Of a stretch of 64,000 bases of DNA, positions 1 to 64,000 are shown piece after piece (position 1 is the stretch's first letter; each line of letters begins with the position of its first letter). Origin of the DNA: Erythrobacteraceae bacterium E2-1 Yellow Sea. GTDB taxonomy: Bacteria > Pseudomonadota > Alphaproteobacteria > Sphingomonadales > Sphingomonadaceae. The DNA is taken from NCBI GenBank assembly GCA_014983025.1, contig JADCLP010000001.1:992001-1056000 (forward strand). Direction: 5' to 3'. Position numbers and translations under genes: made by a program. The notes under the pieces are model-generated. The model saw nothing but the letters and a program-made list of their open reading frames with translations. It made no database searches and had not been told where the DNA came from.

Positions 1-698
1 CGAGCGGCGGCAATACGGTCCATCTCCGCGCCGATTTCCACCGGATCACCCGCCATCCCCTGAAAGCGTGCAGACACAACCACTGCCCCATCAGGCAATG
101 CGGAATGGCGATAGGAATATTGCAGATCGGCGGCGGGTAGCAGCACCATTTCACCGCCGGGCAGAACCACTTCGCATTCGATCAGCACATCGGCCACTTC
201 GCGGCCATAGGCACCGCCATTCATGCGCACAAAGCCGCCCACCGTGCCGGGGATGCCGCGCAGGAATTCCAGCCCGGCCACGCCCGCATCGCGCGCAGTG
301 GAAGACACCAGAATGCCGCTTGCACCGCCGCCACACAGCAGCTGATGCCCGTCCAGCACGTCCACCCGAGAGAATGGCTTGCCCAGCTTGATCACCACGC
401 CCGGCACGCCGCCATCACGGATAATCATGTTGGAGCCGAGGCCCAGCGCCATCAACGGGGTGCCTGCAGGCAGGCGTTCCAGAAATTCGCGCAAATCGGC
501 CATATCCGCCGGTTCAAACAGCCAATCGGCATTTCCGCCAGTCTTGAACCAGACCAGCTTGGCCAGTGGGGCATCCTGCGTCACCTTGCCGCGGATACCA
601 TCCATCGGCACCAATGAACGGATAACACCTTCAACCGCGCCAGTGGGTGCAGTCCCATCATCAGTAAACCAGCGATTTTCCGGTTGCCGCATGCTCAT
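1..698 (-). CDS. murB: UDP-N-acetylmuramate dehydrogenase MurB (partial, C-terminus outside window)
   Basis: Reduces UDP-GlcNAc-enolpyruvate to UDP-MurNAc with FAD and NADPH in the cytosolic part of murein synthesis. Reading down from an ATG at 698 gives 232 uninterrupted codons that run off the left edge. The FAD-binding signatures are visible: [13 protein letters not shown], then [21 protein letters not shown], then YSYRHS. The start overlaps the murC stop as ATGA (695-698), so murB is probably translationally coupled as the last visible gene of the dcw operon. The substrate-binding C-terminal domain is not in the window, so intactness cannot be judged. Confidence 0.95.
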
Positions 699-2116
699 GC
701 GCTGCGCACCCCCGCAACCGCATTGGCAAGGCCCGCCGCCCATTTGGTGATATCGCCTGCGCCCAGACACACAACCAGGTCACCCGGTGCAATTTCACCT
801 GCCAGACTGCGTGCCAGGGCATCGGCGTCGGCAATGGTCAATGCATCGCGGTGGCCGCGCGATTTTAGGCCGGACACCAGCGCATTGGCATCAACACCAT
901 CAATCGGGTCTTCACCTGCCGGATACACTGGCGTCACGAAGACCTGATCCGCATCATTGAAGCAGTTCTGGAATTCATCCATCAGATCGCGCAGGCGGGT
1001 ATAGCGATGCGGCTGCGCCACCGCGATCACGCGGCCAGTTGCCGCCTCACGCGCGGCAGACAGGACAGCGCTGATTTCCACCGGGTGATGGGCGTAATCG
1101 TCAATCACCAGCACGCTGCCCCCATCCAGCGCAATCTCGCCCACTTTGGTAAAACGACGGCGCACACCGCCAAAACCGCCAAAGCCATTGCGGATCACAT
1201 CATCGCCGCAACCCATCTCGATCGCCACGGCAATCGCCGCCAGCGCATTCTGGACATTGTGCCGACCTGGCATGGGCAGCCTTACGCCTTCAATCCGGCG
1301 ATCTTCCTCTCCGCGCTGGCGCACGATCACATCAAACAGGTTTCCGCCCGCATCTGGCCGAATATTAACGCCGCAAATATCGGCCTGTAGCGAGAAGCCA
1401 TAGGTGATCACGCGCCGGTCACGCACCTGCCCCACCACCGCCTGAACCTGCGGATGGTCAATGCACATTACCGCTGCGCCATAGAAGGGCACATTGTGCA
1501 CGAACTCCACGAAAGCGCGCTTCACGCCATCGAAATCGCCGTAATGGTCAAGGTGTTCCGGGTCGATATTGGTAACCACCGCAATGGTGCCATCCAGCCG
1601 CAGAAAGCTGCCATCGCTTTCGTCAGCTTCCACCACCATCCAGTCACTATCGCCCAGCCGCGCGTTGGAACCATATTGTTCGATGATCCCGCCATTGATG
1701 ACGGTGGGATCGACCCCGCCTGCATCCAGCAGCGCGGCAATCATGCTGGTGGTGGTGGTCTTGCCATGTGTGCCCGCCACCGCGACCGTGCTTTTCAGCC
1801 GCATCAATTCAGCCAGCATTTCCGCACGGCGCACCACCGGGATGCGATTTTCCAGCGCATAGGCGACTTCGGGATTGGTGCGCTTGACTGCGGTCGAGGT
1901 TACGACAACTGCCGCACCTTCCACATTTTCCTTCGCATGGCCGATACGGACAATGATCCCGCGACCACGCAGCCGCTCAACCGTGGCGCTTTCACTGATG
2001 TCGCTGCCCTGCACGCTGTAGCCAAGGTTCGCCATCACTTCGGCAATGCCGGACATACCGATGCCGCCAATGCCGACGAAATGAATCGTGCCGATATCGG
2101 TGCCAACGCCCTTCAT
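695..2116 (-). CDS. murC: UDP-N-acetylmuramate--L-alanine ligase MurC
   Basis: ATP-dependent ligase that adds L-Ala to UDP-MurNAc, the first amino-acid step of murein precursor synthesis. The 473-aa protein has the normal family length. It opens with the UDP-binding [17 protein letters not shown] stretch and carries the Mur-ligase P-loop GTHGKTTTT near residue 115. Further signatures are [22 protein letters not shown] in the central domain and [10 protein letters not shown] at the start of the C-terminal domain. It overlaps murG upstream and murB downstream by 4 bases each (ATGA), consistent with translational coupling in the dcw operon. Confidence 0.98.
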
Positions 2117-3318
2117 TCGGCAGATTCCCTGCTGGAACCTTGGGGCGCAGTCTGGCTTTGGCTGCGCGCAGGTTCAGCGCCCATGCGGATCACATCCATC
2201 ATCTCTGCCCCGCCAAAGCTTTCAACTAGATCGGCCAGATCCTTGGCTGCATTGGGCCGCCCGCAATTCCACGCGCAATGGGCAGCGTTGGCCAATGTGG
2301 CCGGGGCCTGCGCCATGGCCTGAATCTGCTTGGCCAATTCCTTGGGCGTGAAATTATCCTGGCGGATCATGCGCGCGCCGCCCGCCTTCACCATTTCACG
2401 CGTGTTCGCGGCCTGGTGGTCATCGGTGGCGATGGGCAGCGGGACCAAGATTGCCGGACGCCCAACTGCGGTCAGCTCTGCAATCGTCGATGCCCCGGCA
2501 CGCCCGATAAACAGATGCGCATCGGCCAGCCGCACCTCCATATCTTCAAAATAAGTGCCCAGTTCCGCCGGAATGTCATGATTGCGATAGCGCGCGCGCA
2601 CTGCATCCAGATCTTCCGCACGGCATTGCTGTGTCACCTGCAGGCGCTGGCGCAGCGCGGGCTGCAACATGGCCAAGCCATCTGGCACCACATGCGATAA
2701 CACGCTGGCCCCCTGGCTGCCGCCGGTCACCAGCACGCGCAAAATGCCATCTTCGGTAAAGGGCGGATAATCCAGGTCACGCAGCGCCAGCACCTCTGCC
2801 CGCACCGGGTTGCCCACCAAATGGACTTTGTCGAAGTGGCGGCCCTTCAACCGCACCACATCGGGATAGGTCGTGGCAATTGCCTGTACTTTGCCCGCCA
2901 GCAGGCGATTGACCCGGCCAAGAACTGCATTTTGTTCATGCACGATAGATGGCACACCGGCACTGGTCGCCGCGAGCAATGCGGGCAGGGCGGGATATCC
3001 GCCAAAACCCACCACTGCACTTGGCTCATATGCTTCCATCAGGCGCAAAGCCATGCGCCGCCCGTTCAATACTGCCCTGACACCGCCCAGCCATTTCAAC
3101 GGGTTCTTGCCAAAGCGCCCAGCAGGCAGAACATGCGCGGGCAGGAAATCCGGTTTTCCAGGCAGCATGGCGCCGCGTTCATCAGTAATCAGCGCGACAT
3201 GATGCCCGCGCCGATCAAGTTCTGCTGCCAGCGCATAGGCTGGGATCAGATGGCCCCCGGTGCCACCTGCCGCCAAAATGTAATTGCGGCTTGCTCCTGT
3301 GCGCGTGTCCCCGCTCAT
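2113..3318 (-). CDS. murG: Lipid II synthase MurG (GlcNAc transferase)
   Basis: Peripheral inner-membrane glycosyltransferase (GT28) that adds GlcNAc to lipid I to make lipid II. The N-terminal glycine-rich loop [16 protein letters not shown] lies near residue 17. [14 protein letters not shown] and [12 protein letters not shown] follow in the N-terminal Rossmann lobe, and [13 protein letters not shown] sits in the UDP-binding C-terminal lobe. At 401 aa it is slightly longer than many homologues because of a polar C-terminal tail rich in Ser and Glu. It overlaps ftsW upstream and murC downstream by ATGA. Confidence 0.98.
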
Positions 3319-4541
3319 GCCGTTTCTTCCTTCTGCCCCAGCATTTCCAGCAGGCCGGGGGTTTCGCGGCGAAGATAGGGGTTACGGCGCGTAATCGCCA
3401 GCAGCAGACCCACGGTCATGCACACCGCAATGGTGGATGACCCGCCATAACTGACCAACGGCAATGTCATTCCCTTGGATGGGAACAGCTGCAGATTGAC
3501 CAGTATATTGATGAAAGCCTGCCCACCGATCTGCGCCACCAGCCCGGCACCGGCCAGCATGGCGAACAGGTTTTCTTCATCGAACAGGCGCAGCAGCACG
3601 CGCAACATGATTGCAAGATACAGCAACACGATAATTGCGCAGACCAGCAGGCCGAATTCTTCGCCAATCACAGAGAAGATATAGTCTGTATGCGCTTCGG
3701 GCAGGCTCATCTTGCGCACACCAAGCCACAGCCCACTGCCCGTCCAGCCGCCTGCCAGTAGAGTGCGTTCTGCCAGATCAACCTGGTCAAACGCAGTGCC
3801 GCCACCCAGAAAACTGTCGATACGGTGGCGGGCATTGTCATAGAGGAAATAGGTCGCCGTCAGCGCCACAACGCCAAACCCCACCAGTGCACTGATCCGC
3901 TGGACTGATACGCCAGACAGCAGCAGCAGCACGAACCACACCCCGCCAAACAGCAAGGTATCGCCCAGATTGGGTTGCAACATCAGCAACATCGCAACCA
4001 AGCCCATGATCCCTGTGACAACAGAAAGCACCGGCAGGCCGGGATCACGCAATCGCCAGGTCAGCACCCAGGCAAGCAATATGGCAAAAGCAGGCTTCAG
4101 AAATTCGGAAGGTTGCAGCGAAAATCCCAAATTCAACCAGCGACGTGCCCCGTTCACCTGAACGCCGATCAACGGCACCAGAAACAATGCACCCAGCATG
4201 GCAGCACCCAGCACAATACCCAAACGCCGCGCATTCTCACGCGTCAGCATGGACGTGCCGAACAAGGCAGCAAGGCCCAGAAACTGCCACACCAGATGCC
4301 GTTTTAGGAATAACAGCTCATCCAGCGCCACCTTGGATGTGGAAAGCCTGTCTGCGCTGGCTGGTGATGCCGCGGTCACTGCTGCCGTACCGATCACCAT
4401 TAGCGCCAGCACCAGACCCAGCAGCACCTTGTCAATCTCACGCCACCAGATCTTCAGCTCATCACGCCAATGGCCACGGTATTTGTCCGCCTGCTTACGC
4501 GAATGGCTGGCATGGGGGATGTAGGGCCGTGGAGAAGTCAT
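3315..4541 (-). CDS. ftsW: Septal peptidoglycan polymerase FtsW (SEDS family)
   Basis: SEDS glycosyltransferase that polymerises lipid II at the septum with FtsI. The 408-aa protein has about ten hydrophobic segments after a basic cytoplasmic N-terminus of about 40 residues. Recognisable SEDS signatures include GARRWLNLGFSLQPSEFLKPAF, TDYIFSVIGEEFGLL and GMTLPLVSYGGSS. It overlaps murD upstream and murG downstream by 4 bases. The position between murD and murG is the classic dcw placement and favours FtsW over RodA. Confidence 0.97.
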   Translation of the reverse strand: MTSPRPYIPHASHSRKQADKYRGHWRDELKIWWREIDKVLLGLVLALMVIGTAAVTAASPASADRLSTSKVALDELLFLKRHLVWQFLGLAALFGTSMLTRENARRLGIVLGAAMLGALFLVPLIGVQVNGARRWLNLGFSLQPSEFLKPAFAILLAWVLTWRLRDPGLPVLSVVTGIMGLVAMLLMLQPNLGDTLLFGGVWFVLLLLSGVSVQRISALVGFGVVALTATYFLYDNARHRIDSFLGGGTAFDQVDLAERTLLAGGWTGSGLWLGVRKMSLPEAHTDYIFSVIGEEFGLLVCAIIVLLYLAIMLRVLLRLFDEENLFAMLAGAGLVAQIGGQAFINILVNLQLFPSKGMTLPLVSYGGSSTIAVCMTVGLLLAITRRNPYLRRETPGLLEMLGQKEETA

Positions 4542-5890
4542 GCCCCTGCCCCCTGGTTCGCAGTGTCAACTGCACCTGTCAGCGCAGCCACCACTTGGCG
4601 AAAATATTCGCCGCGCCTTTCATAATCACGGAATTGATCGAAACTGGCGCATGCGGGTGAAAGCAGAATGACGTCACCGGCCACGGCCCGGTCCATCGCG
4701 CGTTTTACTGCCTCGCTCAACAATTCAGCGCGTTCCACCGGCACATGCGGTTCCAGAAGATTGGCGAAATTCGGCCCAGCTTCCCCAATCGTATAGGCAG
4801 CAGCCACATGGTCGAGATATTGCGAGCAGGGGCCCAGCCCATCTTCTTTCGGCAGGCCACCCACGATCCAGTGGATGCGCGGCTTGCCACCGTCAACTGG
4901 GGGATAGGCTGCAAGAGCAGGCGCCGTACTGTCCGTATTGGTGGCCTTGCTGTCATTCACGAACAAAACGCCACCTTGTTCTGCCACACGTTCCATTCGA
5001 TGCGGCAGGCCATTGAAAGTGGGCATGGCCGCTTGCCACTGCGCCGGGGTGATCCCCAATTCTTCGACCAGAGCAACCGCCACGGCGGCATTTTCCAGAT
5101 TATGTGGCCCCTGCAGGCTGGGCCAGGCAGGCTGCATTTCGGCCAATGCGTCGATCACGATAGGGCAAGCGCGTGCCTCGTCCCTGCGGGCCTGTTCGGA
5201 TGCACATATCTTGCGGGTGGGTTCATCGCCGCAACCAAACACGGCAAATTGATCTGTCGCCTGCATGGTGAAAAGGCGCGCTTTCGAAGCGGCGTAGGCA
5301 TCGAAACCGTCATAACGGTCCAGATGGTCTGGCGTAATATTCAGCAGAGCTGCCGCATCGCAGCCCAATGAATAGGTCAGGTCGATCTGATAACTCGACA
5401 GTTCCAGCACATAAACGCCACCTTCAGGCAACGGCGCCTGTTCCATGATCGGAATGCCGATATTGCCGCCCATCAGAGATGGAACGCCTGACTGCAGCAA
5501 TATATGATTGACCAGCGCAGTTGTGGTCGATTTGCCATTGGTGCCCGTGATCCCGACCACTTTGTGCGGCGGCAGGGCAGCGCGGGCCTGGGCAAACAAT
5601 TCAATATCACCGATCAGCGGCACATGGTAACACTGTGCATGGGGTGTAATGGGATGGGTGTTGATCGGAACGCCAGGGGAAACCACCACGCCATCAAACC
5701 CGGTCAGGTCGGTTTCCAGCGGATCCGTTAATTCGCAACGCCCGGCAAATACCTCGCGCATATGTTCCTGCCGATCCCACGCGACAACACGTGCACCACT
5801 CGCCAGCAGGGCATCCACCACCGCCGCGCCAGAGCGGGCCAGCCCAAGCACCGCATAGGATTTTCCGGCAAAGGCGGGGGAGGTGATCAT
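4538..5890 (-). CDS. murD: UDP-N-acetylmuramoyl-L-alanine--D-glutamate ligase MurD
   Basis: ATP-dependent cytosolic ligase that adds D-Glu to UDP-MurNAc-L-Ala. The 450-aa sequence begins with a Rossmann-type segment ([17 protein letters not shown]). It has the Mur-ligase P-loop [14 protein letters not shown] near residue 115, the central [13 protein letters not shown] motif, and [15 protein letters not shown] leading into the C-terminal domain, which ends near [12 protein letters not shown]. The start shares ATGA with the mraY stop, and the stop shares ATGA with the ftsW start. Confidence 0.98.
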
Positions 5891-6957
5891 CTGAGTTTCA
5901 GCGTTGCCAATCCGGCCATGGCCAGCACGATGGAGATGATCCAGAAACGGATCACAACCTTGCTTTCGCTCCAGCCCAGCTGCTCAAAATGGTGATGGAT
6001 CGGTGCCATGCGGAAGACCCGCCGTCCTGTGCGCTTGAACCAGAAAACCTGGATGATGACGCTGGCAGTTTCCGCCACGAACAGCCCGCCCACAATCAGC
6101 AGCACGATTTCGTGGTGGCTGGCCACGGCCACTGCGCCCAGCGCCCCGCCCAATGCCAGCGACCCCGTATCGCCCATGAACACAGCGGCAGGCGGCGCAT
6201 TGAACCACAGGAAGGCCAGCCCGCCACCCATGATCGCGGCACAGAATATCGCCAGCTCACCCGCGCCCGGCACATGCGGAATACCCAGATATGCGGAATA
6301 GTCCACGCGGCCCACGACATAGGCGATGATGGCAAAGGTACCTGATGCGATGATCACCGGCATGATCGCCAGGCCATCCAGCCCATCGGTCAGATTCACC
6401 GCATTGCCAAACCCCACAATCAGCGTGGCGGCGAACAGGTAATACAATGGCCCAAGCGGGATCGACCGGCCTGATAGGAAAGGAACATAGAGATCGGTGT
6501 TGATTTCACCCACGATGATCCACGCCGCAATACCTGCCACAGTATATTCCAGCAGCAGGCGGACCCGGCCTGAAACACCCTTGTGACTGCCCTTGGCCAC
6601 CTTGTCATAATCGTCAAGAAACCCGATCACGCCGAACCCAGCCGTTACGGCCAGACAGGCCCAGATAAAGGGATTGCTGAGATCCATCCACAGGAACAGG
6701 GAGAGCGACAGTGCAATCAGGATCATCAGCCCGCCCATGGTGGGCGTGCCGCGCTTGGCCAGATGCGATTGCGGCCCATCCTCACGGATCGGCTGCCCTT
6801 TACCCTGTCGCACACGCAGAAGATTGATCAGGCGCGGGCCGATAATCAGCCCGATCACCAATGCGGTCATCAACGTCGCGCCAGCGCGAAAGGTCTGGTA
6901 GCGTATGAGGTTCAGTACGCCTTCAAAACCCAGCCATTCGGCGATCAGATATAACAT
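5887..6957 (-). CDS. mraY: Phospho-N-acetylmuramoyl-pentapeptide transferase MraY
   Basis: Integral membrane enzyme that transfers phospho-MurNAc-pentapeptide to undecaprenyl phosphate, forming lipid I. The 356-aa protein has about ten membrane segments. Conserved cytoplasmic motifs are visible: [26 protein letters not shown] with the catalytic aspartates, [23 protein letters not shown] and the histidine cluster APIHHHFE. A 16-base gap separates it from murF, the only non-overlapping junction in the cluster. It overlaps murD by ATGA. Confidence 0.98.
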
Positions 6958-6973
6958 TCAGTCGTCCCGACTA

Positions 6974-8431
6974 TTATCCATTGCGGCCTGCAAAGTGTGA
7001 TACCACAGCCCCCAAACCGACCGAATTGGACCCTTTCACCAATATCGCGTCACCTGCGGTGATGCCGTATTCCTGCAATGCCGAAATCGCTTCTGCAGGC
7101 CCATCGCAATGGGCGAAGGTTGGGCCATTGCCAAGCGAGGCAGCGCCCGCTTTCCCCAGTTCGCGCACAAGGGCCAACATCTCGTCCCCCACCAAAATCG
7201 CATGGTCGACTTTCGCTTCCAAAACCGGCTCGGCCAGCTGGGCGTGGAATTGACGGGCGAAATCGCCCAATTCCTTCATCGAACCGAGCACGGCCACACG
7301 GCGTGTGGCGGGCGTTTGCCCCAATTGATGCAAGGTCGCGCGCATGGAAGCAGGATTGGCATTGTAGCTTTCATCGATCAGCAGCGCCTTGCCACCCGGA
7401 GCAGTGATACGGTGGCGTGCGCCACGCCCCTTCAACCCGCCCATTTCTGCCAGCGCCAGCCCGGCAGCGCCCAGATCACCACCGGCAGCCTGCACCGCGG
7501 CCAGGACCGCAAGCGAGTTGGAAATCCAATGCTCACCCGGTTCGGCAATAGAATAGCACACGCGCCCTTCGCCCAACTGTGCTGTTACGAGAGAGCCGCC
7601 ATTGGCAGAAGGGATGGCATCGAGCAGCCGAACATCGGCAATGGGTGATTTACCAAAAGTAATAACCTTCGCGCCCGATGCGCGGGCGATGTCACACAAT
7701 TGCGCGCAATATTCGCTATCGGCAGGGATCACCGCTGTGCCGCCTTCGACCAGGCCACCAAAAATCTCGCCCTTGGCGGCAGCAATCGCCTCCATACTGC
7801 CCAGATTTTCGATATGCGCAGGCGCGATTGTAGTGATGACGGCCACATGCGGGCGCACATGCTGGGTCAGCACGTCAATTTCACCGGCATGGTTCATACC
7901 CATTTCGAAAATGCCATAGCGGCTGCGCGCAGGCATGCGTGACAGGCTGAGCGGAACGCCAACATGGTTGTTGTAACTGCGCACGGATCGATGCGCTGCG
8001 CCACGGCTCGACCGGTCAAGCGCGGCAAAGATCGCTTCCTTCACGCCCGTCTTGCCTACCGATCCGGTCACGCCAATACGCACAGCATCTGCCCGTTCGC
8101 GCGCGGCGTGGGCCAAAGCGTGCAGAGCCACGGTGGTATCTTCCACCAGCACATGCGGATAATCGACCGGGCGATCGACCAGAGCGGCCACCGCACCATT
8201 GGCAAAGGCTTTACCGATAAAGGCGTGGCCATCCATTGCCTCACCCTTCAGGGCAACGAACAGATCGCCGGGGCGCACATCGCGCGAATCCATTTCCACA
8301 CCGGAAACCTGAAAATCGCCGCTCGCCACTCCGCCGGTTTCAGCTGCGATGGCCTGCGCATCCCACAAGGCCAGCGGCAAGCTGTCACGGCGGCTGACCG
8401 GCCAGGAACGCAGTGCTCGCAATGCGCTCAT
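6974..8431 (-). CDS. murF: UDP-MurNAc-tripeptide--D-Ala-D-Ala ligase MurF
   Basis: Adds D-Ala-D-Ala to the UDP-MurNAc-tripeptide, completing the pentapeptide. The reading frame is open to 8473. I place the start at the ATG at 8431 (MSALRALRSWPV) because it overlaps the murE stop as ATGA, like its neighbours; this gives 485 aa. The P-loop VTGSVGKTGVKEAI, the NNHVGVPLSLS stretch, EMGMNHAGEI and DESYNANPASMRATL are all present. The final residues run to HFAGRNG. murF is followed by 16 bases before mraY. Confidence 0.97.
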   Translation of the reverse strand: MSALRALRSWPVSRRDSLPLALWDAQAIAAETGGVASGDFQVSGVEMDSRDVRPGDLFVALKGEAMDGHAFIGKAFANGAVAALVDRPVDYPHVLVEDTTVALHALAHAARERADAVRIGVTGSVGKTGVKEAIFAALDRSSRGAAHRSVRSYNNHVGVPLSLSRMPARSRYGIFEMGMNHAGEIDVLTQHVRPHVAVITTIAPAHIENLGSMEAIAAAKGEIFGGLVEGGTAVIPADSEYCAQLCDIARASGAKVITFGKSPIADVRLLDAIPSANGGSLVTAQLGEGRVCYSIAEPGEHWISNSLAVLAAVQAAGGDLGAAGLALAEMGGLKGRGARHRITAPGGKALLIDESYNANPASMRATLHQLGQTPATRRVAVLGSMKELGDFARQFHAQLAEPVLEAKVDHAILVGDEMLALVRELGKAGAASLGNGPTFAHCDGPAEAISALQEYGITAGDAILVKGSNSVGLGAVVSHFAGRNG

Positions 8432-9921
8432 CGGCCGGCCCCTTGTGCGTTGGCCCCCTGTGCGCCGGCGCATTCGCGCGCCACGGCCACATCATCAAAC
8501 GGCAGAACCCGCATATTATCTCCCGACCCGATTATCTGTCCTTGTTCATGTCCCTTGCCCGCAACCAGCACGATATCGTCCGGCTGAGCTTCGGCCACGG
8601 CCGCGGCGATGGCCGCGCGCCTGTCACCAATCTCGCGCGCATTGCTGCCTGCACCCGCCATCACTGCGGCACGAATGGTCGCGGCATCTTCACCACGCGG
8701 ATTATCGTCCGTCACGATAACCATATCTGAATGGGCACTGGCAGCAGCCCCCATCGGCGCGCGCTTGCCCTGGTCACGGTCTCCGCCTGCACCGAAAACG
8801 GTGATCAACCGTCCGGCAACATGCGGGCGCAGCGCAGCTATCGCTGCTTCCAGTGCGTCCGGCGTATGGGCATAATCGACATAGACCGGGGCACCATTGG
8901 CAGTGATGGCGGCGCGTTCCAGCCGCCCGCGCACAGGCTGCAGGCGACCCAGCGCATCAAACACCGTGCCCGCATCAATGCCAGTGGTAATGGCAAGCCC
9001 GGCAGCAACCAGCGCATTGGCTACCTGATAGGCACCGATCAGCGGCAGTTTGACCCTGTATGCACGCCCTTCAAATGCCAGTTCCAGTTCTTGCCCCAAC
9101 TGGGTTGGGGTATGGGCGAGGAGGCGAATATCATCGCCCCGCTCGCCCACCGTGAACACGCGCAGGGAATTTTTCAGCGCATGTTCGATGGCGCGGCTGG
9201 ACCACTCGCTATCAGTTTCGCCGCACCAGATGATTGCCGCAGCACCCGGTTCGACGACTTCGTCGAACAGGCGCATCTTGGCCACGAAGTAATCCTCCAT
9301 ATCGGCATGATAATCGAGGTGGTCGCGGCTGAGATTGGTGAAGGCAGCGGCTGCAACCGGCACGCCTTCATTGCGATATTGGGACAGGCCATGGCTGGAT
9401 GCTTCATAGGCGACATGCGTCACACCTTCGCGTGCAAGGCCGGACATATTGGACAGGAAAGTCACTATATCAGGCGTGGTCAGCCCGGTTGAAATGCTTT
9501 CATCGGGCGTCGTTACCCCTAATGTGCCGATGCTGGCAGCCCGTTCTCCACCCATGCGCCAGATCTGGCGCGTCATTTCGACCGTGGAGGTTTTGCCATT
9601 GGTCCCGGTGACCGCAACAATGGTGCTGGGCACAGGGGTGAAGAATTGTGCTGCCAGACGGGCAAAAGCCCTGCGTGGCTCTGCATCTGCAATGTGTACA
9701 GCGCCTTCCACTGCAACTTCAGGCCGCGTCACAACAGCAATTGCGCCTGTGGCCACCGCATCGAGAATGACATCTTCGGCATTGAAGCTGGCACCGCGAA
9801 AGGCACCAAAAACGGTGCCCGCCGCAATCTTGCGGTGATCGATGGCAAATCCGGTGACGGTCTGGTCCCCGCCACCTGAAATCGCAATCCCCGCCCGTTC
9901 AGCCAGCACACCCAATTTCAT
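8428..9921 (-). CDS. murE: UDP-MurNAc-L-Ala-D-Glu--meso-diaminopimelate ligase MurE
   Basis: Adds the third residue of the stem peptide. The DDNPRGED segment contains the DNPR signature of enzymes that add meso-diaminopimelate, as expected for a Gram-negative. The 497-aa protein also has the P-loop VTGTNGKTSTVEM, NLSRDHLDYHADMEDY in the central domain, YVDYAHTPDALEAA and GAGGDRDQGKR. The C-terminus is extended by about 15 Ala/Gly/Gln-rich residues. It overlaps ftsI upstream and murF downstream by ATGA. Confidence 0.98.
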   Translation of the reverse strand: MKLGVLAERAGIAISGGGDQTVTGFAIDHRKIAAGTVFGAFRGASFNAEDVILDAVATGAIAVVTRPEVAVEGAVHIADAEPRRAFARLAAQFFTPVPSTIVAVTGTNGKTSTVEMTRQIWRMGGERAASIGTLGVTTPDESISTGLTTPDIVTFLSNMSGLAREGVTHVAYEASSHGLSQYRNEGVPVAAAAFTNLSRDHLDYHADMEDYFVAKMRLFDEVVEPGAAAIIWCGETDSEWSSRAIEHALKNSLRVFTVGERGDDIRLLAHTPTQLGQELELAFEGRAYRVKLPLIGAYQVANALVAAGLAITTGIDAGTVFDALGRLQPVRGRLERAAITANGAPVYVDYAHTPDALEAAIAALRPHVAGRLITVFGAGGDRDQGKRAPMGAAASAHSDMVIVTDDNPRGEDAATIRAAVMAGAGSNAREIGDRRAAIAAAVAEAQPDDIVLVAGKGHEQGQIIGSGDNMRVLPFDDVAVARECAGAQGANAQGAGR

Positions 9922-11639
9922 TCCTCGCCCCCTGCAACCAAAGGCTTGAGGTCGGAAATATCAACGTCGCGCGTCATATCTGGGCGCACGCCCAACACCG
10001 GGCCTATGCGCGGGATCAACCGCCCGACGATGGGTGCCGCATTCCAGGCGGCAGTGCGCTGATAGGAACTGGCCAGCGTACCCCGCGGTTCATCCAGCAT
10101 GGCGATGACGACATAGCGCGGACGGTCCATCGGGAAGGCGGCTGCGAAGGTAGAGACCAGCGCGCTTTTCTGATAGCCATGGGCACCCGGCTTTTCGGCC
10201 GAACCTGTCTTGCCCCCCACACGATAACCTGCAGCATTGGCATTACGGCCAGTGCCATATTTGGCGATCATGCGGAGCAATTGGCGCATGCGGGAAGATG
10301 TGGATGCCTTGAACACGCGGCGTCCACGTGGTGCATCACCCGGCTTCAGCTTGTGCAAGGTAGCAGGGCGCCAGATTCCACCATTGACCAGCGCTGCATA
10401 GGCGCTGGCAAGGTGAAGCGGCGTCACCGCGATACCATGGCCATAGCTGACCGTCATATTCCTGAGGCGCGGCCAGTTCTTGCCCGGCCAGATCGGGAAA
10501 CCACGTGCGGGCAATTCGATATAGGGGCGTTCATTCATGCCCAGATCAATCATGGTGGCGCGCAATTTTTCCGGGCCCAACTCGTCCGCCACACGGGCGG
10601 TGACCGTGTTGGAAGAGTGGATCAGCGCCTCTGGCACATTCATCGATGCGCCATAATCATGACCATCCTTGATGGAAAAGCGCCCGACCTGAACTGGCGT
10701 GGCATTCCAATGCTTGCCAAAATCACGCACCACGCCCGCATCGATAGCGGCGGCTATCGTGATCGGTTTGAAGGTGGAACCCAGTTCGTAAACCTGGTTG
10801 GTCACCCGGTTGAACATGAATTTCTCACCATCTTCATCGATCCGGTTGGGATCGAATTCGGGGAGTGATGCAAGTGCAAGCACTTCGCCAGTGTCGACAT
10901 CCAGCACAATACCGGCACCGCCCATGGCCTGCGTCAGCTTCATGCCGCGGCGCAGCTCATCCTCCAGCGCGCCCTGCACCCGCATATCGATGGAAAGCGG
11001 GGTCGGGCGGCCACGCTGGGCCGGATCGCGCAATTTTTCATCCAGCACGGCTTCCATACCCACGCGGCCATGCCCGTCCGACGCGACGTAGCCCAGCACA
11101 TGCGCGCCCATGGCGCCTTGCGGATAATGGCGGTCGGTTTCGTCGGGCAGTTCCAGCGCAAGCTCGCCAATTTCCTGCACCCGGTTCGCCTCTTCCGGCA
11201 AAACACGACGGCGCAGGTAACCCGCCTTGCCCGATGCCAGCTGGCGGGCGACCTTCGCCTCATCCATCGCCGGGAAAATGGCCTTCAGTTCAGCGGCAAC
11301 CCGCGCCGGATCCTTTACCAGCGGCGATCCGCCATCGCTCAGCGCCTTGGGATTGTACCACAGCGCATAGGCGGGGAATGCGCGCGCCAAAGGCATGCCG
11401 TTGCGGTCGGTAATTTCGCCGCGCGGGGGAAGCAACGCATCTTCAAGCGACGTTTTGGCAACTACCCGGTCCGCCAGACCCAGGTAGAAAATCCGCATGA
11501 CAGCAACCAAAGCCACCAGCGTAAAAACCAGCGCCACCCACAGCACGCGCCAGCGAGCCATGGTCAATGACCGGCGTCGGAATGTTACCAGCTGAACCCT
11601 GCCTGTCGAAATGGCCGTGCTGGCCGACAGGGATGTCAT
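9918..11639 (-). CDS. ftsI: Septal D,D-transpeptidase FtsI (PBP3, class B)
   Basis: Class B penicillin-binding protein that cross-links septal peptidoglycan as partner of FtsW. The 573-aa protein has a short cytoplasmic tail and one membrane anchor at about residues 31-52. A pedestal domain follows, beginning near RGEITDRNG, then the transpeptidase domain. All three catalytic motifs are intact: STFK (nucleophile Ser288, Lys291), SSN (342-344) and KTG (477-479). It lies between ftsL and murE, overlapping both by 4 bases. Confidence 0.97.
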   Translation of the reverse strand: MTSLSASTAISTGRVQLVTFRRRSLTMARWRVLWVALVFTLVALVAVMRIFYLGLADRVVAKTSLEDALLPPRGEITDRNGMPLARAFPAYALWYNPKALSDGGSPLVKDPARVAAELKAIFPAMDEAKVARQLASGKAGYLRRRVLPEEANRVQEIGELALELPDETDRHYPQGAMGAHVLGYVASDGHGRVGMEAVLDEKLRDPAQRGRPTPLSIDMRVQGALEDELRRGMKLTQAMGGAGIVLDVDTGEVLALASLPEFDPNRIDEDGEKFMFNRVTNQVYELGSTFKPITIAAAIDAGVVRDFGKHWNATPVQVGRFSIKDGHDYGASMNVPEALIHSSNTVTARVADELGPEKLRATMIDLGMNERPYIELPARGFPIWPGKNWPRLRNMTVSYGHGIAVTPLHLASAYAALVNGGIWRPATLHKLKPGDAPRGRRVFKASTSSRMRQLLRMIAKYGTGRNANAAGYRVGGKTGSAEKPGAHGYQKSALVSTFAAAFPMDRPRYVVIAMLDEPRGTLASSYQRTAAWNAAPIVGRLIPRIGPVLGVRPDMTRDVDISDLKPLVAGGEE

Positions 11640-12172
11640 TCAGACACCTCGGCTGACAGCATGGTACGGGCATGGGCGCTGCGCACTGGCGATGCATCGG
11701 CCAGCAGACTGCCAAAAGCTTCGGCAAAGCCGGCCTCTGCTTCTGCCTGTGCAGCCGCAGCCAGCGTCACCGGTTTGCCAGTCAGCGGGGACAGCATGCG
11801 TGCATCATTGGCATCACCGGAATTTTCAACCTGCGCCACAGCCACGCGGATCGGGCTGGGGGCACCAGGCGCGCGGGGCGAACCAAGCGATGCCAGCTGA
11901 CGCTCATTTTCCAGATACTGGTCTGCACGCGGTGCCTCGTAACCGAAATCCACCGCATTCCAGTCTGCCAATTGGCGCTGGCTGGCGCGCGCTTCAAATT
12001 CAGTTTCCAGCAGTATCGTTTCGCGCTGCAGGGCAATGATCTGGCGTTCGGCCAGCAAAACCTCGCTCTTCACCGCATGCACCCTGAAACTCAGCACCAG
12101 GAACAGTCCGATACAGGCAGCCAAAACGGCGGCCCAACCAATCTGGCGCAGGCGTGAATGGGAAACCATCAT
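11636..12172 (-). CDS. ftsL: FtsL-like cell-division membrane protein with extended C-terminus
   Basis: Bitopic division protein expected to form the FtsB-FtsL-FtsQ complex that controls FtsWI. The 178-aa sequence has a short N-terminus, one hydrophobic segment (about residues 12-30), and a heptad-like coiled-coil stretch at about 32-65. These match the FtsL layout, and the position between rsmH and ftsI is diagnostic. The remaining C-terminal 100 or so residues are Ala/Pro/Ser-rich and look disordered, making it clearly longer than typical FtsL (about 100-120 aa). The identification rests on position and topology, since FtsL sequences diverge strongly. Confidence 0.8.
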
Positions 12173-13119
12173 GCGGCCTCCTTTCTGGGTGGGGCATTGG
12201 TGCGCGTGGCAAAGCGCAGGGTGGAAGAACGGGCACGCGGGTTACGATCAATCTCGGCTGTTCCAGGTCGGATCGCCTTTGATACCGCCGTAAAACCGGG
12301 CGGCGCGACCTGCTGCAAGGGCAGATGGCGTGAGCCGCCGGATGATCGGGCAGAGGCATCGCGCAGGAAGCGTTTGACGATGCGGTCTTCCAGGCTGTGG
12401 AAGCTGACAACGGCCAGCTTGCCCCCTTCGGCCAGCATGTGCTCGGCTGCGTTCAGCCCGGCATTGAGTTCGTCCAGCTCGGCATTCACATGGATACGAA
12501 TCGCCTGGAAGCTGCGCGTTGCGGGGTCTTTCTGGTCACCGGGGCGATGGCCCAACGCCTTGCGCACCACGCGGGCAAGATCGCCCGTTGTTTCCAGCGG
12601 ACGTGCGGCAACAATTGCGCGCGCTACACGGCGGCTCTGGCGCTCCTCGCCATATTCATACAGCACATTGGCAATGGTGCTTTCCTCTGCCGAATTGAGG
12701 AAATCGGCCGCGCTCATCCCATCCTGGCTCATCCGCATGTCCAGCGGACCGTCAGAGGAAAAGGCGAAGCCGCGTCCAGCCTGATCAAGCTGCATGGAGG
12801 ACACGCCAATATCCATCACCACACCATCGACTTGGGCAATTCCAGCCTCGGTGAGCGCATCGAGCATTTCGGAGAAACGGCGCGGATGGAGAATGAGGCG
12901 CGGCGGGTTTTCCCCCGTCTCGCGCCATGTGCGACCCGCGGCAATGGCATCAGGATCCCGGTCAAAGGCGTGAACCGTCGCGCCGCGATCCAGCAGTGCG
13001 CGCGTATAGCCGCCCGCACCGAATGTGGCATCAACGATTACGTCACCTTCGCGCGGGTCAAGCGCGGCAATCACTTCGTCCAGCAGAACGGGGATATGTG
13101 GGGCGTCAGCGGCGATCAT
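12169..13119 (-). CDS. rsmH: 16S rRNA (cytosine(1402)-N4)-methyltransferase RsmH (MraW)
   Basis: SAM-dependent methyltransferase that modifies C1402 of 16S rRNA in the decoding centre. The frame is open to 13179. The ATG at 13119 ([16 protein letters not shown]) matches the usual family N-terminus and overlaps the mraZ stop as ATGA, giving 316 aa. The SAM-binding segment [38 protein letters not shown] and [15 protein letters not shown] are all visible. The upstream 20 codons (GC-rich, basic) overlap mraZ and are best treated as non-coding in this frame. Confidence 0.96.
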
Positions 13120-13601
13120 TTCTTCTTCGCCCCTGACTCTGCCACCAGATTGGCGCAGGCTGCCTGCGCGCTTTCCCATTCGCTGCCCATATGTGCCAAT
13201 TCTTCCGGATTCCAGATGGTGAAGAAACGTCCGGCACCCTGGAAATAGAGGCCGTCTTCCACCCGCCCCAGCGTGCGCAGATGATCGGGCATGACAAAGC
13301 GCCCGCTGTCATCGAAAGGCAGCTCGACAAAACCGAACAGCTGCATGGCGCGCAGATCGCGATCGAAATCCTGGGCCAGGCGGATGGCGCGCTCTTCCTC
13401 GCGGTCCAACTGCGCCTCCAGTTCATCCTTGCGGGAAAGGCCAAAGCCGATCAGGCAGTTCCAGCGGTCATGCTTGGCAAGACACAGGATGCGCCCGCCA
13501 GAGCTTTCCTTCACCGCCTTGCGAAACAGCGGAGGCAGGACAAAGCGACTTTTATCGCCTGCGGGCGAATAAGCCTGTCCACTGTAACCTCCGAATGACA
13601 C
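13116..13601 (-). CDS. mraZ: Transcriptional regulator MraZ
   Basis: SpoVT/AbrB-fold DNA-binding protein that represses its own dcw operon in E. coli by binding phased direct repeats. The 161-aa sequence has the two tandem MraZ half-domains: [18 protein letters not shown] near residue 10, and [19 protein letters not shown] near residue 95, the latter with the signature DxxGR. It is the first gene of the operon. Its leader (13602-13942) contains candidate binding repeats, annotated separately. Confidence 0.95.
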
Positions 13602-13644
13602 GGTAAACTCCGCCCCCCTTGAACCCTAACACGGACATGACTTT

Positions 13645-13685
13645 CCCCCTTCCGCCCACGCACAAACGCAGGTGGCTCGCCCCAC
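13645..13685 (-). promoter_or_regulatory. Candidate proximal MraZ boxes upstream of mraZ
   Basis: Read on the mraZ sense strand, GTGGG (13659-13655) and GGGGG (13649-13645) are spaced exactly 10 bases apart, with a further GTGGG at 13685-13681. MraZ of E. coli binds TGGGN direct repeats with 5-base spacers. Similarity of spacing and G-run is the only support here, and this stretch is G-rich anyway. Confidence 0.3.
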
Positions 13686-13754
13686 GATGCGGGACGCAGC
13701 TTGAAACGGCATATCCGATAGGATTTGGTCATACTGCGAGCAGGCCGGGGATGG

Positions 13755-13792
13755 AAGGGATTTTTACGGGATTTCACGGGATAATACGGCAA
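13755..13792. promoter_or_regulatory. Phased ACGGGAT repeat array in the mraZ leader
   Basis: Near-copies of ACGGGAT begin at 13755 (AAGGGAT), 13766 and 13776 (both exact) and 13786 (ACGGCAA), i.e. about one helical turn apart. Positions 13767-13780 form one arm of a perfect 14-bp inverted repeat whose other arm is 13923-13936. G-rich direct repeats with 10-bp period are the signature of MraZ operators, so this may be an autoregulatory site. The orientation is opposite to mraZ transcription, which lowers confidence. Confidence 0.45.
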
Positions 13793-13886
13793 ATATCTGT
13801 TTTTAAATAATTTTATTCATTGAAATATTCACAGAAATTGCCTGTCATGGTTGAGGATTACCCCGTAATCGGCTGAAAATACGCCA

Positions 13887-13942
13887 GAAAAGTGACTCGA
13901 ATCCACCAAACGAGTCGGTTTTCCCGTGAAATCCCGAGTCAC
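13887..13942 (-). terminator. Candidate terminator after the 13943-14713 gene
   Basis: On the minus strand GTGACTCG (13942-13935) is perfectly complementary to CGAGTCAC (13899-13892), followed at once by TTTTC. A competing inner pairing exists between GACTCG at 13916-13911 and CGAGTC at 13899-13894. The loop of the 8-bp stem is long (35 bases), so efficiency is uncertain. Confidence 0.45.
13922..13936. promoter_or_regulatory. Second arm of the 14-bp inverted repeat; sense-oriented CGGGA pair
   Basis: On the mraZ sense strand this reads CGGGA-TTTCA-CGGGA, two pentamers separated by 5 bases, the same geometry as E. coli MraZ boxes. Positions 13923-13936 are the exact reverse complement of 13767-13780. 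It lies immediately downstream of the gene ending at 13943 and inside the predicted terminator hairpin region, so it may have a structural role instead. Confidence 0.4.
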
Positions 13943-14713
13943 CTATGGGTTTCGGATAAAAGCCATGTCTGTCAGCGCATTAAGCGCATCAGATGTTACC
14001 GCTTCCCCATGGCCATGTTCGAAAATTGCGGCATCGGCCAGCAAGGTAACGTGACCTTGCCCGATACTGCATTCAGCCACCGTGCCTTCAGCCTTAAGCT
14101 GGCAATGCTTTTGCCCTTCATCAGCCAATACAAACCAGCCCGCCATCAAAACTGGCAATGGCGTGCCGTACAGATCCACCTCGCGCGCCGACAAAGGCTG
14201 GTTTTCGGAAAAATGCACCTCCAGCCCCCAATGCGCGAACACATTGGGGATCAGCGCGCTGACCACGGGATGGCGCGGATCCATGATAGAAACATCATAA
14301 TGCCCGGTCAGCATGGGATCGACCGCAATCAACGCGTGCCCCCCTGCGCGCACCCAATCATCCAATGCGACATTATCCGCCGGGCTGAAACCGCGTGGCT
14401 GAACGATCAGCAGATTATCCATTCCGGCAAGCGGAGATGCCACATTGGACAGCTCACCATCGGGCGAAAGTGTATCGATCGGCTGCAGGATAAAGCGCTG
14501 TTCCAGTTTCTGCCGCATCCAGGGCGCTTCTACACGCCCTGACACGATGTCAGACATATCTGCCCCTTCGGGCCAGTAGATCGGCAGGCTGGTCATCAAA
14601 CCCAGCGGCTGACGTTCTATTGCACGGTCTGGCCAAAGCCAGACAGCCGTTGCCGCCGCAATACCCAGCAGCAAGGCCGCAAAGGCCAGCAGTTTATGGA
14701 TTGGTCGAACCAT
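13943..14713 (-). CDS. Membrane-anchored hypothetical protein, GldG/DUF4350-like
   Basis: A 256-aa protein of unknown function. It has one N-terminal membrane segment (about residues 6-25) and a periplasmic body. The body contains a segment reading LLIVQPRGFSP, then DWVRAGGHALIAVDP, resembling the glutamine-amidotransferase-like fold of GldG/DUF4350 proteins linked to ABC transporters; this is a fold-level guess from memory. The frame is open to 14824. The ATG at 14713 (MVRPIHKLL) is preferred because AGGG lies just upstream and it leaves only a 20-base overlap with the upstream gene. It belongs to the cysK transcription unit. Confidence 0.75.
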   Translation of the reverse strand: MVRPIHKLLAFAALLLGIAAATAVWLWPDRAIERQPLGLMTSLPIYWPEGADMSDIVSGRVEAPWMRQKLEQRFILQPIDTLSPDGELSNVASPLAGMDNLLIVQPRGFSPADNVALDDWVRAGGHALIAVDPMLTGHYDVSIMDPRHPVVSALIPNVFAHWGLEVHFSENQPLSAREVDLYGTPLPVLMAGWFVLADEGQKHCQLKAEGTVAECSIGQGHVTLLADAAIFEHGHGEAVTSDALNALTDMAFIRNP

Positions 14714-15047
14714 TACCCTGTTCGGGAAGAATTGCAGGTTGCTGTTCGATTGCAGGAGCCGTTTCCTGAGGGAGATCAGGCACAAGCCCGGCATCTGCCA
14801 GAGGATCATTATTAGGTTGCGCAATCACCGGTTCGGATGTTGCCGCTGTTTGTGGCACGACCTGTTCATCTGCCACTCGCGCACGACCCTGGATGAAATT
14901 GGCCAGACCCACCAACAGCACCATTGCGCCCAATCCTGCCAGGCCAACCTGCAACCGCTGAACGGCCTGAGCGCGGGTACCGCCAATCGGGGCACCGGAT
15001 GGTGCGGTGTCTTGTGCGCTGTCAGACAAGGCGGCGGGATCGTTCAT
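14694..15047 (-). CDS. Small single-pass membrane protein, unknown function
   Basis: A 117-aa hypothetical protein. A polar N-terminus of about 35 residues precedes one membrane segment (about 38-55, VGLAGLGAMVLLVGLANF). An acidic, Pro/Gln-rich tail of about 60 residues follows, probably disordered. The ATG at 15047 shares its A with the cysK stop (TGATG), which fixes the start; the frame extends upstream to 15098 inside cysK. It overlaps the downstream gene by 20 bases, so the two are probably co-expressed. No domain recognised. Confidence 0.75.
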   Translation of the reverse strand: MNDPAALSDSAQDTAPSGAPIGGTRAQAVQRLQVGLAGLGAMVLLVGLANFIQGRARVADEQVVPQTAATSEPVIAQPNNDPLADAGLVPDLPQETAPAIEQQPAILPEQGNGSTNP

Positions 15048-16060
15048 CAGGCAGGCTTCAACCAATCGAATACCGGCAGTTCCTTTTGCGCCAGCCATTC
15101 GGGATTATAAAGCGTAGAAAGATAGCGAAAACCGGTATCGCACAAAATGGTCACCACGCGCGCGCTCTTGCGCCCATCAGCAACCAGCTGTTTGCCCAGT
15201 TCAACTGCGCCAGCCACATTGATGCCGGAACTGAGACCCAGGCACAGCCCCTCTTCCCGCAACAAATTGGCCACCCATTTCAGGCCTTCTTCGTCAGAAA
15301 TGCGGAACTGGGTGTCAATCGGCGCGCTATCCAGATTGCCGGTAATGCGCCCCTGCCCAATCCCCTCTGCCACAGAGGAGCCTTCCGCCTTCAGTTCGCC
15401 ATTGGCGTAGTAATTATAGAGTGCCGCACCATGCGGATCGGTGAGAGCGATGCGGATATTTTCATCAAACGCCTTCAGCCCCATGCCCACGCCCGCAATC
15501 GTGCCACCCGTGCCCGCTGCACAGGTAAAGCCATCAATCCGGCCTTCCATCTGTTCCCAGATTTCAGGCGCAGTCCCTTCGATATGCGCCTTGCGGTTGG
15601 CGATATTGTCAAACTGATTGGCCCAGACCGCGCCCGGCGTTTCTTCCGCCAGCCGGCGTGATGTGTGGACGAAATGGGCGGGGTCGGCAAATTTCGTCGG
15701 CGGCACCAGCACCAGTTCGGCACCCAGCGCGCGCAAAGTGTCCATCTTTTCCTTGGACTGGTTGTCCGGCATGACAATCACGGTTTTGTAACCGCGCGCA
15801 TTAGCCACCAGTGCAATGCCGATGCCGGTATTTCCGGCCGTGCCTTCCACAACCGTGCCGCCCGGCTTCAATTCGCCGCGGTCTTCCGCATCGCGGATGA
15901 TATAGAGTGCCGCCCGATCCTTCACCGAAGAACCGGGATTGGCAAATTCACACTTGCCCCAGATCTCGCAACCGGCAGCCTTGCTCGGCCCTTCCAGCCG
16001 CACCAGAGGGGTGTTTCCAATCAGATCGAGTGTCGTGCCAACTGGCTTGGTAATATTCAT
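15047..16060 (-). CDS. cysK: Cysteine synthase A (O-acetylserine sulfhydrylase)
   Basis: PLP enzyme that makes L-cysteine from O-acetyl-L-serine and sulfide. The 337-aa protein starts at the ATG at 16060 (MNITKPVGTTLDLIGNTPLV), matching the family N-terminus. The PLP lysine lies in NPGSSVKDRAA, the phosphate-binding loop is AGTGGTIAGVG, and the substrate loop is EGTAGNTGIGIA. The variant GTAGNTG instead of GTSGNTG occurs in an alphaproteobacterial CysK branch. It heads a unit with the two downstream membrane-protein genes. Confidence 0.93.
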   Translation of the reverse strand: MNITKPVGTTLDLIGNTPLVRLEGPSKAAGCEIWGKCEFANPGSSVKDRAALYIIRDAEDRGELKPGGTVVEGTAGNTGIGIALVANARGYKTVIVMPDNQSKEKMDTLRALGAELVLVPPTKFADPAHFVHTSRRLAEETPGAVWANQFDNIANRKAHIEGTAPEIWEQMEGRIDGFTCAAGTGGTIAGVGMGLKAFDENIRIALTDPHGAALYNYYANGELKAEGSSVAEGIGQGRITGNLDSAPIDTQFRISDEEGLKWVANLLREEGLCLGLSSGINVAGAVELGKQLVADGRKSARVVTILCDTGFRYLSTLYNPEWLAQKELPVFDWLKPA

Positions 16061-16102
16061 GGCACCACAATTAGGGATTGTGTGCGCCCATCGCAATGAA
16101 GA

Positions 16103-16420
16103 TCAATCTTCAGGCGCAATTGTCACCTTCAGCCCATCCATTTCAGCGGTCAGGGGCAACTGGCAAGACAGGCGCGATGTGGCATTGCGATGGTCCGAAC
16201 TGTCAAGCAGATCGTCCTCATCCTCGCTCAGTGCAGGCAGTTTGTCGGCAAATTCTGCATCGACATAAACATGGCATGTGGCGCAGGAACAACAACCGCC
16301 GCACAGTGCCAGCAGCTCGTCAATCCCATTGTCACGGATCGCTTCCATCACGGTCAGGCCATCAGCGGCATCAATATCGCGGGTTTCGCCTTCACGTGTC
16401 GTCACAATCAGCTTTGGCAT
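16103..16420 (-). CDS. [2Fe-2S] ferredoxin, adrenodoxin type
   Basis: A 105-aa soluble electron carrier. The cluster ligands follow the adrenodoxin pattern C-x5-C-x2-C (within [15 protein letters not shown]) plus the distal cysteine in LSCQLPL. The acidic surface stretch SEDEDDLLD is typical of ferredoxins that dock with reductases and P450s or feed Fe-S assembly. It lies 42 bases upstream of cysK on the same strand. It is not inside an isc operon, so the redox partner cannot be named from context. Confidence 0.93.
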
Positions 16421-16520
16421 TTATTCTCAATCCTTCCACCCGGGCCGTATTAACGGCCACTATTCGCAGTTCAACGGGGCTGCTAGTGTTTGCGGCAGTG
16501 ATTTGCAAGCTGGGGTTATT

Positions 16521-17138
16521 GTGGGACTTACGACAGATCAATTGCATCATTCTCTGGATATTCTTGCAGATCGAGAAAGTGCCTTTGCCAATGCGCTGGT
16601 GCGGGTCGGTTATCCTGAACCGCGCATCCGCCCCACTGGCTACAAAACGCTGCTGCGCACAATTGTGGGACAGCAGGTTTCTGTTGCTGCTGCGGCAAGC
16701 GTTTGGCGCAAACTGGAAGGGGAACTGGGCGAAGCGATGGAGCCACGTGAATTGCTGGCGCGCGATTTTGACACTTTGCGCGCCTGTGGCCTGTCGCGCC
16801 AGAAGCAGGGATATGCCCGATCGCTGTGCGAATTGGTGGAAAGCGGCGCAGTTGATTTCAACAACCTTCCGGATGATGACGAAGCAGCGATTGCGGAACT
16901 GACCACGATCAAGGGGATTGGCCGCTGGTCTGCAGAAATCTATCTGCTGTTTGCAGAGGGGCGGCCTGATATCTGGCCCGCGGGCGATCTGGCAGTGCAG
17001 GAAGGGGTAAAGCGCCTGCTTGACCTGCCTGAAAGGCCCGCTGAAAAGCCCACGCGTGAACTGGCGGAAAGCTGGCGCCCGCATCGCGGGGCCGCGGCGA
17101 TCTTCACCTGGCATTTCTATGCCAATCCGGCGCTCTAG
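16521..17138 (+). CDS. DNA-3-methyladenine glycosylase II, AlkA-like (HhH-GPD)
   Basis: Base-excision repair glycosylase that removes alkylated purines. I choose GTG at 16521 (VGLTTDQLHH) because TGGGG lies five bases upstream and the conserved region begins shortly after; the open frame upstream overlaps the divergent ferredoxin gene. This gives 205 aa. The helix-hairpin-helix TTIKGIGRWSAEIYLLFA and the catalytic aspartate in WPAGDLAVQ are intact. YKTLLRTIVGQQVS is the conserved N-terminal helix. It lacks the N-terminal domain of E. coli AlkA, as is common in short bacterial forms. Confidence 0.9.
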   Translation: MGLTTDQLHHSLDILADRESAFANALVRVGYPEPRIRPTGYKTLLRTIVGQQVSVAAAASVWRKLEGELGEAMEPRELLARDFDTLRACGLSRQKQGYARSLCELVESGAVDFNNLPDDDEAAIAELTTIKGIGRWSAEIYLLFAEGRPDIWPAGDLAVQEGVKRLLDLPERPAEKPTRELAESWRPHRGAAAIFTWHFYANPAL

Positions 17139-17220
17139 CACCCTATGGAAAGCGTGTGAGTGACAAGGCCACCCGGCGTAGCTAACGAACGGCAATTGGT
17201 CATGTGGACGAGAGCATAAA

Positions 17221-18030
17221 ATGAGCGAGCGCAAGGCGATTTTCGTTACCGGCGGGGGATCAGGCATTGGACGGGCCATTGCGCGCCATTTTGGGGAACG
17301 CGGATGGTTCGTTGGCCTGGGTGATGTGGATGCACAAGGTATGGAAGATACGTTGGGCCTGATCCCCGGCGGGTTCAAATATGCACATAAGTTTGACGTG
17401 CGTGATCGGGATGCCTGGGATGTGGCCCTGCAAGCCTTTGAAACAGCAGCAGGTGGCCGGATTGATGTATTGGCCAATAATGCAGGCATTCCGCTGGCGG
17501 GCCCGCTGCATGAAAACACGCAGGAAGAAATTGACCGCTGTATTGATATCAATCTGCGCGGTGTATTTTACGGCGCGCAGGCATCCATGCCCTTCCTTGC
17601 CAAGACTGCGCCCGGTTCATGCCTGCTCAACACTGCCAGTGCGGCAGGCCTGTATGGCGGGCCAGGAAGTTCTGTCTACACGGCGACAAAATTCGGCGTT
17701 TACGGAATGACTGAAAGCCTGGATGCGGAATGGGCCCAACTTGGCATCAAGGTAAGGTCGCTCTGCCCCAGTTTTATTGAAACGCCATTGCTGGAAAAAG
17801 CACCCAACCAGTCCAGCAATGTTTCCATCCGCAGTAAAGTGGCGCAGGCCGGATTGGAAATAACCCCTGCACAAGATGTGGCGCAGGCCGCATGGGATGC
17901 CGTGCATGGCGAAAAACTGCACTGGGTCGTCGGCAAGACAGCGCGCAAGATTGCCTTCGCCAAACGTTGGATGCCCGGTAAATTGCGCCAGCAAATGCGC
18001 CAAATGGCTGCCGCGATACAACGTGACTGA
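17221..18030 (+). CDS. Short-chain dehydrogenase/reductase, classical SDR
   Basis: NAD(P)-dependent oxidoreductase, 269 aa. It has the Rossmann motif TGGGSGIG at residues 11-18, DVRDRD, NNAG near residue 89, and the catalytic pair Y-x3-K in SSVYTATKFG with the upstream serine in NTASAAG. An acidic residue after the second beta strand (GDVDAQ) suggests NAD rather than NADP, which is an inference. The substrate is unknown. It stands alone on the plus strand and converges with phhB 9 bases downstream. Confidence 0.92.
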   Translation: MSERKAIFVTGGGSGIGRAIARHFGERGWFVGLGDVDAQGMEDTLGLIPGGFKYAHKFDVRDRDAWDVALQAFETAAGGRIDVLANNAGIPLAGPLHENTQEEIDRCIDINLRGVFYGAQASMPFLAKTAPGSCLLNTASAAGLYGGPGSSVYTATKFGVYGMTESLDAEWAQLGIKVRSLCPSFIETPLLEKAPNQSSNVSIRSKVAQAGLEITPAQDVAQAAWDAVHGEKLHWVVGKTARKIAFAKRWMPGKLRQQMRQMAAAIQRD

Positions 18031-18039
18031 GCAAAAGGC

Positions 18040-18333
18040 TTAGCTGAACAAAGTGTCGATTGCCTTGGCCATCCGCGCATCGCGTGCTGACAGCCCGCCT
18101 GCATCATGCGTGGTCAGCGTGATATCCACCCGGTTGTAGACATTGGACCATTCCGGGTGGTGATCCTGCGATTCAGCCAGCAGGGCAACTCGGGCCATGA
18201 ACCCCCATGCTTCACTGAAATCGGCAAAGGTAAACCGGCGTTCAATCGCCAGCCCGCCGCGCGCGACGGACCATTGCGGGTGCGCCGCCAGCAGGGCCGC
18301 GCATTCATCATCATTCAACCGCTCGACACTCAT
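18040..18333 (-). CDS. phhB: Pterin-4a-carbinolamine dehydratase
   Basis: Recycles the 4a-hydroxy-tetrahydropterin produced by aromatic amino-acid hydroxylases. The 97-aa protein has the family motif: [19 protein letters not shown], with the HH pair and downstream His, then [13 protein letters not shown]. Start at ATG 18333, overlapping the permease stop as ATGA; a TTG two codons upstream is the alternative. No phenylalanine hydroxylase gene lies in this window, so the physiological partner is not shown. Confidence 0.93.
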
Positions 18334-19673
18334 TCCCAATCCTCAATTTCGGCGCTGGCTATTCCTGTACGACCGCGCAGCCAATGGCTGATCTGAAAGC
18401 CCAGCCAGCAAATTCCGACCAGCACGAAACCTGCCAGGGAATAGAACGGGTCTTGCGCAATATACACCACCAGCAAGGCTGCGGTCACAAAAATGCCTGC
18501 ATGGATCGAAAAGGGATAGAACGGTACACGCCAGGGGCGATCAAGCTGTGGTTCCTTCTTGCGCAAGGTGATCACAGCCACTGACACCGCAATCATCACC
18601 GGCAGAAAGATTGTCTCCCCCAGTGACACCAGCGCCAGATAGCTGCCTGTCAGCAGCAACAGGGCAGATGCCACCACCACCAGCATCATGGCCCGCAATG
18701 GCGTGCCACCTGCGCTGACATGGGCCAGCGCCTGCGGGAATATGCCCGCGCGTGCCGCTGCAAAGGTGAGCCTTGTGTAGGTCATCAACCCCAGATTGGC
18801 GATTGCCCCCACAGACAGCACGCCGAAACAGGTCAATGCGAAATTCGCCTGCGGCCCCAGCACAATGCCTGCCGCATCGGCCGCCACCAGTTCTGACCCG
18901 GCCATCTGGTCTGGCGTCATCACATGCAGCATGGCCAGATTGATCAGCAGGTAAATCACCGCAACGCCTGCGATCCCGCCCAGCAATGCACGCGGCATAG
19001 CACGGCCCGGATTTTCGATTTCTTCGCCATAGGCAGAAACATTCCACCAACCGGCATAGGTTGTCAGCACCACCACGATCGCCGTGCCGAATGCCCCCCA
19101 ACCCTGCCGCAGCGGCGCAGCATCTGTAGCTTGCTGGACCACCCCATCAGAGGCGAATAATGCAATCACCAGTGCCAACAGAACCACCCCTTTAAGCGAA
19201 GAAAACATGATCTGGGTGAACCCGCTCGCCCGTGTCCCTGTGGCATTTAGCAGGGCACAGATCAGCAGCACCGCCATGCCGAACAGGATGGGCGAAACCT
19301 CCCCCCCGCCAACCCCCAGCCGCACCAGGAATTCCCCCACCACAATGGCGAAATAGGCCATGGAGGCAAAATTGCCGATCATCATCGCAAACATGGCCAC
19401 CACGCTTACCTTGCCGCCATAGGCGCGATGGATGAAGGCAAAGGGGCCACCTGCGCGCGGGATGGCCGCGCTCAATTCAATAAAGGGCAAGGCCAGCAGA
19501 CAGGAAACCAGCGCGCCCGCCACCCACAAACCGATGATGATGGCAGGCGATCCGGTGGCATTGGCCACCACCCCGGGTGAGCGTAATATGCCCTGCCCGA
19601 TCACGCTGCCGACAACGGCGGCAAGTCCAAAGATCACGCCCAGAATACGCAGCAGATGTGTATGATCGCGCAT
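18330..19673 (-). CDS. APC-family amino-acid permease
   Basis: Inner-membrane amino acid/polyamine transporter, 447 aa with about twelve hydrophobic segments. The first helix carries the APC substrate-binding signature [13 protein letters not shown]. Later signatures include [13 protein letters not shown] and [24 protein letters not shown]. The frame is open to 19913, but ATG at 19673 ([11 protein letters not shown]) is preceded by a GGGGGG ribosome-binding site and matches the hydrophobic start. The substrate is not predictable. It is coupled to phhB by an ATGA overlap, which might suggest aromatic amino-acid traffic (speculative). Confidence 0.88.
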
Positions 19674-19785
19674 CGCTTGCCCCCCATGCAGATGCATTAA
19701 GCGTGTGGTCTGATGTGCTTGCCCATGGATGACAAGCGAAATCGGATACTTGGCGGGCGGCGAGCAAGCCTCTAACGCTCTTCCC

Positions 19786-20367
19786 ATGATACCGCGCCTT
19801 GCCGCCACCGATCTTGCCTGCCGCCGTGGCGACCGCCTGCTGTTTCGTGGGCTGAACCTGCAACTGGGCACAGGCGATCTATGCCATGTCACCGGCGCGA
19901 ACGGGATTGGCAAATCCAGCCTGCTGCGCGTGTTGGCGGGCCTGCTTAGCCCCTATGCCGGGGATGTGGAGCGCGAAGGGGATATCGGGCTGATGGATGA
20001 ACGCCCCGCATTGGACCCTGATCGCGCGCTGGGCCGCGCATTGGGATTCTGGAATGCGCTGGATGGCGGGACGGATTGCACGGCGACCTATAGCGCTATG
20101 GGGCTGACAGACCTGCTGGACATTCCGGTGCGGTACCTCTCCACCGGCCAGCGCAAGCGTGCAGCCATGGCCGCGCTGATCAGCCGGCAAGTTCCGGTCT
20201 GGTTGTTGGACGAACCGCTGAACGGTTTGGACCGCCAGGCACAAGAAAAAGTGATGGAATTGATCACGCAGCATGGCGAAAATGGCGGCATCTGCCTAAT
20301 CGCATCGCATCAGGATCTGCCGCTTGATGGGCTGAAAACTCTGGCGCTGGAGGAGTTTGCGCCATGA
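19786..20367 (+). CDS. ccmA: Cytochrome c biogenesis ATP-binding protein CcmA
   Basis: ATPase of the CcmABCD complex that releases holo-CcmE for cytochrome c maturation. Walker A is GANGIGKSS, the signature is LSTGQRKRAAMAAL, Walker B is VWLLDEP, and the H-loop is ASHQD. The small size (193 aa) and the partner ccmB identify CcmA among ABC ATPases. The start at 19786 (MIPRLAATDLACRRG) matches homologues; an upstream ATG at 19729 would add 19 residues, and neither has a clear ribosome-binding site. It overlaps ccmB by 4 bases. Confidence 0.92.
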   Translation: MIPRLAATDLACRRGDRLLFRGLNLQLGTGDLCHVTGANGIGKSSLLRVLAGLLSPYAGDVEREGDIGLMDERPALDPDRALGRALGFWNALDGGTDCTATYSAMGLTDLLDIPVRYLSTGQRKRAAMAALISRQVPVWLLDEPLNGLDRQAQEKVMELITQHGENGGICLIASHQDLPLDGLKTLALEEFAP

Positions 20368-21017
20368 TCACAACGCTGCTGCGCCGTGACCTTTCCCGCC
20401 TGTTTCCCTTCGCCGGGCGTGGCGGCGCATCGCTGCCGCTGCTGTTCTTTCTGGCGGTCGCCATGCTTTATCCCTTTGCCGTGGGGCCAGACCCGCAATT
20501 GCTGGCGCGTACGGGCGGCGGCGTGGTGTGGATCGCGGCGCTGCTGGCGGCGATCCTGCCGCTAGACCGGTTGGTGCAGGAAGACATCACACTGGGCGTA
20601 TTCGACCAGTTGAAGCTGCGCAATGTCACGGCCGAAAGCGTGATGGCGGTGCGGCTTGTGGCGCATTGGCTGAGCTTTGGCCCGCTGTTGGTGCTGGCGA
20701 CATTGCCCGCCGCCGCGCTGCTCAATCTGGAAGGGGAAACGCTGAAACTGCTGCTGCTCGGCCTGATCGCCGGGACACCGGGGCTTGCAGCCGTGGGCCT
20801 GATGATCGCGGCGCTCACCGCTTCCCTGCGCGCGGGCGCGGCCCTGTCAGGCCTGTTGCTGATCCCGCTGACGCTGCCGATCCTGATCTTCGGTGCGGGC
20901 GCGCTGGCCAGAGGGGACGCCGCCAGTATCGGCTTTGCAGGCGCGATCAGCCTTGCACTGGTGGCCGTCACGCCTTTTGCAGCAGGGGCTGCGATCAGGG
21001 CTGCGCGGGAGGGTTAA
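20364..21017 (+). CDS. ccmB: Heme exporter membrane protein CcmB
   Basis: Permease subunit of the Ccm system I complex, 217 aa with six predicted membrane segments. RDLSRLFPFAGR near the N-terminus and LDRLVQEDITLGVFDQL are typical CcmB stretches. It starts in the ccmA stop region (ATGA overlap). ccmC, which usually follows, is absent; instead the last codons of ccmB are duplicated 553 bases downstream (see the direct repeat). Confidence 0.93.
   Translation: MITTLLRRDLSRLFPFAGRGGASLPLLFFLAVAMLYPFAVGPDPQLLARTGGGVVWIAALLAAILPLDRLVQEDITLGVFDQLKLRNVTAESVMAVRLVAHWLSFGPLLVLATLPAAALLNLEGETLKLLLLGLIAGTPGLAAVGLMIAALTASLRAGAALSGLLLIPLTLPILIFGAGALARGDAASIGFAGAISLALVAVTPFAAGAAIRAAREG
20988..21008 (+). 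repeat. 21-bp direct repeat, copy 1 (ccmB 3' end)
   Basis: This stretch, encoding the AAIRAAR end of CcmB, is identical over 21 bases to 21541-21561. Chance identity of that length within 600 bases is negligible. The two copies bracket the secreted-protein gene 21094-21483. Confidence 0.9.
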
Positions 21018-21093
21018 TCAGGAGAAACCTAGACATACAAGGGGCGCAGGTTCACACAGTGTTGCATCAGATAATAGCTGGGAGAGCAATGCT

Positions 21094-21483
21094 ATGAACA
21101 AGCTCACATTTGCGGCGGCGCTGATTACTACCGCCATCGCCATTCCTGCCAATGCTCAGACGCGCGTTCAGCTGCCTCAGCCTGCGCCGAAACCAGGATT
21201 CCAGGCCCCGGAAATTGATCCGATATTCCAGCGTCTGAATGAAATGCAGAAGGAATTGGATGCGCTGCGGGAAAGTGCCGGCAAGCAGGTTGTTGCGCTG
21301 CATTACACGCCGCAGGAAATCGGCGGCTGGGAAGACAATAACTGGAACAACAATCAGAAGCGCAGTGCTGATTTCTGCAAACAGGCACTGGGCGATCGGT
21401 TTGGCCGGGTCATTTCGTACAATATCCGGATGAACGGCAAGTTCTTTTATTTCGGCCATGTGATCTGCGAAACCAAACCCTGA
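21094..21483 (+). CDS. Small exported protein of unknown function
   Basis: A 129-aa protein with a clear signal peptide (MNKLTFAAALITTAIAIPANAQ, in two parts: MNKLTFAAALI and TTAIAIPANAQ), cleaved after ANA. A Pro/Gln-rich linker, a short coiled-coil-like stretch (about residues 42-62) and a C-terminal half with two cysteines (in DFCKQAL and HVICETKP) that could form a disulfide follow. A strong GGGAGAG ribosome-binding site lies 8 bases before ATG 21094. No domain is recognised. It lies between the two 21-bp repeat copies, so it may have been inserted at the ccmB 3' end. Confidence 0.8.
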   Translation: MNKLTFAAALITTAIAIPANAQTRVQLPQPAPKPGFQAPEIDPIFQRLNEMQKELDALRESAGKQVVALHYTPQEIGGWEDNNWNNNQKRSADFCKQALGDRFGRVISYNIRMNGKFFYFGHVICETKP

Positions 21484-21491
21484 ACAGACAT

Positions 21492-21530
21492 ATGTGAGCG
21501 GCAATTCGCGGCGCACGCAGCCGCTCACAT
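21492..21530. terminator. 11-bp perfect hairpin between convergent genes
   Basis: ATGTGAGCGGC (21492-21502) pairs perfectly with GCCGCTCACAT (21520-21530) around a 17-base loop. It sits 9 bases after the stop of the secreted-protein gene and also downstream of the convergent pilin gene. There is no strong T tract, so it may be a Rho-independent terminator of modest strength or an RNA-stability element. Confidence 0.6.
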
Positions 21531-21540
21531 CTGCTTGACT

Positions 21541-21561
21541 GCTGCGATCAGGGCTGCGCGG
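21541..21561 (+). repeat. 21-bp direct repeat, copy 2
   Basis: Exact copy of 20988-21008. In this copy the frame is not part of ccmB. It lies 58 bases after the stop of the secreted-protein gene and 44 bases from the end of the pilin gene. Confidence 0.9.
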
Positions 21562-21604
21562 AAGAGGGAACAGCGAATATTCGCAAGCCCCCAACACGCT
21601 GGCG

Positions 21605-22096
21605 CTATTGCGGCATATTACCTATGCCCTTCCGATTACCATTACCTCTGTTTTTATTGGTTTTTTCATCTTCCTTGTCAGCATTGCCCTTGCCCGTACC
21701 GCCACCAGCATTTGCGCCACCAGACCCGCCATCAGATGGCCCACTTGATCCGGAACCGCCTGTCGAACCTCCTGCGGATGAACCACTAGCTTCAGAGCCG
21801 GTGCCGCCTGTGCCAGAGCCTCCTTCACCGCCCGAAGCACCTGTACTGCCTGAACCGCCAGTACCAGTTCCTCCACCAGCCGTATTGCCACCGCCTGTAT
21901 TACCGGCATTTCCTGTGCCGCTAGCTACACCGTTGGATTTGGAGACGGATTCACCAACCGATGAATAGGTTTTGGAGACTTCCCCACCCACTGACATGAA
22001 AGCCGTGATTGCGGAGATCGCAATAAAGGAAGCGATCAAGGCATATTCCACGGCAGTGGCACCAGACTGATCGTTCCGAAGCTTTCTATTGTACAT
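21605..22096 (-). CDS. Flp-type IVb pilin with long Gly/Ser/Thr-rich tail
   Basis: Structural pilin of the Tad/Flp pilus class. The processing motif Gly12-ATAVEY (Glu at mature position 5) is followed by the hydrophobic helix ALIASFIAISAITAF, exactly as in Flp pilins. Normal Flp pilins are about 50-80 aa; this one is 163 aa. From about residue 55 to 138 it is almost pure Gly/Ser/Thr/Ala, and a charged Asn/Lys-rich tail of about 25 residues ends it. It would be cleaved by the CpaA peptidase (55227-55718). The extension could be exposed on the pilus surface (inference). Confidence 0.88.
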   Translation of the reverse strand: MYNRKLRNDQSGATAVEYALIASFIAISAITAFMSVGGEVSKTYSSVGESVSKSNGVASGTGNAGNTGGGNTAGGGTGTGGSGSTGASGGEGGSGTGGTGSEASGSSAGGSTGGSGSSGPSDGGSGGANAGGGTGKGNADKEDEKTNKNRGNGNRKGIGNMPQ

Positions 22097-22150
22097 TACC
22101 TGGCCCCAATTCCTGGGACCGTAAATGCATCGAGATGCTGAATGGCTCTA

Positions 22151-22181
22151 TAAAAGCGGGCTACGTATCTCTACGTAACCC
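22151..22181 (-). terminator. Intrinsic terminator downstream of map
   Basis: On the minus strand GGGTTACGTA (22181-22172), loop GAGA, TACGTAGCCC (22167-22158), i.e. a 10-bp stem with one G-T pair, followed by GCTTTTA. It starts 9 bases after the map stop and separates map from the pilin gene, so the pilin should have its own promoter between about 22097 and 22150. Confidence 0.8.
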
Positions 22182-22189
22182 GATGCCGT

Positions 22190-23017
22190 TCAATAAGGCG
22201 GCTTGTCCAACCCCTTCGGACTCTTAGTGAAAATCTCGATCCCGTCCTCGGTAATGCCCAGCGAGTGTTCAAACTGGGCAGACAGCGATTTGTCACGTGT
22301 CACCGCAGTCCAGCCATCGCCCAGAATCTTGGCCCAGGGTTTACCCAGATTGATCATCGGTTCGATGGTAAAGAACATGCCCGGCTTCAGTTCCGGCCCC
22401 GTGCCCGCCTTGGCTGCATGGACCACTTCCGGCGCGTCATGGAACAGCCGCCCCAACCCGTGGCCGCAAAATTCGCGCACCACGCCATAACGGTGCTGGC
22501 GCGCATGTTCTTCAATCGCGGCGCCAATATCGCCCAGCCGCGCGCCGGGCTTTGACGCGGCTTCGATCCCCAGCATCAGGCATTCATAGGTCACTTCGAC
22601 CAGTCGCGCCGCCTTGAGCGGTGGTTCGCCGGCGAAATACATCCGGCTGCTGTCACCATGCCAGCCATCCAGCAGCGGGGTGACATCGACATTCACAATG
22701 TCACCTTCCTTCAGCAGTTTGTCCCCCGGAATACCGTGGCAGATCACATGGTTGATAGATGTGCAGCAACTATGCGCATAGCCGCGATAGCCCAGCGTCG
22801 CAGGCACCGCGCCGCCGTCCAGAGTCATCTGCCGGACAAGATCGTCAATCTGCCCGGTGGTGACGCCCGGCTGGACCAGATTGGCCACTTCGTCGAGAAT
22901 CTCGGCAGCAAGGCGGCCCGCCTTGCGCATCCCTTCAAAACCTTCGGGGCCGTGCAGCTTGATCGTGCCGTCACGATAGACTGTCTGGTCGCTATCAACT
23001 GTTTGGTACTGGTGCAT
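22190..23017 (-). CDS. map: Methionine aminopeptidase type I
   Basis: Removes initiator methionine from nascent proteins. The 275-aa sequence contains the metal-binding residues of the pita-bread fold: the two aspartates in VNVDVTPLLDGWHGDSSRMY, the histidine of FCGHGLGRLFHDAPEV, and the glutamates in FTIEPMIN and QFEHSLGIT. The N-terminus has no Zn-finger extension, so it is a type Ia enzyme. A terminator follows immediately. It diverges from the M17 aminopeptidase gene across 71 bases. Confidence 0.96.
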   Translation of the reverse strand: MHQYQTVDSDQTVYRDGTIKLHGPEGFEGMRKAGRLAAEILDEVANLVQPGVTTGQIDDLVRQMTLDGGAVPATLGYRGYAHSCCTSINHVICHGIPGDKLLKEGDIVNVDVTPLLDGWHGDSSRMYFAGEPPLKAARLVEVTYECLMLGIEAASKPGARLGDIGAAIEEHARQHRYGVVREFCGHGLGRLFHDAPEVVHAAKAGTGPELKPGMFFTIEPMINLGKPWAKILGDGWTAVTRDKSLSAQFEHSLGITEDGIEIFTKSPKGLDKPPY

Positions 23018-23088
23018 GTGGCGCCATGTAGCGATTGTGCAGCGAAAATGCGAGTGACAAGCGATGCAGGGCAGCTATTGACCTTTTC

Positions 23089-24477
23089 ATGTCCAAGAAA
23101 CACGATTTGATCCAGCCCGATCGCGGGCAAGACGCCACCCCCATCCACCTGGTCAATAAGGATGGGTTTGAAGCCTGGGCCAAGAAATTATCCGCCGGGC
23201 AGCGCGCAGCTCTGGCCGCGCAAAAATTCGATGGCAGCGGATATCAAGTCGGCATCGTGCCCGATGGCGATGGCTGGTTTGCGGTGGGCGGTGTGGCCAA
23301 GCCCGATGAACTTTCCAGCTGGTGCCTGGCCAAACTGGCCGAAGTGCTGCCCGAAGGCACCTATCGCTGGGTGGACGGTGAACCCGGCCCCGCCATGTTT
23401 GGCTGGCAGACTGCGCAATATCGCTTCACCCGTTACCGCGATGATGAGGGGGCCACCGGCCCGCGCATTTTGCTGGCCAAGGATGTGAAGGCGATCGATC
23501 TTGCCCTGGCAGAGGCTGAGGCAGAACATATGGTGCGCGACATGGTCAACACCCCTGCCGAAGATATGGGCCCTTCAGATCTTGAGGCGCAGTGTGAAAA
23601 ACTGGCCAAGGCGCATGGCGCGACAATTACGGTGACCAAGGGGGATGCGCTGGAACGCGAATACCCCATGGTCCATGCCGTGGGCCGCGCAGCCAGCCGC
23701 CACCATGCCCCGCGCCTGATCCGGCTGGAATGGGGCAAGGACAAGCACCCTCTCGTCGCCATCGTCGGGAAAGGCGTGTGTTTTGATTCGGGCGGGCTGG
23801 ATATCAAGCCTGCATCGGGCATGTTGCTGATGAAGAAGGATATGGGCGGGGCCGCCCATGCCATTGCGCTGGCGAATCTCATCATGCGGCGCGCATTGCC
23901 AGTGCATCTGGTGCTGTATGTCCCGGCGGTCGAAAACGCGATCGCAGGCAATGCCTTCCGCCCCGGTGACGTGCTGAAAAGCCGCAAGGGTTTGAGTGTA
24001 GAGATCGGCAATACCGATGCCGAGGGGCGGCTGGTTCTGGGAGATGCACTGACGCGCGCGAGCGAGGACGCGCCCGATCTGATTATCGACTTTGCCACGC
24101 TGACCGGCGCGGCTCGTGTGGCCTTGGGGCCGGACCTGCCCGGCCTGATGACACGGCGCGATGAAACGGCAGATGCGCTGCTGGCTGCGGGCAAGACCTG
24201 CGATGATCCTGTCTGGCGCTTGCCGCTGCCCGATGCCTATCGCGAATGGCTGAAGTCAGACGTGGCCGATATCAACAACACCCACGGCAATGCCTTTGCC
24301 GGGGCCAGCGTCGCCGGGCTGTTCCTCGACCGGTTTGTCGGGGACGGGATCGAATGGGCGCATTTTGACACCTTTGCCTGGCGGCCCACGCCCAAGCCGG
24401 GGCGGCCCAAGGGCGGCGCATCCTATGGACTAAGATCCACTTTCCACATGTTGCATGCACGCTACGCTGGAAAATAA
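23089..24477 (+). CDS. M17-family leucyl aminopeptidase
   Basis: Cytosolic metallo-aminopeptidase, 462 aa. The C-terminal catalytic domain contains VGKGVCFDSGGLDIKP and the hallmark NTDAEGRLVLGDAL, which supply metal ligands and the catalytic arginine. KKDMGGAA provides the active-site lysine and aspartate. The N-terminal domain is divergent, as in the short alphaproteobacterial PepA/PepB-like group. ATG 23089 is preferred over an in-frame upstream ATG at 23035, which overlaps the divergent map promoter region. Confidence 0.94.
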   Translation: MSKKHDLIQPDRGQDATPIHLVNKDGFEAWAKKLSAGQRAALAAQKFDGSGYQVGIVPDGDGWFAVGGVAKPDELSSWCLAKLAEVLPEGTYRWVDGEPGPAMFGWQTAQYRFTRYRDDEGATGPRILLAKDVKAIDLALAEAEAEHMVRDMVNTPAEDMGPSDLEAQCEKLAKAHGATITVTKGDALEREYPMVHAVGRAASRHHAPRLIRLEWGKDKHPLVAIVGKGVCFDSGGLDIKPASGMLLMKKDMGGAAHAIALANLIMRRALPVHLVLYVPAVENAIAGNAFRPGDVLKSRKGLSVEIGNTDAEGRLVLGDALTRASEDAPDLIIDFATLTGAARVALGPDLPGLMTRRDETADALLAAGKTCDDPVWRLPLPDAYREWLKSDVADINNTHGNAFAGASVAGLFLDRFVGDGIEWAHFDTFAWRPTPKPGRPKGGASYGLRSTFHMLHARYAGK

Positions 24478-24572
24478 GTCGACTGCGGCTAACTTGCCGG
24501 AAAGACTTCGCATGTATAAGCGGCGCCGGACCTGCACAGGGCAGGCCATATGGAAAGAGGTTTAAAGCCCGG

Positions 24573-24923
24573 ATGAGTGGCAGCGCAACATATCCAGTTC
24601 CCACAGGGCCACTGTGCCTGGCGGGGCCGATTGCACGCCCTGCCCCCGGCACTCTGCCCTTGCGGGGCGATCTGGCGCATATTGCACTGGCAGGCACGCA
24701 TCTGGCCGCGCATTACGTGGTGCCCCATATCCGCCAGATTGGCGGCCAAGGGGCCGCGTTGCGCCTTACTCCGCGCGATGACAGCGATACGGTTGTTACT
24801 CTGGCACCTGGCACAGATTTTGAACTGCTGGATGTGGCGGGTGATTGGGCCTGGGGCTGCCTGGGACCAGATGGCCCATCGGGTTATGTAAAAGGTGATT
24901 GCCTCACGCCCGCTTCTGCCTGA
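24573..24923 (+). CDS. SH3-like domain protein, probably NlpC/P60-associated, catalytic domain absent
   Basis: A 116-aa protein. The RGDLAHIALAG stretch, HYVVPHIRQ, and then an SH3b-type repeat (LRLTPRDDSDTVVTLAPGT, FELLDVAGDWAWG, GPSGYVKGDCL) resemble, from memory, the N-terminal SH3b module of alphaproteobacterial NlpC/P60 endopeptidases that often follow the M17 gene. Here the frame stops after the SH3 part, and argC begins 12 bases later, so the cysteine-peptidase domain is missing. It has no obvious signal peptide. It could be a naturally SH3-only protein or a decayed hydrolase. Confidence 0.7.
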   Translation: MSGSATYPVPTGPLCLAGPIARPAPGTLPLRGDLAHIALAGTHLAAHYVVPHIRQIGGQGAALRLTPRDDSDTVVTLAPGTDFELLDVAGDWAWGCLGPDGPSGYVKGDCLTPASA

Positions 24924-24935
24924 TAGGCGCTGCGC

Positions 24936-25865
24936 ATGAGCATACGGGTTTTCATTGATGGCGCTGCCGGGACCACCGGCATTGAGATTCATGATCGGCT
25001 GGCCGGACGGACAGAATTCGATCTGATTGTGCTGGGCGATGCGCAGCGCAAAAGCGATGCCGCCCGCCGCGATGCCCTGCACAATGCAGATGTGGCGATC
25101 CTGTGTCTGCCCGATGATGCCGCCCGCGCCGCCGTGGCGCTGGCTGAAGGTGCCAAGACCCGCTTTATCGATGCCTCTACCGCGCATCGCGTGGCCGATG
25201 GCTGGACCTATGGCTTTCCCGAACTGGTGGGTGCAGATGCAGTGGCCGGGGCGGACAGGGTCAGCAACCCTGGTTGTTACCCCACCGGCTTTCTGGCACT
25301 GGTTGCCCCGCTAACGCGGGCCGGCCTGCTGCCTGCCGATTGGCCCTATACCGTCAATGCCGTGTCGGGATATTCCGGCGGCGGCAAGGCGCTGATCGAA
25401 AGGTTTGAGGCAGAACCCGATATCGGTTTCCGCGCCTATGGCCTGACAATGGGGCACAAGCATCTGGGTGAAATGCAGAAATATGCTGTGCTTGCCCATG
25501 CACCTGTATTCTCGCCCAGTGTAGTGCCCGCCATGCGCGGCATGGTGGTTGATGTACCCTTGCCCCGCGCCGCCATGCCTGGCGCTGCGCCCGCGGCGAA
25601 TTTGCATGCTGAACTGGCGCGTTTCTATGCCGGATCGCCGGTGGTCAAGGTCATGCCATTTGATGCAGCACCATCCGAATTGCTGTTGAGCCGTGATGCA
25701 GCACCGTGGGACGGGATGGAGCTGTTCGTATTCGGTTCTGCCGATGGAGAACAGGTGCGGCTGGTCGCCCGGCTGGACAATCTGGGCAAGGGTGCCAGCG
25801 GTGCTGCCGTCCAGAACCTGAACCTGATGTGCGGCCTGCCGCAAACCGCCGGATTATCGCTCTGA
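24936..25865 (+). CDS. argC: N-acetyl-gamma-glutamyl-phosphate reductase, type 2
   Basis: NADPH-dependent third step of arginine biosynthesis. The 309-aa length and the sequence MSIRVFIDGAAGTTGIEIHD are typical of the short type 2 form. The catalytic Cys114 lies in VSNPGCYPTGFLAL. Further conserved stretches are GYSGGGKALI and TMGHKHLGEM. It stands apart from other arg genes. The IS1595 element begins 25 bases after its stop, so its native downstream context has been altered. Confidence 0.96.
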   Translation: MSIRVFIDGAAGTTGIEIHDRLAGRTEFDLIVLGDAQRKSDAARRDALHNADVAILCLPDDAARAAVALAEGAKTRFIDASTAHRVADGWTYGFPELVGADAVAGADRVSNPGCYPTGFLALVAPLTRAGLLPADWPYTVNAVSGYSGGGKALIERFEAEPDIGFRAYGLTMGHKHLGEMQKYAVLAHAPVFSPSVVPAMRGMVVDVPLPRAAMPGAAPAANLHAELARFYAGSPVVKVMPFDAAPSELLLSRDAAPWDGMELFVFGSADGEQVRLVARLDNLGKGASGAAVQNLNLMCGLPQTAGLSL

Positions 25866-25890
25866 AGCCAAGCACTGCCAGAAGGCAATT

Positions 25891-25926
25891 TGCCTAAATT
25901 TTGGCAATTGTATACTTGACAAAGCA
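25891..25926 (+). repeat. Left terminal inverted repeat of the IS1595 element
   Basis: TGCCTAAATTTT, GGCAATTGTATAC, TTGACAAAGCA reading inward. It matches the reverse complement of 28038-28074 with three substitutions in the compared inner part and one indel in the palindromic outer part. A GGCAATT just outside may belong to the end. Confidence 0.8.
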
Positions 25927-25950
25927 AGGGTTATTTGGCATTAAACTGCT

Positions 25951-26922
25951 ATGGAAAACGCAGTCGATATCTTTGCCCCTCGCTTCCAATCTGAAGATGC
26001 AGCCCGTGAGCACCTTGAGGCGCTTCATTGGGCAGATGGTCCTGTGTGCCCTCATTGCGGTTCACTCAATGCCAAGCGCCTGCCCCCTCAAAAGGGCCGC
26101 AAGACAAAGACACACCCCGAAGGCGTGATCCGCAAGGGCGTTATTCAATGCAATGACTGTCGCCAGCAATATACCGTGACAGTCGGTACTGTGTTCGAGT
26201 CCTCTAAAGTGCCTCTCAACAAATGGCTTCTGGCCAACCACCTGCTGTGTGCCTCAAAGAAGGGCATCAGCGGTCACCAGATGGCCCGTATGCTGGGCGT
26301 TACCTACAAGACCGCATGGTTCATGATGCATCGCATTCGCGAAGCCATGGTCGAAACAGATAACGAACCCATGGGCGGACTTGGCAAATTTGTCGAAGCT
26401 GACGAAACCTATGTCGGCGGCAAGGTCAAGAACCGTCACAAGCACTTGCGCACTGGCAGCGGAACCGGCCTGCACGTTAAACAACCCGTTGTCTCACTGG
26501 TCGAGCGTGACGGTAAGGTCCGCTCATTCCATGTTGCGAACGTCAACGCCAACACCTTGCGTCACGTTCTGGTTACCAACGTGGATCGCTACAGCTACCT
26601 CATGACCGACGAACACAGCGGCTATAAGGCCGTTGGCAAAGAGTTTGGTAAGCATGGCGTCGTCAAGCACTCGCTTGGCGAGTACGCTCGCAGCAAGCAC
26701 ATTCACTCAAACACCGTTGAAAACTTCTTCTCGATCCTCAAGCGCGGCATCATCGGTGTCTATCACCATGTCAGCGAAGCCCATCTTCGCCGCTACATCA
26801 CCGAGTTCGACTTCCGTTATAACACCCGCAAGTTGACCGACTTCGAACGTGCCGACGAAAGCCTCAAGGGCATTGCTGGCAAGCGCCTGACCTATCGGCG
26901 GACTAGCACAGTCGCAGCCTGA
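25951..26922 (+). CDS. IS1595-family transposase (ISXO2-like)
   Basis: A 323-aa DDE-type transposase. It has an N-terminal zinc ribbon (C33-x2-C36 and C67-x2-C70) and the KWLLANHLLCASKKGISG helix-turn-helix region. Catalytic residues fit the ISXO2 domain: Asp151 in EADETYVGGK, Asp220 in TDEHSGY, and the Asn254/Glu257 region in HSNTVENFFSILKRG. The family tail HLRRYITEFDFRYN is intact. The frame is uninterrupted, so the enzyme is probably active. It lies 25 bases inside the left end. Confidence 0.96.
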   Translation: MENAVDIFAPRFQSEDAAREHLEALHWADGPVCPHCGSLNAKRLPPQKGRKTKTHPEGVIRKGVIQCNDCRQQYTVTVGTVFESSKVPLNKWLLANHLLCASKKGISGHQMARMLGVTYKTAWFMMHRIREAMVETDNEPMGGLGKFVEADETYVGGKVKNRHKHLRTGSGTGLHVKQPVVSLVERDGKVRSFHVANVNANTLRHVLVTNVDRYSYLMTDEHSGYKAVGKEFGKHGVVKHSLGEYARSKHIHSNTVENFFSILKRGIIGVYHHVSEAHLRRYITEFDFRYNTRKLTDFERADESLKGIAGKRLTYRRTSTVAA

Positions 26923-26923
26923 A

Positions 26924-27013
26924 AGGCTTAAGCCTCCCCCAAGGAAGGGGGAGAGGCGTAGGCGCTGGACTCGATCATAATCCGATGTAATTTCTCCCCT
27001 TCAGGGGGAATCG
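26924..27013 (+). promoter_or_regulatory. Putative RNA switch / attenuator in front of the first passenger gene
   Basis: Right after the transposase stop comes AGGCTTAAGCCT (26924-26935), then four mutually complementary runs: 1, TCCCCC (26935-26940); 2, GAAGGGGGAGA (26944-26954); 3, TCTCCCCTTC (26993-27002); 4, GGGGGA (27004-27009). Run 4 is the ribosome-binding site of the gene at 27014. Pairing 1:2 with 3:4 would hide the site; pairing 2:3 would free it. The 1:2 hairpin may also act as the transposase terminator. Structure inferred by eye. Confidence 0.4.
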
Positions 27014-27313
27014 ATGGCCATCCAAGACCGAGACACGGCGTTTAAGCAGTTCGACACAATGGGCGTAGATCACGTTCGTCTGCAATATGGCGGGCCACCA
27101 CCGGAAGGGGCCGGTGTAAACCTCAAAATGATCTATTCTTGGGCGAAGCAGTGGCTCGCTAAGTTCGACGAAGCCGAACGCCTCTCAGGCATCGAGGATA
27201 AGGAAGACGCTAAGCGCATTGCTCGCAGCGCAAAGAACGCCGCATGGATCGCCGCAATTGCGGCTACGATTGCTGCAATTGCCGCTGTTGTGGCCATAGT
27301 TACTTCCTCTTAG
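27014..27313 (+). CDS. IS passenger: small C-terminally anchored membrane protein
   Basis: A 99-aa protein of unknown function. The soluble N-terminal 45 residues are followed by an amphipathic helix rich in Glu/Lys/Arg (about 47-74) and a single membrane segment (about 76-97, alternating Ala and Ile). GGGGGAA before ATG 27014 is a strong ribosome-binding site, lying inside a hairpin. It lies within the IS1595 element and plays no evident part in transposition. Similar small helix-plus-anchor proteins are, from memory, seen as passengers in related elements. Confidence 0.75.
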   Translation: MAIQDRDTAFKQFDTMGVDHVRLQYGGPPPEGAGVNLKMIYSWAKQWLAKFDEAERLSGIEDKEDAKRIARSAKNAAWIAAIAATIAAIAAVVAIVTSS

Positions 27314-27422
27314 GTTTGCGCCGCCTCTGCTCACTATCCTGTTGCGGCATGTGCGGCTTCGGCGGTGTCTTCAGCATCCGCTTGAGCACTTCATCTTCTT
27401 TCTTTTGATCGGTTTTTGACAT
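27300..27422 (-). CDS. IS passenger: 40-aa basic protein with LKRMLKTPPKPH motif
   Basis: A small reading frame on the minus strand: ATG at 27422, TAA at 27300-27302, 40 codons. The product is very polar (start MSKTDQKKEDEVLKRML, then KTPPKPHMPQQDSEQ, then a basic RRRKPKRK end). The LKRMLxTPPKPH core is one I recall as recurring in short hypothetical proteins of proteobacteria, which supports a real gene. Its ATG overlaps the ATG of the divergent gene at 27421 by two bases, and its 3' end overlaps the last codons of the 99-aa gene. The function is unknown. Confidence 0.6.
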   Translation of the reverse strand: MSKTDQKKEDEVLKRMLKTPPKPHMPQQDSEQRRRKPKRK

Positions 27423-27963
27423 GGCAGGTTACTACGGTCTCTTTCTCGGCGAGGATGCGCCAGAACTGGCAAGGGCATTAGGCGACATGATCCTAGCATG
27501 GACTAATGCTGAAGAACGCCAGGCGTTCGCATTTGCTGCAATGTTAGACCTGAACCCTGATACCGCAATCGTCCTTTATCAGAAATTCTCAAACTTTCGC
27601 AGTCGTACCCAATCGCTCTACTCTCTGATTGACCTGCATCCTGATTACGAGCCCTGCCGGAAGCCAATCGAAAAAATCAGCGGCTTAAGCATGACACGCA
27701 ATCGCTATGTTCACTGCACCTATCTTCAGGACGAAGATAATCCGCAGGACATTCGCTCAGTCGATTACAGCCAGATCGAAAACACTCCCAAGCGAAGCCT
27801 GCCCGTCAAAGCGGCAGACATAAAGAACCACGCAAAGGCCGTTCTAATAAAAGCGGATGAGCTTAAAGACGCCCTGTGGGGAATACCTCAGTATAAAGTC
27901 TGGTTAGAAACCTATCTTCCAAATTGGATGCCAGACCAAGATCACCCAGACACTCAGCCATAA
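27421..27963 (+). CDS. IS passenger: alpha-helical protein with HEPN-like R-N-x3-H motif
   Basis: A 180-aa hypothetical protein. Its first 100 residues look all-helical (about 15-42, 46-72 and 77-92) and end in TRNRYVHCTYL, with Arg93-Asn94-x3-His98. That is the catalytic R-x4-6-H signature of HEPN ribonucleases placed at the end of the third helix, as in that fold. The remainder is a Lys-rich helix and a Trp-containing tail. HEPN assignment is a motif-level inference. An internal ATG at 27487 (MILAWTNAEE) has a better ribosome-binding site (AAGGGCATTAGG) and is an alternative start. Confidence 0.7.
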   Translation: MAGYYGLFLGEDAPELARALGDMILAWTNAEERQAFAFAAMLDLNPDTAIVLYQKFSNFRSRTQSLYSLIDLHPDYEPCRKPIEKISGLSMTRNRYVHCTYLQDEDNPQDIRSVDYSQIENTPKRSLPVKAADIKNHAKAVLIKADELKDALWGIPQYKVWLETYLPNWMPDQDHPDTQP

Positions 27964-28048
27964 CCTCGCGCCCCGCCTCTAATTGAGCGCGGGTGAGTAC
28001 CAGCCTGTCACGCACCGAATCACTACCACTTTCAGCCTGCTTTGTCAT
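27863..28048 (-). CDS. Possible small gene at the right end of the IS element
   Basis: A 61-codon frame starting inside the right inverted repeat and overlapping the 3' end of the HEPN-like gene on the opposite strand. The product is an acidic amphipathic helix-like sequence (RLVLTRAQLEAGREVMAE). No homology is recognised. Evidence is only an open frame with plausible codon use, so it may be spurious. Confidence 0.25.
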   Translation of the reverse strand: MTKQAESGSDSVRDRLVLTRAQLEAGREVMAECLGDLGLASNLEDRFLTRLYTEVFPTGRL

Positions 28049-28074
28049 GTATACTATTGCCTAAATTTTAGGCA
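28038..28074 (-). repeat. Right terminal inverted repeat of the IS1595 element
   Basis: Reverse complement reads TGCCTAAAATTTAGGCAAT then AGTATACATGACAAAGCA, matching the left end 25891-25926. The next base outside is 28075, 119 bases before the sigma-54-like promoter of glnB. Confidence 0.8.
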
Positions 28075-28175
28075 GCACCCGTCTGCCATTTGGGCAGCAA
28101 GCTGAAGCACGACATTTTCTTGCCAATATACGGCTTTTGGCGAATGGCTCTTGCGCCCGTGGTACGATGCTCTAA

Positions 28176-28640
<465 letters not shown>

Positions 28641-28694
28641 CGGGCATGAAACCCGAAAGACGCATTCCTCTCAACCTGCCCGCGAAAGACGGGC
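28641..28694 (+). other. Two small hairpins between glnB and glnA
   Basis: CGGG-CATGAAA-CCCG (28641-28655) starts directly after the glnB stop, and GCCCG-CGAAAGA-CGGGC (28678-28694) follows. Both have short 4-5 bp GC stems. They could mark a processing or second-promoter region for glnA. No T tract, so full termination is unlikely. Confidence 0.4.
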
Positions 28695-28730
28695 ATCAAG
28701 ATACAGACTAAAGCTGGAGGCTGATTTACA

Positions 28731-30140
28731 ATGAGCAAGGCGAAAGACGTCCTTAAACTTATCAAGGACCAGGAAATCGAGTGGGTCGATCTCCGCTTCA
28801 CCGATCCCCGCGGCAAATGGCAGCACCTGCAGATGTGCGCCGGTGCCATGGGCGAAGACGAGCTGGAAGATGGCCTGATGTTCGACGGTTCGTCGATCGA
28901 AGGCTGGAAGGCGATCAACGAATCCGACATGATCCTGAAGCCGGATCTTGATGCGGTCTATCCCGACCCCTTCTCTGCCACGCCCATGCTGGCAGTGGTC
29001 TGCGACATCGTGGAACCTTCCGATGGCCAGCTCTATTCGCGTGATCCGCGTTCGACTGCCAAGCGCGCAGAAGCCTATCTGAAGACGACCGGCATCGGTG
29101 ACACCGTCTATGTCGGGCCGGAACCTGAATTCTTCATGTTCGACGATGTGCGTTTTGAAGATGGCTATGCCGGTTCAGGCTATGCGATTGACGATATCGA
29201 ACTGCCGACCAATACCGGCAAGGAATATGAAAGCGGCAATCTGGGCCATCGTCCGCGCGCCAAGGGTGGTTACTTCCCCGTGCCGCCGGTCGACAGCTGC
29301 ATGGACATCCGCGCAGAAATGGTTTCGACCTGCCTTGAAATGGGCTTGCCCATGGACAAGCATCACCACGAAGTGGCAGCTGCACAGCACGAACTGGGCA
29401 TCACCTTTGGTGAACTGGTGACCACGGCTGACCGCATCCAGGTTTACAAATATGTCGTGCAGCAGGTTGCCCATGCCTATGGCAAGACCGCAACCTTCAT
29501 GCCCAAGCCGATCAAGGCTGATAACGGTTCGGGCATGCACACCCACATGTCGATCTGGAAAGATGGCAAGAACACCTTCGCGGGCAATGGCTATGCTGGC
29601 CTGTCGGAAACCTGCCTTTACTACATCGGCGGTGTGATCAAGCACGCCAAGGCAATCAACGCTTTCTCCAACCCGACCACCAACAGCTACAAGCGTCTGG
29701 TGCCGGGCTTCGAAGCGCCTGTGCTGCTGGCCTATTCGGCCCGCAACCGTTCGGCTTCCTGCCGCATCCCTTACGGTGCGGGCGACAAGGCGAAGCGCGT
29801 TGAATTCCGCTTCCCCGATCCGCTGGCCAACCCCTATCTGTCGGCAGCAGCCCTGCTGATGGCCGGTATCGACGGTATCCAGAACAAGATCCATCCGGGC
29901 GAAGCCATGGACAAGAACCTGTATGATCTGCCGCCGGCAGAACTGGCAGAAGTTCCGACCGTGTGCGGCAGCTTGCGTGAAGCTCTGGAAGCTCTGGAAG
30001 CCGACCACGAGTTCCTGCTCAAGGGCGGCGTGTTCTCGAAAGACCAGATCGACGCCTATGCCGAGCTGAAGTGGGAAGAAGTCAGCCGTTGGGAAACCAC
30101 GCCCAGCCCTGTTGAATACGATATGTATTACAGCGCGTGA
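28731..30140 (+). CDS. glnA: Glutamine synthetase type I
   Basis: Dodecameric enzyme that makes glutamine from glutamate, ammonia and ATP. The 469-aa protein has [18 protein letters not shown] in the beta-grasp domain, metal-site signatures [10 protein letters not shown] and [10 protein letters not shown], and the ATP-binding [10 protein letters not shown]. The adenylylation site is Tyr398 in KNLYDLPP, marking a GlnE-regulated GSI-beta enzyme. A GGAGG ribosome-binding site lies 11 bases before ATG. It is the second gene of the glnB-glnA operon and ends before a strong terminator. Confidence 0.98.
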
Positions 30141-30226
30141 TTTGATGGGAGCGAGTGGCCGGACGGCCTCTCGCCTCCTCGCTCATGCGGCCTTGCGGTC
30201 ACTTCGTGATCGATTGGGGATCAACG

Positions 30227-30258
30227 AAAAAGGCGCCCGGGAAACCGGGCGCCTTTTT
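30227..30258 (+). terminator. Strong intrinsic terminator of glnBA
   Basis: AAAAAGGCGCCCGG, loop GAAA, CCGGGCGCCTTTTT: a perfect GC stem capped by a GAAA tetraloop and followed by a T run. The flanking A run would also let it work on the opposite strand for the gene ending at 30319. Confidence 0.95.
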
Positions 30259-30318
30259 CTCTGTGTACGCTAACGGCTCAGTTGCGGACGTTGGCGGACA
30301 GGTGATAACTGGCTCTTC

Positions 30319-30879
30319 CTAACCGCCGAAATCAAGTATCGCCGTCACCACAACCTGAACTCTGTCTAATCTCTGTCCCGGACTATTTGCACGACTGACC
30401 GCCATAGAGAAATCAGGTTCCTCGCGGTTTCGATAGACGGTCGTTGTCATTTCGCCACGCGAGTCGTCCTCCAGCTTCTCCCAATGACTCCGGAACTCTT
30501 CCCCATTCAATACGGATTCCACGAGCGGTTGCAGATCGCTGCCACCGCCGCCAGTAATATGACACATCGGCACTTGGTCAGAGACGACTAAGATATAGCC
30601 TGCATCCTCTGTCGAATTGATGCGCCAGAAATAGTTTGCGACTCTCATTTCTCGTGGGGGTAGTGCCGCTTCGTTCACCGATTCCACCAACCCCATGCGG
30701 TTACCAAGGCCAACCGTTGACATGAATGGCTCTAAACCATCACCCCAACTTGCAGGATTAAGAACCCACTCTTCGCACCCACGTAATGCACCGGCAAATC
30801 CCTCCTCGAGTGCTGACTGAGCATGTGCGGGACTAGCTATCGCTAACCCTACAATCGCCACTCCTAACCGTTTAACCAT
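30319..30879 (-). CDS. Exported hypothetical protein
   Basis: A 186-aa protein with a typical signal peptide (MVKRLGVAIVGLAIASPAHA, cleaved before QSALEE). The mature part has two cysteines (in RGCEEWV and PMCHITG), a Gly-rich turn GGGGSD, and a C-terminal beta-rich stretch. No domain is recognised. Base composition looks less GC-rich than its neighbours, and no operon partner is adjacent. It lies in a patch between glnA and tamB together with an orphan lysozyme, which might be accessory DNA (inference). Confidence 0.7.
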   Translation of the reverse strand: MVKRLGVAIVGLAIASPAHAQSALEEGFAGALRGCEEWVLNPASWGDGLEPFMSTVGLGNRMGLVESVNEAALPPREMRVANYFWRINSTEDAGYILVVSDQVPMCHITGGGGSDLQPLVESVLNGEEFRSHWEKLEDDSRGEMTTTVYRNREEPDFSMAVSRANSPGQRLDRVQVVVTAILDFGG

Positions 30880-31060
30880 CAGGAATCCCTCTTGTAATCA
30901 CTCGATTGAGCTACACGAGGGAACGGCCGCTTCCCACCCTTTTTCAGGCATTCCTGGACAATAACCTTGCGGCTCTAAACAGCGACACAGCAAAGCATTT
31001 TCCTACCGCACGATTTTCTGCCTAATTCCCGCGCCTCTTTTTCACGAATGAGGTGCCCCG

Positions 31061-31690
31061 ATGAACAAACCCCTCCTCCACCGCAAATCCATCTTCGATT
31101 CCGTCCGCCGCATGATGGGCCGCGGGTTCAAACAGTCCGAAGTCGATGCACTGGATGCCGCCATCACTTGCGCGGAAAATATGGATCAAGACAGTGTTCC
31201 ATGTGTTCCATCGCGTAGGATTTCACCGGAAGGCATTGCCCTGATCAAACGGTTTGAAGGCTGTGCATCCTTGCGCCCCGATGGGCTGGTTGCCGCCTAT
31301 CCCGATCCCGCCACAGGCGGTGCACCCTGGACCATTGGCTGGGGTACGACAGGTGCCGAAATCGGCCCCGATACTCTATGGTCGCAGTCAGAATGCGATG
31401 CACGGCTGGAACGTGACCTTGCCCGTTACAGTGCACAAGTTGACCGAGCGATTGGCGATGCACCCACCAGCCAGCCACAATTCGATGCACTGGTCAGCTT
31501 CCATTACAACACCGGCGCCATCGCCCGCGCCACGCTGACAAAGCGGCACTGTATAGGCGATTTTGATGGGGCCACGCGTGAATTCCAGCGCTGGAACAAG
31601 GCCGCCGGGCAAGTGTTGAAGGGGTTGACCAATCGCCGCATGGCAGAAGCGCAGCTTTATGCCAGCTCCATACCCATTGCTGGTCAGTAA
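31061..31690 (+). CDS. Phage-type lysozyme (GH24 endolysin)
   Basis: A 209-aa muramidase. The GH24 core begins at SPEGIALIKRFEGC, with the catalytic Glu in RFEG. TIGWGTTG supplies the Asp/Thr site region in variant form, and FDALVSFHYNTG and NRRMAEAQLYA follow as in T4-like and P22-like lysozymes. The first 55 residues are a non-catalytic, partly basic extension without a signal peptide or anchor. No holin, spanin or other phage gene is nearby, so it is an orphan. Its last 7 bases overlap the convergent tamB gene. Confidence 0.88.
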   Translation: MNKPLLHRKSIFDSVRRMMGRGFKQSEVDALDAAITCAENMDQDSVPCVPSRRISPEGIALIKRFEGCASLRPDGLVAAYPDPATGGAPWTIGWGTTGAEIGPDTLWSQSECDARLERDLARYSAQVDRAIGDAPTSQPQFDALVSFHYNTGAIARATLTKRHCIGDFDGATREFQRWNKAAGQVLKGLTNRRMAEAQLYASSIPIAGQ

Positions 31691-34600
31691 TCCCTGCTCA
31701 CCTGAACCAGCACATTATTGCGACCGATGGTCGAAACGCTGCCCAGCAGCGCCAGCCAGCTGGTGATGCGATATTCCACCTGAGTGGCGCTGTATCCGCG
31801 CCCATCGGTTACCAGTTCGATATAGACGCGCTTGCCCAGATTCTTGCCCAGAGCCACGCCTGTTTCACGGCCCAGCGCGGGGTCAGCCGGGACGATGCGC
31901 AGCCGGTCCAGCCCGATCGCGCCGCGTAATTTATTGATCGGATCCATGCCCGATCCGCCGCGCAGGCTGGCCACCGCCGTGCCCAATTGCAGTGCATCGG
32001 TGGCCGAAAGTGTGGTGATCGAATCGCCAAACAGCAGGCGGGACAGGATTTCCTCTTCGGGCAGCGATGGATTGGAGGAGAAGGTGATTTCGGCGGCCTG
32101 CGCACTGCCGCGAACATTCACCGTCACCGCCAGATTGTCCCTGTTGGTTTCGGCCTGAATATCCAGCCGCGGATCAATTGGCACATTTTCGTCAAAGGCA
32201 ATCCGCCCTCGCGTAAGTGCAAAGCGTGTCCCGGCGAATTCGTAAAAGCCGCGCACAACCGTGGCCTCACCCCCGATACGCGGATCGCTGGTGGTCCCGC
32301 GTATGATCAGATCGGCACCCCATTCGCTGTCCAGCCCCATGCCATCAACATCGATCCGCGCAGCGCTCTTGGCATCGATCAGATAGCGCCAGGGCGCGCT
32401 GGCCACGCGGGCTGGAGCTGCATCAACTGTACGGTTGATTTCAGTGGTTGGGATATCGGGCAGCTCCATCACCTCTTCCGCCCGGCCCAATTGCCAACTA
32501 GCCCGGTCAATCCTGACCCGGCCAGCAATGGTGCCACCCCGGCCATCTGAAACAATGCGCAAGGGGCCAGTGACCGTGGCGCGAAATCCGCCCGTATTGA
32601 TCAGCCGCGCACGCTTGGCAGATGCCTTGATATCCATCTGCGGTCCGCGTCCCTGGCCGATATTGGCAAGGTCAATCATCCCGCTGCCCGTAACGGTTCC
32701 ATCATCCCGCGTCGTGCCGGTAAAACTGGCGATCTGCAGCCGCGACCCATCAAACCTGCCGCGCGCCCTGACCCCGCGTATATCGGTACCGGAAATGGCG
32801 CTCAGTACGCGCAGATTGTCACTGGTCAGCGAACCACGCACCTGCGGCTGCGCCAATGTTCCGCTGGCATCGGCAGCAATCGCAATGGGCCCGGTCAGGT
32901 CAAAACCCTCTATCGCGGCGAGACGATAAAGCGCCTCCAATGGGCCATCGTAACGCAATTGGCCGAACAGATTGCCACGCTGCAAACGTTCATACAGCGT
33001 GCCATCTGCAGGCAGATTGGTGATGCGTGCCTGGATACGTCCCAGTCTTGCACCATCTTCTTCCGCAACCGCACGGGCAGAAAAACTGTCGGCCGCAAGC
33101 TGTGCAACCAGTGAGAGATCAACCGGGCTGGAAGAAAGCACCTGTCCAGACCGGCTGAGACGGTTGATCTTGAGTTTTGCCGTGCCGCTGGGCTGGCGGC
33201 CTGCCGCCGCACTATACTCGACCGCACCTGATGCCGTACCGCCCAGCCCCAGGTCACCGGCAAACACATCCACCAATGACAGCGGCATGCGCGCCAGCTT
33301 CAGCTCCAATGACGTATCGCGGCCACCAAACTGGCCCGAAGCAATTGTTATTCCATCGCCATAGCTGACCTGTGCAGGCAACAGCTGCCAGCCGCCATCA
33401 TCCAGCCTCGTCAACACGGCACGGCGCGGCATAGCAATTGATCGTCCCGCAAAATTGCCCCGGGCAATTGTGGCGATCCTGCCTGGCGCAATATGGCTAT
33501 CCAGCTTCAGGTCAAAGCGTGATCCGCGCCGCCCAGTCATGGACAGGGCCACATCGCCGACACCATTTTTTATCTCAGCCCGCGCTGCCAAACGACCGGC
33601 AAACATCGGCCCCATGCGCCACCCCTGCCCGGTGGCCGATACGTCAATCTGGCTGGCATCCCCATCCAGCAAACCACTCGCCTGGATATCAGCGCGCGCG
33701 ATGGAAAGCGGTGTGGCCCCGCCAAATTCGGCATTATTGGCGGCCAGCGCCATATCAAAAGTTTGCCCCCGCGTATTGGGGACCAGCGAAACATGGCCAT
33801 CCAGCCCGCCACCATCCAGCTTGAGCACACCGCGAAGCCCTGCATCTTCTGCAGTAATCCGTCCGCTCACCTCTGTACGCCAGATGCGCAACTGCTGAAT
33901 GGAAATCACTGCATTGTCATTGGCGGGCAGCAGCAGGTGCAATGACCCGATAAAGGGGCCGAGTGTGGAACCACCACTTGCCTCAATCTGGAAGCCATCA
34001 TCGCGCGGGGAAAGGCCCAGTCGAACATCGCTGAGCCCGGCCGCAGGCAAAGGATTTTCAAGCAACAGCGCGACTTCAGGCCCATCGGCGCTGAGCGTGG
34101 CGTCGACATCAAAGGGGCCGTATTTTGCGTGGCTGCCCTGCCCAGTCACCAAAGTCCGTGCGCCCTCAACCCGCCCATCCAATGCGAGGGTCAAAAGATC
34201 CGATTCCAGGTTGACCTTGCGGAAGGAAAGCCCGCTTGCGCCCCCCATCGACAGATCGCCATTGAAGCGGACTGCATCACCCGCCAGCGTTCGCGCGGTG
34301 GTATTGGCGATCTGGCGCAGCTCTCCACCCACACCCGCACTAAGCGACCATGGATCACGTCCACCAATCTTCAGTTTTACCTGCGCGTCAGCATCCAGCA
34401 GCCCAAGTGCCTCCACCTTCAACCCGCGTGCACGCACCGGGCCGGCAAGGCCGAAAATTCCGGTGGAGCTATCCCCACGCAAGGCAAAGCGTGCTGAAAG
34501 ATCAGCAAAGTCCAGTCGCAGATCATCGCCCGATATTTGCCCATTCTGCCAGGTCAGTGTGCCGCGCAGGTTCCCCTGCCCCAGATGCGGATCGACTGCC

Positions 34601-35868
34601 GCAATACCGCTGCTAACCTTGCCTGACTTTAGAGCAATCGGCAGGCTTAAACGCCCATCAACAAGTCGCGCTGTCCCTGACTGGGCAACATCTTGAAGCA
34701 CCAGATCACCCGCTTTCACGCTGGAAGCAGCCATTTGATGCGCAATCGAAAGTTCGCGGAATTTTCCGTCCAGATCAGCCCGTATGCTGGCGCCATCCAG
34801 CACCAGCCCCGTGCCCAGCAATTGCGGGTCTTTAACTGCCAGATTCAATGCAAAATCATCAAAAGCATTATCGGCGAAATCAATTGCGCCCGTACCATCC
34901 GCATGGATGCCCGCGCCGCGCAAGGTAACATCACCGGAGAAAGTGCTGTTTTCCAGCCCGCCGAGAATGGAAAGTGATGTGGCGCTGCCCAGCGCCCGCC
35001 GTGCCATACCGGTGGTTACAGCGTCAGGAAAGACTTGCCCCAGCAAACCATATTGCCCGGCATGATTGGTCAGGCGAAAAGCAGCAAAGCGGTCATCACC
35101 GCGACGCACCACGGCATGACCCAGCCAATTGCTCCAGCTGCCTTCGCCCCTAATCCATGCGTGATAGCCGGCCTTGGCGCCAATAATGCTGGCCAGAACA
35201 CCGCCCTGCGGCGCATGGTAATCCAACGCCATATCAAACCTGTCGCCATCGGGCCGCGCATCGATCAGCAGCTTCACAACATCCGCCTTGCCCAACCTGC
35301 CATCTGCGCTCAGATAAAGTCGGCCACGCTTGATATTGGCCTGTGCCTCCAGATCCACACGCTGGGCATCTGCCGTTACCGCGCCGGGTGCAAGGGTGAG
35401 GTTTTCGATTCCCAAACGCCCCACGCGAATATCGAAATCGGGCAGTATCGGTGCATCGGGATCGCCCGGTAAAAGTTCAGGCAGACGCGTCATCTTGCCG
35501 CGCCGTGCGACCAGAGTGTTGATTTCCAGCCCGCGCTGGAACCATGCCAGCGGGTTCCAGTCCAGTTCAACCTCTGGCACGGTCAGAAACGGCCCCTTGG
35601 GGTCTGACACCACCACATCATGCAATAATGCCTTGCCGTATATATCGCCATCAATCCGGCCGACAGCGAAACGCAAGCCGGATGCTGGCGCAACCTTGGC
35701 AATCTCGTCTGCGACCAGGCGTTTGCCTATGGGTGTATTGATCAGCAGCGCCGCCAGCAGAACGGGCGCAACCAGTGCCGCCAGTATCCAGCCAAGCCGT
35801 TTGGCCCAGCGGCGTTTGCGGCGTAGTGGAGGTGTATCCTCGTCTGCGGGCAGGTCAGCCTGTTCCAT
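31684..35868 (-). CDS. tamB: Translocation and assembly module protein TamB
   Basis: A very large (1394-aa) inner-membrane-anchored AsmA-like protein that spans the periplasm to TamA; the family is implicated in outer-membrane protein assembly and phospholipid transport. One N-terminal membrane segment (about residues 25-45) precedes a long series of repeated beta-strand sequences. The C-terminal DUF490 domain is evident in GEATVVRGFYEFAGTRFALTRG, FDENVPIDPRLDIQAE and SSNPSLPEEEILSRLLFG. Its ATG shares a base with the tamA stop (TGATG), confirming a tamA-tamB operon. Confidence 0.93.
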   Translation of the reverse strand: MEQADLPADEDTPPLRRKRRWAKRLGWILAALVAPVLLAALLINTPIGKRLVADEIAKVAPASGLRFAVGRIDGDIYGKALLHDVVVSDPKGPFLTVPEVELDWNPLAWFQRGLEINTLVARRGKMTRLPELLPGDPDAPILPDFDIRVGRLGIENLTLAPGAVTADAQRVDLEAQANIKRGRLYLSADGRLGKADVVKLLIDARPDGDRFDMALDYHAPQGGVLASIIGAKAGYHAWIRGEGSWSNWLGHAVVRRGDDRFAAFRLTNHAGQYGLLGQVFPDAVTTGMARRALGSATSLSILGGLENSTFSGDVTLRGAGIHADGTGAIDFADNAFDDFALNLAVKDPQLLGTGLVLDGASIRADLDGKFRELSIAHQMAASSVKAGDLVLQDVAQSGTARLVDGRLSLPIALKSGKVSSGIAAVDPHLGQGNLRGTLTWQNGQISGDDLRLDFADLSARFALRGDSSTGIFGLAGPVRARGLKVEALGLLDADAQVKLKIGGRDPWSLSAGVGGELRQIANTTARTLAGDAVRFNGDLSMGGASGLSFRKVNLESDLLTLALDGRVEGARTLVTGQGSHAKYGPFDVDATLSADGPEVALLLENPLPAAGLSDVRLGLSPRDDGFQIEASGGSTLGPFIGSLHLLLPANDNAVISIQQLRIWRTEVSGRITAEDAGLRGVLKLDGGGLDGHVSLVPNTRGQTFDMALAANNAEFGGATPLSIARADIQASGLLDGDASQIDVSATGQGWRMGPMFAGRLAARAEIKNGVGDVALSMTGRRGSRFDLKLDSHIAPGRIATIARGNFAGRSIAMPRRAVLTRLDDGGWQLLPAQVSYGDGITIASGQFGGRDTSLELKLARMPLSLVDVFAGDLGLGGTASGAVEYSAAAGRQPSGTAKLKINRLSRSGQVLSSSPVDLSLVAQLAADSFSARAVAEEDGARLGRIQARITNLPADGTLYERLQRGNLFGQLRYDGPLEALYRLAAIEGFDLTGPIAIAADASGTLAQPQVRGSLTSDNLRVLSAISGTDIRGVRARGRFDGSRLQIASFTGTTRDDGTVTGSGMIDLANIGQGRGPQMDIKASAKRARLINTGGFRATVTGPLRIVSDGRGGTIAGRVRIDRASWQLGRAEEVMELPDIPTTEINRTVDAAPARVASAPWRYLIDAKSAARIDVDGMGLDSEWGADLIIRGTTSDPRIGGEATVVRGFYEFAGTRFALTRGRIAFDENVPIDPRLDIQAETNRDNLAVTVNVRGSAQAAEITFSSNPSLPEEEILSRLLFGDSITTLSATDALQLGTAVASLRGGSGMDPINKLRGAIGLDRLRIVPADPALGRETGVALGKNLGKRVYIELVTDGRGYSATQVEYRITSWLALLGSVSTIGRNNVLVQVSRDY

Positions 35869-38045
35869 CAGAACGCCTGCCCTAGGCTGACATAGACCGC
35901 CACGGGGCTATCAAACATGGGATTACGATTCAGTGGTACGCCCACATCCACACGGATTGGGCCAAAACCGGTCTTGTACCTCACGCCCAACCCTGCACCA
36001 TAGCTGATGAAGCGCAAATCGGGTGTGCTGCCCAGCGAAACGCTGCCCAGATCGAAAAAGGGCACCACTTGCAGCGAATCATCGAACAGCCCGGTATCGA
36101 TGCGCGCCTCCGCCGAAAATTCCACCAGCGAACGCCCCCCAGTCGGCTCGCCAAAATCATTGCGCGGGCCCACCGCCTGATAGCCATAGCCACGCACCGA
36201 TCCGCCACCACCAGCATAGATGCGCCGCGATGGTGCAATTTCATAGGTTTTCGCGCCCTGAATGGTCGCCGCCCGGCCACGCGCCGCCAACACGACATTG
36301 CTGCCAACTGGCTGATAGACGCTCGTATCGAATTGGCCGCGCAGATAGAATGTCTCATTTCCAGAAGAACGTGAAACTTCCGGCGCCAGGAACAATGCCG
36401 CGCGAAAACCCCTGGTCGGGTCAAGCAAAGAATCGCTGCCATCAATGACAACACGGCCAAAAACCGATCCTATCAGATAGGTCTGGCGTGGACGTGGAAT
36501 GCCGCCGATGACCCGGTTTCGTTCATCCGAATACAGGGTTTCTGCCCCAACAGACCATGAAAAACTTTTCTGGAACAACAGGTTGGAAACCCGTTCAAAC
36601 GATCCGCGCAGGGCCAGCGTCCTCGCCTCAACCGCCTCTGTCTTGATGTCACTGGCATAAGTATCAAGCGTCAGCACCTGATCGCGGGCATGAAAATTAT
36701 TGCGTGTAAAATTGATCCCGGCCAATTGTTCGCGCGTACCCAAAATCCCGCGTAACTTTAACGCACCTTCTGGTGGGAAGAGATTGCGATGGGTCCAGCT
36801 GACCTCAAGCTTTGCCCCATCTTCACTGCCATAACCCACGGCGCCGGCAATCGTGCGCAAGGCACCCTTCTGCATGGTGACTTGCGTGTCCACCACGCCC
36901 GGCTGGCTGTCAGTGGGCGGCGAAACTTCGCGCATCGCGATCGTGGCTGAAGAAACCAGTCCAGTTGCCATAATTGCACGACGCAGGTCGTTTTCCAGGC
37001 TGCGTTGATAGGTATCGCCGGAATCAAAACGAGCGATATCCTGCAGATGGTTGCCCGACATGAAGCGGGGTAGATTACTGGTAACCTGGCCGAAGACATA
37101 TTTGCCACCCGGCGTGACAGGCATGGCAAGATCGCCTTCCTGCCGGGCATGGTCGATCACCAGACCAGGGTCTGCAATCGCGGCAAAGGGATATCCACTC
37201 TCACCCAGCGCCAGATCGAGGTCGAAACGTTCCTCTACAATACGATCACTCGCAACCGGGTCGCCATTTTGCAGCTCAAACGCAGCGCGCAATTGTTCGT
37301 AATCTGGCGCGTTGGCCAATTGCCCCAAATCGATTACGCCAAACGAATAACGCGTGCCTGGCAGAATATCGAACCGTACGCGCGGCGTGGTATCAGCCGC
37401 CTCTTCCCCCGGCTGGATCGCAGCCAGTGTGCGGATGACCTGTCCATCATAATAACCGTAAATCCGCAGCAGATCCTGCAACATTTCATGATCGGCGCGC
37501 GCGCGCGCGGCCAGCAATGCAAGCTGATCAGGATCACCGCCCAGCTCCATCACACGTGACAGGGCGCGGAAGCGGGTGGCAAATTCTGCCTGCTCAGGAA
37601 AGCTGTCCTTATCCTGCGGAAAGCCTAGGATCAGATTCTTGCCCAGTTCGCGTGTCACCAGTTCAGGCGGCGGGGGCAATTGCAGTTCTTCTGCCTGCGC
37701 AAGGGCGGATTGCCCTTCTTCATCAGCTTCTGCAACCAAGGGTTCAGGATCGGTCAGTTCAAGATCATCAGGCCAATCGAGCGGCAGAGCCGGCACCTGC
37801 GCTACGGGGGAATCAGGTGCCAGATCGCCTTCGGTAGCTTCACCTGCATTATTATCTGCAGACTGCGCCCAGGCATCAGGTTCAGCCACCGCACTATCAG
37901 GGATCATATCCTCCAGCCGCACAGGCGCTGCCATATCCTGAGCGGTGACTGGAACAACCTGCGTCACCAGCATAACAGCCAGTGCAGCAGATACAGCCTT
38001 CACAAAAATACGATCAGTTGGTTTCAAGCCGTGTGGGCAGACCAT
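35868..38045 (-). CDS. tamA: TamA-like outer-membrane protein (BamA/Omp85 superfamily)
   Basis: Omp85-type beta-barrel protein with periplasmic POTRA domains, partner of TamB. I start it at ATG 38045 ([12 protein letters not shown]), giving 725 aa with GGGA upstream; the open frame continues to 38297 inside bpt. A hydrophobic export signal (about residues 18-36) is followed by an unusual acidic, Pro/Ala-rich linker of about 80 residues and then POTRA-like repeats. The Omp85 barrel contains [12 protein letters not shown] and ends in the typical terminal Phe (YVSLGQAF). TTG at 38027 is an alternative start. Confidence 0.9.
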
Positions 38046-38847
38046 CTTTCCCGCGTGAAGCAGGTGCAGGTTCGCAAGGCTGCATGGCGCGTGCAATAAG
38101 GGCGGATTGCTCTTCACTGCCAACGCGTTTCCAGCCTTCTCGGGTAAGCCGGTCAAGCGGGCGATAGCGGACCTTATATTGCATGCGCGGCGAACCCTCG
38201 ACCCAATAGCCGAGATAGACGAAAGGCAGGCCTTCTGCGGTCGCCCTGCGAATATGATCCAGGATGATATAGTTTCCAAGCCCGGAGCGCGCCTCATGTT
38301 CCGGGTCGTAGAAGCTGTAAATCATCGACAACCCGTCGCCCTGGCGATCAGTCAGACAGGCGCCAACCAGGCGGCCCGGCTCACCATTTGCCAAAGGCTC
38401 TCTATATTCAATTACATAACTCGACACAGGTGTATGTTCCACCATGTCGGCAAAGTCCATCTCATCCATCGCAGCCATGCCACCATCCGGGTGACGTTTG
38501 CCGAGATATTTAGCCAACAGCGCGAATTGTTCCTCTGTCGCCCATGGGCGGCATTCGGTAGCGATCAGATCACTGTTTCGCTTCAGATTGCGCTTCTGCG
38601 TGGATGATGGCGCGAATTCCTGTGCTGCCACACGTACAGACACACATGCCTGGCAATCGACGCAGCTGGGGCGATAGGCCACCGTTTGACTGCGGCGGAA
38701 ACCGATCCGGCCCAGCGCTTCGTTCAACTGGTCAGCATGCGGGCCCTTCAGTTCGGTAAACACTTTCCGCTCCGTGCGCCCAGGCAGATACGGGCACGGC
38801 GCAGGGCTCGTTACAAAGAAGCGGGGAAAGCGTATCGGAGCCGTCAC
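38014..38847 (-). CDS. bpt: Aspartate/glutamate leucyltransferase (Bpt)
   Basis: N-end-rule aminoacyl-tRNA-protein transferase that adds Leu to N-terminal Asp/Glu, marking proteins for ClpAP. The 277-aa protein begins at GTG 38847 ([11 protein letters not shown]), with AAAGGA 12 bases upstream; TTG at 38868 is an alternative. The N-terminal cysteine cluster CVDCQAC, preceded by YRPS, is diagnostic. The catalytic half contains [33 protein letters not shown] and [15 protein letters not shown]. It overlaps the start of tamA by 32 bases. Confidence 0.93.
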
Positions 38848-38894
38848 TAGTCTGCCAGGTCCTTTCAACCGGGAATCGGGTACAACTGCGCGTT

Positions 38895-38912
38895 AAGGCA
38901 TCGTTATGCCTA
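38895..38912. promoter_or_regulatory. Small palindrome upstream of bpt
   Basis: AAGGCAT-CGTT-ATGCCT forms a 6-7 bp inverted repeat about 50 bases before the bpt start. It could be an operator or a leader hairpin. Nothing else supports a function. Confidence 0.2.
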
Positions 38913-39027
38913 TTCCGGCCCGTCGGTAAAAGTCCCTTAACCATAATTCATGGCAGGCTTTTGGTTAATTTGCACATTTCGAATTGAATGCGCGGCGGAT
39001 CGTGCCTGTTGGCAGGCCGGACGTTCC

Positions 39028-40281
39028 TCAGTTCAATTCGACTGGACTGACCGAATAGCCTTTAGCCTTCAAGGAATTAACCAGCGCATCCAATTGTTCA
39101 CGATCACGCGCCTCACATTCAATATCCGTCACCAGCCCCTTGGCCGGCAAATTGGTGAAAATACGCTGATGGTAGATTTCCAGAATATTGACATGGTGTT
39201 TGTTAAACTCTGCCATCACCTTGAACAAAGCGCCGGGCCGGTCCTGCAATGTCACGCGCAGCCGTGCCAAACGCCCTTGTCGTGCCAGATCACGCAGCAG
39301 CACATTGGCCAAAAGCCGGGTATCGATATTGCCGCCGCACAGCACCAGGCCCACCTTGCGCCCGGCAAAGCGTTCCGGGTTGCTCATTACAGCAGCCAGT
39401 CCTGCAGCACCTGCACCTTCAACCACGGTTTTTTCGATTTGCAGCAAGAGTGCAACGGCGGTTTCCAACGCCTCTTCACTCACCAGAACGATATCATCAA
39501 CCAGATCGGAAATGATTATTGAAGTGAAGGCGCCCGGTGCCTTGACCGCGATCCCTTCAGCCAGAGTATCGCCGCCGCAATCACGTTCTTCCCCTTTCAC
39601 ATGCGCATACATGGATGGGTAAAGTTCAGCCTGCACGCCGATCACTTCGATGCCCGGCTTCAGCGCATGCGCTGCCGTTGCGATACCGGAAATCAGGCCA
39701 CCACCGCCGATCGGGATAACCAGGCATTCCAGATCCGGTTGATCCTCCAGCATTTCCAGGCCCACTGTGCCCTGGCCAGCCGCAACAATGGGATCGTCAA
39801 ACGGGTGAACGAAGGTCAGCCCCAGCTCTTTCTCCAGTGTCCTGGCATGGGCATAGGCTTCATCAAAAGTCTCACCCTCCAGCACAACCTTGCCACCAAC
39901 GCTTTCGGTCTGCATGACTTTGACCGTGGGTGTGGTGCGCGGCATTACAATGGTGACTGGCACACCCAACCGCGTACCGTGATAGCTGAGCCCCTGCGAG
40001 TGATTACCGGCAGAGGCTGCAATCACGCCGCGTTGGCGTTGTTCTTCCGTCAGGTTCAGCAGAGCATTCAACGCGCCGCGTTCCTTGTAAGCGGCGGTAA
40101 ATTGCAGGTTTTCGAACTTCAGCCAGATTTCCGCGCCGGTAATGCTCGACAGTGTCTTGGAATGCATCAGCGGGGTACGCACAACGGCACCCTTGATCCG
40201 CTCTGCAGCCAGGCGGATATCGTCAAGTGTCAGGGCGGCGCGCGCGTCTTGCGCGGTGTTGAAAACAGGTGTCGCGGTCAT
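39028..40281 (-). CDS. ilvA: Threonine ammonia-lyase with C-terminal ACT domain
   Basis: PLP enzyme that deaminates threonine to 2-oxobutanoate, feeding isoleucine synthesis. The 417-aa sequence has the PLP lysine in FTAAYKERGA, the phosphate loop IGGGGLISG and ASAGNHSQGL. A single ACT-like domain (about 335-415, RVTLQDRPGALFKVMAEFN) follows. It resembles the short form usually annotated ilvA or tdcB rather than the long two-ACT IlvA of E. coli. It is preceded by an 85-base divergent region shared with the next gene. Confidence 0.93.
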   Translation of the reverse strand: MTATPVFNTAQDARAALTLDDIRLAAERIKGAVVRTPLMHSKTLSSITGAEIWLKFENLQFTAAYKERGALNALLNLTEEQRQRGVIAASAGNHSQGLSYHGTRLGVPVTIVMPRTTPTVKVMQTESVGGKVVLEGETFDEAYAHARTLEKELGLTFVHPFDDPIVAAGQGTVGLEMLEDQPDLECLVIPIGGGGLISGIATAAHALKPGIEVIGVQAELYPSMYAHVKGEERDCGGDTLAEGIAVKAPGAFTSIIISDLVDDIVLVSEEALETAVALLLQIEKTVVEGAGAAGLAAVMSNPERFAGRKVGLVLCGGNIDTRLLANVLLRDLARQGRLARLRVTLQDRPGALFKVMAEFNKHHVNILEIYHQRIFTNLPAKGLVTDIECEARDREQLDALVNSLKAKGYSVSPVELN

Positions 40282-40366
40282 AGGAAGGTGGCGTTACGGC
40301 TTTGCACCCCATTCCGCAACGCGAATGTCTTTGCAGCGCGGCAAATTCTCTTTAATCGCCCCTCGC

Positions 40367-41269
40367 ATGACCAATCCATCAAAAACAGCATTCATCGGCC
40401 TGGGGGTGATGGGTGGCCCCATGGCAGGCCACCTTGCCCGCGCAGGCCACGAGGTCACCGCCTATAACCGCAATCCGCAGCGCGCAGCTGCATGGCGCGA
40501 AAAATGGGCTGATGAAGGGCTTTCGATTCACTTTGCAGACAGTCCAGCCAAGGCGGCAGAGGGTGCGGAAATCGTCTTTACCTGCGTCGGCAATGACCAT
40601 GATCTGCAATCTGTCACCTTGGATGCGGGCGGCGCATTGGAAGGGATGGCACCTGGCAGCCTGTTGGTCGATCACACCACTGTTTCTGCAAATATGGCGC
40701 GGCAATTGGCGGTAGCCGCAGAAGAACGCGGCATGGACTTTATCGACGCCCCTGTTTCAGGCGGACAGGCTGGCGCGGAAAATGGCGCGCTGGCCATTAT
40801 GTGCGGCGGCAGTGAAGCTGCCATGGCGCGCGCCACGCCGGTGATGGATTGTTATGCCGCACGGATTGTGCGCGTGGGCGATGTGGGCGCGGGCCAGACC
40901 GCCAAAATGGCCAATCAGATGTGCATCGCAGGCACGCTTGCGGGCCTTGCCGAAGCGATCCGGCTGGCGCAGGCGGCAGGGCTGGATATGGAAAAAACCT
41001 ATGAGGCGATATCGGGCGGTGCAGCGCAAAGCTGGCAGATGAACAATCGCTGGGAAACCATGGTCGCAGACAAATTCGAATTTGGATTTGCACTGGATTG
41101 GATGCGAAAAGATCTGGGCTATGCGCTGGAAGAAGCACGGCGGCTGGGCCTGTCATCCCCCGTCGTGGCACTAGTTGACCAATTCTATGCCGATGTGCAG
41201 GCCGCAGGCGGCGGGCGCTGGGATACCAGCGCATTGATCACCCGACTTCCCAAATCGGACCCGAAGTGA
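40367..41269 (+). CDS. NAD(P)-dependent beta-hydroxyacid dehydrogenase (3-HIBADH family)
   Basis: A 300-aa oxidoreductase of the 3-hydroxyisobutyrate/tartronate-semialdehyde group. Its start at ATG 40367 is followed by the family Rossmann signature FIGLGVMGGPMAGHL. DAPVSGGQAGAENGALAIM is the substrate-binding signature, and the catalytic Lys lies in GAGQTAKMANQM. The following GFALDWMRKDLGYAL is typical. Upstream in-frame codons overlap the divergent ilvA. The exact substrate is unknown. Its stop overlaps the next gene as GTGA. Confidence 0.92.
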   Translation: MTNPSKTAFIGLGVMGGPMAGHLARAGHEVTAYNRNPQRAAAWREKWADEGLSIHFADSPAKAAEGAEIVFTCVGNDHDLQSVTLDAGGALEGMAPGSLLVDHTTVSANMARQLAVAAEERGMDFIDAPVSGGQAGAENGALAIMCGGSEAAMARATPVMDCYAARIVRVGDVGAGQTAKMANQMCIAGTLAGLAEAIRLAQAAGLDMEKTYEAISGGAAQSWQMNNRWETMVADKFEFGFALDWMRKDLGYALEEARRLGLSSPVVALVDQFYADVQAAGGGRWDTSALITRLPKSDPK

Positions 41270-42942
41270 AGCACTCCCTCAAGCGCGCAGTCATGGCAGC
41301 GGCTGCTTTGTTGACGATCGGGTTCATCAGCGCACCTGTACAGGCCGATACGCTGGTGGATAATGTCCAGGGCATGACCATCGGCAGCGATGGCCGGGTA
41401 ATCCACTTCACCGGTCTGGTGATCACCACTGACGGGCATGTTCGCGAAGTGCTTGGGCGTGGAGACAAACGCCCACGCGATGTCGATTACCAGGTTGATG
41501 GCAAGGGGCAGGTCATGCTGCCAGGCATGGTGGACGCGCATCTGCACGTCATGGACGTTGGCTTCAACGCGTTGACACTGGATTTGTCACAGACCAATTC
41601 GCTGGCAGAAGCGCTGGACGCGATCAGGGATTTTGCCACACGCAACCCAGGCCGCCCATGGATTTTGGGCCAGGGCTGGAACCATGAAAAATGGGGTTTG
41701 GGCCGTTTTCCCACTGCAGCTGAACTCGACGCCATTCTTCCCGACCGCCCCGTATGGTTGCAGCGGGTGGATGGCCATGCCGCATGGGCCAATTCACTGG
41801 CGATCAAGACTGCAGGGGTAGACGCGAAAACTGCTGACCCAGCAGGCGGACGTATCATCCGCATGGCGGGCACGCGCGCACCGCAAGGCGTGTTTGTCGA
41901 TAATGCGAGGGAACTGGTGCAAAGGGTGGTGCCTCAGCCCCGTCCTGAAGACCGCGATCTGGCCTTACGCAAGGCACAGGCGCAGTTGTTTGCGCGCGGC
42001 GTGACTGCAGTGGCCGATATGGGCACCAGTATAGAGGATTGGCAAACATACCGCCGCGCGGGCGACATCGGTACGCTGAAACTGCGCATCATGGCCTATG
42101 CCGATAGCCTGCAATCCATGTCACTGATCGCAGGGCCACGCCCCACACCATGGCTCTATCAGGACCGGCTGCGTCTCAATGGCCTCAAGCTCTATCTGGA
42201 CGGCGCACTGGGTTCACGCGGGGCATTATTGAAGCAGCCATATCATGATGAGGCAGGCCATAGTGGCCTGCCAAGGCTCAGCCCGGCACAATTGCGTAAT
42301 TTGATGAGCAGGGCAGCGATGGAGAATTTCCAGGTCGCCGTGCATGCCATTGGTGATGCCGCCAATGCCGAAGTTCTGGACGCGATCGAGGAATTGAGTG
42401 AATCCTACCAGGGAGACCGGCGCTGGCGCATCGAACATGCGCAAATCGTTGATCCGGCCGATCTGGCACGCTTTGGGCGTCATGGTGTCATTGCGTCCAT
42501 GCAGCCACTCCATCAGCCATCAGACCGATTGATGGCAGAGGCGCGGCTGGGGCCTGACAGGCTGGCAGGCGCCTATGCCTGGCACAGCATGATCAGTAAT
42601 GGCTCGCGGCTTGCCTTTGGTTCTGACGCACCTGTTGAACTGCCCGATGCCTTTGCTGGAATCGCCGCAGCGATCAGCAGGACTGACGCCAATGGCCAAC
42701 CTTTTGGTGGGTGGCTACCTGCAGAGGCGGTGACCCGCGAGCAAGCACTCAGCGCCTTCACAGCAGATGCAGCCTATGCCGGTTTTGCAGAAGGGAAGTT
42801 CGGCCGTTTGCTGCCAGGTGAACGCGCAGATTTCATCCTTGTCGATCGCGATCCGCTACTCGCCTCACCTGCTGATATCCGCGCCACACGTGTGCTGGAA
42901 ACCTGGATCAACGGGGAAAAGGTTTATCCGCTGGCGGATTGA
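41266..42942 (+). CDS. Exported YtcJ-like metal-dependent amidohydrolase
   Basis: A 558-aa protein of amidohydrolase family 3. A signal peptide is present (about residues 1-27, ending PVQADTL). MLPGMVDAHLHVMDVG carries the first metal-binding HxH, followed by AVHAIGDAANAE, RIEHAQIVDP and SDAPVELPDAF, the remaining metal and catalytic histidine/aspartate sites. The physiological substrate of this family is poorly known. The GTG start at 41266 overlaps the dehydrogenase stop. Its 3' end overlaps the convergent tatC by 19 bases. Confidence 0.9.
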   Translation: MKHSLKRAVMAAAALLTIGFISAPVQADTLVDNVQGMTIGSDGRVIHFTGLVITTDGHVREVLGRGDKRPRDVDYQVDGKGQVMLPGMVDAHLHVMDVGFNALTLDLSQTNSLAEALDAIRDFATRNPGRPWILGQGWNHEKWGLGRFPTAAELDAILPDRPVWLQRVDGHAAWANSLAIKTAGVDAKTADPAGGRIIRMAGTRAPQGVFVDNARELVQRVVPQPRPEDRDLALRKAQAQLFARGVTAVADMGTSIEDWQTYRRAGDIGTLKLRIMAYADSLQSMSLIAGPRPTPWLYQDRLRLNGLKLYLDGALGSRGALLKQPYHDEAGHSGLPRLSPAQLRNLMSRAAMENFQVAVHAIGDAANAEVLDAIEELSESYQGDRRWRIEHAQIVDPADLARFGRHGVIASMQPLHQPSDRLMAEARLGPDRLAGAYAWHSMISNGSRLAFGSDAPVELPDAFAGIAAAISRTDANGQPFGGWLPAEAVTREQALSAFTADAAYAGFAEGKFGRLLPGERADFILVDRDPLLASPADIRATRVLETWINGEKVYPLAD

Positions 42943-43751
42943 TCTGCAGTCTCTTCAGCAGCGGCTTCGTCCTCTGCCTTTTCCCGCGCAATCTTGCGTT
43001 CCTGAAAACGCATCAAAATCAGCGAACCTTCAAACAGCAGCAATAACGGGATAGCCAATATCAGCTGCGACCCCGGATCCGGCGGTGTAATTACCGCCGC
43101 CAACGCGACCACGCCCACAATGACATAGCGCCGCGCAGCTACAAGTTGTTCGCGCGTGACAATGCCCGCACGATTGAGCAGCAACAACAGCACTGGCAAC
43201 AGGAAGCTGAAGCCAAAGGCCAGGATGAACTGCATCACCAGCCCCAGGTAATCGCCCGCAGCTGGCAAGGCCTCGATCTTCACACCGCCTGCCTCACCCT
43301 CAAAACCCAGAAACCACTCGAAAGCGGTGGGCATCACCACGAAATAGGCCAGCGCCCCGCCCGCCATGAACAGGATGGGTGTGGCAATCAGAAAGGGCAG
43401 AAACGCCTTCTTCTCGCGGGCATAAAGACCCGGTGCGATAAAGGCCCACAGCTGGTTGGCGATAATGGGGAAACTGACAAAGAAGCCGGCAAAGATCGCC
43501 ACCTTCAGTTCCACAAAGAACACTTCGTAAAGCTTGGTGAAGATCAGCTGCCCCTCACCATTGGGAAAGGCCGCTTTCAAGGGCTGGATCAGGAAACCCA
43601 GAATGGGATCGGCAAAATAAAGGCAAATGGCAAAACCCACCGCCAGCGCCAGCACGCTGCGTACAAGCCGAGTGCGCAATTCGATCAGATGATCGAGCAG
43701 GGGGGCTTGTGTATCGTCAATATCCTTGATGCCAAAAGCCATGGCGTTCAA
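42924..43751 (-). CDS. tatC: Twin-arginine translocase subunit TatC
   Basis: Receptor subunit of the Tat pathway for folded proteins, 275 aa with six membrane helices. The N-terminal LLDHLIELRTRLVRS signature, FVELKVAIFAGFF-type helix region and ALAAVITPPDPGSQLILAIPLLLLFEGS stretch are typical. A charged Glu/Ala-rich C-terminal tail of about 30 residues follows. The start at 43751 overlaps the tatB stop by 4 bases; an internal ATG at 43742 is possible. Confidence 0.97.
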   Translation of the reverse strand: MNAMAFGIKDIDDTQAPLLDHLIELRTRLVRSVLALAVGFAICLYFADPILGFLIQPLKAAFPNGEGQLIFTKLYEVFFVELKVAIFAGFFVSFPIIANQLWAFIAPGLYAREKKAFLPFLIATPILFMAGGALAYFVVMPTAFEWFLGFEGEAGGVKIEALPAAGDYLGLVMQFILAFGFSFLLPVLLLLLNRAGIVTREQLVAARRYVIVGVVALAAVITPPDPGSQLILAIPLLLLFEGSLILMRFQERKIAREKAEDEAAAEETADQSASG

Positions 43752-44155
43752 TCCTTGCCGGCTGGTGGATCGAGCGGCAGCTGCGGTTCAGCTGTTGGCT
43801 TATGCTTTTCTTCCGGTGGTGCTGCGCGCGACTCTGCGCTGGCAGGCTTTTCCGCCTCTGCATCACCATCAGTCGTATCAATTGCATCAGGCGGGGCCAG
43901 CGGACCGGCCATTTCTTCACCCGTGGAACGCGCCATGATCGCTTCGTTCTGCGCCTTCCACTTCTTCTCCATATCTTCAAGCTCAGCTTCGCGGATCATG
44001 GTATCTAAGCCGGAACGGAAGTGGGAGGAGACACGGCGAATCTTGCCGATCCAGCGCCCGGCGGTGCGCAGGGCCATGGGCATATCCTTCGGGCCGATCA
44101 CCAGGATCGCCACGATTGCGATAACCAGTAATTCGCTTGCGCCAATATCAAACAT
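43748..44155 (-). CDS. tatB: Twin-arginine translocase subunit TatB
   Basis: Single-span membrane protein that binds Tat substrates with TatC. It has the TatB start MFDIGASELLVIAIVAILVIGPKDMP, given here in halves as MFDIGASELLVI and AIVAILVIGPKDMP. The amphipathic helix RTAGRWIGKIRRVSSHFR and a Pro/Glu/Ala-rich disordered tail follow. 135 aa is usual. The Glu near residue 8 (in ASELL) and the GP hinge are intact. It is second in a tatA-tatB-tatC order. Confidence 0.96.
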   Translation of the reverse strand: MFDIGASELLVIAIVAILVIGPKDMPMALRTAGRWIGKIRRVSSHFRSGLDTMIREAELEDMEKKWKAQNEAIMARSTGEEMAGPLAPPDAIDTTDGDAEAEKPASAESRAAPPEEKHKPTAEPQLPLDPPAGKD

Positions 44156-44183
44156 GGTGGTGGGGCGCTGTTACCTGCGTCAA

Positions 44184-44420
44184 TCAGTTCGTACTGTCGC
44201 CCTGCGTGTCTTTCGCAGTGTCACTCGCCTTCGGCGCATCGCCAGCAGGGCCTTCAATACGTGCAGACGGCTTCGCAGCCTCATTCTCATCATTCATGCC
44301 CTGCTTGAAGCTTTTGATGCCTTTGCCGAAATCGCCCATCATTTCGGAAATGCGCCCGCGCCCGAACAGCACCAGGACGACAAGGGCAATAATGATCAGC
44401 TGCCAGGGACCGAGATTCAT
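44184..44420 (-). CDS. tatA: Twin-arginine translocase subunit TatA
   Basis: Pore-forming Tat subunit, 78 aa. The N-terminal helix [17 protein letters not shown], then [21 protein letters not shown], shows the Phe-Gly hinge and the amphipathic helix of TatA. A polar tail follows. It sits 28 bases before tatB and 65 bases after scpB on the same strand. Confidence 0.96.
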
Positions 44421-44485
44421 GGAATTTCTCTCAAATTGGTTGAGTGTGCGTGGCCTATATAGTCCGCCATGATGACAAGTGCCAG

Positions 44486-45136
44486 TCAGCCAGCAGGATT
44501 AGACGAAAATTCGTCTGCTTCGGGCTCAAAATCATCTTCGCCTTCCTCAACCTCATCCACCTCATCAGGCGTTTCATCTGCACGCATCGCCTCTTCCAGC
44601 GCCTCATCAACCGGATCGAGCAGGCCGGCGGCACGCAATTCATCAATGCCGGGCAGGTCACGGCGCGATGACAGGCCGAAATGTTCCAGAAATTCGGCCG
44701 TGGTGGCATAGATCACAGGCCGGCCGGGCACTTCGCGCCGCCCCGCCAGCTTGATCCAGCCCGCTTCCAGCAGCACGTCAAGCGTGCCCTTGGCTGTCTG
44801 GACACCCCGGATCGATTCAATTTCTGCCCGACTGACCGGCTCGTGATAGGCAACAATTGCCAGAACTTCAGTGGCCGCGCGGCTCAACCTGCGGGCCTGT
44901 TCGCGCTCCCTACGTAGAAGATGCGCCAGATCAGGGGCAGTTTCGAAATGCCAACGCTTGCCCCGTTCGACCAGATTAATGCCGCGCTTGTCATAATGCG
45001 CAGCCAGTTCACGCAATGCATCGCGCACATCACCCGGTTCGATCCCGCCCAGATGCCCGGCCAGCGATTCCACACTCATCGGCTCTTCAGTTGCAAACAG
45101 GGTCGCTTCGACCGCGCGGATCACCTCATCACTCAC
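44486..45136 (-). CDS. scpB: Chromosome-condensin subunit ScpB
   Basis: Winged-helix partner of SMC-ScpA, acting in chromosome segregation. The 216-aa protein has the ScpB signature [24 protein letters not shown] and a [15 protein letters not shown] segment. A Glu/Asp-rich tail of about 35 residues ends it. The start overlaps scpA by 4 bases. Confidence 0.95.
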
Positions 45137-45948
45137 TGCACGATCCTCCTGATCCGCATCGCGCCGAAGATCTCCTCCTGGTCGATTTCCGCCTGCCCCT
45201 GCCGTGCCAGTTCCAGCGCGGCAACAAAGCTGGAAGCGAGTGCAGAACGGCGCAGGCGCGGTTCGGCATCCTTGGGCAGGAAATCGCGCAAATCCAGCCA
45301 GTCCAATGTCACACCCAACATAGCGGACACACGCTCAATCGCGCTGTCGAGCGACATAACCGGGCGATCTGCCACATGGTATATGCGCGGTGCAGTGCGT
45401 GCCTTGACCTGACCATATGCCTGAATCAGCGTAAAGGCATCGCATTGCCATTGGGTCTTGCGGTCGATCCGCAAGCCTTCAGGCGCGCCGCGCAGGAATA
45501 CATCACGCCCAATCCGGTCGCGCGCCATCAGCCGCGCGGCGGCTTCGCGCATGGCGCCCAACCGCTGCAGCCGCAATTGCAGGCGCAGGGCCAGCTCTTC
45601 AGGGCTGGGATCCTCCTGCTCATCCTTGGGCAGCAGCATGGCTGATTTCAAATATGCCAGCCACGCGGCCATCACCAGATAATCGGCCGCCAGTTCCAGC
45701 CGCAGCGCCTCTGCCCGTTCAATATAGTTCAGATATTGATCAACCAGCGCAAGGATGGAAATTTGCCGCAAATCAACCTTCTGCCGCCGCGCCAGATCCA
45801 GCAGCAGGTCCATCGGACCTTCCCAGCCATCCAGTTCCAGATAGAGCGCTTCATCCTGTCCTGGCGCGCTGGCCGGTCCATCCCAACCTTCCATTGCATC
45901 ATCAACAGGCGGAGCATCGAACATCAAGCCATCCTCGCTCGCATTCAT
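45133..45948 (-). CDS. scpA: Chromosome-condensin kleisin subunit ScpA
   Basis: Kleisin that bridges SMC heads. The 271-aa protein shows the family N-terminus LDGWEGPMDLLLDLARRQKVDLRQISIL, here cited as LDGWEGPMDLLLDLARRQ and KVDLRQISIL. YLVMAAWLAYLKSAMLLP follows, with a C-terminal winged helix near FVAALELARQGQAEIDQ. About 25 extra N-terminal residues precede the conserved start. It overlaps nagZ and scpB by 4 bases each. Confidence 0.95.
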   Translation of the reverse strand: MNASEDGLMFDAPPVDDAMEGWDGPASAPGQDEALYLELDGWEGPMDLLLDLARRQKVDLRQISILALVDQYLNYIERAEALRLELAADYLVMAAWLAYLKSAMLLPKDEQEDPSPEELALRLQLRLQRLGAMREAAARLMARDRIGRDVFLRGAPEGLRIDRKTQWQCDAFTLIQAYGQVKARTAPRIYHVADRPVMSLDSAIERVSAMLGVTLDWLDLRDFLPKDAEPRLRRSALASSFVAALELARQGQAEIDQEEIFGAMRIRRIVQ

Positions 45949-46964
45949 GCCGCTTCCCCCGTCAATGCCAGCAATGCATCACGCCGGGCGATCAATTCGG
46001 GCCGATCAACTGTCCCGCTGCGATCATTGGCTGCGTTGAGCGCGCGGTCGAGCCGATGCATCGCCCGGTCACCCATCGCGGGCAGGATATCGGCAATCCC
46101 TGCCATATCATCCAATTTCGCCCAGCAATTGAGCGCCACATCACAGCCCGCACCAATCGCCCGTGCAGCCCGATCCGGTATGGAGCCCTCCAGCGCCTCC
46201 ATATCCAGATCATCAGACAACAACAGCCCGTCAAAACCGATCCGCTGGCGAATGATCTGTTCAATGACAAATGGTGATTGTGTGGCGGGATTATCCGCAT
46301 CCCACGCGGTGAAGACCAGATGCGCGGTCATGCCCAGCGGGGCATCGCGCAAGGCACGGAAGGGGGCAAGGTCCAATTCCAGCTCTTCCTCACTCGCCAT
46401 AACCGTGGGCAATTCCTTGTGGCTGTCACACATGCTGCGGCCATGGCCGGGCATGTGCTTGATGCAACCAGCCACACCTCCGCGCGCCAGCCCATCCAAT
46501 ATCGCGCGGCCAATGGCGGCAACCTGTTTCGGCTCACGCCCCAAAGCACGATCACCGATCACATCATGCGCGCCATCCTGCCGCACATCCAGACATGGAT
46601 GATAATCCACCGTCACGCCCATATCGCTAAGTTCGAGGGCCAGGGCCTGCGCATTCAGCCGCGCGGCCTCAATCGCACTGGCAGGCGCAATCTGGAAAAG
46701 GCGGTCAAACGCTTCGCCAGCAGGAAAGCTGGACCAATGCGGCGGCTTCATCCGCTGCACCCGCCCACCTTCCTGATCGATCGAGATCAGCAGGCGGTTA
46801 CGCCCGTGAATGCTGCGCAGATCATCGGTCAGCGCACGTAGCTGATCAGGCTCCACGCAATTGCGTGCAAACAGGATATAGCCAGCCGGGTCCGCGTCCT
46901 TGAAAAAGGCACGCTCATCAGCGGAAAGCTGTGCCCCCGCGATTCCGAAAATGGCAGGCGTCAT
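45945..46964 (-). CDS. nagZ: Beta-N-acetylhexosaminidase NagZ
   Basis: Cytosolic GH3 enzyme of murein recycling that removes GlcNAc from anhydro-muropeptides. The 339-aa protein starts at ATG 46964 (MTPAIFGIAGAQLSADE). The loop KHMPGHGRSMCDSHKELP contains the catalytic Asp-His pair region, and LLLSDDLDMEAL has the nucleophilic aspartate. SIDQEGGRVQR is the substrate-binding signature. TTG at 47000 is a weaker alternative start. It is coupled to scpA by ATGA. Confidence 0.95.
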   Translation of the reverse strand: MTPAIFGIAGAQLSADERAFFKDADPAGYILFARNCVEPDQLRALTDDLRSIHGRNRLLISIDQEGGRVQRMKPPHWSSFPAGEAFDRLFQIAPASAIEAARLNAQALALELSDMGVTVDYHPCLDVRQDGAHDVIGDRALGREPKQVAAIGRAILDGLARGGVAGCIKHMPGHGRSMCDSHKELPTVMASEEELELDLAPFRALRDAPLGMTAHLVFTAWDADNPATQSPFVIEQIIRQRIGFDGLLLSDDLDMEALEGSIPDRAARAIGAGCDVALNCWAKLDDMAGIADILPAMGDRAMHRLDRALNAANDRSGTVDRPELIARRDALLALTGEAA

Positions 46965-47081
46965 GGCTAGAAAATTCGCAGTAATGTGGGGACTGGGCAA
47001 GTTTTCACGTGGTTAGCACGGGGGAAAAAGCGCAAAAACGGCGTTGATGCCCCTCATTCTGCCACAAATTGCCCAAAAAAA

Positions 47082-47759
47082 TCAGCGTTTCACCTGACAG
47101 GCCAACCCATCTGCCTTCAATCGATCACACAGGGCGCGCGCGCCTGCAATATCGCCCGCCACCGCCTGAAGACGGTAAACCGTGCCAATATCTGCCTGTC
47201 CCTGCACCACGCGGTGGCTGACACCTTCCAGCGCAGTCGTCTGACGGCGCAATGTTGCCCACCCCGCTTCCGCCCTGGCGCGCGAACCATAGGCACCTAC
47301 CTGAACACCAACGCCAGATGACTGCACGGGCTTTTCTTCTGTCGTTCTGGTGCTGACAGTGGGCGCTGGCACCGGATCGGGCACGGCAAGACGGCCCTCT
47401 GTCATCTTGCCCTCCCCCACGCCAGGGGCAACATTGCCGGTACCGGCATATTCCTTGCCACCAGGGTTCTTGGGCTTTTGCTTATAGGGTGTTTCGGGCG
47501 CCTTGATCGTGCTGCCATCGGCCACGATTTCTGCATTGCTGTTACGGTTGGAAGCCCACCAGATCACGCCGATGGTGACAGCCAGCAGGGCAAGCAGGAC
47601 GGCAGCAAATGCGACGATACGGCTGGTATCGACCTGCCCCTCATCATAATCATCATCACCGGATTCAAGCCAGGGCAGGCCATCATCATCATCCAGCGCG
47701 AGTTCCGCATCCAGCGGGGCGCCCGATCGCCCAAAACTTTCACCACCCGGCAATGCCAT
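47082..47759 (-). CDS. SPOR-domain membrane protein
   Basis: A bitopic protein of 225 aa. An acidic cytoplasmic N-terminus (Asp-rich, about residues 18-45) precedes one membrane segment (about 53-71) and a Pro/Gly/Lys linker. A C-terminal SPOR domain follows (about 150-225, GVGVQVGAYGSRARAEAGW through GARALCDRLKADGLACQV) that should bind denuded glycan strands at the septum. ATG 47759 has AGGGG just upstream and begins five bases after the argS stop. Co-location with argS and nagZ is a common alphaproteobacterial arrangement. Confidence 0.9.
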   Translation of the reverse strand: MALPGGESFGRSGAPLDAELALDDDDGLPWLESGDDDYDEGQVDTSRIVAFAAVLLALLAVTIGVIWWASNRNSNAEIVADGSTIKAPETPYKQKPKNPGGKEYAGTGNVAPGVGEGKMTEGRLAVPDPVPAPTVSTRTTEEKPVQSSGVGVQVGAYGSRARAEAGWATLRRQTTALEGVSHRVVQGQADIGTVYRLQAVAGDIAGARALCDRLKADGLACQVKR

Positions 47760-47763
47760 GCCC

Positions 47764-49509
47764 CTACATCTCCTCGACCGCCTCAACCCCCAAAACGCCC
47801 AATCCATTACGGATCACTTGCGCGATCTGCGTGGCCAGGAACAGGCGTGCGCCCGTCATATCAGGCTCGCCAGCGACAATGAAGCGTTTGTCTGGCCGGT
47901 CATTGCCCAGATTCCAATAAGCATGGAGCGCAGCGGCCAGATCATAGAGGTAAAAGGCCACCCGATGCGGTTCACGCGCAGCGGAGGCCGCCTCCACCAG
48001 ACGCGGGAATTGCGCCGCCTGCTGGACCAGGTCCAGTTCTTCTGCACCCAGCAAATCCAGATGATCGGTACTGGGGGCAAAGCCTTCTGCCGCCCCCTTG
48101 CGCAAGGTGGAACTGATCCGCGCATGCGCATATTGCACGTAAAAGACCGGATTGTCTTTTGACGCTTCGATCACCTTGGCAAAATCAAATTCCATCTGCG
48201 CTTCAGGCTTGCGGGTCAGCATGGTGAAACGCACCACATCCTTGCCCACTTCGTGCACCACATCGGCCAGGGTGACAAAAGTGCCCGCACGTTTGGACAT
48301 TTTCACCGGTTCGCCATTGCGCACCAGATTGACCATCTGCACCAGCTTGACATCAAAGGGGATCGGCTTGCCCTGCCCTTCTGACAACGCGGCCACGGCG
48401 GCCTTGATCCGTTTCACGGTGCCAGCATGGTCCGCGCCCCAGATATCGATCAGCTCATCCGCGCTGGCAGCTTTTTGCATGTGATAGGCAAGGTCGGCCC
48501 CGAAATAAGTCCAGCTACCGGATGATTTCTTGATCGGGCGATCCTGGTCATCGCCAAATTTGGTCGAGCGGAACAGCGGCAGTTCCACTGGTTCCCAATC
48601 TTCTGGCGTCTTGCCCTTGGGTGCTTCCAGAATGCCATCGTAAACAAGGTCATGCGTGCGCAGCCATGCTTCCGCCTCATCAGGTTTGCCCGCGGCATGC
48701 AGCGCCGCCTCTGACGCGAAAACATCGTGATGGATGCCCAGCAGCGCCAGATCTTCCTTTATCAGGCCCATCATCTGTTCAACTGCTTCGGCACGGAAAA
48801 TGGCCAGCCATTCTTCTTCCGACGCGCTGGCATATTTATCGCCAAATTCACTAGCCAGATATTTGCCGACGGGGATCAGATAATCGCCAGGGTAAAGCCC
48901 TTCTGGCACTTCACCAACATCTTCTCCCAGCGCCTCGCGATAGCGAATATGTGCTGACCGGGCGAGCACATCCACCTGGCCGCCTGCATCATTGATGTAA
49001 TATTCGCGGGTCACCTGATGCCCGGCGTATTCCAGCAAGGCGGCCAATGCATCGCCCACCACCGCACCGCGGCAATGCCCCATATGCATGGGGCCTGTTG
49101 GATTGGCGGAAACATATTCCACATTCACCCGCGAACCGGCCCCCATCTGTGAACGGCCATAATCACCGGCCTGCGTGGCAATGGCGCGCAATTCATCCAG
49201 CCAGGCGGCAGGCGACAGGCGCAGATTGATAAAGCCCGGCCCGGCAATCTCTGCACTGGTCACGGCAGGATCGGCTGACAGTTTCTCTACAATCTTGCCA
49301 GCCAGATCGCGCGGATTGGTGCGCGCCTGCTTGGCCAGCACCATGGCGGCATTGGTGGCAAGATCACCATGGCTGGGGTCACGCGGGGGCTCCACCGTCA
49401 CATTCTGGCGTGGCGAACCGGCGGGCAATGCCCCCTCTGCTTCAAGCGCGGAAAGAACCGCGTCAATCTTTGCAGTAAATGCAGCGTAAAGTGTTTGTGT
49501 ATCGGACAT
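47764..49509 (-). CDS. argS: Arginyl-tRNA synthetase
   Basis: Class I aminoacyl-tRNA synthetase, 581 aa. The HIGH-type motif is ANPTGPMHMGHCRGAVVGD and the KMSKS-type motif is VKMSKRAGT. The N-terminal Add-1 domain (about residues 1-110, ending FINLRLSP) and the C-terminal DALR anticodon domain (YAHARISSTLR onward, ending LGVLGVEAVEEM) are complete. It heads the argS-SPOR-nagZ-scpAB-tatABC run, with only 4 bases between it and the SPOR gene. Confidence 0.97.
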   Translation of the reverse strand: MSDTQTLYAAFTAKIDAVLSALEAEGALPAGSPRQNVTVEPPRDPSHGDLATNAAMVLAKQARTNPRDLAGKIVEKLSADPAVTSAEIAGPGFINLRLSPAAWLDELRAIATQAGDYGRSQMGAGSRVNVEYVSANPTGPMHMGHCRGAVVGDALAALLEYAGHQVTREYYINDAGGQVDVLARSAHIRYREALGEDVGEVPEGLYPGDYLIPVGKYLASEFGDKYASASEEEWLAIFRAEAVEQMMGLIKEDLALLGIHHDVFASEAALHAAGKPDEAEAWLRTHDLVYDGILEAPKGKTPEDWEPVELPLFRSTKFGDDQDRPIKKSSGSWTYFGADLAYHMQKAASADELIDIWGADHAGTVKRIKAAVAALSEGQGKPIPFDVKLVQMVNLVRNGEPVKMSKRAGTFVTLADVVHEVGKDVVRFTMLTRKPEAQMEFDFAKVIEASKDNPVFYVQYAHARISSTLRKGAAEGFAPSTDHLDLLGAEELDLVQQAAQFPRLVEAASAAREPHRVAFYLYDLAAALHAYWNLGNDRPDKRFIVAGEPDMTGARLFLATQIAQVIRNGLGVLGVEAVEEM

Positions 49510-49597
49510 GGCCCGCGCGCCTAGCCGAATTGGTCAAAATCGCAAGTTTGCAGGCGGGAAATCCCTGCAATTGCGCAAAATGGGGCCAGTGATACGA

Positions 49598-50248
49598 TCA
49601 ACGCGTGGCGTTATAGGCAAGCTGGTCCTCGCTCAGCTGGAAGCCGATCAGCTGTTCGAAACTGGCACGCTGGATCGCGGCTTTCACCTGCGGGTCGGCC
49701 AGCGGGTCCAGCGCAGCATCGGCATCGCCAGCCTTGCGCTTGCGGGTAATCTTTTCGCGAATATCGGCAGGTAAAGTCGCCTCGTTACGATCAACAAAGG
49801 CACCGGCTTGCGCGCTGGCCTCCGCGCGTTCCTGACCATCGGCGAAGGTCAGCGTGACCTGCCCGATCCGCTTGGCAACCACCGCGGTGCCACCACGCAT
49901 AACGGTAGAGAAATATGGCAAGGTTACAGTACGCGCGCCATTGGTATCCGTGCGGCGCGCATAGACATCAAATGTGGCGTTGGAATAAACTTTTTCTCCA
50001 CTTTCATCGCATGTGGTGCGCAAATTGGTGATCGATGCCGTCAGGTCGATATTGCCCGAAGTCTTGTCACCCGGCACGCGAAATTGCGTCACATTGCCGG
50101 TGTAATCGGGAATACCAACAGCCGGGCAAGATGACAGAACTGCAGTGATCCCAACGCCTTCTGCGATGACCAATTCACCTTCTTTGGCGCAGCCTGCCAA
50201 TGCAGCTGCCAGGGCGATGGAGGAAATCAATCGGGTGCGGCGGATCAT
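49598..50248 (-). CDS. Predicted lipoprotein of unknown function
   Basis: A 216-aa protein with a lipoprotein signal (basic start, hydrophobic core, lipobox LAGC at residues 18-21, residue +2 Ala). The mature part is beta-rich, with GITAVLSSCPAVGIPDYTG, YARRTDTNGARTVTLPYFSTV and a C-terminal helical stretch. No named family is recognised, but it looks like a conserved envelope protein of sphingomonads (from memory, unverified). It lies upstream of argS on the same strand, 88 bases away, and diverges from ispH. Confidence 0.8.
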   Translation of the reverse strand: MIRRTRLISSIALAAALAGCAKEGELVIAEGVGITAVLSSCPAVGIPDYTGNVTQFRVPGDKTSGNIDLTASITNLRTTCDESGEKVYSNATFDVYARRTDTNGARTVTLPYFSTVMRGGTAVVAKRIGQVTLTFADGQERAEASAQAGAFVDRNEATLPADIREKITRKRKAGDADAALDPLADPQVKAAIQRASFEQLIGFQLSEDQLAYNATR

Positions 50249-50338
50249 GTGCGGTCAGTCCTTGCTCGAATTCGGTTTGCCAATGAAAGCGTCTTCACGC
50301 CCTAGCGGGGCGCGGACGAAAGAGCTAGAGGGCTGCGC

Positions 50339-51331
50339 ATGAACGCACCATTTCAGGGATCGCAATCGGTGGAAAGTGGCGACAACCAGACAGCTCTGCC
50401 CGCTCTGACACTGTTGATCGCGGCGCCACGCGGCTTTTGCGCCGGGGTCGACCGTGCCATCGAGATTGTCGAAAAGGCAATCGAACGCTTTGGAGCGCCG
50501 GTCTATGTCCGGCATGAAATCGTGCACAACCGCTTTGTGGTGGACAGTTTGAAAGCCAAGGGCGCGATTTTCGTAGAAGAGCTGGACGAAGTACCCGACG
50601 TTGTGCCGGTTGTTTTCAGCGCACATGGTGTGCCCAAATCCGTTCCGGCAGAGGCGGAGCGGCGCGAATTGCTGTATGTCGATGCCACATGCCCGCTGGT
50701 AAGCAAGGTCCACCGCCAGGCTGAACGCCAGATTGAAAAGGGGCAGCACATCATCTTTGTTGGTCATGCAGGCCACCCGGAAGTGATAGGTACGATGGGC
50801 CAGGTCGAGCCGGGGCAGATGACACTGGTTGAAACGGTGGCGGATGTTGCCGCACTGACATTCCCCCATGGCATGTCGCTTGCGTATCTGACCCAAACTA
50901 CACTTTCAGTCGATGACACACGGGATATTATTACCGCACTTGAAACGCGCTTTCCTCAGATCGTAGGCCCCAAGGCAGAAGACATTTGTTACGCCACCTC
51001 TAACCGTCAGGCGGCGGTCAAGCAGATTGCACCAAGCAGCGATCTGGTGCTTGTGATTGGCGCGCCCAATTCCTCCAATTCATTACGGCTGGTGGAAGTT
51101 GCAGAACGCATGGGCACCACTGCAAAACTGATCCAGCGGGCAGACGATATCGATCCGACATGGCTGGAAGGGGTAGGGACAATCGGGTTGACTGCCGGTG
51201 CCTCTGCCCCTGAAGTGCTGGTGCGTGAAGTGGTCAACCGCCTATCCCAATGGCGCCAGGTGGAAGAGCATACCATCATTTCTACCGAAGAAAAAATGGT
51301 CTTCAAACTACCCAGGCTGCTGGCAGACTGA
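50339..51331 (+). CDS. ispH: 4-hydroxy-3-methylbut-2-enyl diphosphate reductase IspH (LytB)
   Basis: [4Fe-4S] enzyme for the last step of the MEP isoprenoid pathway. The three cluster cysteines are Cys34 ([10 protein letters not shown]), Cys118 (DATCPLVSK) and Cys217 ([10 protein letters not shown]). EIVHN, with the substrate-binding His, and LTQTTLS are conserved. The 330-aa protein has a short N-terminal extension of about 20 residues before the conserved [10 protein letters not shown]. It is followed 10 bases later by thrB, then rnhA. Confidence 0.97.
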
Positions 51332-51341
51332 TCGGGCGGTC

Positions 51342-52316
51342 ATGGCGGTTTACACACATCTTGCAGCAGAAGATCTGGCCCAGTTGATCGCGCAATATGA
51401 TGTGGGCGATCTGGTATCTGCCAAAGGCATTGCCGAAGGCGTATCGAACAGCAACTGGCTGATCGAGACCACAGGCAGCGCTCAGGAAGGCACACGCTTT
51501 ATCCTGACCATGTATGAACGGCGGATCGATATTTCCGAACTGCCGTTTTTCCTGGGCCTGCTGGATCACCTTTCGGCCAAGGGCTGCCCCGTGCCGCGCA
51601 CCATCCATGATCGTTCCGGTGCCGCATCGCGCCGTATCGAAGGCAAGGCGGTGGCACTGATCGAATTTTTACCCGGCGTTTCGGTTGATCACCCCACGGT
51701 GCAGCAGGCGCATAATGTGGGCGCTGTGCTGGCACGCATGCATTACGATGCGCTGGATTACGAACAGAGCCGGGCAAATAATCTGGGTCCGTCAGCTTCC
51801 GCACGGGTGCTTGAACAGTGCGACGCAGATGCGCTGGCCAAAATTGACCCGCAACTGCCTGATATGATCGACGAAGCGCAAAGCATCGCGCGCAACTGGC
51901 CCGCCGACCTGCCGCAATCGGTGATTCATTCGGACCTGTTCCCTGACAACGTGCTGATGCGTGGGGATGAGGTGAGCGCGCTGATCGACTTCTACTTCGC
52001 CTGCAATGATGCCATGGCATATGATTTGGCGGTGACCCATGCGGCATGGAGCTTTGCTGATCACGGGCGCACTTATCGCCCGCAAATTGGGCAGGCATTG
52101 ATGGCGGGTTACGAAAGCGTCCGCCCACTGGAACAGGCTGAACGCGTTGCACTGCCGCTGTTGGCGCAAGGGGCCTGTATGCGCTTTGTCGCAAGCCGGG
52201 CCGAAGACTGGATCGAAACGCCGGCTGATGCGCTGGTGACGCGCAAGGACCCGATGGACTTTGTGCGACGGCTCGAAACCTATCGCGCAGGTGGTACCGG
52301 GATTTTTACCGCGTGA
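51342..52316 (+). CDS. thrB: Homoserine kinase, ThrB2 (APH-fold) type
   Basis: Phosphorylates homoserine in threonine biosynthesis. The 324-aa protein belongs to the aminoglycoside-phosphotransferase-like kinases. The catalytic loop [13 protein letters not shown] is followed by the metal-binding [12 protein letters not shown]. The N-terminal ATP-binding region includes GVSNSNWLI and FILTMYERR. The annotation as homoserine kinase rather than another APH relative rests on overall likeness to alphaproteobacterial ThrB and the ispH-thrB-rnhA gene order. The start at ATG 51342 is the first after the ispH stop. Confidence 0.9.
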
Positions 52317-52768
52317 AGCAGGTCGAAATTTTCACCGATGGCGCATGCAAGGGCAATCCCGGCCCCGGCGGTTGGGGTGCCTTGCTGCGCATGGGTCGCC
52401 ATGAAAAGGAATTGCGTGGTCGCGAAGGGGACACGACCAATAACCGCATGGAAATGACCGCCGTGATCCGTGCGCTGGAGGCTCTGAAAGAACCCTGCGA
52501 GATTGCGCTCTATTCAGACAGCAAATATGTGATCGATGGGATCACCAAATGGGTCCACGGATGGAAGAAACGCGGCTGGGTCAATGCCGCCAAAAAGCCC
52601 GTGGCCAATGCCGATTTATGGCATGATCTGATCGAACAGGCCGCGCGGCATAAGATCAGCTGGAACTGGGTGCGCGGGCATAATGGCCATGAGGAAAACG
52701 AGCGCGTTGACCAGATTGCCAGTGACGAGGCAGATGCCGCCGCGCGCGCCAAAACGGGCGAGGCCTGA
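52313..52768 (+). CDS. rnhA: Ribonuclease HI
   Basis: Degrades RNA in RNA-DNA hybrids. The 151-aa protein has the four acidic active-site positions: [16 protein letters not shown] (Asp), [13 protein letters not shown] (Glu), [19 protein letters not shown] (Asp) and [12 protein letters not shown] (Asp). The basic handle region [17 protein letters not shown] is present, as in E. coli. The start is GTG at 52313, overlapping the thrB stop as GTGA. Confidence 0.97.
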
Positions 52769-52805
52769 AGGCTCACCCATTTCAGCAACCATCGCTTTTC
52801 AATGA

Positions 52806-52982
52806 TCAGTAATTGTCGACCACTTCGGCATCGGGGCCGTTTTTCAGCACCGATGCAATGGCATTTTTGGCGCTGGCTTTGGAACTGTAACCTTCAGTCC
52901 ACCAGATCGTTTCCGAATTATAGATGAAGTAGGCGACGAATTCGCCCTTCTTGTTCTTACGGATCTCGAAACGGTGGGCCAT
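52806..52982 (-). CDS. YegP/DUF1508-family protein, single repeat
   Basis: A 58-aa protein, MAHRFEIRKNKKGEFVAYFI and then YNSETIWWTEGYSSKASAKN, ending in the tail DAEVVDNY. This is one copy of the DUF1508/YegP repeat (FEIRK...GEFVAYF...GYSSKASAKNAI), which is found in one or two copies per protein. ATG 52982 has a strong AAGGAG ribosome-binding site ten bases upstream. It is monocistronic, convergent with rnhA. The family's function is not established. Confidence 0.92.
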   Translation of the reverse strand: MAHRFEIRKNKKGEFVAYFIYNSETIWWTEGYSSKASAKNAIASVLKNGPDAEVVDNY

Positions 52983-53073
52983 GGCACTTCTCCTTGGTGG
53001 TAAATTTCGACTTGCCGGTTACTTTATCGCCGCAATTTCAAAAATCTAGGCCGCACATTAAATTGTCTAGCCC

Positions 53074-54168
53074 CTATTCAAAGCGGGCAGGTGAATAGGC
53101 TTCGCGCGGGATATCACGTGTCATGTCGTCGGCATCACGATCCAACAGAATTTGCGCAGCCAGCCGCGCTGCCGCGGGCGATGTCTGGATGCCATAGCCG
53201 CCCTGGCCGGCAAACCAGAAGAAACGCGGGATATGCGGGTCAAAACCATATACGGGCAGTCGGTCGGGCGCGAAGCTGCGCAACCCCGCCCATTTGCGTT
53301 CCACCGCCTGCACTTGCCAATCCGTGGTATGCTGCAGCCGATCAATCGCCAGCGCCACATCCAGTTCTTCCGGCGCTGCATCAACAGGATCGCTGGGCGT
53401 TTCATCATGCGGGCTGAGCCACAGCCGCCCATTTTCCGGCTTGAAATAGTAGCTGCCTGATATGTCGAGGCACAGTGGCAGGTCGGCAGGGGGCTCTGGC
53501 GCCACGCGCAATTGCACAACTGTGCGGCGATAGGGCTGGATACCCAGCGGTCTGGCACCCGCCATCTGCCCCAACTGATCCGCCCAAGCACCTGCCGCAT
53601 TGACGATGGTGCCCGCCTGAAATTCGCGACCATCAGCCAGCGTGATGTTCCAGACGGCCTCCGCACCGATCCGGGCCACACGCGCACGGCACAGCAATTC
53701 CACGCCTGCCTGTTTCGCCTGTTTGAGATAATGCGCATGCAGCCCAGCCACATCGATATCGGCACAACGTGGCTGGCGTATTGCCCGGTCCCAATCAGGC
53801 TTCAACCCCGGAACGATCTGCTCCACCTGACCTCGCCCGATCTGTTCAAATGTTGCACCGCTATCCCCGAACCGCTGAAAGAATTGGTCAATCGCGCCCT
53901 GATCCTGTTCACGCGCGAGATAGAGTGCACCTCGCTCGCTCAAGAAACCATGGTCGCGCAGATAAGGCCCTGATGCTCTAGTAAGCGGCACGATTTCCGG
54001 CCCACCATAACACTCTTCCCAAAAGGCGGCAGATCGCCCGGTGGAATGGTAACCGGGAAAATCCTCTCCCTCCAGAATGACCACGCGCGCTGCATCGCCG
54101 ATTTCCGCAGCGATGCTGGCCCCGGCGATACCAGCGCCGACGATTGCAATGTCAAAGAATGTTGTCAC
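53074..54168 (-). CDS. FAD-dependent oxidoreductase, DAO family
   Basis: A 364-aa flavoenzyme. It begins with the dinucleotide-binding motif FDIAIVGAGIAGASIAAEI, and has the conserved GYHSTGRSAAFWEECYGG, TIVNAAGAWADQLG and C-terminal GQGGYGIQTSPAAARLAA motifs of the D-amino-acid-oxidase/glycine-oxidase group. The overall pattern resembles D-arginine dehydrogenase-type proteins (DauA), but substrate residues cannot be judged by eye. It overlaps the upstream hydrolase gene by 4 bases. Confidence 0.88.
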   Translation of the reverse strand: MTTFFDIAIVGAGIAGASIAAEIGDAARVVILEGEDFPGYHSTGRSAAFWEECYGGPEIVPLTRASGPYLRDHGFLSERGALYLAREQDQGAIDQFFQRFGDSGATFEQIGRGQVEQIVPGLKPDWDRAIRQPRCADIDVAGLHAHYLKQAKQAGVELLCRARVARIGAEAVWNITLADGREFQAGTIVNAAGAWADQLGQMAGARPLGIQPYRRTVVQLRVAPEPPADLPLCLDISGSYYFKPENGRLWLSPHDETPSDPVDAAPEELDVALAIDRLQHTTDWQVQAVERKWAGLRSFAPDRLPVYGFDPHIPRFFWFAGQGGYGIQTSPAAARLAAQILLDRDADDMTRDIPREAYSPARFE

Positions 54169-55136
54169 TGGCTGCGCACAACCCCGTCAAGAAATTCCAT
54201 CGTTGCGGCCATGGCGCGATCACGCACTTCGTCTTCCTCTCGCAGGATTTCGTGATGCGCTTCTTTTCCGAACCGCACCATCCTTGCATGGGGCAGGCGA
54301 CGCGCTGCTTCCTCTATGGCAGAGATGGACACCAACTTGTCATTCGATGTGCCGAGAAGCAGCACCGGGATAGCCACACGCTCAAGACGCTTGCCGGCAA
54401 AGATACCGCGCATAGAGGCGTATGCATGCTCGACCCAACCCCAGCTGCCCGGCCCCATTACCAGTTCGGGCCGCTTTTCGCGCCAGAATATCTCATCGGA
54501 ATATCGCTCGTCACTGTGAGTCAGCAATCCCTGCCGTGCGGCTGGTAATTGCCCCGGCTTCTCGCTCCATTTCCAGGCCGGACGCTTGCGGTCACCCACC
54601 AGGCACATCAGCTGGGCCGCTGCTTGCCCCAACCAATTGGGCAATGGCCCGACAAAGCCAAGCATGGGTGCAGAAAGGATCAAGGCGTCAGGATCGACCA
54701 CCCCATCCAGCACTCCGCGCAGCACCAGATGGCCACCCATGGAATGGCCCGCAAGCACATGTGGGCCAGGTGTCTTTGCCTTCCAGTCTTGCCAGAATGC
54801 AGCAAGATCTGCGATCCAATCCGCAAAATCCCTGATATGGCCGGTAACCCCGTCAATGCCCAAACGGCCTGATCCGGCCTGCCCGCGCCAATCGGCTGCC
54901 GTCACCAGCCAGCCGGCACGGTGCCATTCTTCCAGCGTTTCGAGATATTTTTCGTAATTGTCCCCACGCCCCGGAAAAAACAAAATGGAACCGCGCGGTG
55001 CTTCATCGCCCGTCGGGACCATACCCGGCCAGTCAATCCGGCGTAGCATCTGCCCGTCTGCTGCCTGCCATTGGCTTTCCCGCGCATCGCCGGGAATGGC
55101 ACGGCGGATATCAAGGTTATCGGCCACCCTGCTCAT
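54165..55136 (-). CDS. Alpha/beta hydrolase, monoacylglycerol-lipase-like
   Basis: A 323-aa serine hydrolase. SILFFPGRGDNYEKYLETLEEW is the conserved start of the fold, here quoted as SILFFPGRGDN. The nucleophile elbow is GHSMGG, and the acid and histidine lie near LLGTSNDKLVS and KEAHHEILREED. It fits the lysophospholipase/monoglyceride lipase (PldB-like) group. ATG 55136 (MSRVADNLDIRR) begins the conserved region; the frame is open to 55247. It is coupled to the DAO-type gene downstream (ATGA). Confidence 0.87.
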   Translation of the reverse strand: MSRVADNLDIRRAIPGDARESQWQAADGQMLRRIDWPGMVPTGDEAPRGSILFFPGRGDNYEKYLETLEEWHRAGWLVTAADWRGQAGSGRLGIDGVTGHIRDFADWIADLAAFWQDWKAKTPGPHVLAGHSMGGHLVLRGVLDGVVDPDALILSAPMLGFVGPLPNWLGQAAAQLMCLVGDRKRPAWKWSEKPGQLPAARQGLLTHSDERYSDEIFWREKRPELVMGPGSWGWVEHAYASMRGIFAGKRLERVAIPVLLLGTSNDKLVSISAIEEAARRLPHARMVRFGKEAHHEILREEDEVRDRAMAATMEFLDGVVRSQ

Positions 55137-55226
55137 GTCCCTAATACCGTACCTCTGCTGTTGGTTACTTTTTGGTAAGCCATAGTCTGTAGCACGACCA
55201 CCAAAGGGGGACCTTTGGGGGCCATA

Positions 55227-55718
55227 ATGCTTAGTCAATATCTTCACTACGGACTGCTTGCCGTCTTGGCAATCGCACTGCTGTTCGCAGCTTTCACCGA
55301 TCTGCGCCAGCGCATGATCTATAATTGGCTGAATGCAGGTATCGCGCTGGCGGCACCTTTATTCTGGTGGTCCAATGGGCTGGATTTGTGGCCGGGTGTT
55401 GCCATCCAGCTGGGCGTGGCCGTGGCTGCCTTTGCTGTTTTTGCCGGGCTGTTTGCCCTGCGCATGATGGGCGGTGGCGATGTCAAATTGCTGACTGCAA
55501 TCGCGCTGTGGATCGAACCCGGCTGGTTTCTGAAAATGCTGATCGTCATGGCACTGGCCGGCGGCCTGCTGACCATTGTCATGGGCGTGTGGCACGTGAT
55601 GCGTCGCCAGCGCCAAAGGCTGGCTGTGCCCTATGGCGTTGCCATCGCAATTGCCGGGCTTTGGGTGCTTGGCACGCATTACATTCCCGCCGCCCAACAA
55701 GGGATCGGCGCGGGATGA
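55227..55718 (+). CDS. cpaA: Prepilin peptidase CpaA/TadV
   Basis: Membrane aspartyl peptidase that processes Flp prepilins. The 163-aa protein has about four or five membrane segments and the two catalytic aspartates in AFTDLRQRMIYN and GGGDVKLL. ATG 55227 has GGGGG six bases upstream; TTG 55215 is an alternative. It lacks the N-terminal methyltransferase domain of PilD, as expected for CpaA. It is the first gene of the Tad operon. Confidence 0.93.
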   Translation: MLSQYLHYGLLAVLAIALLFAAFTDLRQRMIYNWLNAGIALAAPLFWWSNGLDLWPGVAIQLGVAVAAFAVFAGLFALRMMGGGDVKLLTAIALWIEPGWFLKMLIVMALAGGLLTIVMGVWHVMRRQRQRLAVPYGVAIAIAGLWVLGTHYIPAAQQGIGAG

Positions 55719-55805
55719 ACCCGATTTTAACCAATTCAGACTTAAAGACGACAACCATACCTGCCCGAACATTCTGACGGGCCGAACGAGGGGGCTAGAT
55801 TAGCC

Positions 55806-56891
55806 ATGGATAGGAAGAAGCTGGTTTTGCTGCTGGGTGCGCTGGTCATCGCGATCGGCACCGCATTTGCAGCACGTAGCATGTTTGCCGGTGCATCTGC
55901 ACCCCAGGCGGAAGCTGTTGAAGCTGCGCCGAAGGGTCCGAAAGTATTGGTGGCGCAACGCGCGCTGCCCACTGGCACCATCATTACCGCTGATGCATTG
56001 TCGTTCCAGCCCTGGCCGGAAGAACTGGTGCAGGATGCATATTTCATCGATGGTGAAGCAGACATCAATCAGCTGATGGGAACGGTGGTTCGCCATCCGG
56101 TTACCGCAGGTGAGCCGGTAACGCAGGGTTCGCTTGTCAGCCCTGGCGATCGCGGCTTCCTTGCTGCGGCACTTGGCCCGGGCATGCGCGCCGTGACAGT
56201 GCCGGTTTCGGCCAAGACAGGTGTTGCAGGCTTTGTTTTCCCTGGTGACCGTGTCGACCTGGTTCTGACCCAGTCCGTGAAGGGCGAAGACGGCCAGCCG
56301 CTGAAGGCTGCTGAAACTGTCCTGCGTAATCTGCGCGTGCTGGCAACCGACCAGACGACGGAACAGATCACCAATGAAAAGGGCAAGACCGTGGTTCGTG
56401 CCTTCCGTACGGTGACATTGGAAGTGACGCCGAAGATCGCGGAAAAGGTTGCCGTCGCCCAGACTATCGGCACGCTCAGCCTGGCACTGCGTTCGCTGGC
56501 TGACAATCAGCTGGAACTCGACCGTGCGATAGCTTCGGGCGAACTGGTTGTCCCTGACAACGCCACGCCTGAAGAAGAAGAAGAACTGCTGCGTGCAGTG
56601 ACCAACCGCCCCAATGACAAGGGCACCACCTATTCCACGGGTGGCGATGTCTCGCGCTTCCAACGCACCTCCATGCCGCCAATGCAGCGCGGCTCGCGCG
56701 CTCCGGCACCGGCCATGGGTGTTGCTGGAACATCTACCTATTACGGGCCGACAGTTCGTGTGACCCGCGGCAAGGCAACCAGTGAAGTGCCGGTTGGTTC
56801 AGGCGCTGGCCGCATTGTTGGTGCGCAGGCTGCCGGGATGAAAGACGCTGGCCGTACCGTTCCGGTCGCTGGCGCCGCTCTGGTGCACTGA
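55806..56891 (+). CDS. cpaB: Flp pilus assembly protein CpaB/RcpC
   Basis: Periplasmic SAF-domain protein of the Tad secretion channel. The 361-aa sequence has one N-terminal membrane segment (about residues 5-25) and the SAF domain (about 40-110, VLVAQRALPTGTIITADAL). The CpaB core follows, with VPVSAKTGVAGFVFPGDRVDLVL. The C-terminal 90 residues are Pro/Gly/Ser-rich and probably disordered. GAGGGGG lies 12 bases before ATG. It sits 87 bases after cpaA. Confidence 0.92.
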   Translation: MDRKKLVLLLGALVIAIGTAFAARSMFAGASAPQAEAVEAAPKGPKVLVAQRALPTGTIITADALSFQPWPEELVQDAYFIDGEADINQLMGTVVRHPVTAGEPVTQGSLVSPGDRGFLAAALGPGMRAVTVPVSAKTGVAGFVFPGDRVDLVLTQSVKGEDGQPLKAAETVLRNLRVLATDQTTEQITNEKGKTVVRAFRTVTLEVTPKIAEKVAVAQTIGTLSLALRSLADNQLELDRAIASGELVVPDNATPEEEEELLRAVTNRPNDKGTTYSTGGDVSRFQRTSMPPMQRGSRAPAPAMGVAGTSTYYGPTVRVTRGKATSEVPVGSGAGRIVGAQAAGMKDAGRTVPVAGAALVH

Positions 56892-56965
56892 GGGGGCAGA
56901 TGATGACGAACAAGCACACAACATTCGCTGCCGATCCGGCAAATGCCATCACAATGAGGGGCAAT

Positions 56966-58528
56966 ATGATGAAACGCCGCCTGACCGCCAAAGTGCTGCT
57001 GGCCAGCCTGGCCCTGGCACCGATTGCTGCCATGCCAGTCAACACAGCCACTGCGCAGTCGGTTGCCAGCCCGACCAAGGAAATCGTGATTTCCATCGGT
57101 CGCGGTGAACTGGTCACCGTTCCTGGTGCCATGGCCGATGTTTTCGTGGCCAATGATTCGGTTGCCGATGTGCAGGTGAAATCACAGCGCCAGCTTTATG
57201 TGTTCGGCAAATCGGGTGGTGAAACCACCATCTATGCCAGCAATTCAGCAGGCGATGTGATCTGGTCGGCCAATATCCGCGTCGGCTCCAACCTGGACAG
57301 CATCGACCAGATGCTGGGCCTCGCCATGCCTGAAGCCAAGATTGCGGTTGCCACCATGGGCACCAACACCGTGCTGCTGACAGGTACGGTTGCCGCCCCC
57401 GAAGACGCTGCCGAGGCGGAACGCCTGGTGCAGGCCTTTGTTGGTGACAGCACAAATGTGATCAGCCGGTTGAAAATGGCAACACCGCTGCAGGTAAACC
57501 TGCAGGTCCGCTTTGCTGAAGTCAGCCGTTCGCTGGTGCGCACGCTAGGTTCCAACCTTAACACTTATGATGGTACGGATGGCTTCAAATTCGGCGTTGC
57601 CACTGGTCGCGCTGGCTTCTTGCCGCAGTGGAGCATTGGTGGTGGCGTATTCACAGGTGGAACAGAAGCTTCTGCAGGCGCATCCCTGGTAACACAGAAT
57701 TCGCCCGGCTCGACCATTTCGGGCTTTGGCAAATTCCTGGGCCTGGATCTGGCCGGTGCGCTTGACCTTGCTGAACGCAACGGTCTGCTGACCACGCTGG
57801 CACAGCCCAATCTGACTGCGCTTTCGGGTGAAACTGCCGACTTCCTGGCCGGTGGCGAATTCCCGATACCGATCAGCCAGGGTCTGGGATCAACCGCGAT
57901 CCAATATCGTAAATTTGGCGTAAGCTTGGCTTATACACCCACAGTTCTGGCCAATGGCCGGATTTCGATCCGCGTGCGTCCTGAAGTGTCGGAATTGTCC
58001 AGCCAGGGTGCTGTGACGCTGAACGGCTTTTCTGTCCCGTCGCTGACGATCCGCCGTGCGGAAACGACGGTGGAACTGGGTTCCGGCCAGAGCTTCATGA
58101 TCGCTGGCCTGATGAGCACGAATTCCCAGAACACGATCGACAAGGCACCGGGTATCGGTGACGTGCCGATCCTGGGGAATCTGTTCCGTTCACGCAATTT
58201 CCAGCGTGGCGAAACCGAACTGGTGATCGTGGTCACGCCTTATCTGGTGAAGCCCGTCAACGCGGCTGACATCAAGCTGCCGACTGACGGATACCGTGCC
58301 GCCACCGAATTGCAGAGCCTGCTGGGCTTCCGCGAAAACAATGGCGAAAGCGGTGCAGTCCGCCCTGGCCCCACGGCCGTGGACAAGGATGGCACTCCAC
58401 CTGCGGTTAGCGCGGTGGAACCTGGTGCAATAGCGCCCGGTGCGTCTGGCACGCCGCGGCAGGCCAGCGAAGGACGTGGCAAGAAAGAACGCCGCGCCGA
58501 TGCAGCCAAGCCCGGCTTCAGCTTTTAA
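56966..58528 (+). CDS. cpaC: Tad pilus outer-membrane secretin CpaC/RcpA
   Basis: Outer-membrane channel of the Tad system. From ATG 56966 (MMKRRLTAKVLLASLALAP) the 520-aa protein has a signal peptide ending near ATAQS. The N-terminal secretin domain follows (ISIGRGELVTVPGAMADVFVANDSVADVQV, cited as GRGELVTVPGAMADVF), then a BON-like segment and the secretin domain with GLMSTNSQNTIDKAPGIGDVPILGNLF, cited as KAPGIGDVPILGNLFRS. A second start at 56900 would add 22 residues before the signal peptide. Both starts have near-identical leaders. Confidence 0.92.
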   Translation: MMKRRLTAKVLLASLALAPIAAMPVNTATAQSVASPTKEIVISIGRGELVTVPGAMADVFVANDSVADVQVKSQRQLYVFGKSGGETTIYASNSAGDVIWSANIRVGSNLDSIDQMLGLAMPEAKIAVATMGTNTVLLTGTVAAPEDAAEAERLVQAFVGDSTNVISRLKMATPLQVNLQVRFAEVSRSLVRTLGSNLNTYDGTDGFKFGVATGRAGFLPQWSIGGGVFTGGTEASAGASLVTQNSPGSTISGFGKFLGLDLAGALDLAERNGLLTTLAQPNLTALSGETADFLAGGEFPIPISQGLGSTAIQYRKFGVSLAYTPTVLANGRISIRVRPEVSELSSQGAVTLNGFSVPSLTIRRAETTVELGSGQSFMIAGLMSTNSQNTIDKAPGIGDVPILGNLFRSRNFQRGETELVIVVTPYLVKPVNAADIKLPTDGYRAATELQSLLGFRENNGESGAVRPGPTAVDKDGTPPAVSAVEPGAIAPGASGTPRQASEGRGKKERRADAAKPGFSF

Positions 58529-58546
58529 TCGAGGAAGGTGAGTACA

Positions 58547-59197
58547 ATGCCCATTGCAAAACACAGCAAGATCGCAGGCGCTCTCGCCCTCTCGCTCGGC
58601 CTGGTGCTGGGTGGTTGCGGCGGAATGCCCAGCGGAAACACCAGCCTTTACAGTGTAAAGCAGCCGGTGGTCGAACGCACCAATTACAGCTTTGATGTTC
58701 GCACCGGCTATGAAGGTCTGGATGTAAGCGAACAGCAACGTCTGGCCGGTTGGTTCGAAAGCATGGACCTGGGTTATGGTGATCGCGTGTCGATTGACGA
58801 TCCCATGTCCAGCGATGCCACCCGCGAAGCAGTATCCAAACTGGCAGGCCGTCATGGTGTGCTGATTGAAGAAACAGCGCCGGTTACATCCGGTCATGTA
58901 CAGCCCGGCTATGCCCGTGTGGTGCTGACCCGTTCGACCGCTTCGGTGCCGGGCTGCCCCGACTGGTCGGCCAAATCGGATGCCAATTTCAACAATGCAG
59001 CATCGCCTAATTACGGCTGCGCAACCAACAGCAATCTGGCTGCGATGGTCGCCAATCCGCAAGACCTGATCGAAGGGCAGAAGGGCACGGGCGAAACCGT
59101 GATCATGAGCTCTACGAAAGCGATCGACAGCTATCGCGAACAGGCTCCGACCGGCAAGGCCGCCCTAACTGAAACATCGACCCAAGGGAAGGACTGA
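58547..59197 (+). CDS. cpaD: Pilus assembly lipoprotein CpaD
   Basis: Small outer-membrane lipoprotein that accompanies the CpaC secretin. The 216-aa protein has a lipobox LVLGGC following a hydrophobic core (about residues 8-24). Its mature domain contains GYARVVLTRSTASVPGCPDWS and NYGCATNSNLAAMVANPQDL, the conserved cysteine and ANP motifs of CpaD. ATG 58547 is preferred over GTG 58538 because GGAAGGTGAG lies just upstream. It lies between cpaC and cpaE, as in Caulobacter. Confidence 0.9.
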   Translation: MPIAKHSKIAGALALSLGLVLGGCGGMPSGNTSLYSVKQPVVERTNYSFDVRTGYEGLDVSEQQRLAGWFESMDLGYGDRVSIDDPMSSDATREAVSKLAGRHGVLIEETAPVTSGHVQPGYARVVLTRSTASVPGCPDWSAKSDANFNNAASPNYGCATNSNLAAMVANPQDLIEGQKGTGETVIMSSTKAIDSYREQAPTGKAALTETSTQGKD

Positions 59198-59200
59198 GGC

Positions 59201-60487
59201 ATGAACGCTCCGTGGAAATCCGGAATGCCGGGCAATCGCGACACTTTCGCTGCCTATATCTGCGACGATGCCGCGCTGGACGTTCTGCGCCCGGTCATCA
59301 TCGAAATGGGCTGGCAGCCTGAAAAGTGCAACAAGGGCGGTCTGCGTAACGCTGTCCAGTCCCTGTCCGTTTCGGCCAGCCCGAATATCCTGATGGTCGA
59401 TTTGTCGGAAAGTGGTGACCCGCTGAATGACATCAACGGCCTTGCCGAAGTCTGCGAACCCGGCACGGTTGTTATCGCCATTGGTCAGGTCAACGACGTA
59501 CGCCTTTACCGCGACCTGTTGGCCAGCGGCATCCATGATTATCTGCTGAAGCCGCTGTCGGCTGGGCAGGTGCGTGATGCCCTGAACCAGGCACAGGCCG
59601 TGTTCACCGCCCCGCGTTCGCAGGACGGCGAAACCGTGAAGCGTCACATCTCGACTGCGGTCGTGGGTACTCGTGGTGGCGTTGGCGCCTCCACTCTCGC
59701 CACTTCACTGTCCTGGTTGTTCAGCGAACAGCACAAGGCACCGACCGCGCTGCTGGATCTGGATGTGCATTTCGGCACCGGTGCCCTGGCGCTGGATCTG
59801 GAACCAGGCCGTGGCTTGACCGATGCAATCGACAACCCAAGCCGTATTGACGGGCTGTTCATCGAACGTGCCATGATCCGTGCCAATGACAATTTATCGC
59901 TGCTTTCCGCAGAGGCACCGATCAATCAGCCTCTGATGACCGATGGTGCCGCCTTCGTACAGCTGGAGGAAGAATTCCGCCAGGCGTTCGAAATGACGGT
60001 GGTCGATCTGCCACGCAACATGCTGATCAATTTCCCGCATGTACTGGCAGATGTGAATATCGTCTTGCTGGCAACGGAAATGACGCTGGCTTCAGCCCGC
60101 GACACGATCCGCATCTTGTCCTGGCTGAAAACCAATGCCGCCCATGCATATCCCATGATCGTGGCAAACAAGGTCCAGAACGGCGTGGCCGAGATCAGCA
60201 AAGCGGATTTCGAAGCTTCGATCGAGCGCAAGATCGACTTTGCCATCCCTTACGACTTCAAGGCCGCATGTAATGCAGCCAAGCTGGGCCAGACTTTTGC
60301 CGAAGCGAACAAGTCCAGCAAATCGACTGCTGTAATCAAGCAGGTTGCCGAACGCATCCTCGGTGCAAGCGAAGAAGATCTGGCCCAGTCTGTGCCGGAA
60401 AAGAAATCGCTGCTGGGCAATTTCGATCTGAAATCGCTGCTGGCGAAGAAGGAAAAACGCGCGGCGGTTGAAGAAACTGTCGAGTAA
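59201..60487 (+). CDS. cpaE: Tad pilus localisation ATPase CpaE/TadZ
   Basis: MinD/ParA-like protein that positions the pilus machine at the pole. The N-terminal 130 residues form a receiver-like pseudo-domain (NILMVDLSESGD, YRDLLASGIHDYLLKP). The ATPase domain follows, with a degenerate Walker A at residues 156-164 (GTRGGVGAS) that lacks the usual lysine before the terminal Ser/Thr, as known for TadZ. LLDLDVHFGTGALALDL is the switch region. The 428-aa length is normal. It begins 3 bases after the cpaD stop. Confidence 0.92.
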   Translation: MNAPWKSGMPGNRDTFAAYICDDAALDVLRPVIIEMGWQPEKCNKGGLRNAVQSLSVSASPNILMVDLSESGDPLNDINGLAEVCEPGTVVIAIGQVNDVRLYRDLLASGIHDYLLKPLSAGQVRDALNQAQAVFTAPRSQDGETVKRHISTAVVGTRGGVGASTLATSLSWLFSEQHKAPTALLDLDVHFGTGALALDLEPGRGLTDAIDNPSRIDGLFIERAMIRANDNLSLLSAEAPINQPLMTDGAAFVQLEEEFRQAFEMTVVDLPRNMLINFPHVLADVNIVLLATEMTLASARDTIRILSWLKTNAAHAYPMIVANKVQNGVAEISKADFEASIERKIDFAIPYDFKAACNAAKLGQTFAEANKSSKSTAVIKQVAERILGASEEDLAQSVPEKKSLLGNFDLKSLLAKKEKRAAVEETVE

Positions 60488-60567
60488 TTTGGGTTTGCTG
60501 TCGTCCGGGGCATGTACCCCGACGGCATGTGAACAGGTTGATTGGTAAGGAAAGGCGGGACAATCGC

Positions 60568-61539
60568 ATGGACATTTTCCAGCTCCTGCTGCTGAGCGGC
60601 GGTGTCATGGCATTGATGGTGGTGGGCTATGTGCTGGTCACAGGCAAATCAGCATCGAAAGAAAGCCATCGCCGTTTGCAGGCGGTGCGTTACCGCCATT
60701 CCGAAAGCACCGACACCAAGGTTGAATCGCAACTGAAAAAGGCGATCGCGGCGCGCAAGCCAAAGGCGCATAAGGTCGCCGGTTCAGGCTCGCGGCTAGA
60801 GGCACTGGAAATGCGTCTTGACCGTACGGGCAAGAAATGGACCCTGTCGCAATATCTCTATGCCTCGCTGGGTCTGGCCCTGACTGTGGCGGTGATTGTC
60901 TATCTGCGAAGCGGTGCCTTCCTGCTGTCGCTGGGTGTTGGCCTGGTCGTTGGCGCGGGCCTGCCGCATATGGTGGTGAAATTCTTCATCAACAAACGCA
61001 CGAATACCTTCATCACCAAATTCCCCGACGGGATCGAATTGCTGGTGCGCGGCCTGCGTTCAGGCCTTCCGGTTACCGAGACACTGGCAGTTGTGGCCAC
61101 AGAAATTCCGGGGCCTGTGGGCGAGGAATTCAAGGGTATTGTCGAACGCATCAAGATCGGCCGCACGATGGAAGATTCGCTGCAGGAAACAGCCGATCGT
61201 CTGGGAATTCCAGAATTCAACTTCTTTTGCATCACGCTGGCTATCCAGCGCGAGACGGGTGGTAACTTGGCCGAAACACTGTCCAACCTGTCTGACGTGT
61301 TGCGTAAGCGTGCTCAGATGAAGCTGAAGATTCGTGCGATGAGCTCTGAATCCAAAGCTTCTGCATATATTGTCGGTTCGCTGCCCTTCATCGTGTTCAT
61401 CATGATCTGGTGGATCAATCCGTCCTACCTGGGTGGCTTCTTCACCGATGACCGTCTGATTGTGGCTGGTCTGGGTGGCATGGTCTGGATGTCAATCGGT
61501 GGTTTCATCATGGCCAAAATGGTCAGCTTCGAGATCTGA
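60568..61539 (+). CDS. tadB: Type II secretion F-domain protein TadB
   Basis: Inner-membrane platform protein of the Tad system, 323 aa. One hydrophobic segment near the N-terminus and three more later frame the T2SSF domain (FPDGIELLVRGLRSGLPVTETLAVV, cited as FPDGIELLVRGLRSG; ALAIQRETGGNLAETL). ATG 60568 (MDIFQLLLLSGG) has GGCGGGAC upstream; GTG 60529 is an alternative. It follows cpaE directly across 80 bases, where cpaF would be expected. Confidence 0.92.
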   Translation: MDIFQLLLLSGGVMALMVVGYVLVTGKSASKESHRRLQAVRYRHSESTDTKVESQLKKAIAARKPKAHKVAGSGSRLEALEMRLDRTGKKWTLSQYLYASLGLALTVAVIVYLRSGAFLLSLGVGLVVGAGLPHMVVKFFINKRTNTFITKFPDGIELLVRGLRSGLPVTETLAVVATEIPGPVGEEFKGIVERIKIGRTMEDSLQETADRLGIPEFNFFCITLAIQRETGGNLAETLSNLSDVLRKRAQMKLKIRAMSSESKASAYIVGSLPFIVFIMIWWINPSYLGGFFTDDRLIVAGLGGMVWMSIGGFIMAKMVSFEI

Positions 61540-61556
61540 GTGAGGATAATAAGATC

Positions 61557-62555
61557 ATGCTGAATCAACCATCCGGCCCCACGCTCCTTGGCTTCGACGT
61601 TATCCTCGTCGGGACACTGTTGGCAGGTATCGCTGCCTTTGCGGTGCTGATGGCAATCTATGCCGCAGTGACCGTGAAGGATCCGATGGCCAAGCGCGTC
61701 AAATCATTGAATGACCGGCGCGAGGAACTGAAGGCAGGCATTATCAAATCGTCTGCCAAAAAACGCACCAGCCTGGTCCGCAAGACGGATTCGACCGATA
61801 GGGTGAAACAGAAACTGGAGGGCATGAAAGTCCTTCAGCAAAGCCAGATCCTGGATATCCAGCAGAAGCTGGCCCATGCCGGTATTCGGAACAAGGAACT
61901 GGCTGTCTATGTGATTGCGGCACGGATCATCCTGCCGTTGGTCCTCGGCATCACTGGCTTTGTGATGATCTATATGCTCAACTACTTCCCTGATTGGGGT
62001 GGTATGAAGCGCGTGGGCGCCATGGGCTTCCTGCTGTTTGGCGGGTACAAGGGGCCTGAAATCTACCTCAAGAACATTGCCAGCAAGCGGACAAATGAAA
62101 TCCGTAAGGGTCTGCCCGACGCGCTCGACCTTCTGGTTATCTGCGCAGAGGCCGGTTTGACGGTAGACGCTGCCTTCAACCGCGTCGCGAAGGAACTGGG
62201 CCGCGCCTATCCAGAACTGGGTGAAGAATTCACCCTGACCGCGATCGAGCTGTCCTTCCTCAACGAACGCAAGATGGCTTTCACCAACCTTGCTTATCGC
62301 GTTGACCTGGAATCGGTACGCGGTGTGGTTACAACCATGATCCAGACCGAACGTTACGGTACCCCGCTGGCATCTGCCCTGCGCGTGCTTTCGGCTGAAT
62401 TCCGTAACGAACGCATGATGCGCGCTGAAGAGAAGGCAGCACGCCTTCCCGCCATCATGACGGTGCCGCTGATCTGCTTCATTCTTCCGGTGCTGTTTAT
62501 CGTGATCCTGGGGCCTGCGGCCTGTTCGATCGCCGATGCCTTTATCAAGCACTAA
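61557..62555 (+). CDS. tadC: Type II secretion F-domain protein TadC
   Basis: Second platform protein of the Tad machine, 332 aa. Membrane segments lie near residues 15-40, 115-160 and 300-325. The T2SSF domain contains RKGLPDALDLLVICAEAGL, AELGEEFTLTAIELSFLNERK-type sequence (here ELGEEFTLTAIELSF) and QTERYGTPLASALRVLS. It is the last gene of the operon and is followed by a hairpin shared with the convergent marR. Confidence 0.92.
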   Translation: MLNQPSGPTLLGFDVILVGTLLAGIAAFAVLMAIYAAVTVKDPMAKRVKSLNDRREELKAGIIKSSAKKRTSLVRKTDSTDRVKQKLEGMKVLQQSQILDIQQKLAHAGIRNKELAVYVIAARIILPLVLGITGFVMIYMLNYFPDWGGMKRVGAMGFLLFGGYKGPEIYLKNIASKRTNEIRKGLPDALDLLVICAEAGLTVDAAFNRVAKELGRAYPELGEEFTLTAIELSFLNERKMAFTNLAYRVDLESVRGVVTTMIQTERYGTPLASALRVLSAEFRNERMMRAEEKAARLPAIMTVPLICFILPVLFIVILGPAACSIADAFIKH

Positions 62556-62588
62556 GAAGGCGCGGTAAGGCAATCAAACTCAACGGCG

Positions 62589-62625
62589 GAGGCCCGCTGC
62601 GCGAAATTACCGTGCAGTGGGCCTC
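62589..62625. terminator. Hairpin between tadC and marR
   Basis: GAGGCCCGCTGC (62589-62600) pairs with GCAGTGGGCCTC (62614-62625) over 12 bp with a single G-T pair, loop 13 bases. It overlaps the last codons of marR and lies 34 bases after tadC. No long T run, so it may serve as a modest bidirectional terminator. Confidence 0.55.
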
Positions 62626-63074
62626 AACGATTCTGCGCTATTGAACAACCGCCGCAGAAGATAAGTCAACTGATCGCATTCCGCCTGCGTCAGAACGGAA
62701 TAAATCTCGTCCTCAATGCTCTTGGCAAATGGCATGACTTCATTATGCATTTCCCAACCATCCGCAGTCAGTTCCAGCATATGTGACCGGCCATCCTTGG
62801 TGTTGGGATGCCGCACCACCAGGCCACGATCTTCCAGAACCTTGCATGCGCGATTGACCGCAACCTTATCCATCATGGTCACATCGGTTAGTTCACGTTG
62901 CGTTGTTGGCCCGCGATCGCCCAGCACGGCCATAACGCGCCATTCGGTAATCTTCAGCCCAAAGCGCGCGCGATATCGGTCAGCGATCGCGCTGCTCACT
63001 TCATTTGAAGTAACTGAAAGCTGGTAAGGCGGAAAATCCGCCAACCTCCCCAATGACGCTTTTTGCCCGTTCAT
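62607..63074 (-). CDS. MarR-family transcriptional regulator
   Basis: A 155-aa winged-helix regulator. The core LKITEWRVMAVLGDRGPTTQRELTDVTMMDKVAVNRACKVLEDRGLV contains the recognition helix (VAVNRACKVLEDRGLV) and is followed by the wing RHPNTKDGRSHMLELT, the MarR hallmark. ATG 63074 (MNGQKASLG) is chosen; TTG 63110 is an alternative. No effector is predictable. It is separated from the TonB receptor by a long non-coding stretch and might regulate that gene (inference). Confidence 0.88.
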   Translation of the reverse strand: MNGQKASLGRLADFPPYQLSVTSNEVSSAIADRYRARFGLKITEWRVMAVLGDRGPTTQRELTDVTMMDKVAVNRACKVLEDRGLVVRHPNTKDGRSHMLELTADGWEMHNEVMPFAKSIEDEIYSVLTQAECDQLTYLLRRLFNSAESLRPTAR

Positions 63075-63760
63075 GGCGGCAGTTACTAATGAAACTTTGG
63101 TATAAGGCAAGCTCTACGCCAATCATCTGACGCCTGTTTGCGCGGATTTTGACAAGAATTTCCATAGGGCGGCCAACCCAAAGTATCAGATTTCCGTAGC
63201 GTCAACCAATAGATCAGCGAGACAACAGGCGGATCACCCTGATCAGACTGCACGCACGCCAATGTCAGTAGCAGCCGTTCGCGCATGAAATTTCATTGCA
63301 GCGAGACCCATTTTCTCAATCAATCCAGTAAGTGATGGCAGGTGAGATAATTTCTCATCATACTCCCAGTGAATGGGCCCATTTACCCAGCTTATGGCGC
63401 TCTCTCCAGACAGGTTCCCGAGCCCATTGAAGCGGTTACATTTGTCACCAAATATCTGAAATGCTGATATTTTCCTGCAACATCCCCCGCAGGTTTCCCT
63501 TACGTAAAACACTGACGTTGTGCAGAAATTCTTCATTTCGCTGGGTGTTGCATCATTGTTACATTATCGAGGTAATTTCATTCGTGACTACCCGACGCGC
63601 TTCCCTTGCCCCCCGTCAGGGGCGTAGCACGCTTCCAGGACTGGCACGTCCTGTGGAGAGAGAAACAGTTTAAATATTGTTCGTTTCCATATCTGGCGAT
63701 GCGAAGTCTGTTCTCAATGCAGCGCCTCAGGGAGCTGCTGAAACAATGAGGTATAACCAC
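63075..63760. other. 686-bp region without a convincing gene
   Basis: Divergent intergenic DNA between marR and the TonB receptor. It is visibly less GC-rich than the rest of the window. Two minus-strand frames (63243-63536 and 63086-63286) are open but encode nothing recognisable. GC hairpins occur at 63608-63624 (GCCCC/GGGGC) and near 63632-63648 (AGGAC/GTCCT). It could hold the receptor's promoter, a long leader, or decayed sequence. Confidence 0.5.
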
Positions 63761-64000
63761 ATGAAGAAACTGACGAGCCTGAAGGTTGGCGCAGCGCCAA
63801 TCGCATTAGGTATCGCAATGCTGGCAACGCCAGCATTGGCGCAGGATGAAACCGTCCTGAGCGAAGGTGATGCAGCCGAAACCGGCGGCACTGCCATCAT
63901 CGTAACCGGTTCGCGTATTGCGCGCCCTGAACTGAGTTCACCGGTTCCTGTGAACATCGTCGGCACGGAAGATATCAAGCTGCAGGGCACGACCCGCATC
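63761..64000 (+). CDS. TonB-dependent receptor (partial, N-terminus only)
   Basis: Outer-membrane receptor; the first 80 codons are present and run off the right edge. A signal peptide (MKKLTSLKVGAAPIALGIAM followed by LATPALA, cleavage before QDETV) precedes a TonB-box-like TAIIVTGSRIARP. The plug-domain start SSPVPVNIVGTEDIKLQG follows. This is the pattern of large sphingomonad TonB receptors. ATG 63761 has GAGG eight bases upstream; an in-frame ATG at 63746 would add five residues. Substrate unknown. Confidence 0.92.
   Translation, partial: MKKLTSLKVGAAPIALGIAMLATPALAQDETVLSEGDAAETGGTAIIVTGSRIARPELSSPVPVNIVGTEDIKLQGTTRI

What the first reader, a model, noticed from the sequence alone, without database searches (positions are those of the whole stretch)
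27421..27963. HEPN-like ribonuclease candidate inside the transposon
Arg93-Asn94-x3-His98 at the end of a three-helix region matches the HEPN catalytic motif, common in toxins and abortive-infection RNases. Encoded beside a membrane-anchored small protein and an antisense-overlapping 40-aa basic protein, it could be the effector of a new toxin-antitoxin or exclusion system carried by an insertion sequence.
Basis: inference. Interest (0 to 1): 0.65.

Follow-up and report, generated by a model that had tools for sequence, protein, structure and literature searches.

The report
Swappable HEPN cargo of IS1595 transposons
A small jumping gene carries a probable RNA-cutting (HEPN) enzyme in a slot whose contents are swapped between related elements, usually start-codon to start-codon with the same tiny antisense gene, which suggests that simple insertion sequences keep interchangeable toxin-like weapons.

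Summary
The ORF is real. It lies inside an IS1595-family element (25903-28061, 2159 bp, inverted repeats, 8-bp target duplication TAAATTTT). R93-N94-x3-H98 is kept in all six examined homologues that were found by sequence alone. An AlphaFold model from ten sequences puts it at the end of the helix 74-97, as in HEPN RNases, but confidence is middling and fold searches are inconclusive. HEPN membership is probable; RNase activity is untested.

The larger finding is the slot. In relatives, the gene whose ATG overlaps the ATG of a conserved antisense micro-gene ("a40", 27300-27422) carries R[NDH]xxxH in 20 of 30 non-redundant cases, against 10 of 145 background ORFs. Other cargo in the wider IS family resembles PIN, PemK, SocA/Panacea, methylase and, weakly, HNH proteins. 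Transposases 80-90% identical can carry unrelated cargo. a40 is under protein-level selection and, in the genomes searched, sits almost only in IS1595 elements. It accompanies non-HEPN cargo too, so it is no HEPN-specific antitoxin.

Most likely: exchangeable RNase-type effector cargo, perhaps restrained by the constant antisense gene.

The parts
25895..25902 (.). left target-site duplication TAAATTTT
25903..25926 (+). left terminal inverted repeat (GGCAATTGTATACTTGACAAAGCA)
25951..26922 (+). IS1595-family DDE transposase, 323 aa
   Evidence: Pfam PF12762 3.2e-38, PF12760 2.9e-9; NCBIfam NF033547 2.4e-59
27014..27313 (+). slot 1: 99-aa ORF with hydrophobic C-terminus; no convincing relatives; slot varies between elements
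27300..27422 (-). a40: constant antisense micro-gene (40 aa, DEVLKRMLxTPPKPH core); its ATG overlaps the ATG of the cargo gene (CATG)
27421..27963 (+). slot 2 cargo: 180-aa HEPN-like protein
27511..27513 (+). E31, conserved acidic residue upstream of the motif (E or D in 10 of 10 rows of A1 and of A4)
27697..27714 (+). R93-N94-R-Y-V-H98, HEPN R[NDH]xxxH motif
27863..28048 (-). 61-aa antisense ORF starting in the right inverted repeat; similar small ORFs sit there in a number of relatives (10 of 25 by a loose pattern, window included)
28038..28061 (-). right terminal inverted repeat
28062..28069 (.). right target-site duplication TAAATTTT

Best explanation
The protein is the exchangeable cargo of an IS1595-family insertion sequence. 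It is most likely a HEPN-superfamily, metal-independent RNase: R93 and H98 form the active site, with N94 and the upstream acidic residue (E31) assisting. It most likely acts as a toxin or abortive-infection type effector that cuts host or invader RNA, to the benefit of the element (addiction, or defence of the host cell). The element has a slot for such cargo, bounded upstream by the constant antisense micro-gene a40, whose start codon shares bases with the cargo's start codon, and downstream by a small antisense ORF at the right inverted repeat. Shown: IS boundaries, slot anatomy, constancy and coding of a40, cargo exchange, enrichment of the HEPN motif, conservation of R/N/H. Inferred: HEPN fold and RNase chemistry (about 0.8), toxic or defensive role (about 0.5), restraint of cargo expression by a40 or its transcript (about 0.3).
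For: R/N/H kept in 6 of 6 examined homologues found by sequence only. R93 and H98 invariant in A1 (10 rows), A4 (10 rows, window plus viral-contig IS cargo) and A5 (28 rows); rows of all three were partly chosen with the motif in view. AlphaFold with A4: pLDDT 63, ten-residue means 74-91 over residues 21-90 and 66 over 91-100, motif at the end of helix 74-97. hhalign of A5 with a DUF4145-type IS cargo pair: E 7e-4, motif in register, probability 26 against 0.2 for the reversed profile and at most 0.3 for ten shuffles. a40-paired cargo with R[NDH]xxxH: 20 of 30 (genomes 14 of 21, viral contigs 6 of 9) against 10 of 145 background ORFs, Fisher p 5e-12. Cargo of more distant relatives, mostly without a40, includes PIN, PemK, SocA/Panacea and D12 methylase matches above Pfam cut-off; PIN/VapC genes lie beside IS1595 transposases in two named plasmids. 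Cargo exchange.
Against: No significant Pfam, PADLOC, NCBIfam or PDB-sequence match for the protein itself. Foldseek finds nothing; the HEPN domain of sacsin at Z 6.6 lies within the noise for helical bundles. Profile comparison with an ApeA-type pair is at noise level, and so, about, is that with a second cargo pair, one member of which (L074) has a weak HEPN hit. The conserved acidic residue lies in the first long helix of the model, whereas the 2013 survey puts it in helix 2. 14 of 26 places matching profile A1 in the order showed no IS1595 link. 10 of the 30 a40-paired cargoes lack the motif. a40 was not detected in 8 of 42 IS1595 loci. No functional data; no promoter recognisable for either gene.
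Confidence: 0.5

Rival explanations
1. A classical two-gene toxin-antitoxin module: HEPN toxin with the 99-aa or the 40-aa protein as its dedicated antitoxin.
For: Small genes flank the HEPN gene; a HEPN-MNT pair is known in a Tn3-family transposon (PMC7157771); cargo of other IS1595 elements includes TA-type toxins.
Against: a40 stays while the cargo changes to non-HEPN proteins; slot-1 genes pair with different slot-2 genes (one small ORF family with four different slot-2 genes in L042, L043, L047, L065; a GIY-YIG-like ORF with HEPN in L044 and a weakly HNH-like protein in L069); no good match to the 99-aa ORF in the other IS loci held.
Confidence: 0.15
2. A HEPN-fold protein without toxicity that serves transposition (for example controlling transposase mRNA) rather than defence or addiction.
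For: It sits between transposase and right end in the same orientation; no evident antitoxin; HEPN domains can lose the motif (PMC3710099).
Against: Elements with near-identical transposase can carry unrelated cargo (90% identical pair L074/L077), so no particular cargo is needed; the motif is kept across very divergent sequences.
Confidence: 0.15
3. Accidental cargo: host genes captured between the ends without benefit to the element.
For: IS1595 elements with passenger genes (tIS) are known (PMC5704250); some slots hold proteins of no evident kind; HEPN relatives also occur outside such elements.
Against: The same motif class fills two thirds of a40-paired slots in two separately collected sets, and the start-codon overlap is exact in 26 of 38 distinct a40 hits.
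Confidence: 0.1
4. The RNxxxH motif is coincidental and the protein has an unrelated helical fold.
For: No confident fold match.
Against: Conservation in homologues found by sequence alone and motif enrichment; residue shuffles reach at most 7 of 33 against 23 observed.
Confidence: 0.1

Closest known systems
HEPN superfamily RNases (Anantharaman et al. 2013, PMC3710099; passages read)
   Same: Rx4-6H motif with polar residue after R, conserved upstream acidic residue, mainly helical, motif at the end of a helix
   Different: Window protein has no significant match in Pfam, PADLOC or NCBIfam; fold not confidently matched; no fused domain seen, no MNT partner
Toxin-antitoxin passengers of Tn3-family transposons (PMC7157771, 2020; passages read)
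   Same: Transposon family with repeated, independent acquisition of mostly RNase-type toxins, HEPN among them
   Different: There true toxin-antitoxin pairs, HEPN in one case; here an IS1595 element, HEPN-type in most a40-paired slots, no cognate antitoxin found, constant antisense micro-gene
IS1595-family elements with passenger genes (tIS), e.g. MTnSag1/tISSag10, tISCpe8 (PMC5704250, passages read; Siguier et al. 2009 cited there, not read)
   Same: IS1595-family transposase with passenger genes
   Different: Named there as mobilisable elements (tISCpe8 a lincomycin-resistance element by its cited title); an a40 micro-gene or HEPN-dominated slot is not mentioned in the passages seen
AbiF of Clostridioides difficile (PMC12373285; passages read, some from the abstract)
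   Same: Solitary HEPN-like protein with an RN-type motif on mobile DNA, no protein antitoxin
   Different: AbiF is neutralised by a structured non-coding RNA; no Rfam family was matched in this element

Membership tests
HEPN superfamily | Rx4-6H motif, residue after R polar (N, D or H) | tested here: met
   R93-N94-x3-H98; 6 of 6 examined sequence-found homologues keep R, N, H; definition from PMC3710099
HEPN superfamily | conserved acidic residue in the N-terminal part, near the motif in space | tested here: inconclusive
   E/D at position 31 in 10 of 10 rows of A1 and A4, but it lies in the first long helix of the model and distance to the motif was not measured
HEPN superfamily | four-helix core with the motif at the end of helix 3 | tested here: inconclusive
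   Model pLDDT 63, pTM 0.56; helices 14-42, 46-53, 59-72, 74-97, 131-137, 145-165; motif at 93-98
HEPN superfamily | structural similarity to solved HEPN domains | tested here: inconclusive
   VIA-align Z 6.6 to sacsin HEPN (3o10_C, 108 aligned, rmsd 3.8), rank 3, within helical noise
HEPN superfamily | profile similarity to known HEPN families | tested here: inconclusive
   A5 against DUF4145-type pair E 7e-4, prob 26; against ApeA-type pair noise; one relative hits HEPN_Apea at E 0.012, below cut-off
HEPN superfamily | metal-independent RNase activity | not testable with these tools
   needs biochemistry
IS1595 family | DDE_Tnp_IS1595 transposase | tested here: met
IS1595 family | terminal inverted repeats and 8-bp target duplication (the length 8 for this family is recalled) | tested here: met
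   TAAATTTT both sides; 21 of 25 elements have a perfect 8-bp duplication at the best-fitting GG/CC tips
Type II toxin-antitoxin pair | adjacent antitoxin gene that travels with its toxin | tested here: not met
   a40 constant across unrelated cargo; slot-1 genes not tied to slot-2 genes
HEPN-MNT (type VII) toxin-antitoxin | neighbouring MNT nucleotidyltransferase | tested here: not met
   no nucleotidyltransferase domain among the five ORFs of the element scanned with Pfam
Known anti-phage defence systems | match to PADLOC models | tested here: not met
   0 for the window protein; weak hits in 1 of 28 A5 members each (best PDC-S31 3.5e-4; Cas13-ApeA 0.023, RTasHEPN 0.043)

The most novel reading that the evidence does not exclude
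A clade of IS1595 insertion sequences has evolved a universal effector slot: any toxin-like gene placed downstream of the constant micro-gene a40 has its start codon overlapped by a40, so that a40 (protein, antisense transcript or both) restrains every incoming cargo without a cognate antitoxin. The element could thus swap weapons freely. That would be a passenger-independent antitoxin or safety catch, a kind of control not mentioned for transposons in the passages I read.
Probability: 0.2. Interest if true: 0.85.

Novelty: new variant of a known kind. Interest (0 to 1): 0.6.

Why it matters
Insertion sequences are generally regarded as carrying little beyond transposition genes. Here a simple IS clade appears to keep a standard slot for effectors, most often HEPN-like, and can swap them while its transposase hardly changes. 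If the cargo is toxic or protective, these elements would be small mobile carriers of defence or addiction genes that annotation misses: in the two named a40-bearing records seen, the cargo is a 'hypothetical protein' and a40 is not annotated. The constant overlapping micro-gene makes a direct question testable: can one small gene keep any toxin in check?

Tried and rejected
Rejected: cognate TA pair (slot genes do not co-vary); AbiF-like RNA antitoxin (no Rfam match; unknown RNAs are not excluded); a promoter-based account of a40/cargo regulation (no promoter above chance; -10 boxes after the TTGAC of the right repeat in 1 of 21, of the left in 6 of 21); a general preference of the IS for palindromic targets (mean score 4.1 in 21 targets against 3.6 in 500 control sites).

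Led nowhere: the single genome-contig hit L002 is spurious (the matched frame holds a stop and lies within an ABC-transporter gene region); viral-contig searches with single proteins or rhizobial relatives; single-sequence fold (pLDDT 41); Foldseek against PDB, best E 1.2, no HEPN entry among the 50 rows shown of 104; PDB sequence searches with A1, A3, A5; PHROGs; Pfam with A3. hhalign of A1 against A3 is circular, because both hold L005 and L006; it is not used. PF18739 was found in 1 of 142 genomes of the class sample and PF05168 in 1 of 41, so only a two-sequence ApeA profile was made. A broader paper search gave nothing used here.

Corrections: coordinates printed are one base too low. My notebook says 17 of 23 a40 viral loci hold a transposase; the count is 16. 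One search stopped with an error after the cargo table and shuffles were printed; the background was redone. The 20-of-30 count was tallied by hand from the rows and entered by name; rows dropped: window (query), L109 (fetched for its HEPN match), a second frame of the same L060 gene.

Full report
WHAT IS THERE. The ORF at 27421-27963 encodes 180 aa with R93-N94-R-Y-V-H98. It lies in an IS1595-family element: transposase 25951-26922 (PF12762 3.2e-38; NF033547 2.4e-59), inverted repeats with tips at 25903 and 28061, and a perfect 8-bp target duplication TAAATTTT. The element is 2159 bp and sits between a semialdehyde-dehydrogenase gene and a P-II (glnB-type) gene. Its order is: left repeat; transposase (+); a 99-aa ORF with hydrophobic C-terminus (+); a 40-aa ORF, here called a40 (-); the HEPN-like gene (+); a 61-aa ORF (-) that starts in the right repeat; right repeat. 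The ATG of a40 (27422-27420) and that of the HEPN-like gene (27421-27423) share bases (CATG). The own genome has one copy of this protein and a second IS1595 element, 54% identical in transposase, on another contig.

IS IT A HEPN PROTEIN? By itself it matches nothing significant in Pfam, PADLOC or PDB sequences, and NCBIfam gives one irrelevant weak row. Homologues found with the sequence alone: 2 other genomes among 396 of the order and 12 plasmid records, of which I examined 4; all 6 examined keep R, N and H. In alignment A1 (10 rows) W27, R93 and H98 are invariant and N94 is kept in at least 9. In A4, the window protein with 9 IS cargo proteins from viral contigs, G21, R93 and H98 are invariant and E31 is kept in 9. 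In A5 (28 rows) R93 and H98 are invariant. Many rows of these alignments were chosen with the motif in view, so they alone prove little. AlphaFold on the single sequence failed (pLDDT 41); with A4 it gave pLDDT 63, pTM 0.56, with ten-residue means of 74-91 over residues 21-90 and 66 over 91-100, and placed the motif at the end of helix 74-97, which agrees with the 2013 HEPN survey (end of helix 3; PMC3710099, passages read). VIA-align ranks the sacsin HEPN domain third (Z 6.6, 108 aligned), within the noise expected for helical bundles. hhalign of A5 against a pair of DUF4145-type cargo proteins gives E 7e-4 and probability 26 with the motifs in register, against 0.2 for the reversed profile and at most 0.3 for ten column shuffles; against an ApeA-type pair (0.3) and a second cargo pair (1.8) it is at or near noise level. 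One of the DUF4145-type pair reaches the Pfam cut-off (6.4e-5), the other misses it (2.4e-4); the survey names DUF4145 as a HEPN family. I therefore take HEPN membership as probable (about 0.8), not proven.

THE SLOT. A search of 396 genomes of the order found matches to the window transposase in 132. I fetched 40 stretches from this list, mostly from its top, plus the G293 element. Plausible inverted repeats bound 35 of these 42 loci (window included), leaving 0.85-2.5 kb beyond the transposase. 21 of 25 elements have a perfect 8-bp duplication at the best-fitting tips. The cargo is highly varied: many divergent proteins of about 170-300 aa with R[ND]xxxH; and, in more distant relatives mostly without a40, PIN, PemK, SocA/Panacea and D12 methylase matches above Pfam cut-off, with HNH (slot 2) and GIY-YIG (slot 1) matches below cut-off in nearer ones. 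Transposase and cargo often do not track each other: L074 and L077 have 90% identical transposases and unrelated cargo; the window and L042 have 80% identical transposases while their cargo aligns over only 86 residues at 21%; L063 and L069 have only 54% identical transposases but 55% identical cargo over 272 residues. There are counter-examples: L053 and L066 (84% transposase) share a related HEPN cargo (40% over 207 residues). Cargo is thus exchanged, not in every step.

THE CONSTANT MICRO-GENE. a40-like ORFs (core DEVLKRMLxTPPKPH) were found in 34 of the 42 IS1595 loci searched (tblastn E up to 0.1, the weakest less sure). Of the eight without, seven have transposases at most 48% identical to the window's and one (L068) 56%. 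Over 35 copies the mean nucleotide entropy by codon position in the a40 frame is 0.60, 0.59 and 1.40 bits, so it is selected as a protein. Its ATG overlaps the cargo ATG exactly in 26 of 38 distinct hits. In 41 genomes (own and relatives) the a40 profile hit the own genome (two places, both IS1595 elements) and G346 (one, IS1595), plus one weak chance-like row. In ten chosen genomes, nine had hits, each in an IS1595 element with a transposase except one in G148, where a40 and a HEPN protein stand together without a detectable transposase. A separate DNA-pattern scan of viral contigs for the a40 core gave 23 loci, 16 of them with an IS1595 transposase inside the fetched stretch; for the other seven the fetched stretch shows none. 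In Sphingobium sp. TomTYG64 (AP027328.1) the cargo BDX77261.1 has RDLLAH, an unannotated a40 lies head to head with it, and a truncated IS1595 transposase follows. In Mesorhizobium sp. AR02 (NZ_CP080533.1) an a40-like ORF overlaps the start of a cargo without the motif, WP_258589806.1.

HOW COMMON ARE HEPN-LIKE CARGOES? Taking cargo mechanically as the frame whose ATG overlaps the ATG of an a40-profile match, one search gave 33 rows, 23 with R[NDH]xxxH; residue shuffles gave a mean of 1.9 and a maximum of 7. After removing the window, L109 (fetched for its HEPN match) and a duplicate frame, it is 20 of 30: 14 of 21 from genomes, 6 of 9 from viral contigs. Background ORFs of 150-300 aa away from the elements, real genes or not: 10 of 145. 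Fisher p is 5e-12; related cargo sequences make the true significance lower. Conversely, of 26 places in the order that match profile A1, 12 are tied to IS1595 by transposase, fragment or repeat; 8 of these 12 are A1 rows themselves, so this is partly circular, and the other 14 show that HEPN relatives also live elsewhere or in decayed elements.

MECHANISM. I propose an RNase-type effector that helps the element persist, by addiction or by protecting the host cell. Evidence for toxicity is by analogy only: HEPN RNases of toxin and abortive-infection systems, and the toxin flavour of some alternative cargo, including PIN/VapC genes beside IS1595 transposases in Roseomonas marmotae and Methylobacterium oryzae plasmids (no a40 overlap was seen there). 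A dedicated antitoxin is not apparent: a40 accompanies various cargo and the upstream slot varies independently. The simplest role for a40 that fits its position is control of the cargo start, by protein, by antisense pairing of the two 5' ends, or by transcription interference; a role in transposition fits equally well. No promoter was recognisable.

COMPARISON. Tn3-family transposons carry true TA pairs, with a HEPN-MNT pair in one case (PMC7157771, passages). IS1595 elements with passenger genes (tIS) are known (PMC5704250, passages); the one IS1595 passage seen in a Ralstonia survey says nothing of cargo (PMC7371123, passages). Searches of the held open library for IS1595 with passenger gene (15 papers), with toxin-antitoxin (31, 15 listed) and with HEPN (2), and for HEPN with insertion sequence, toxin and transposase (15), showed no title or abstract opening describing this association. 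Of these papers I opened only PMC7371123, PMC5704250 and PMC7157771, for passages; most subscription papers are not held, and Siguier et al. 2009 was not read. I therefore rate it a new variant of a known kind.

Noticed in passing
window 25880-25910 and 28057-28075; L042, L044: Three elements with about 80% identical transposases, in genomes of two genera, sit at the same target core TGCC-TAAATTTT-[AG]GGCA; in the window and G346 it lies beside a P-II gene with the element in opposite orientation, which suggests recurrent use of one site.
   Followed up: partly
L060 / L122 (G185): A double element: HNH-like cargo with an a40 and right repeat, followed by a second a40 + HEPN unit and a second right repeat.
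   Followed up: partly
L010 4683 and the HEPN gene beside it (G033): A HEPN cargo with an IS1595-type repeat but no transposase match in the 5.9-kb contig, between genes that look moeA-like and lexA-like by eye: possibly a non-autonomous element.
   Followed up: partly
window 27863-28048 and right ends of relatives: Small antisense ORFs of a 'TPEMIEAG' type (10 of 25 by a loose pattern, window included) and, by eye, a GACAGGCCGG-like motif about 50 bp from the right tip recur.
   Followed up: partly
L043 1877-2943 (oriented), L201 5105-5875: A second recurrent-looking cargo type (about 250 aa; by eye 'NLRxxLDY...NKHN') without the HEPN motif, overlapping a40 in the same way.
   Followed up: no
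L005, L006, L007, L008 (Sulfitobacter, Shinella, Ensifer, Neorhizobium plasmids): Relatives of the HEPN protein (RN[RK]Y[NS]H) not seen as IS cargo; in the two annotated records (Sulfitobacter, Shinella) the gene directly follows a response-regulator gene.
   Followed up: no
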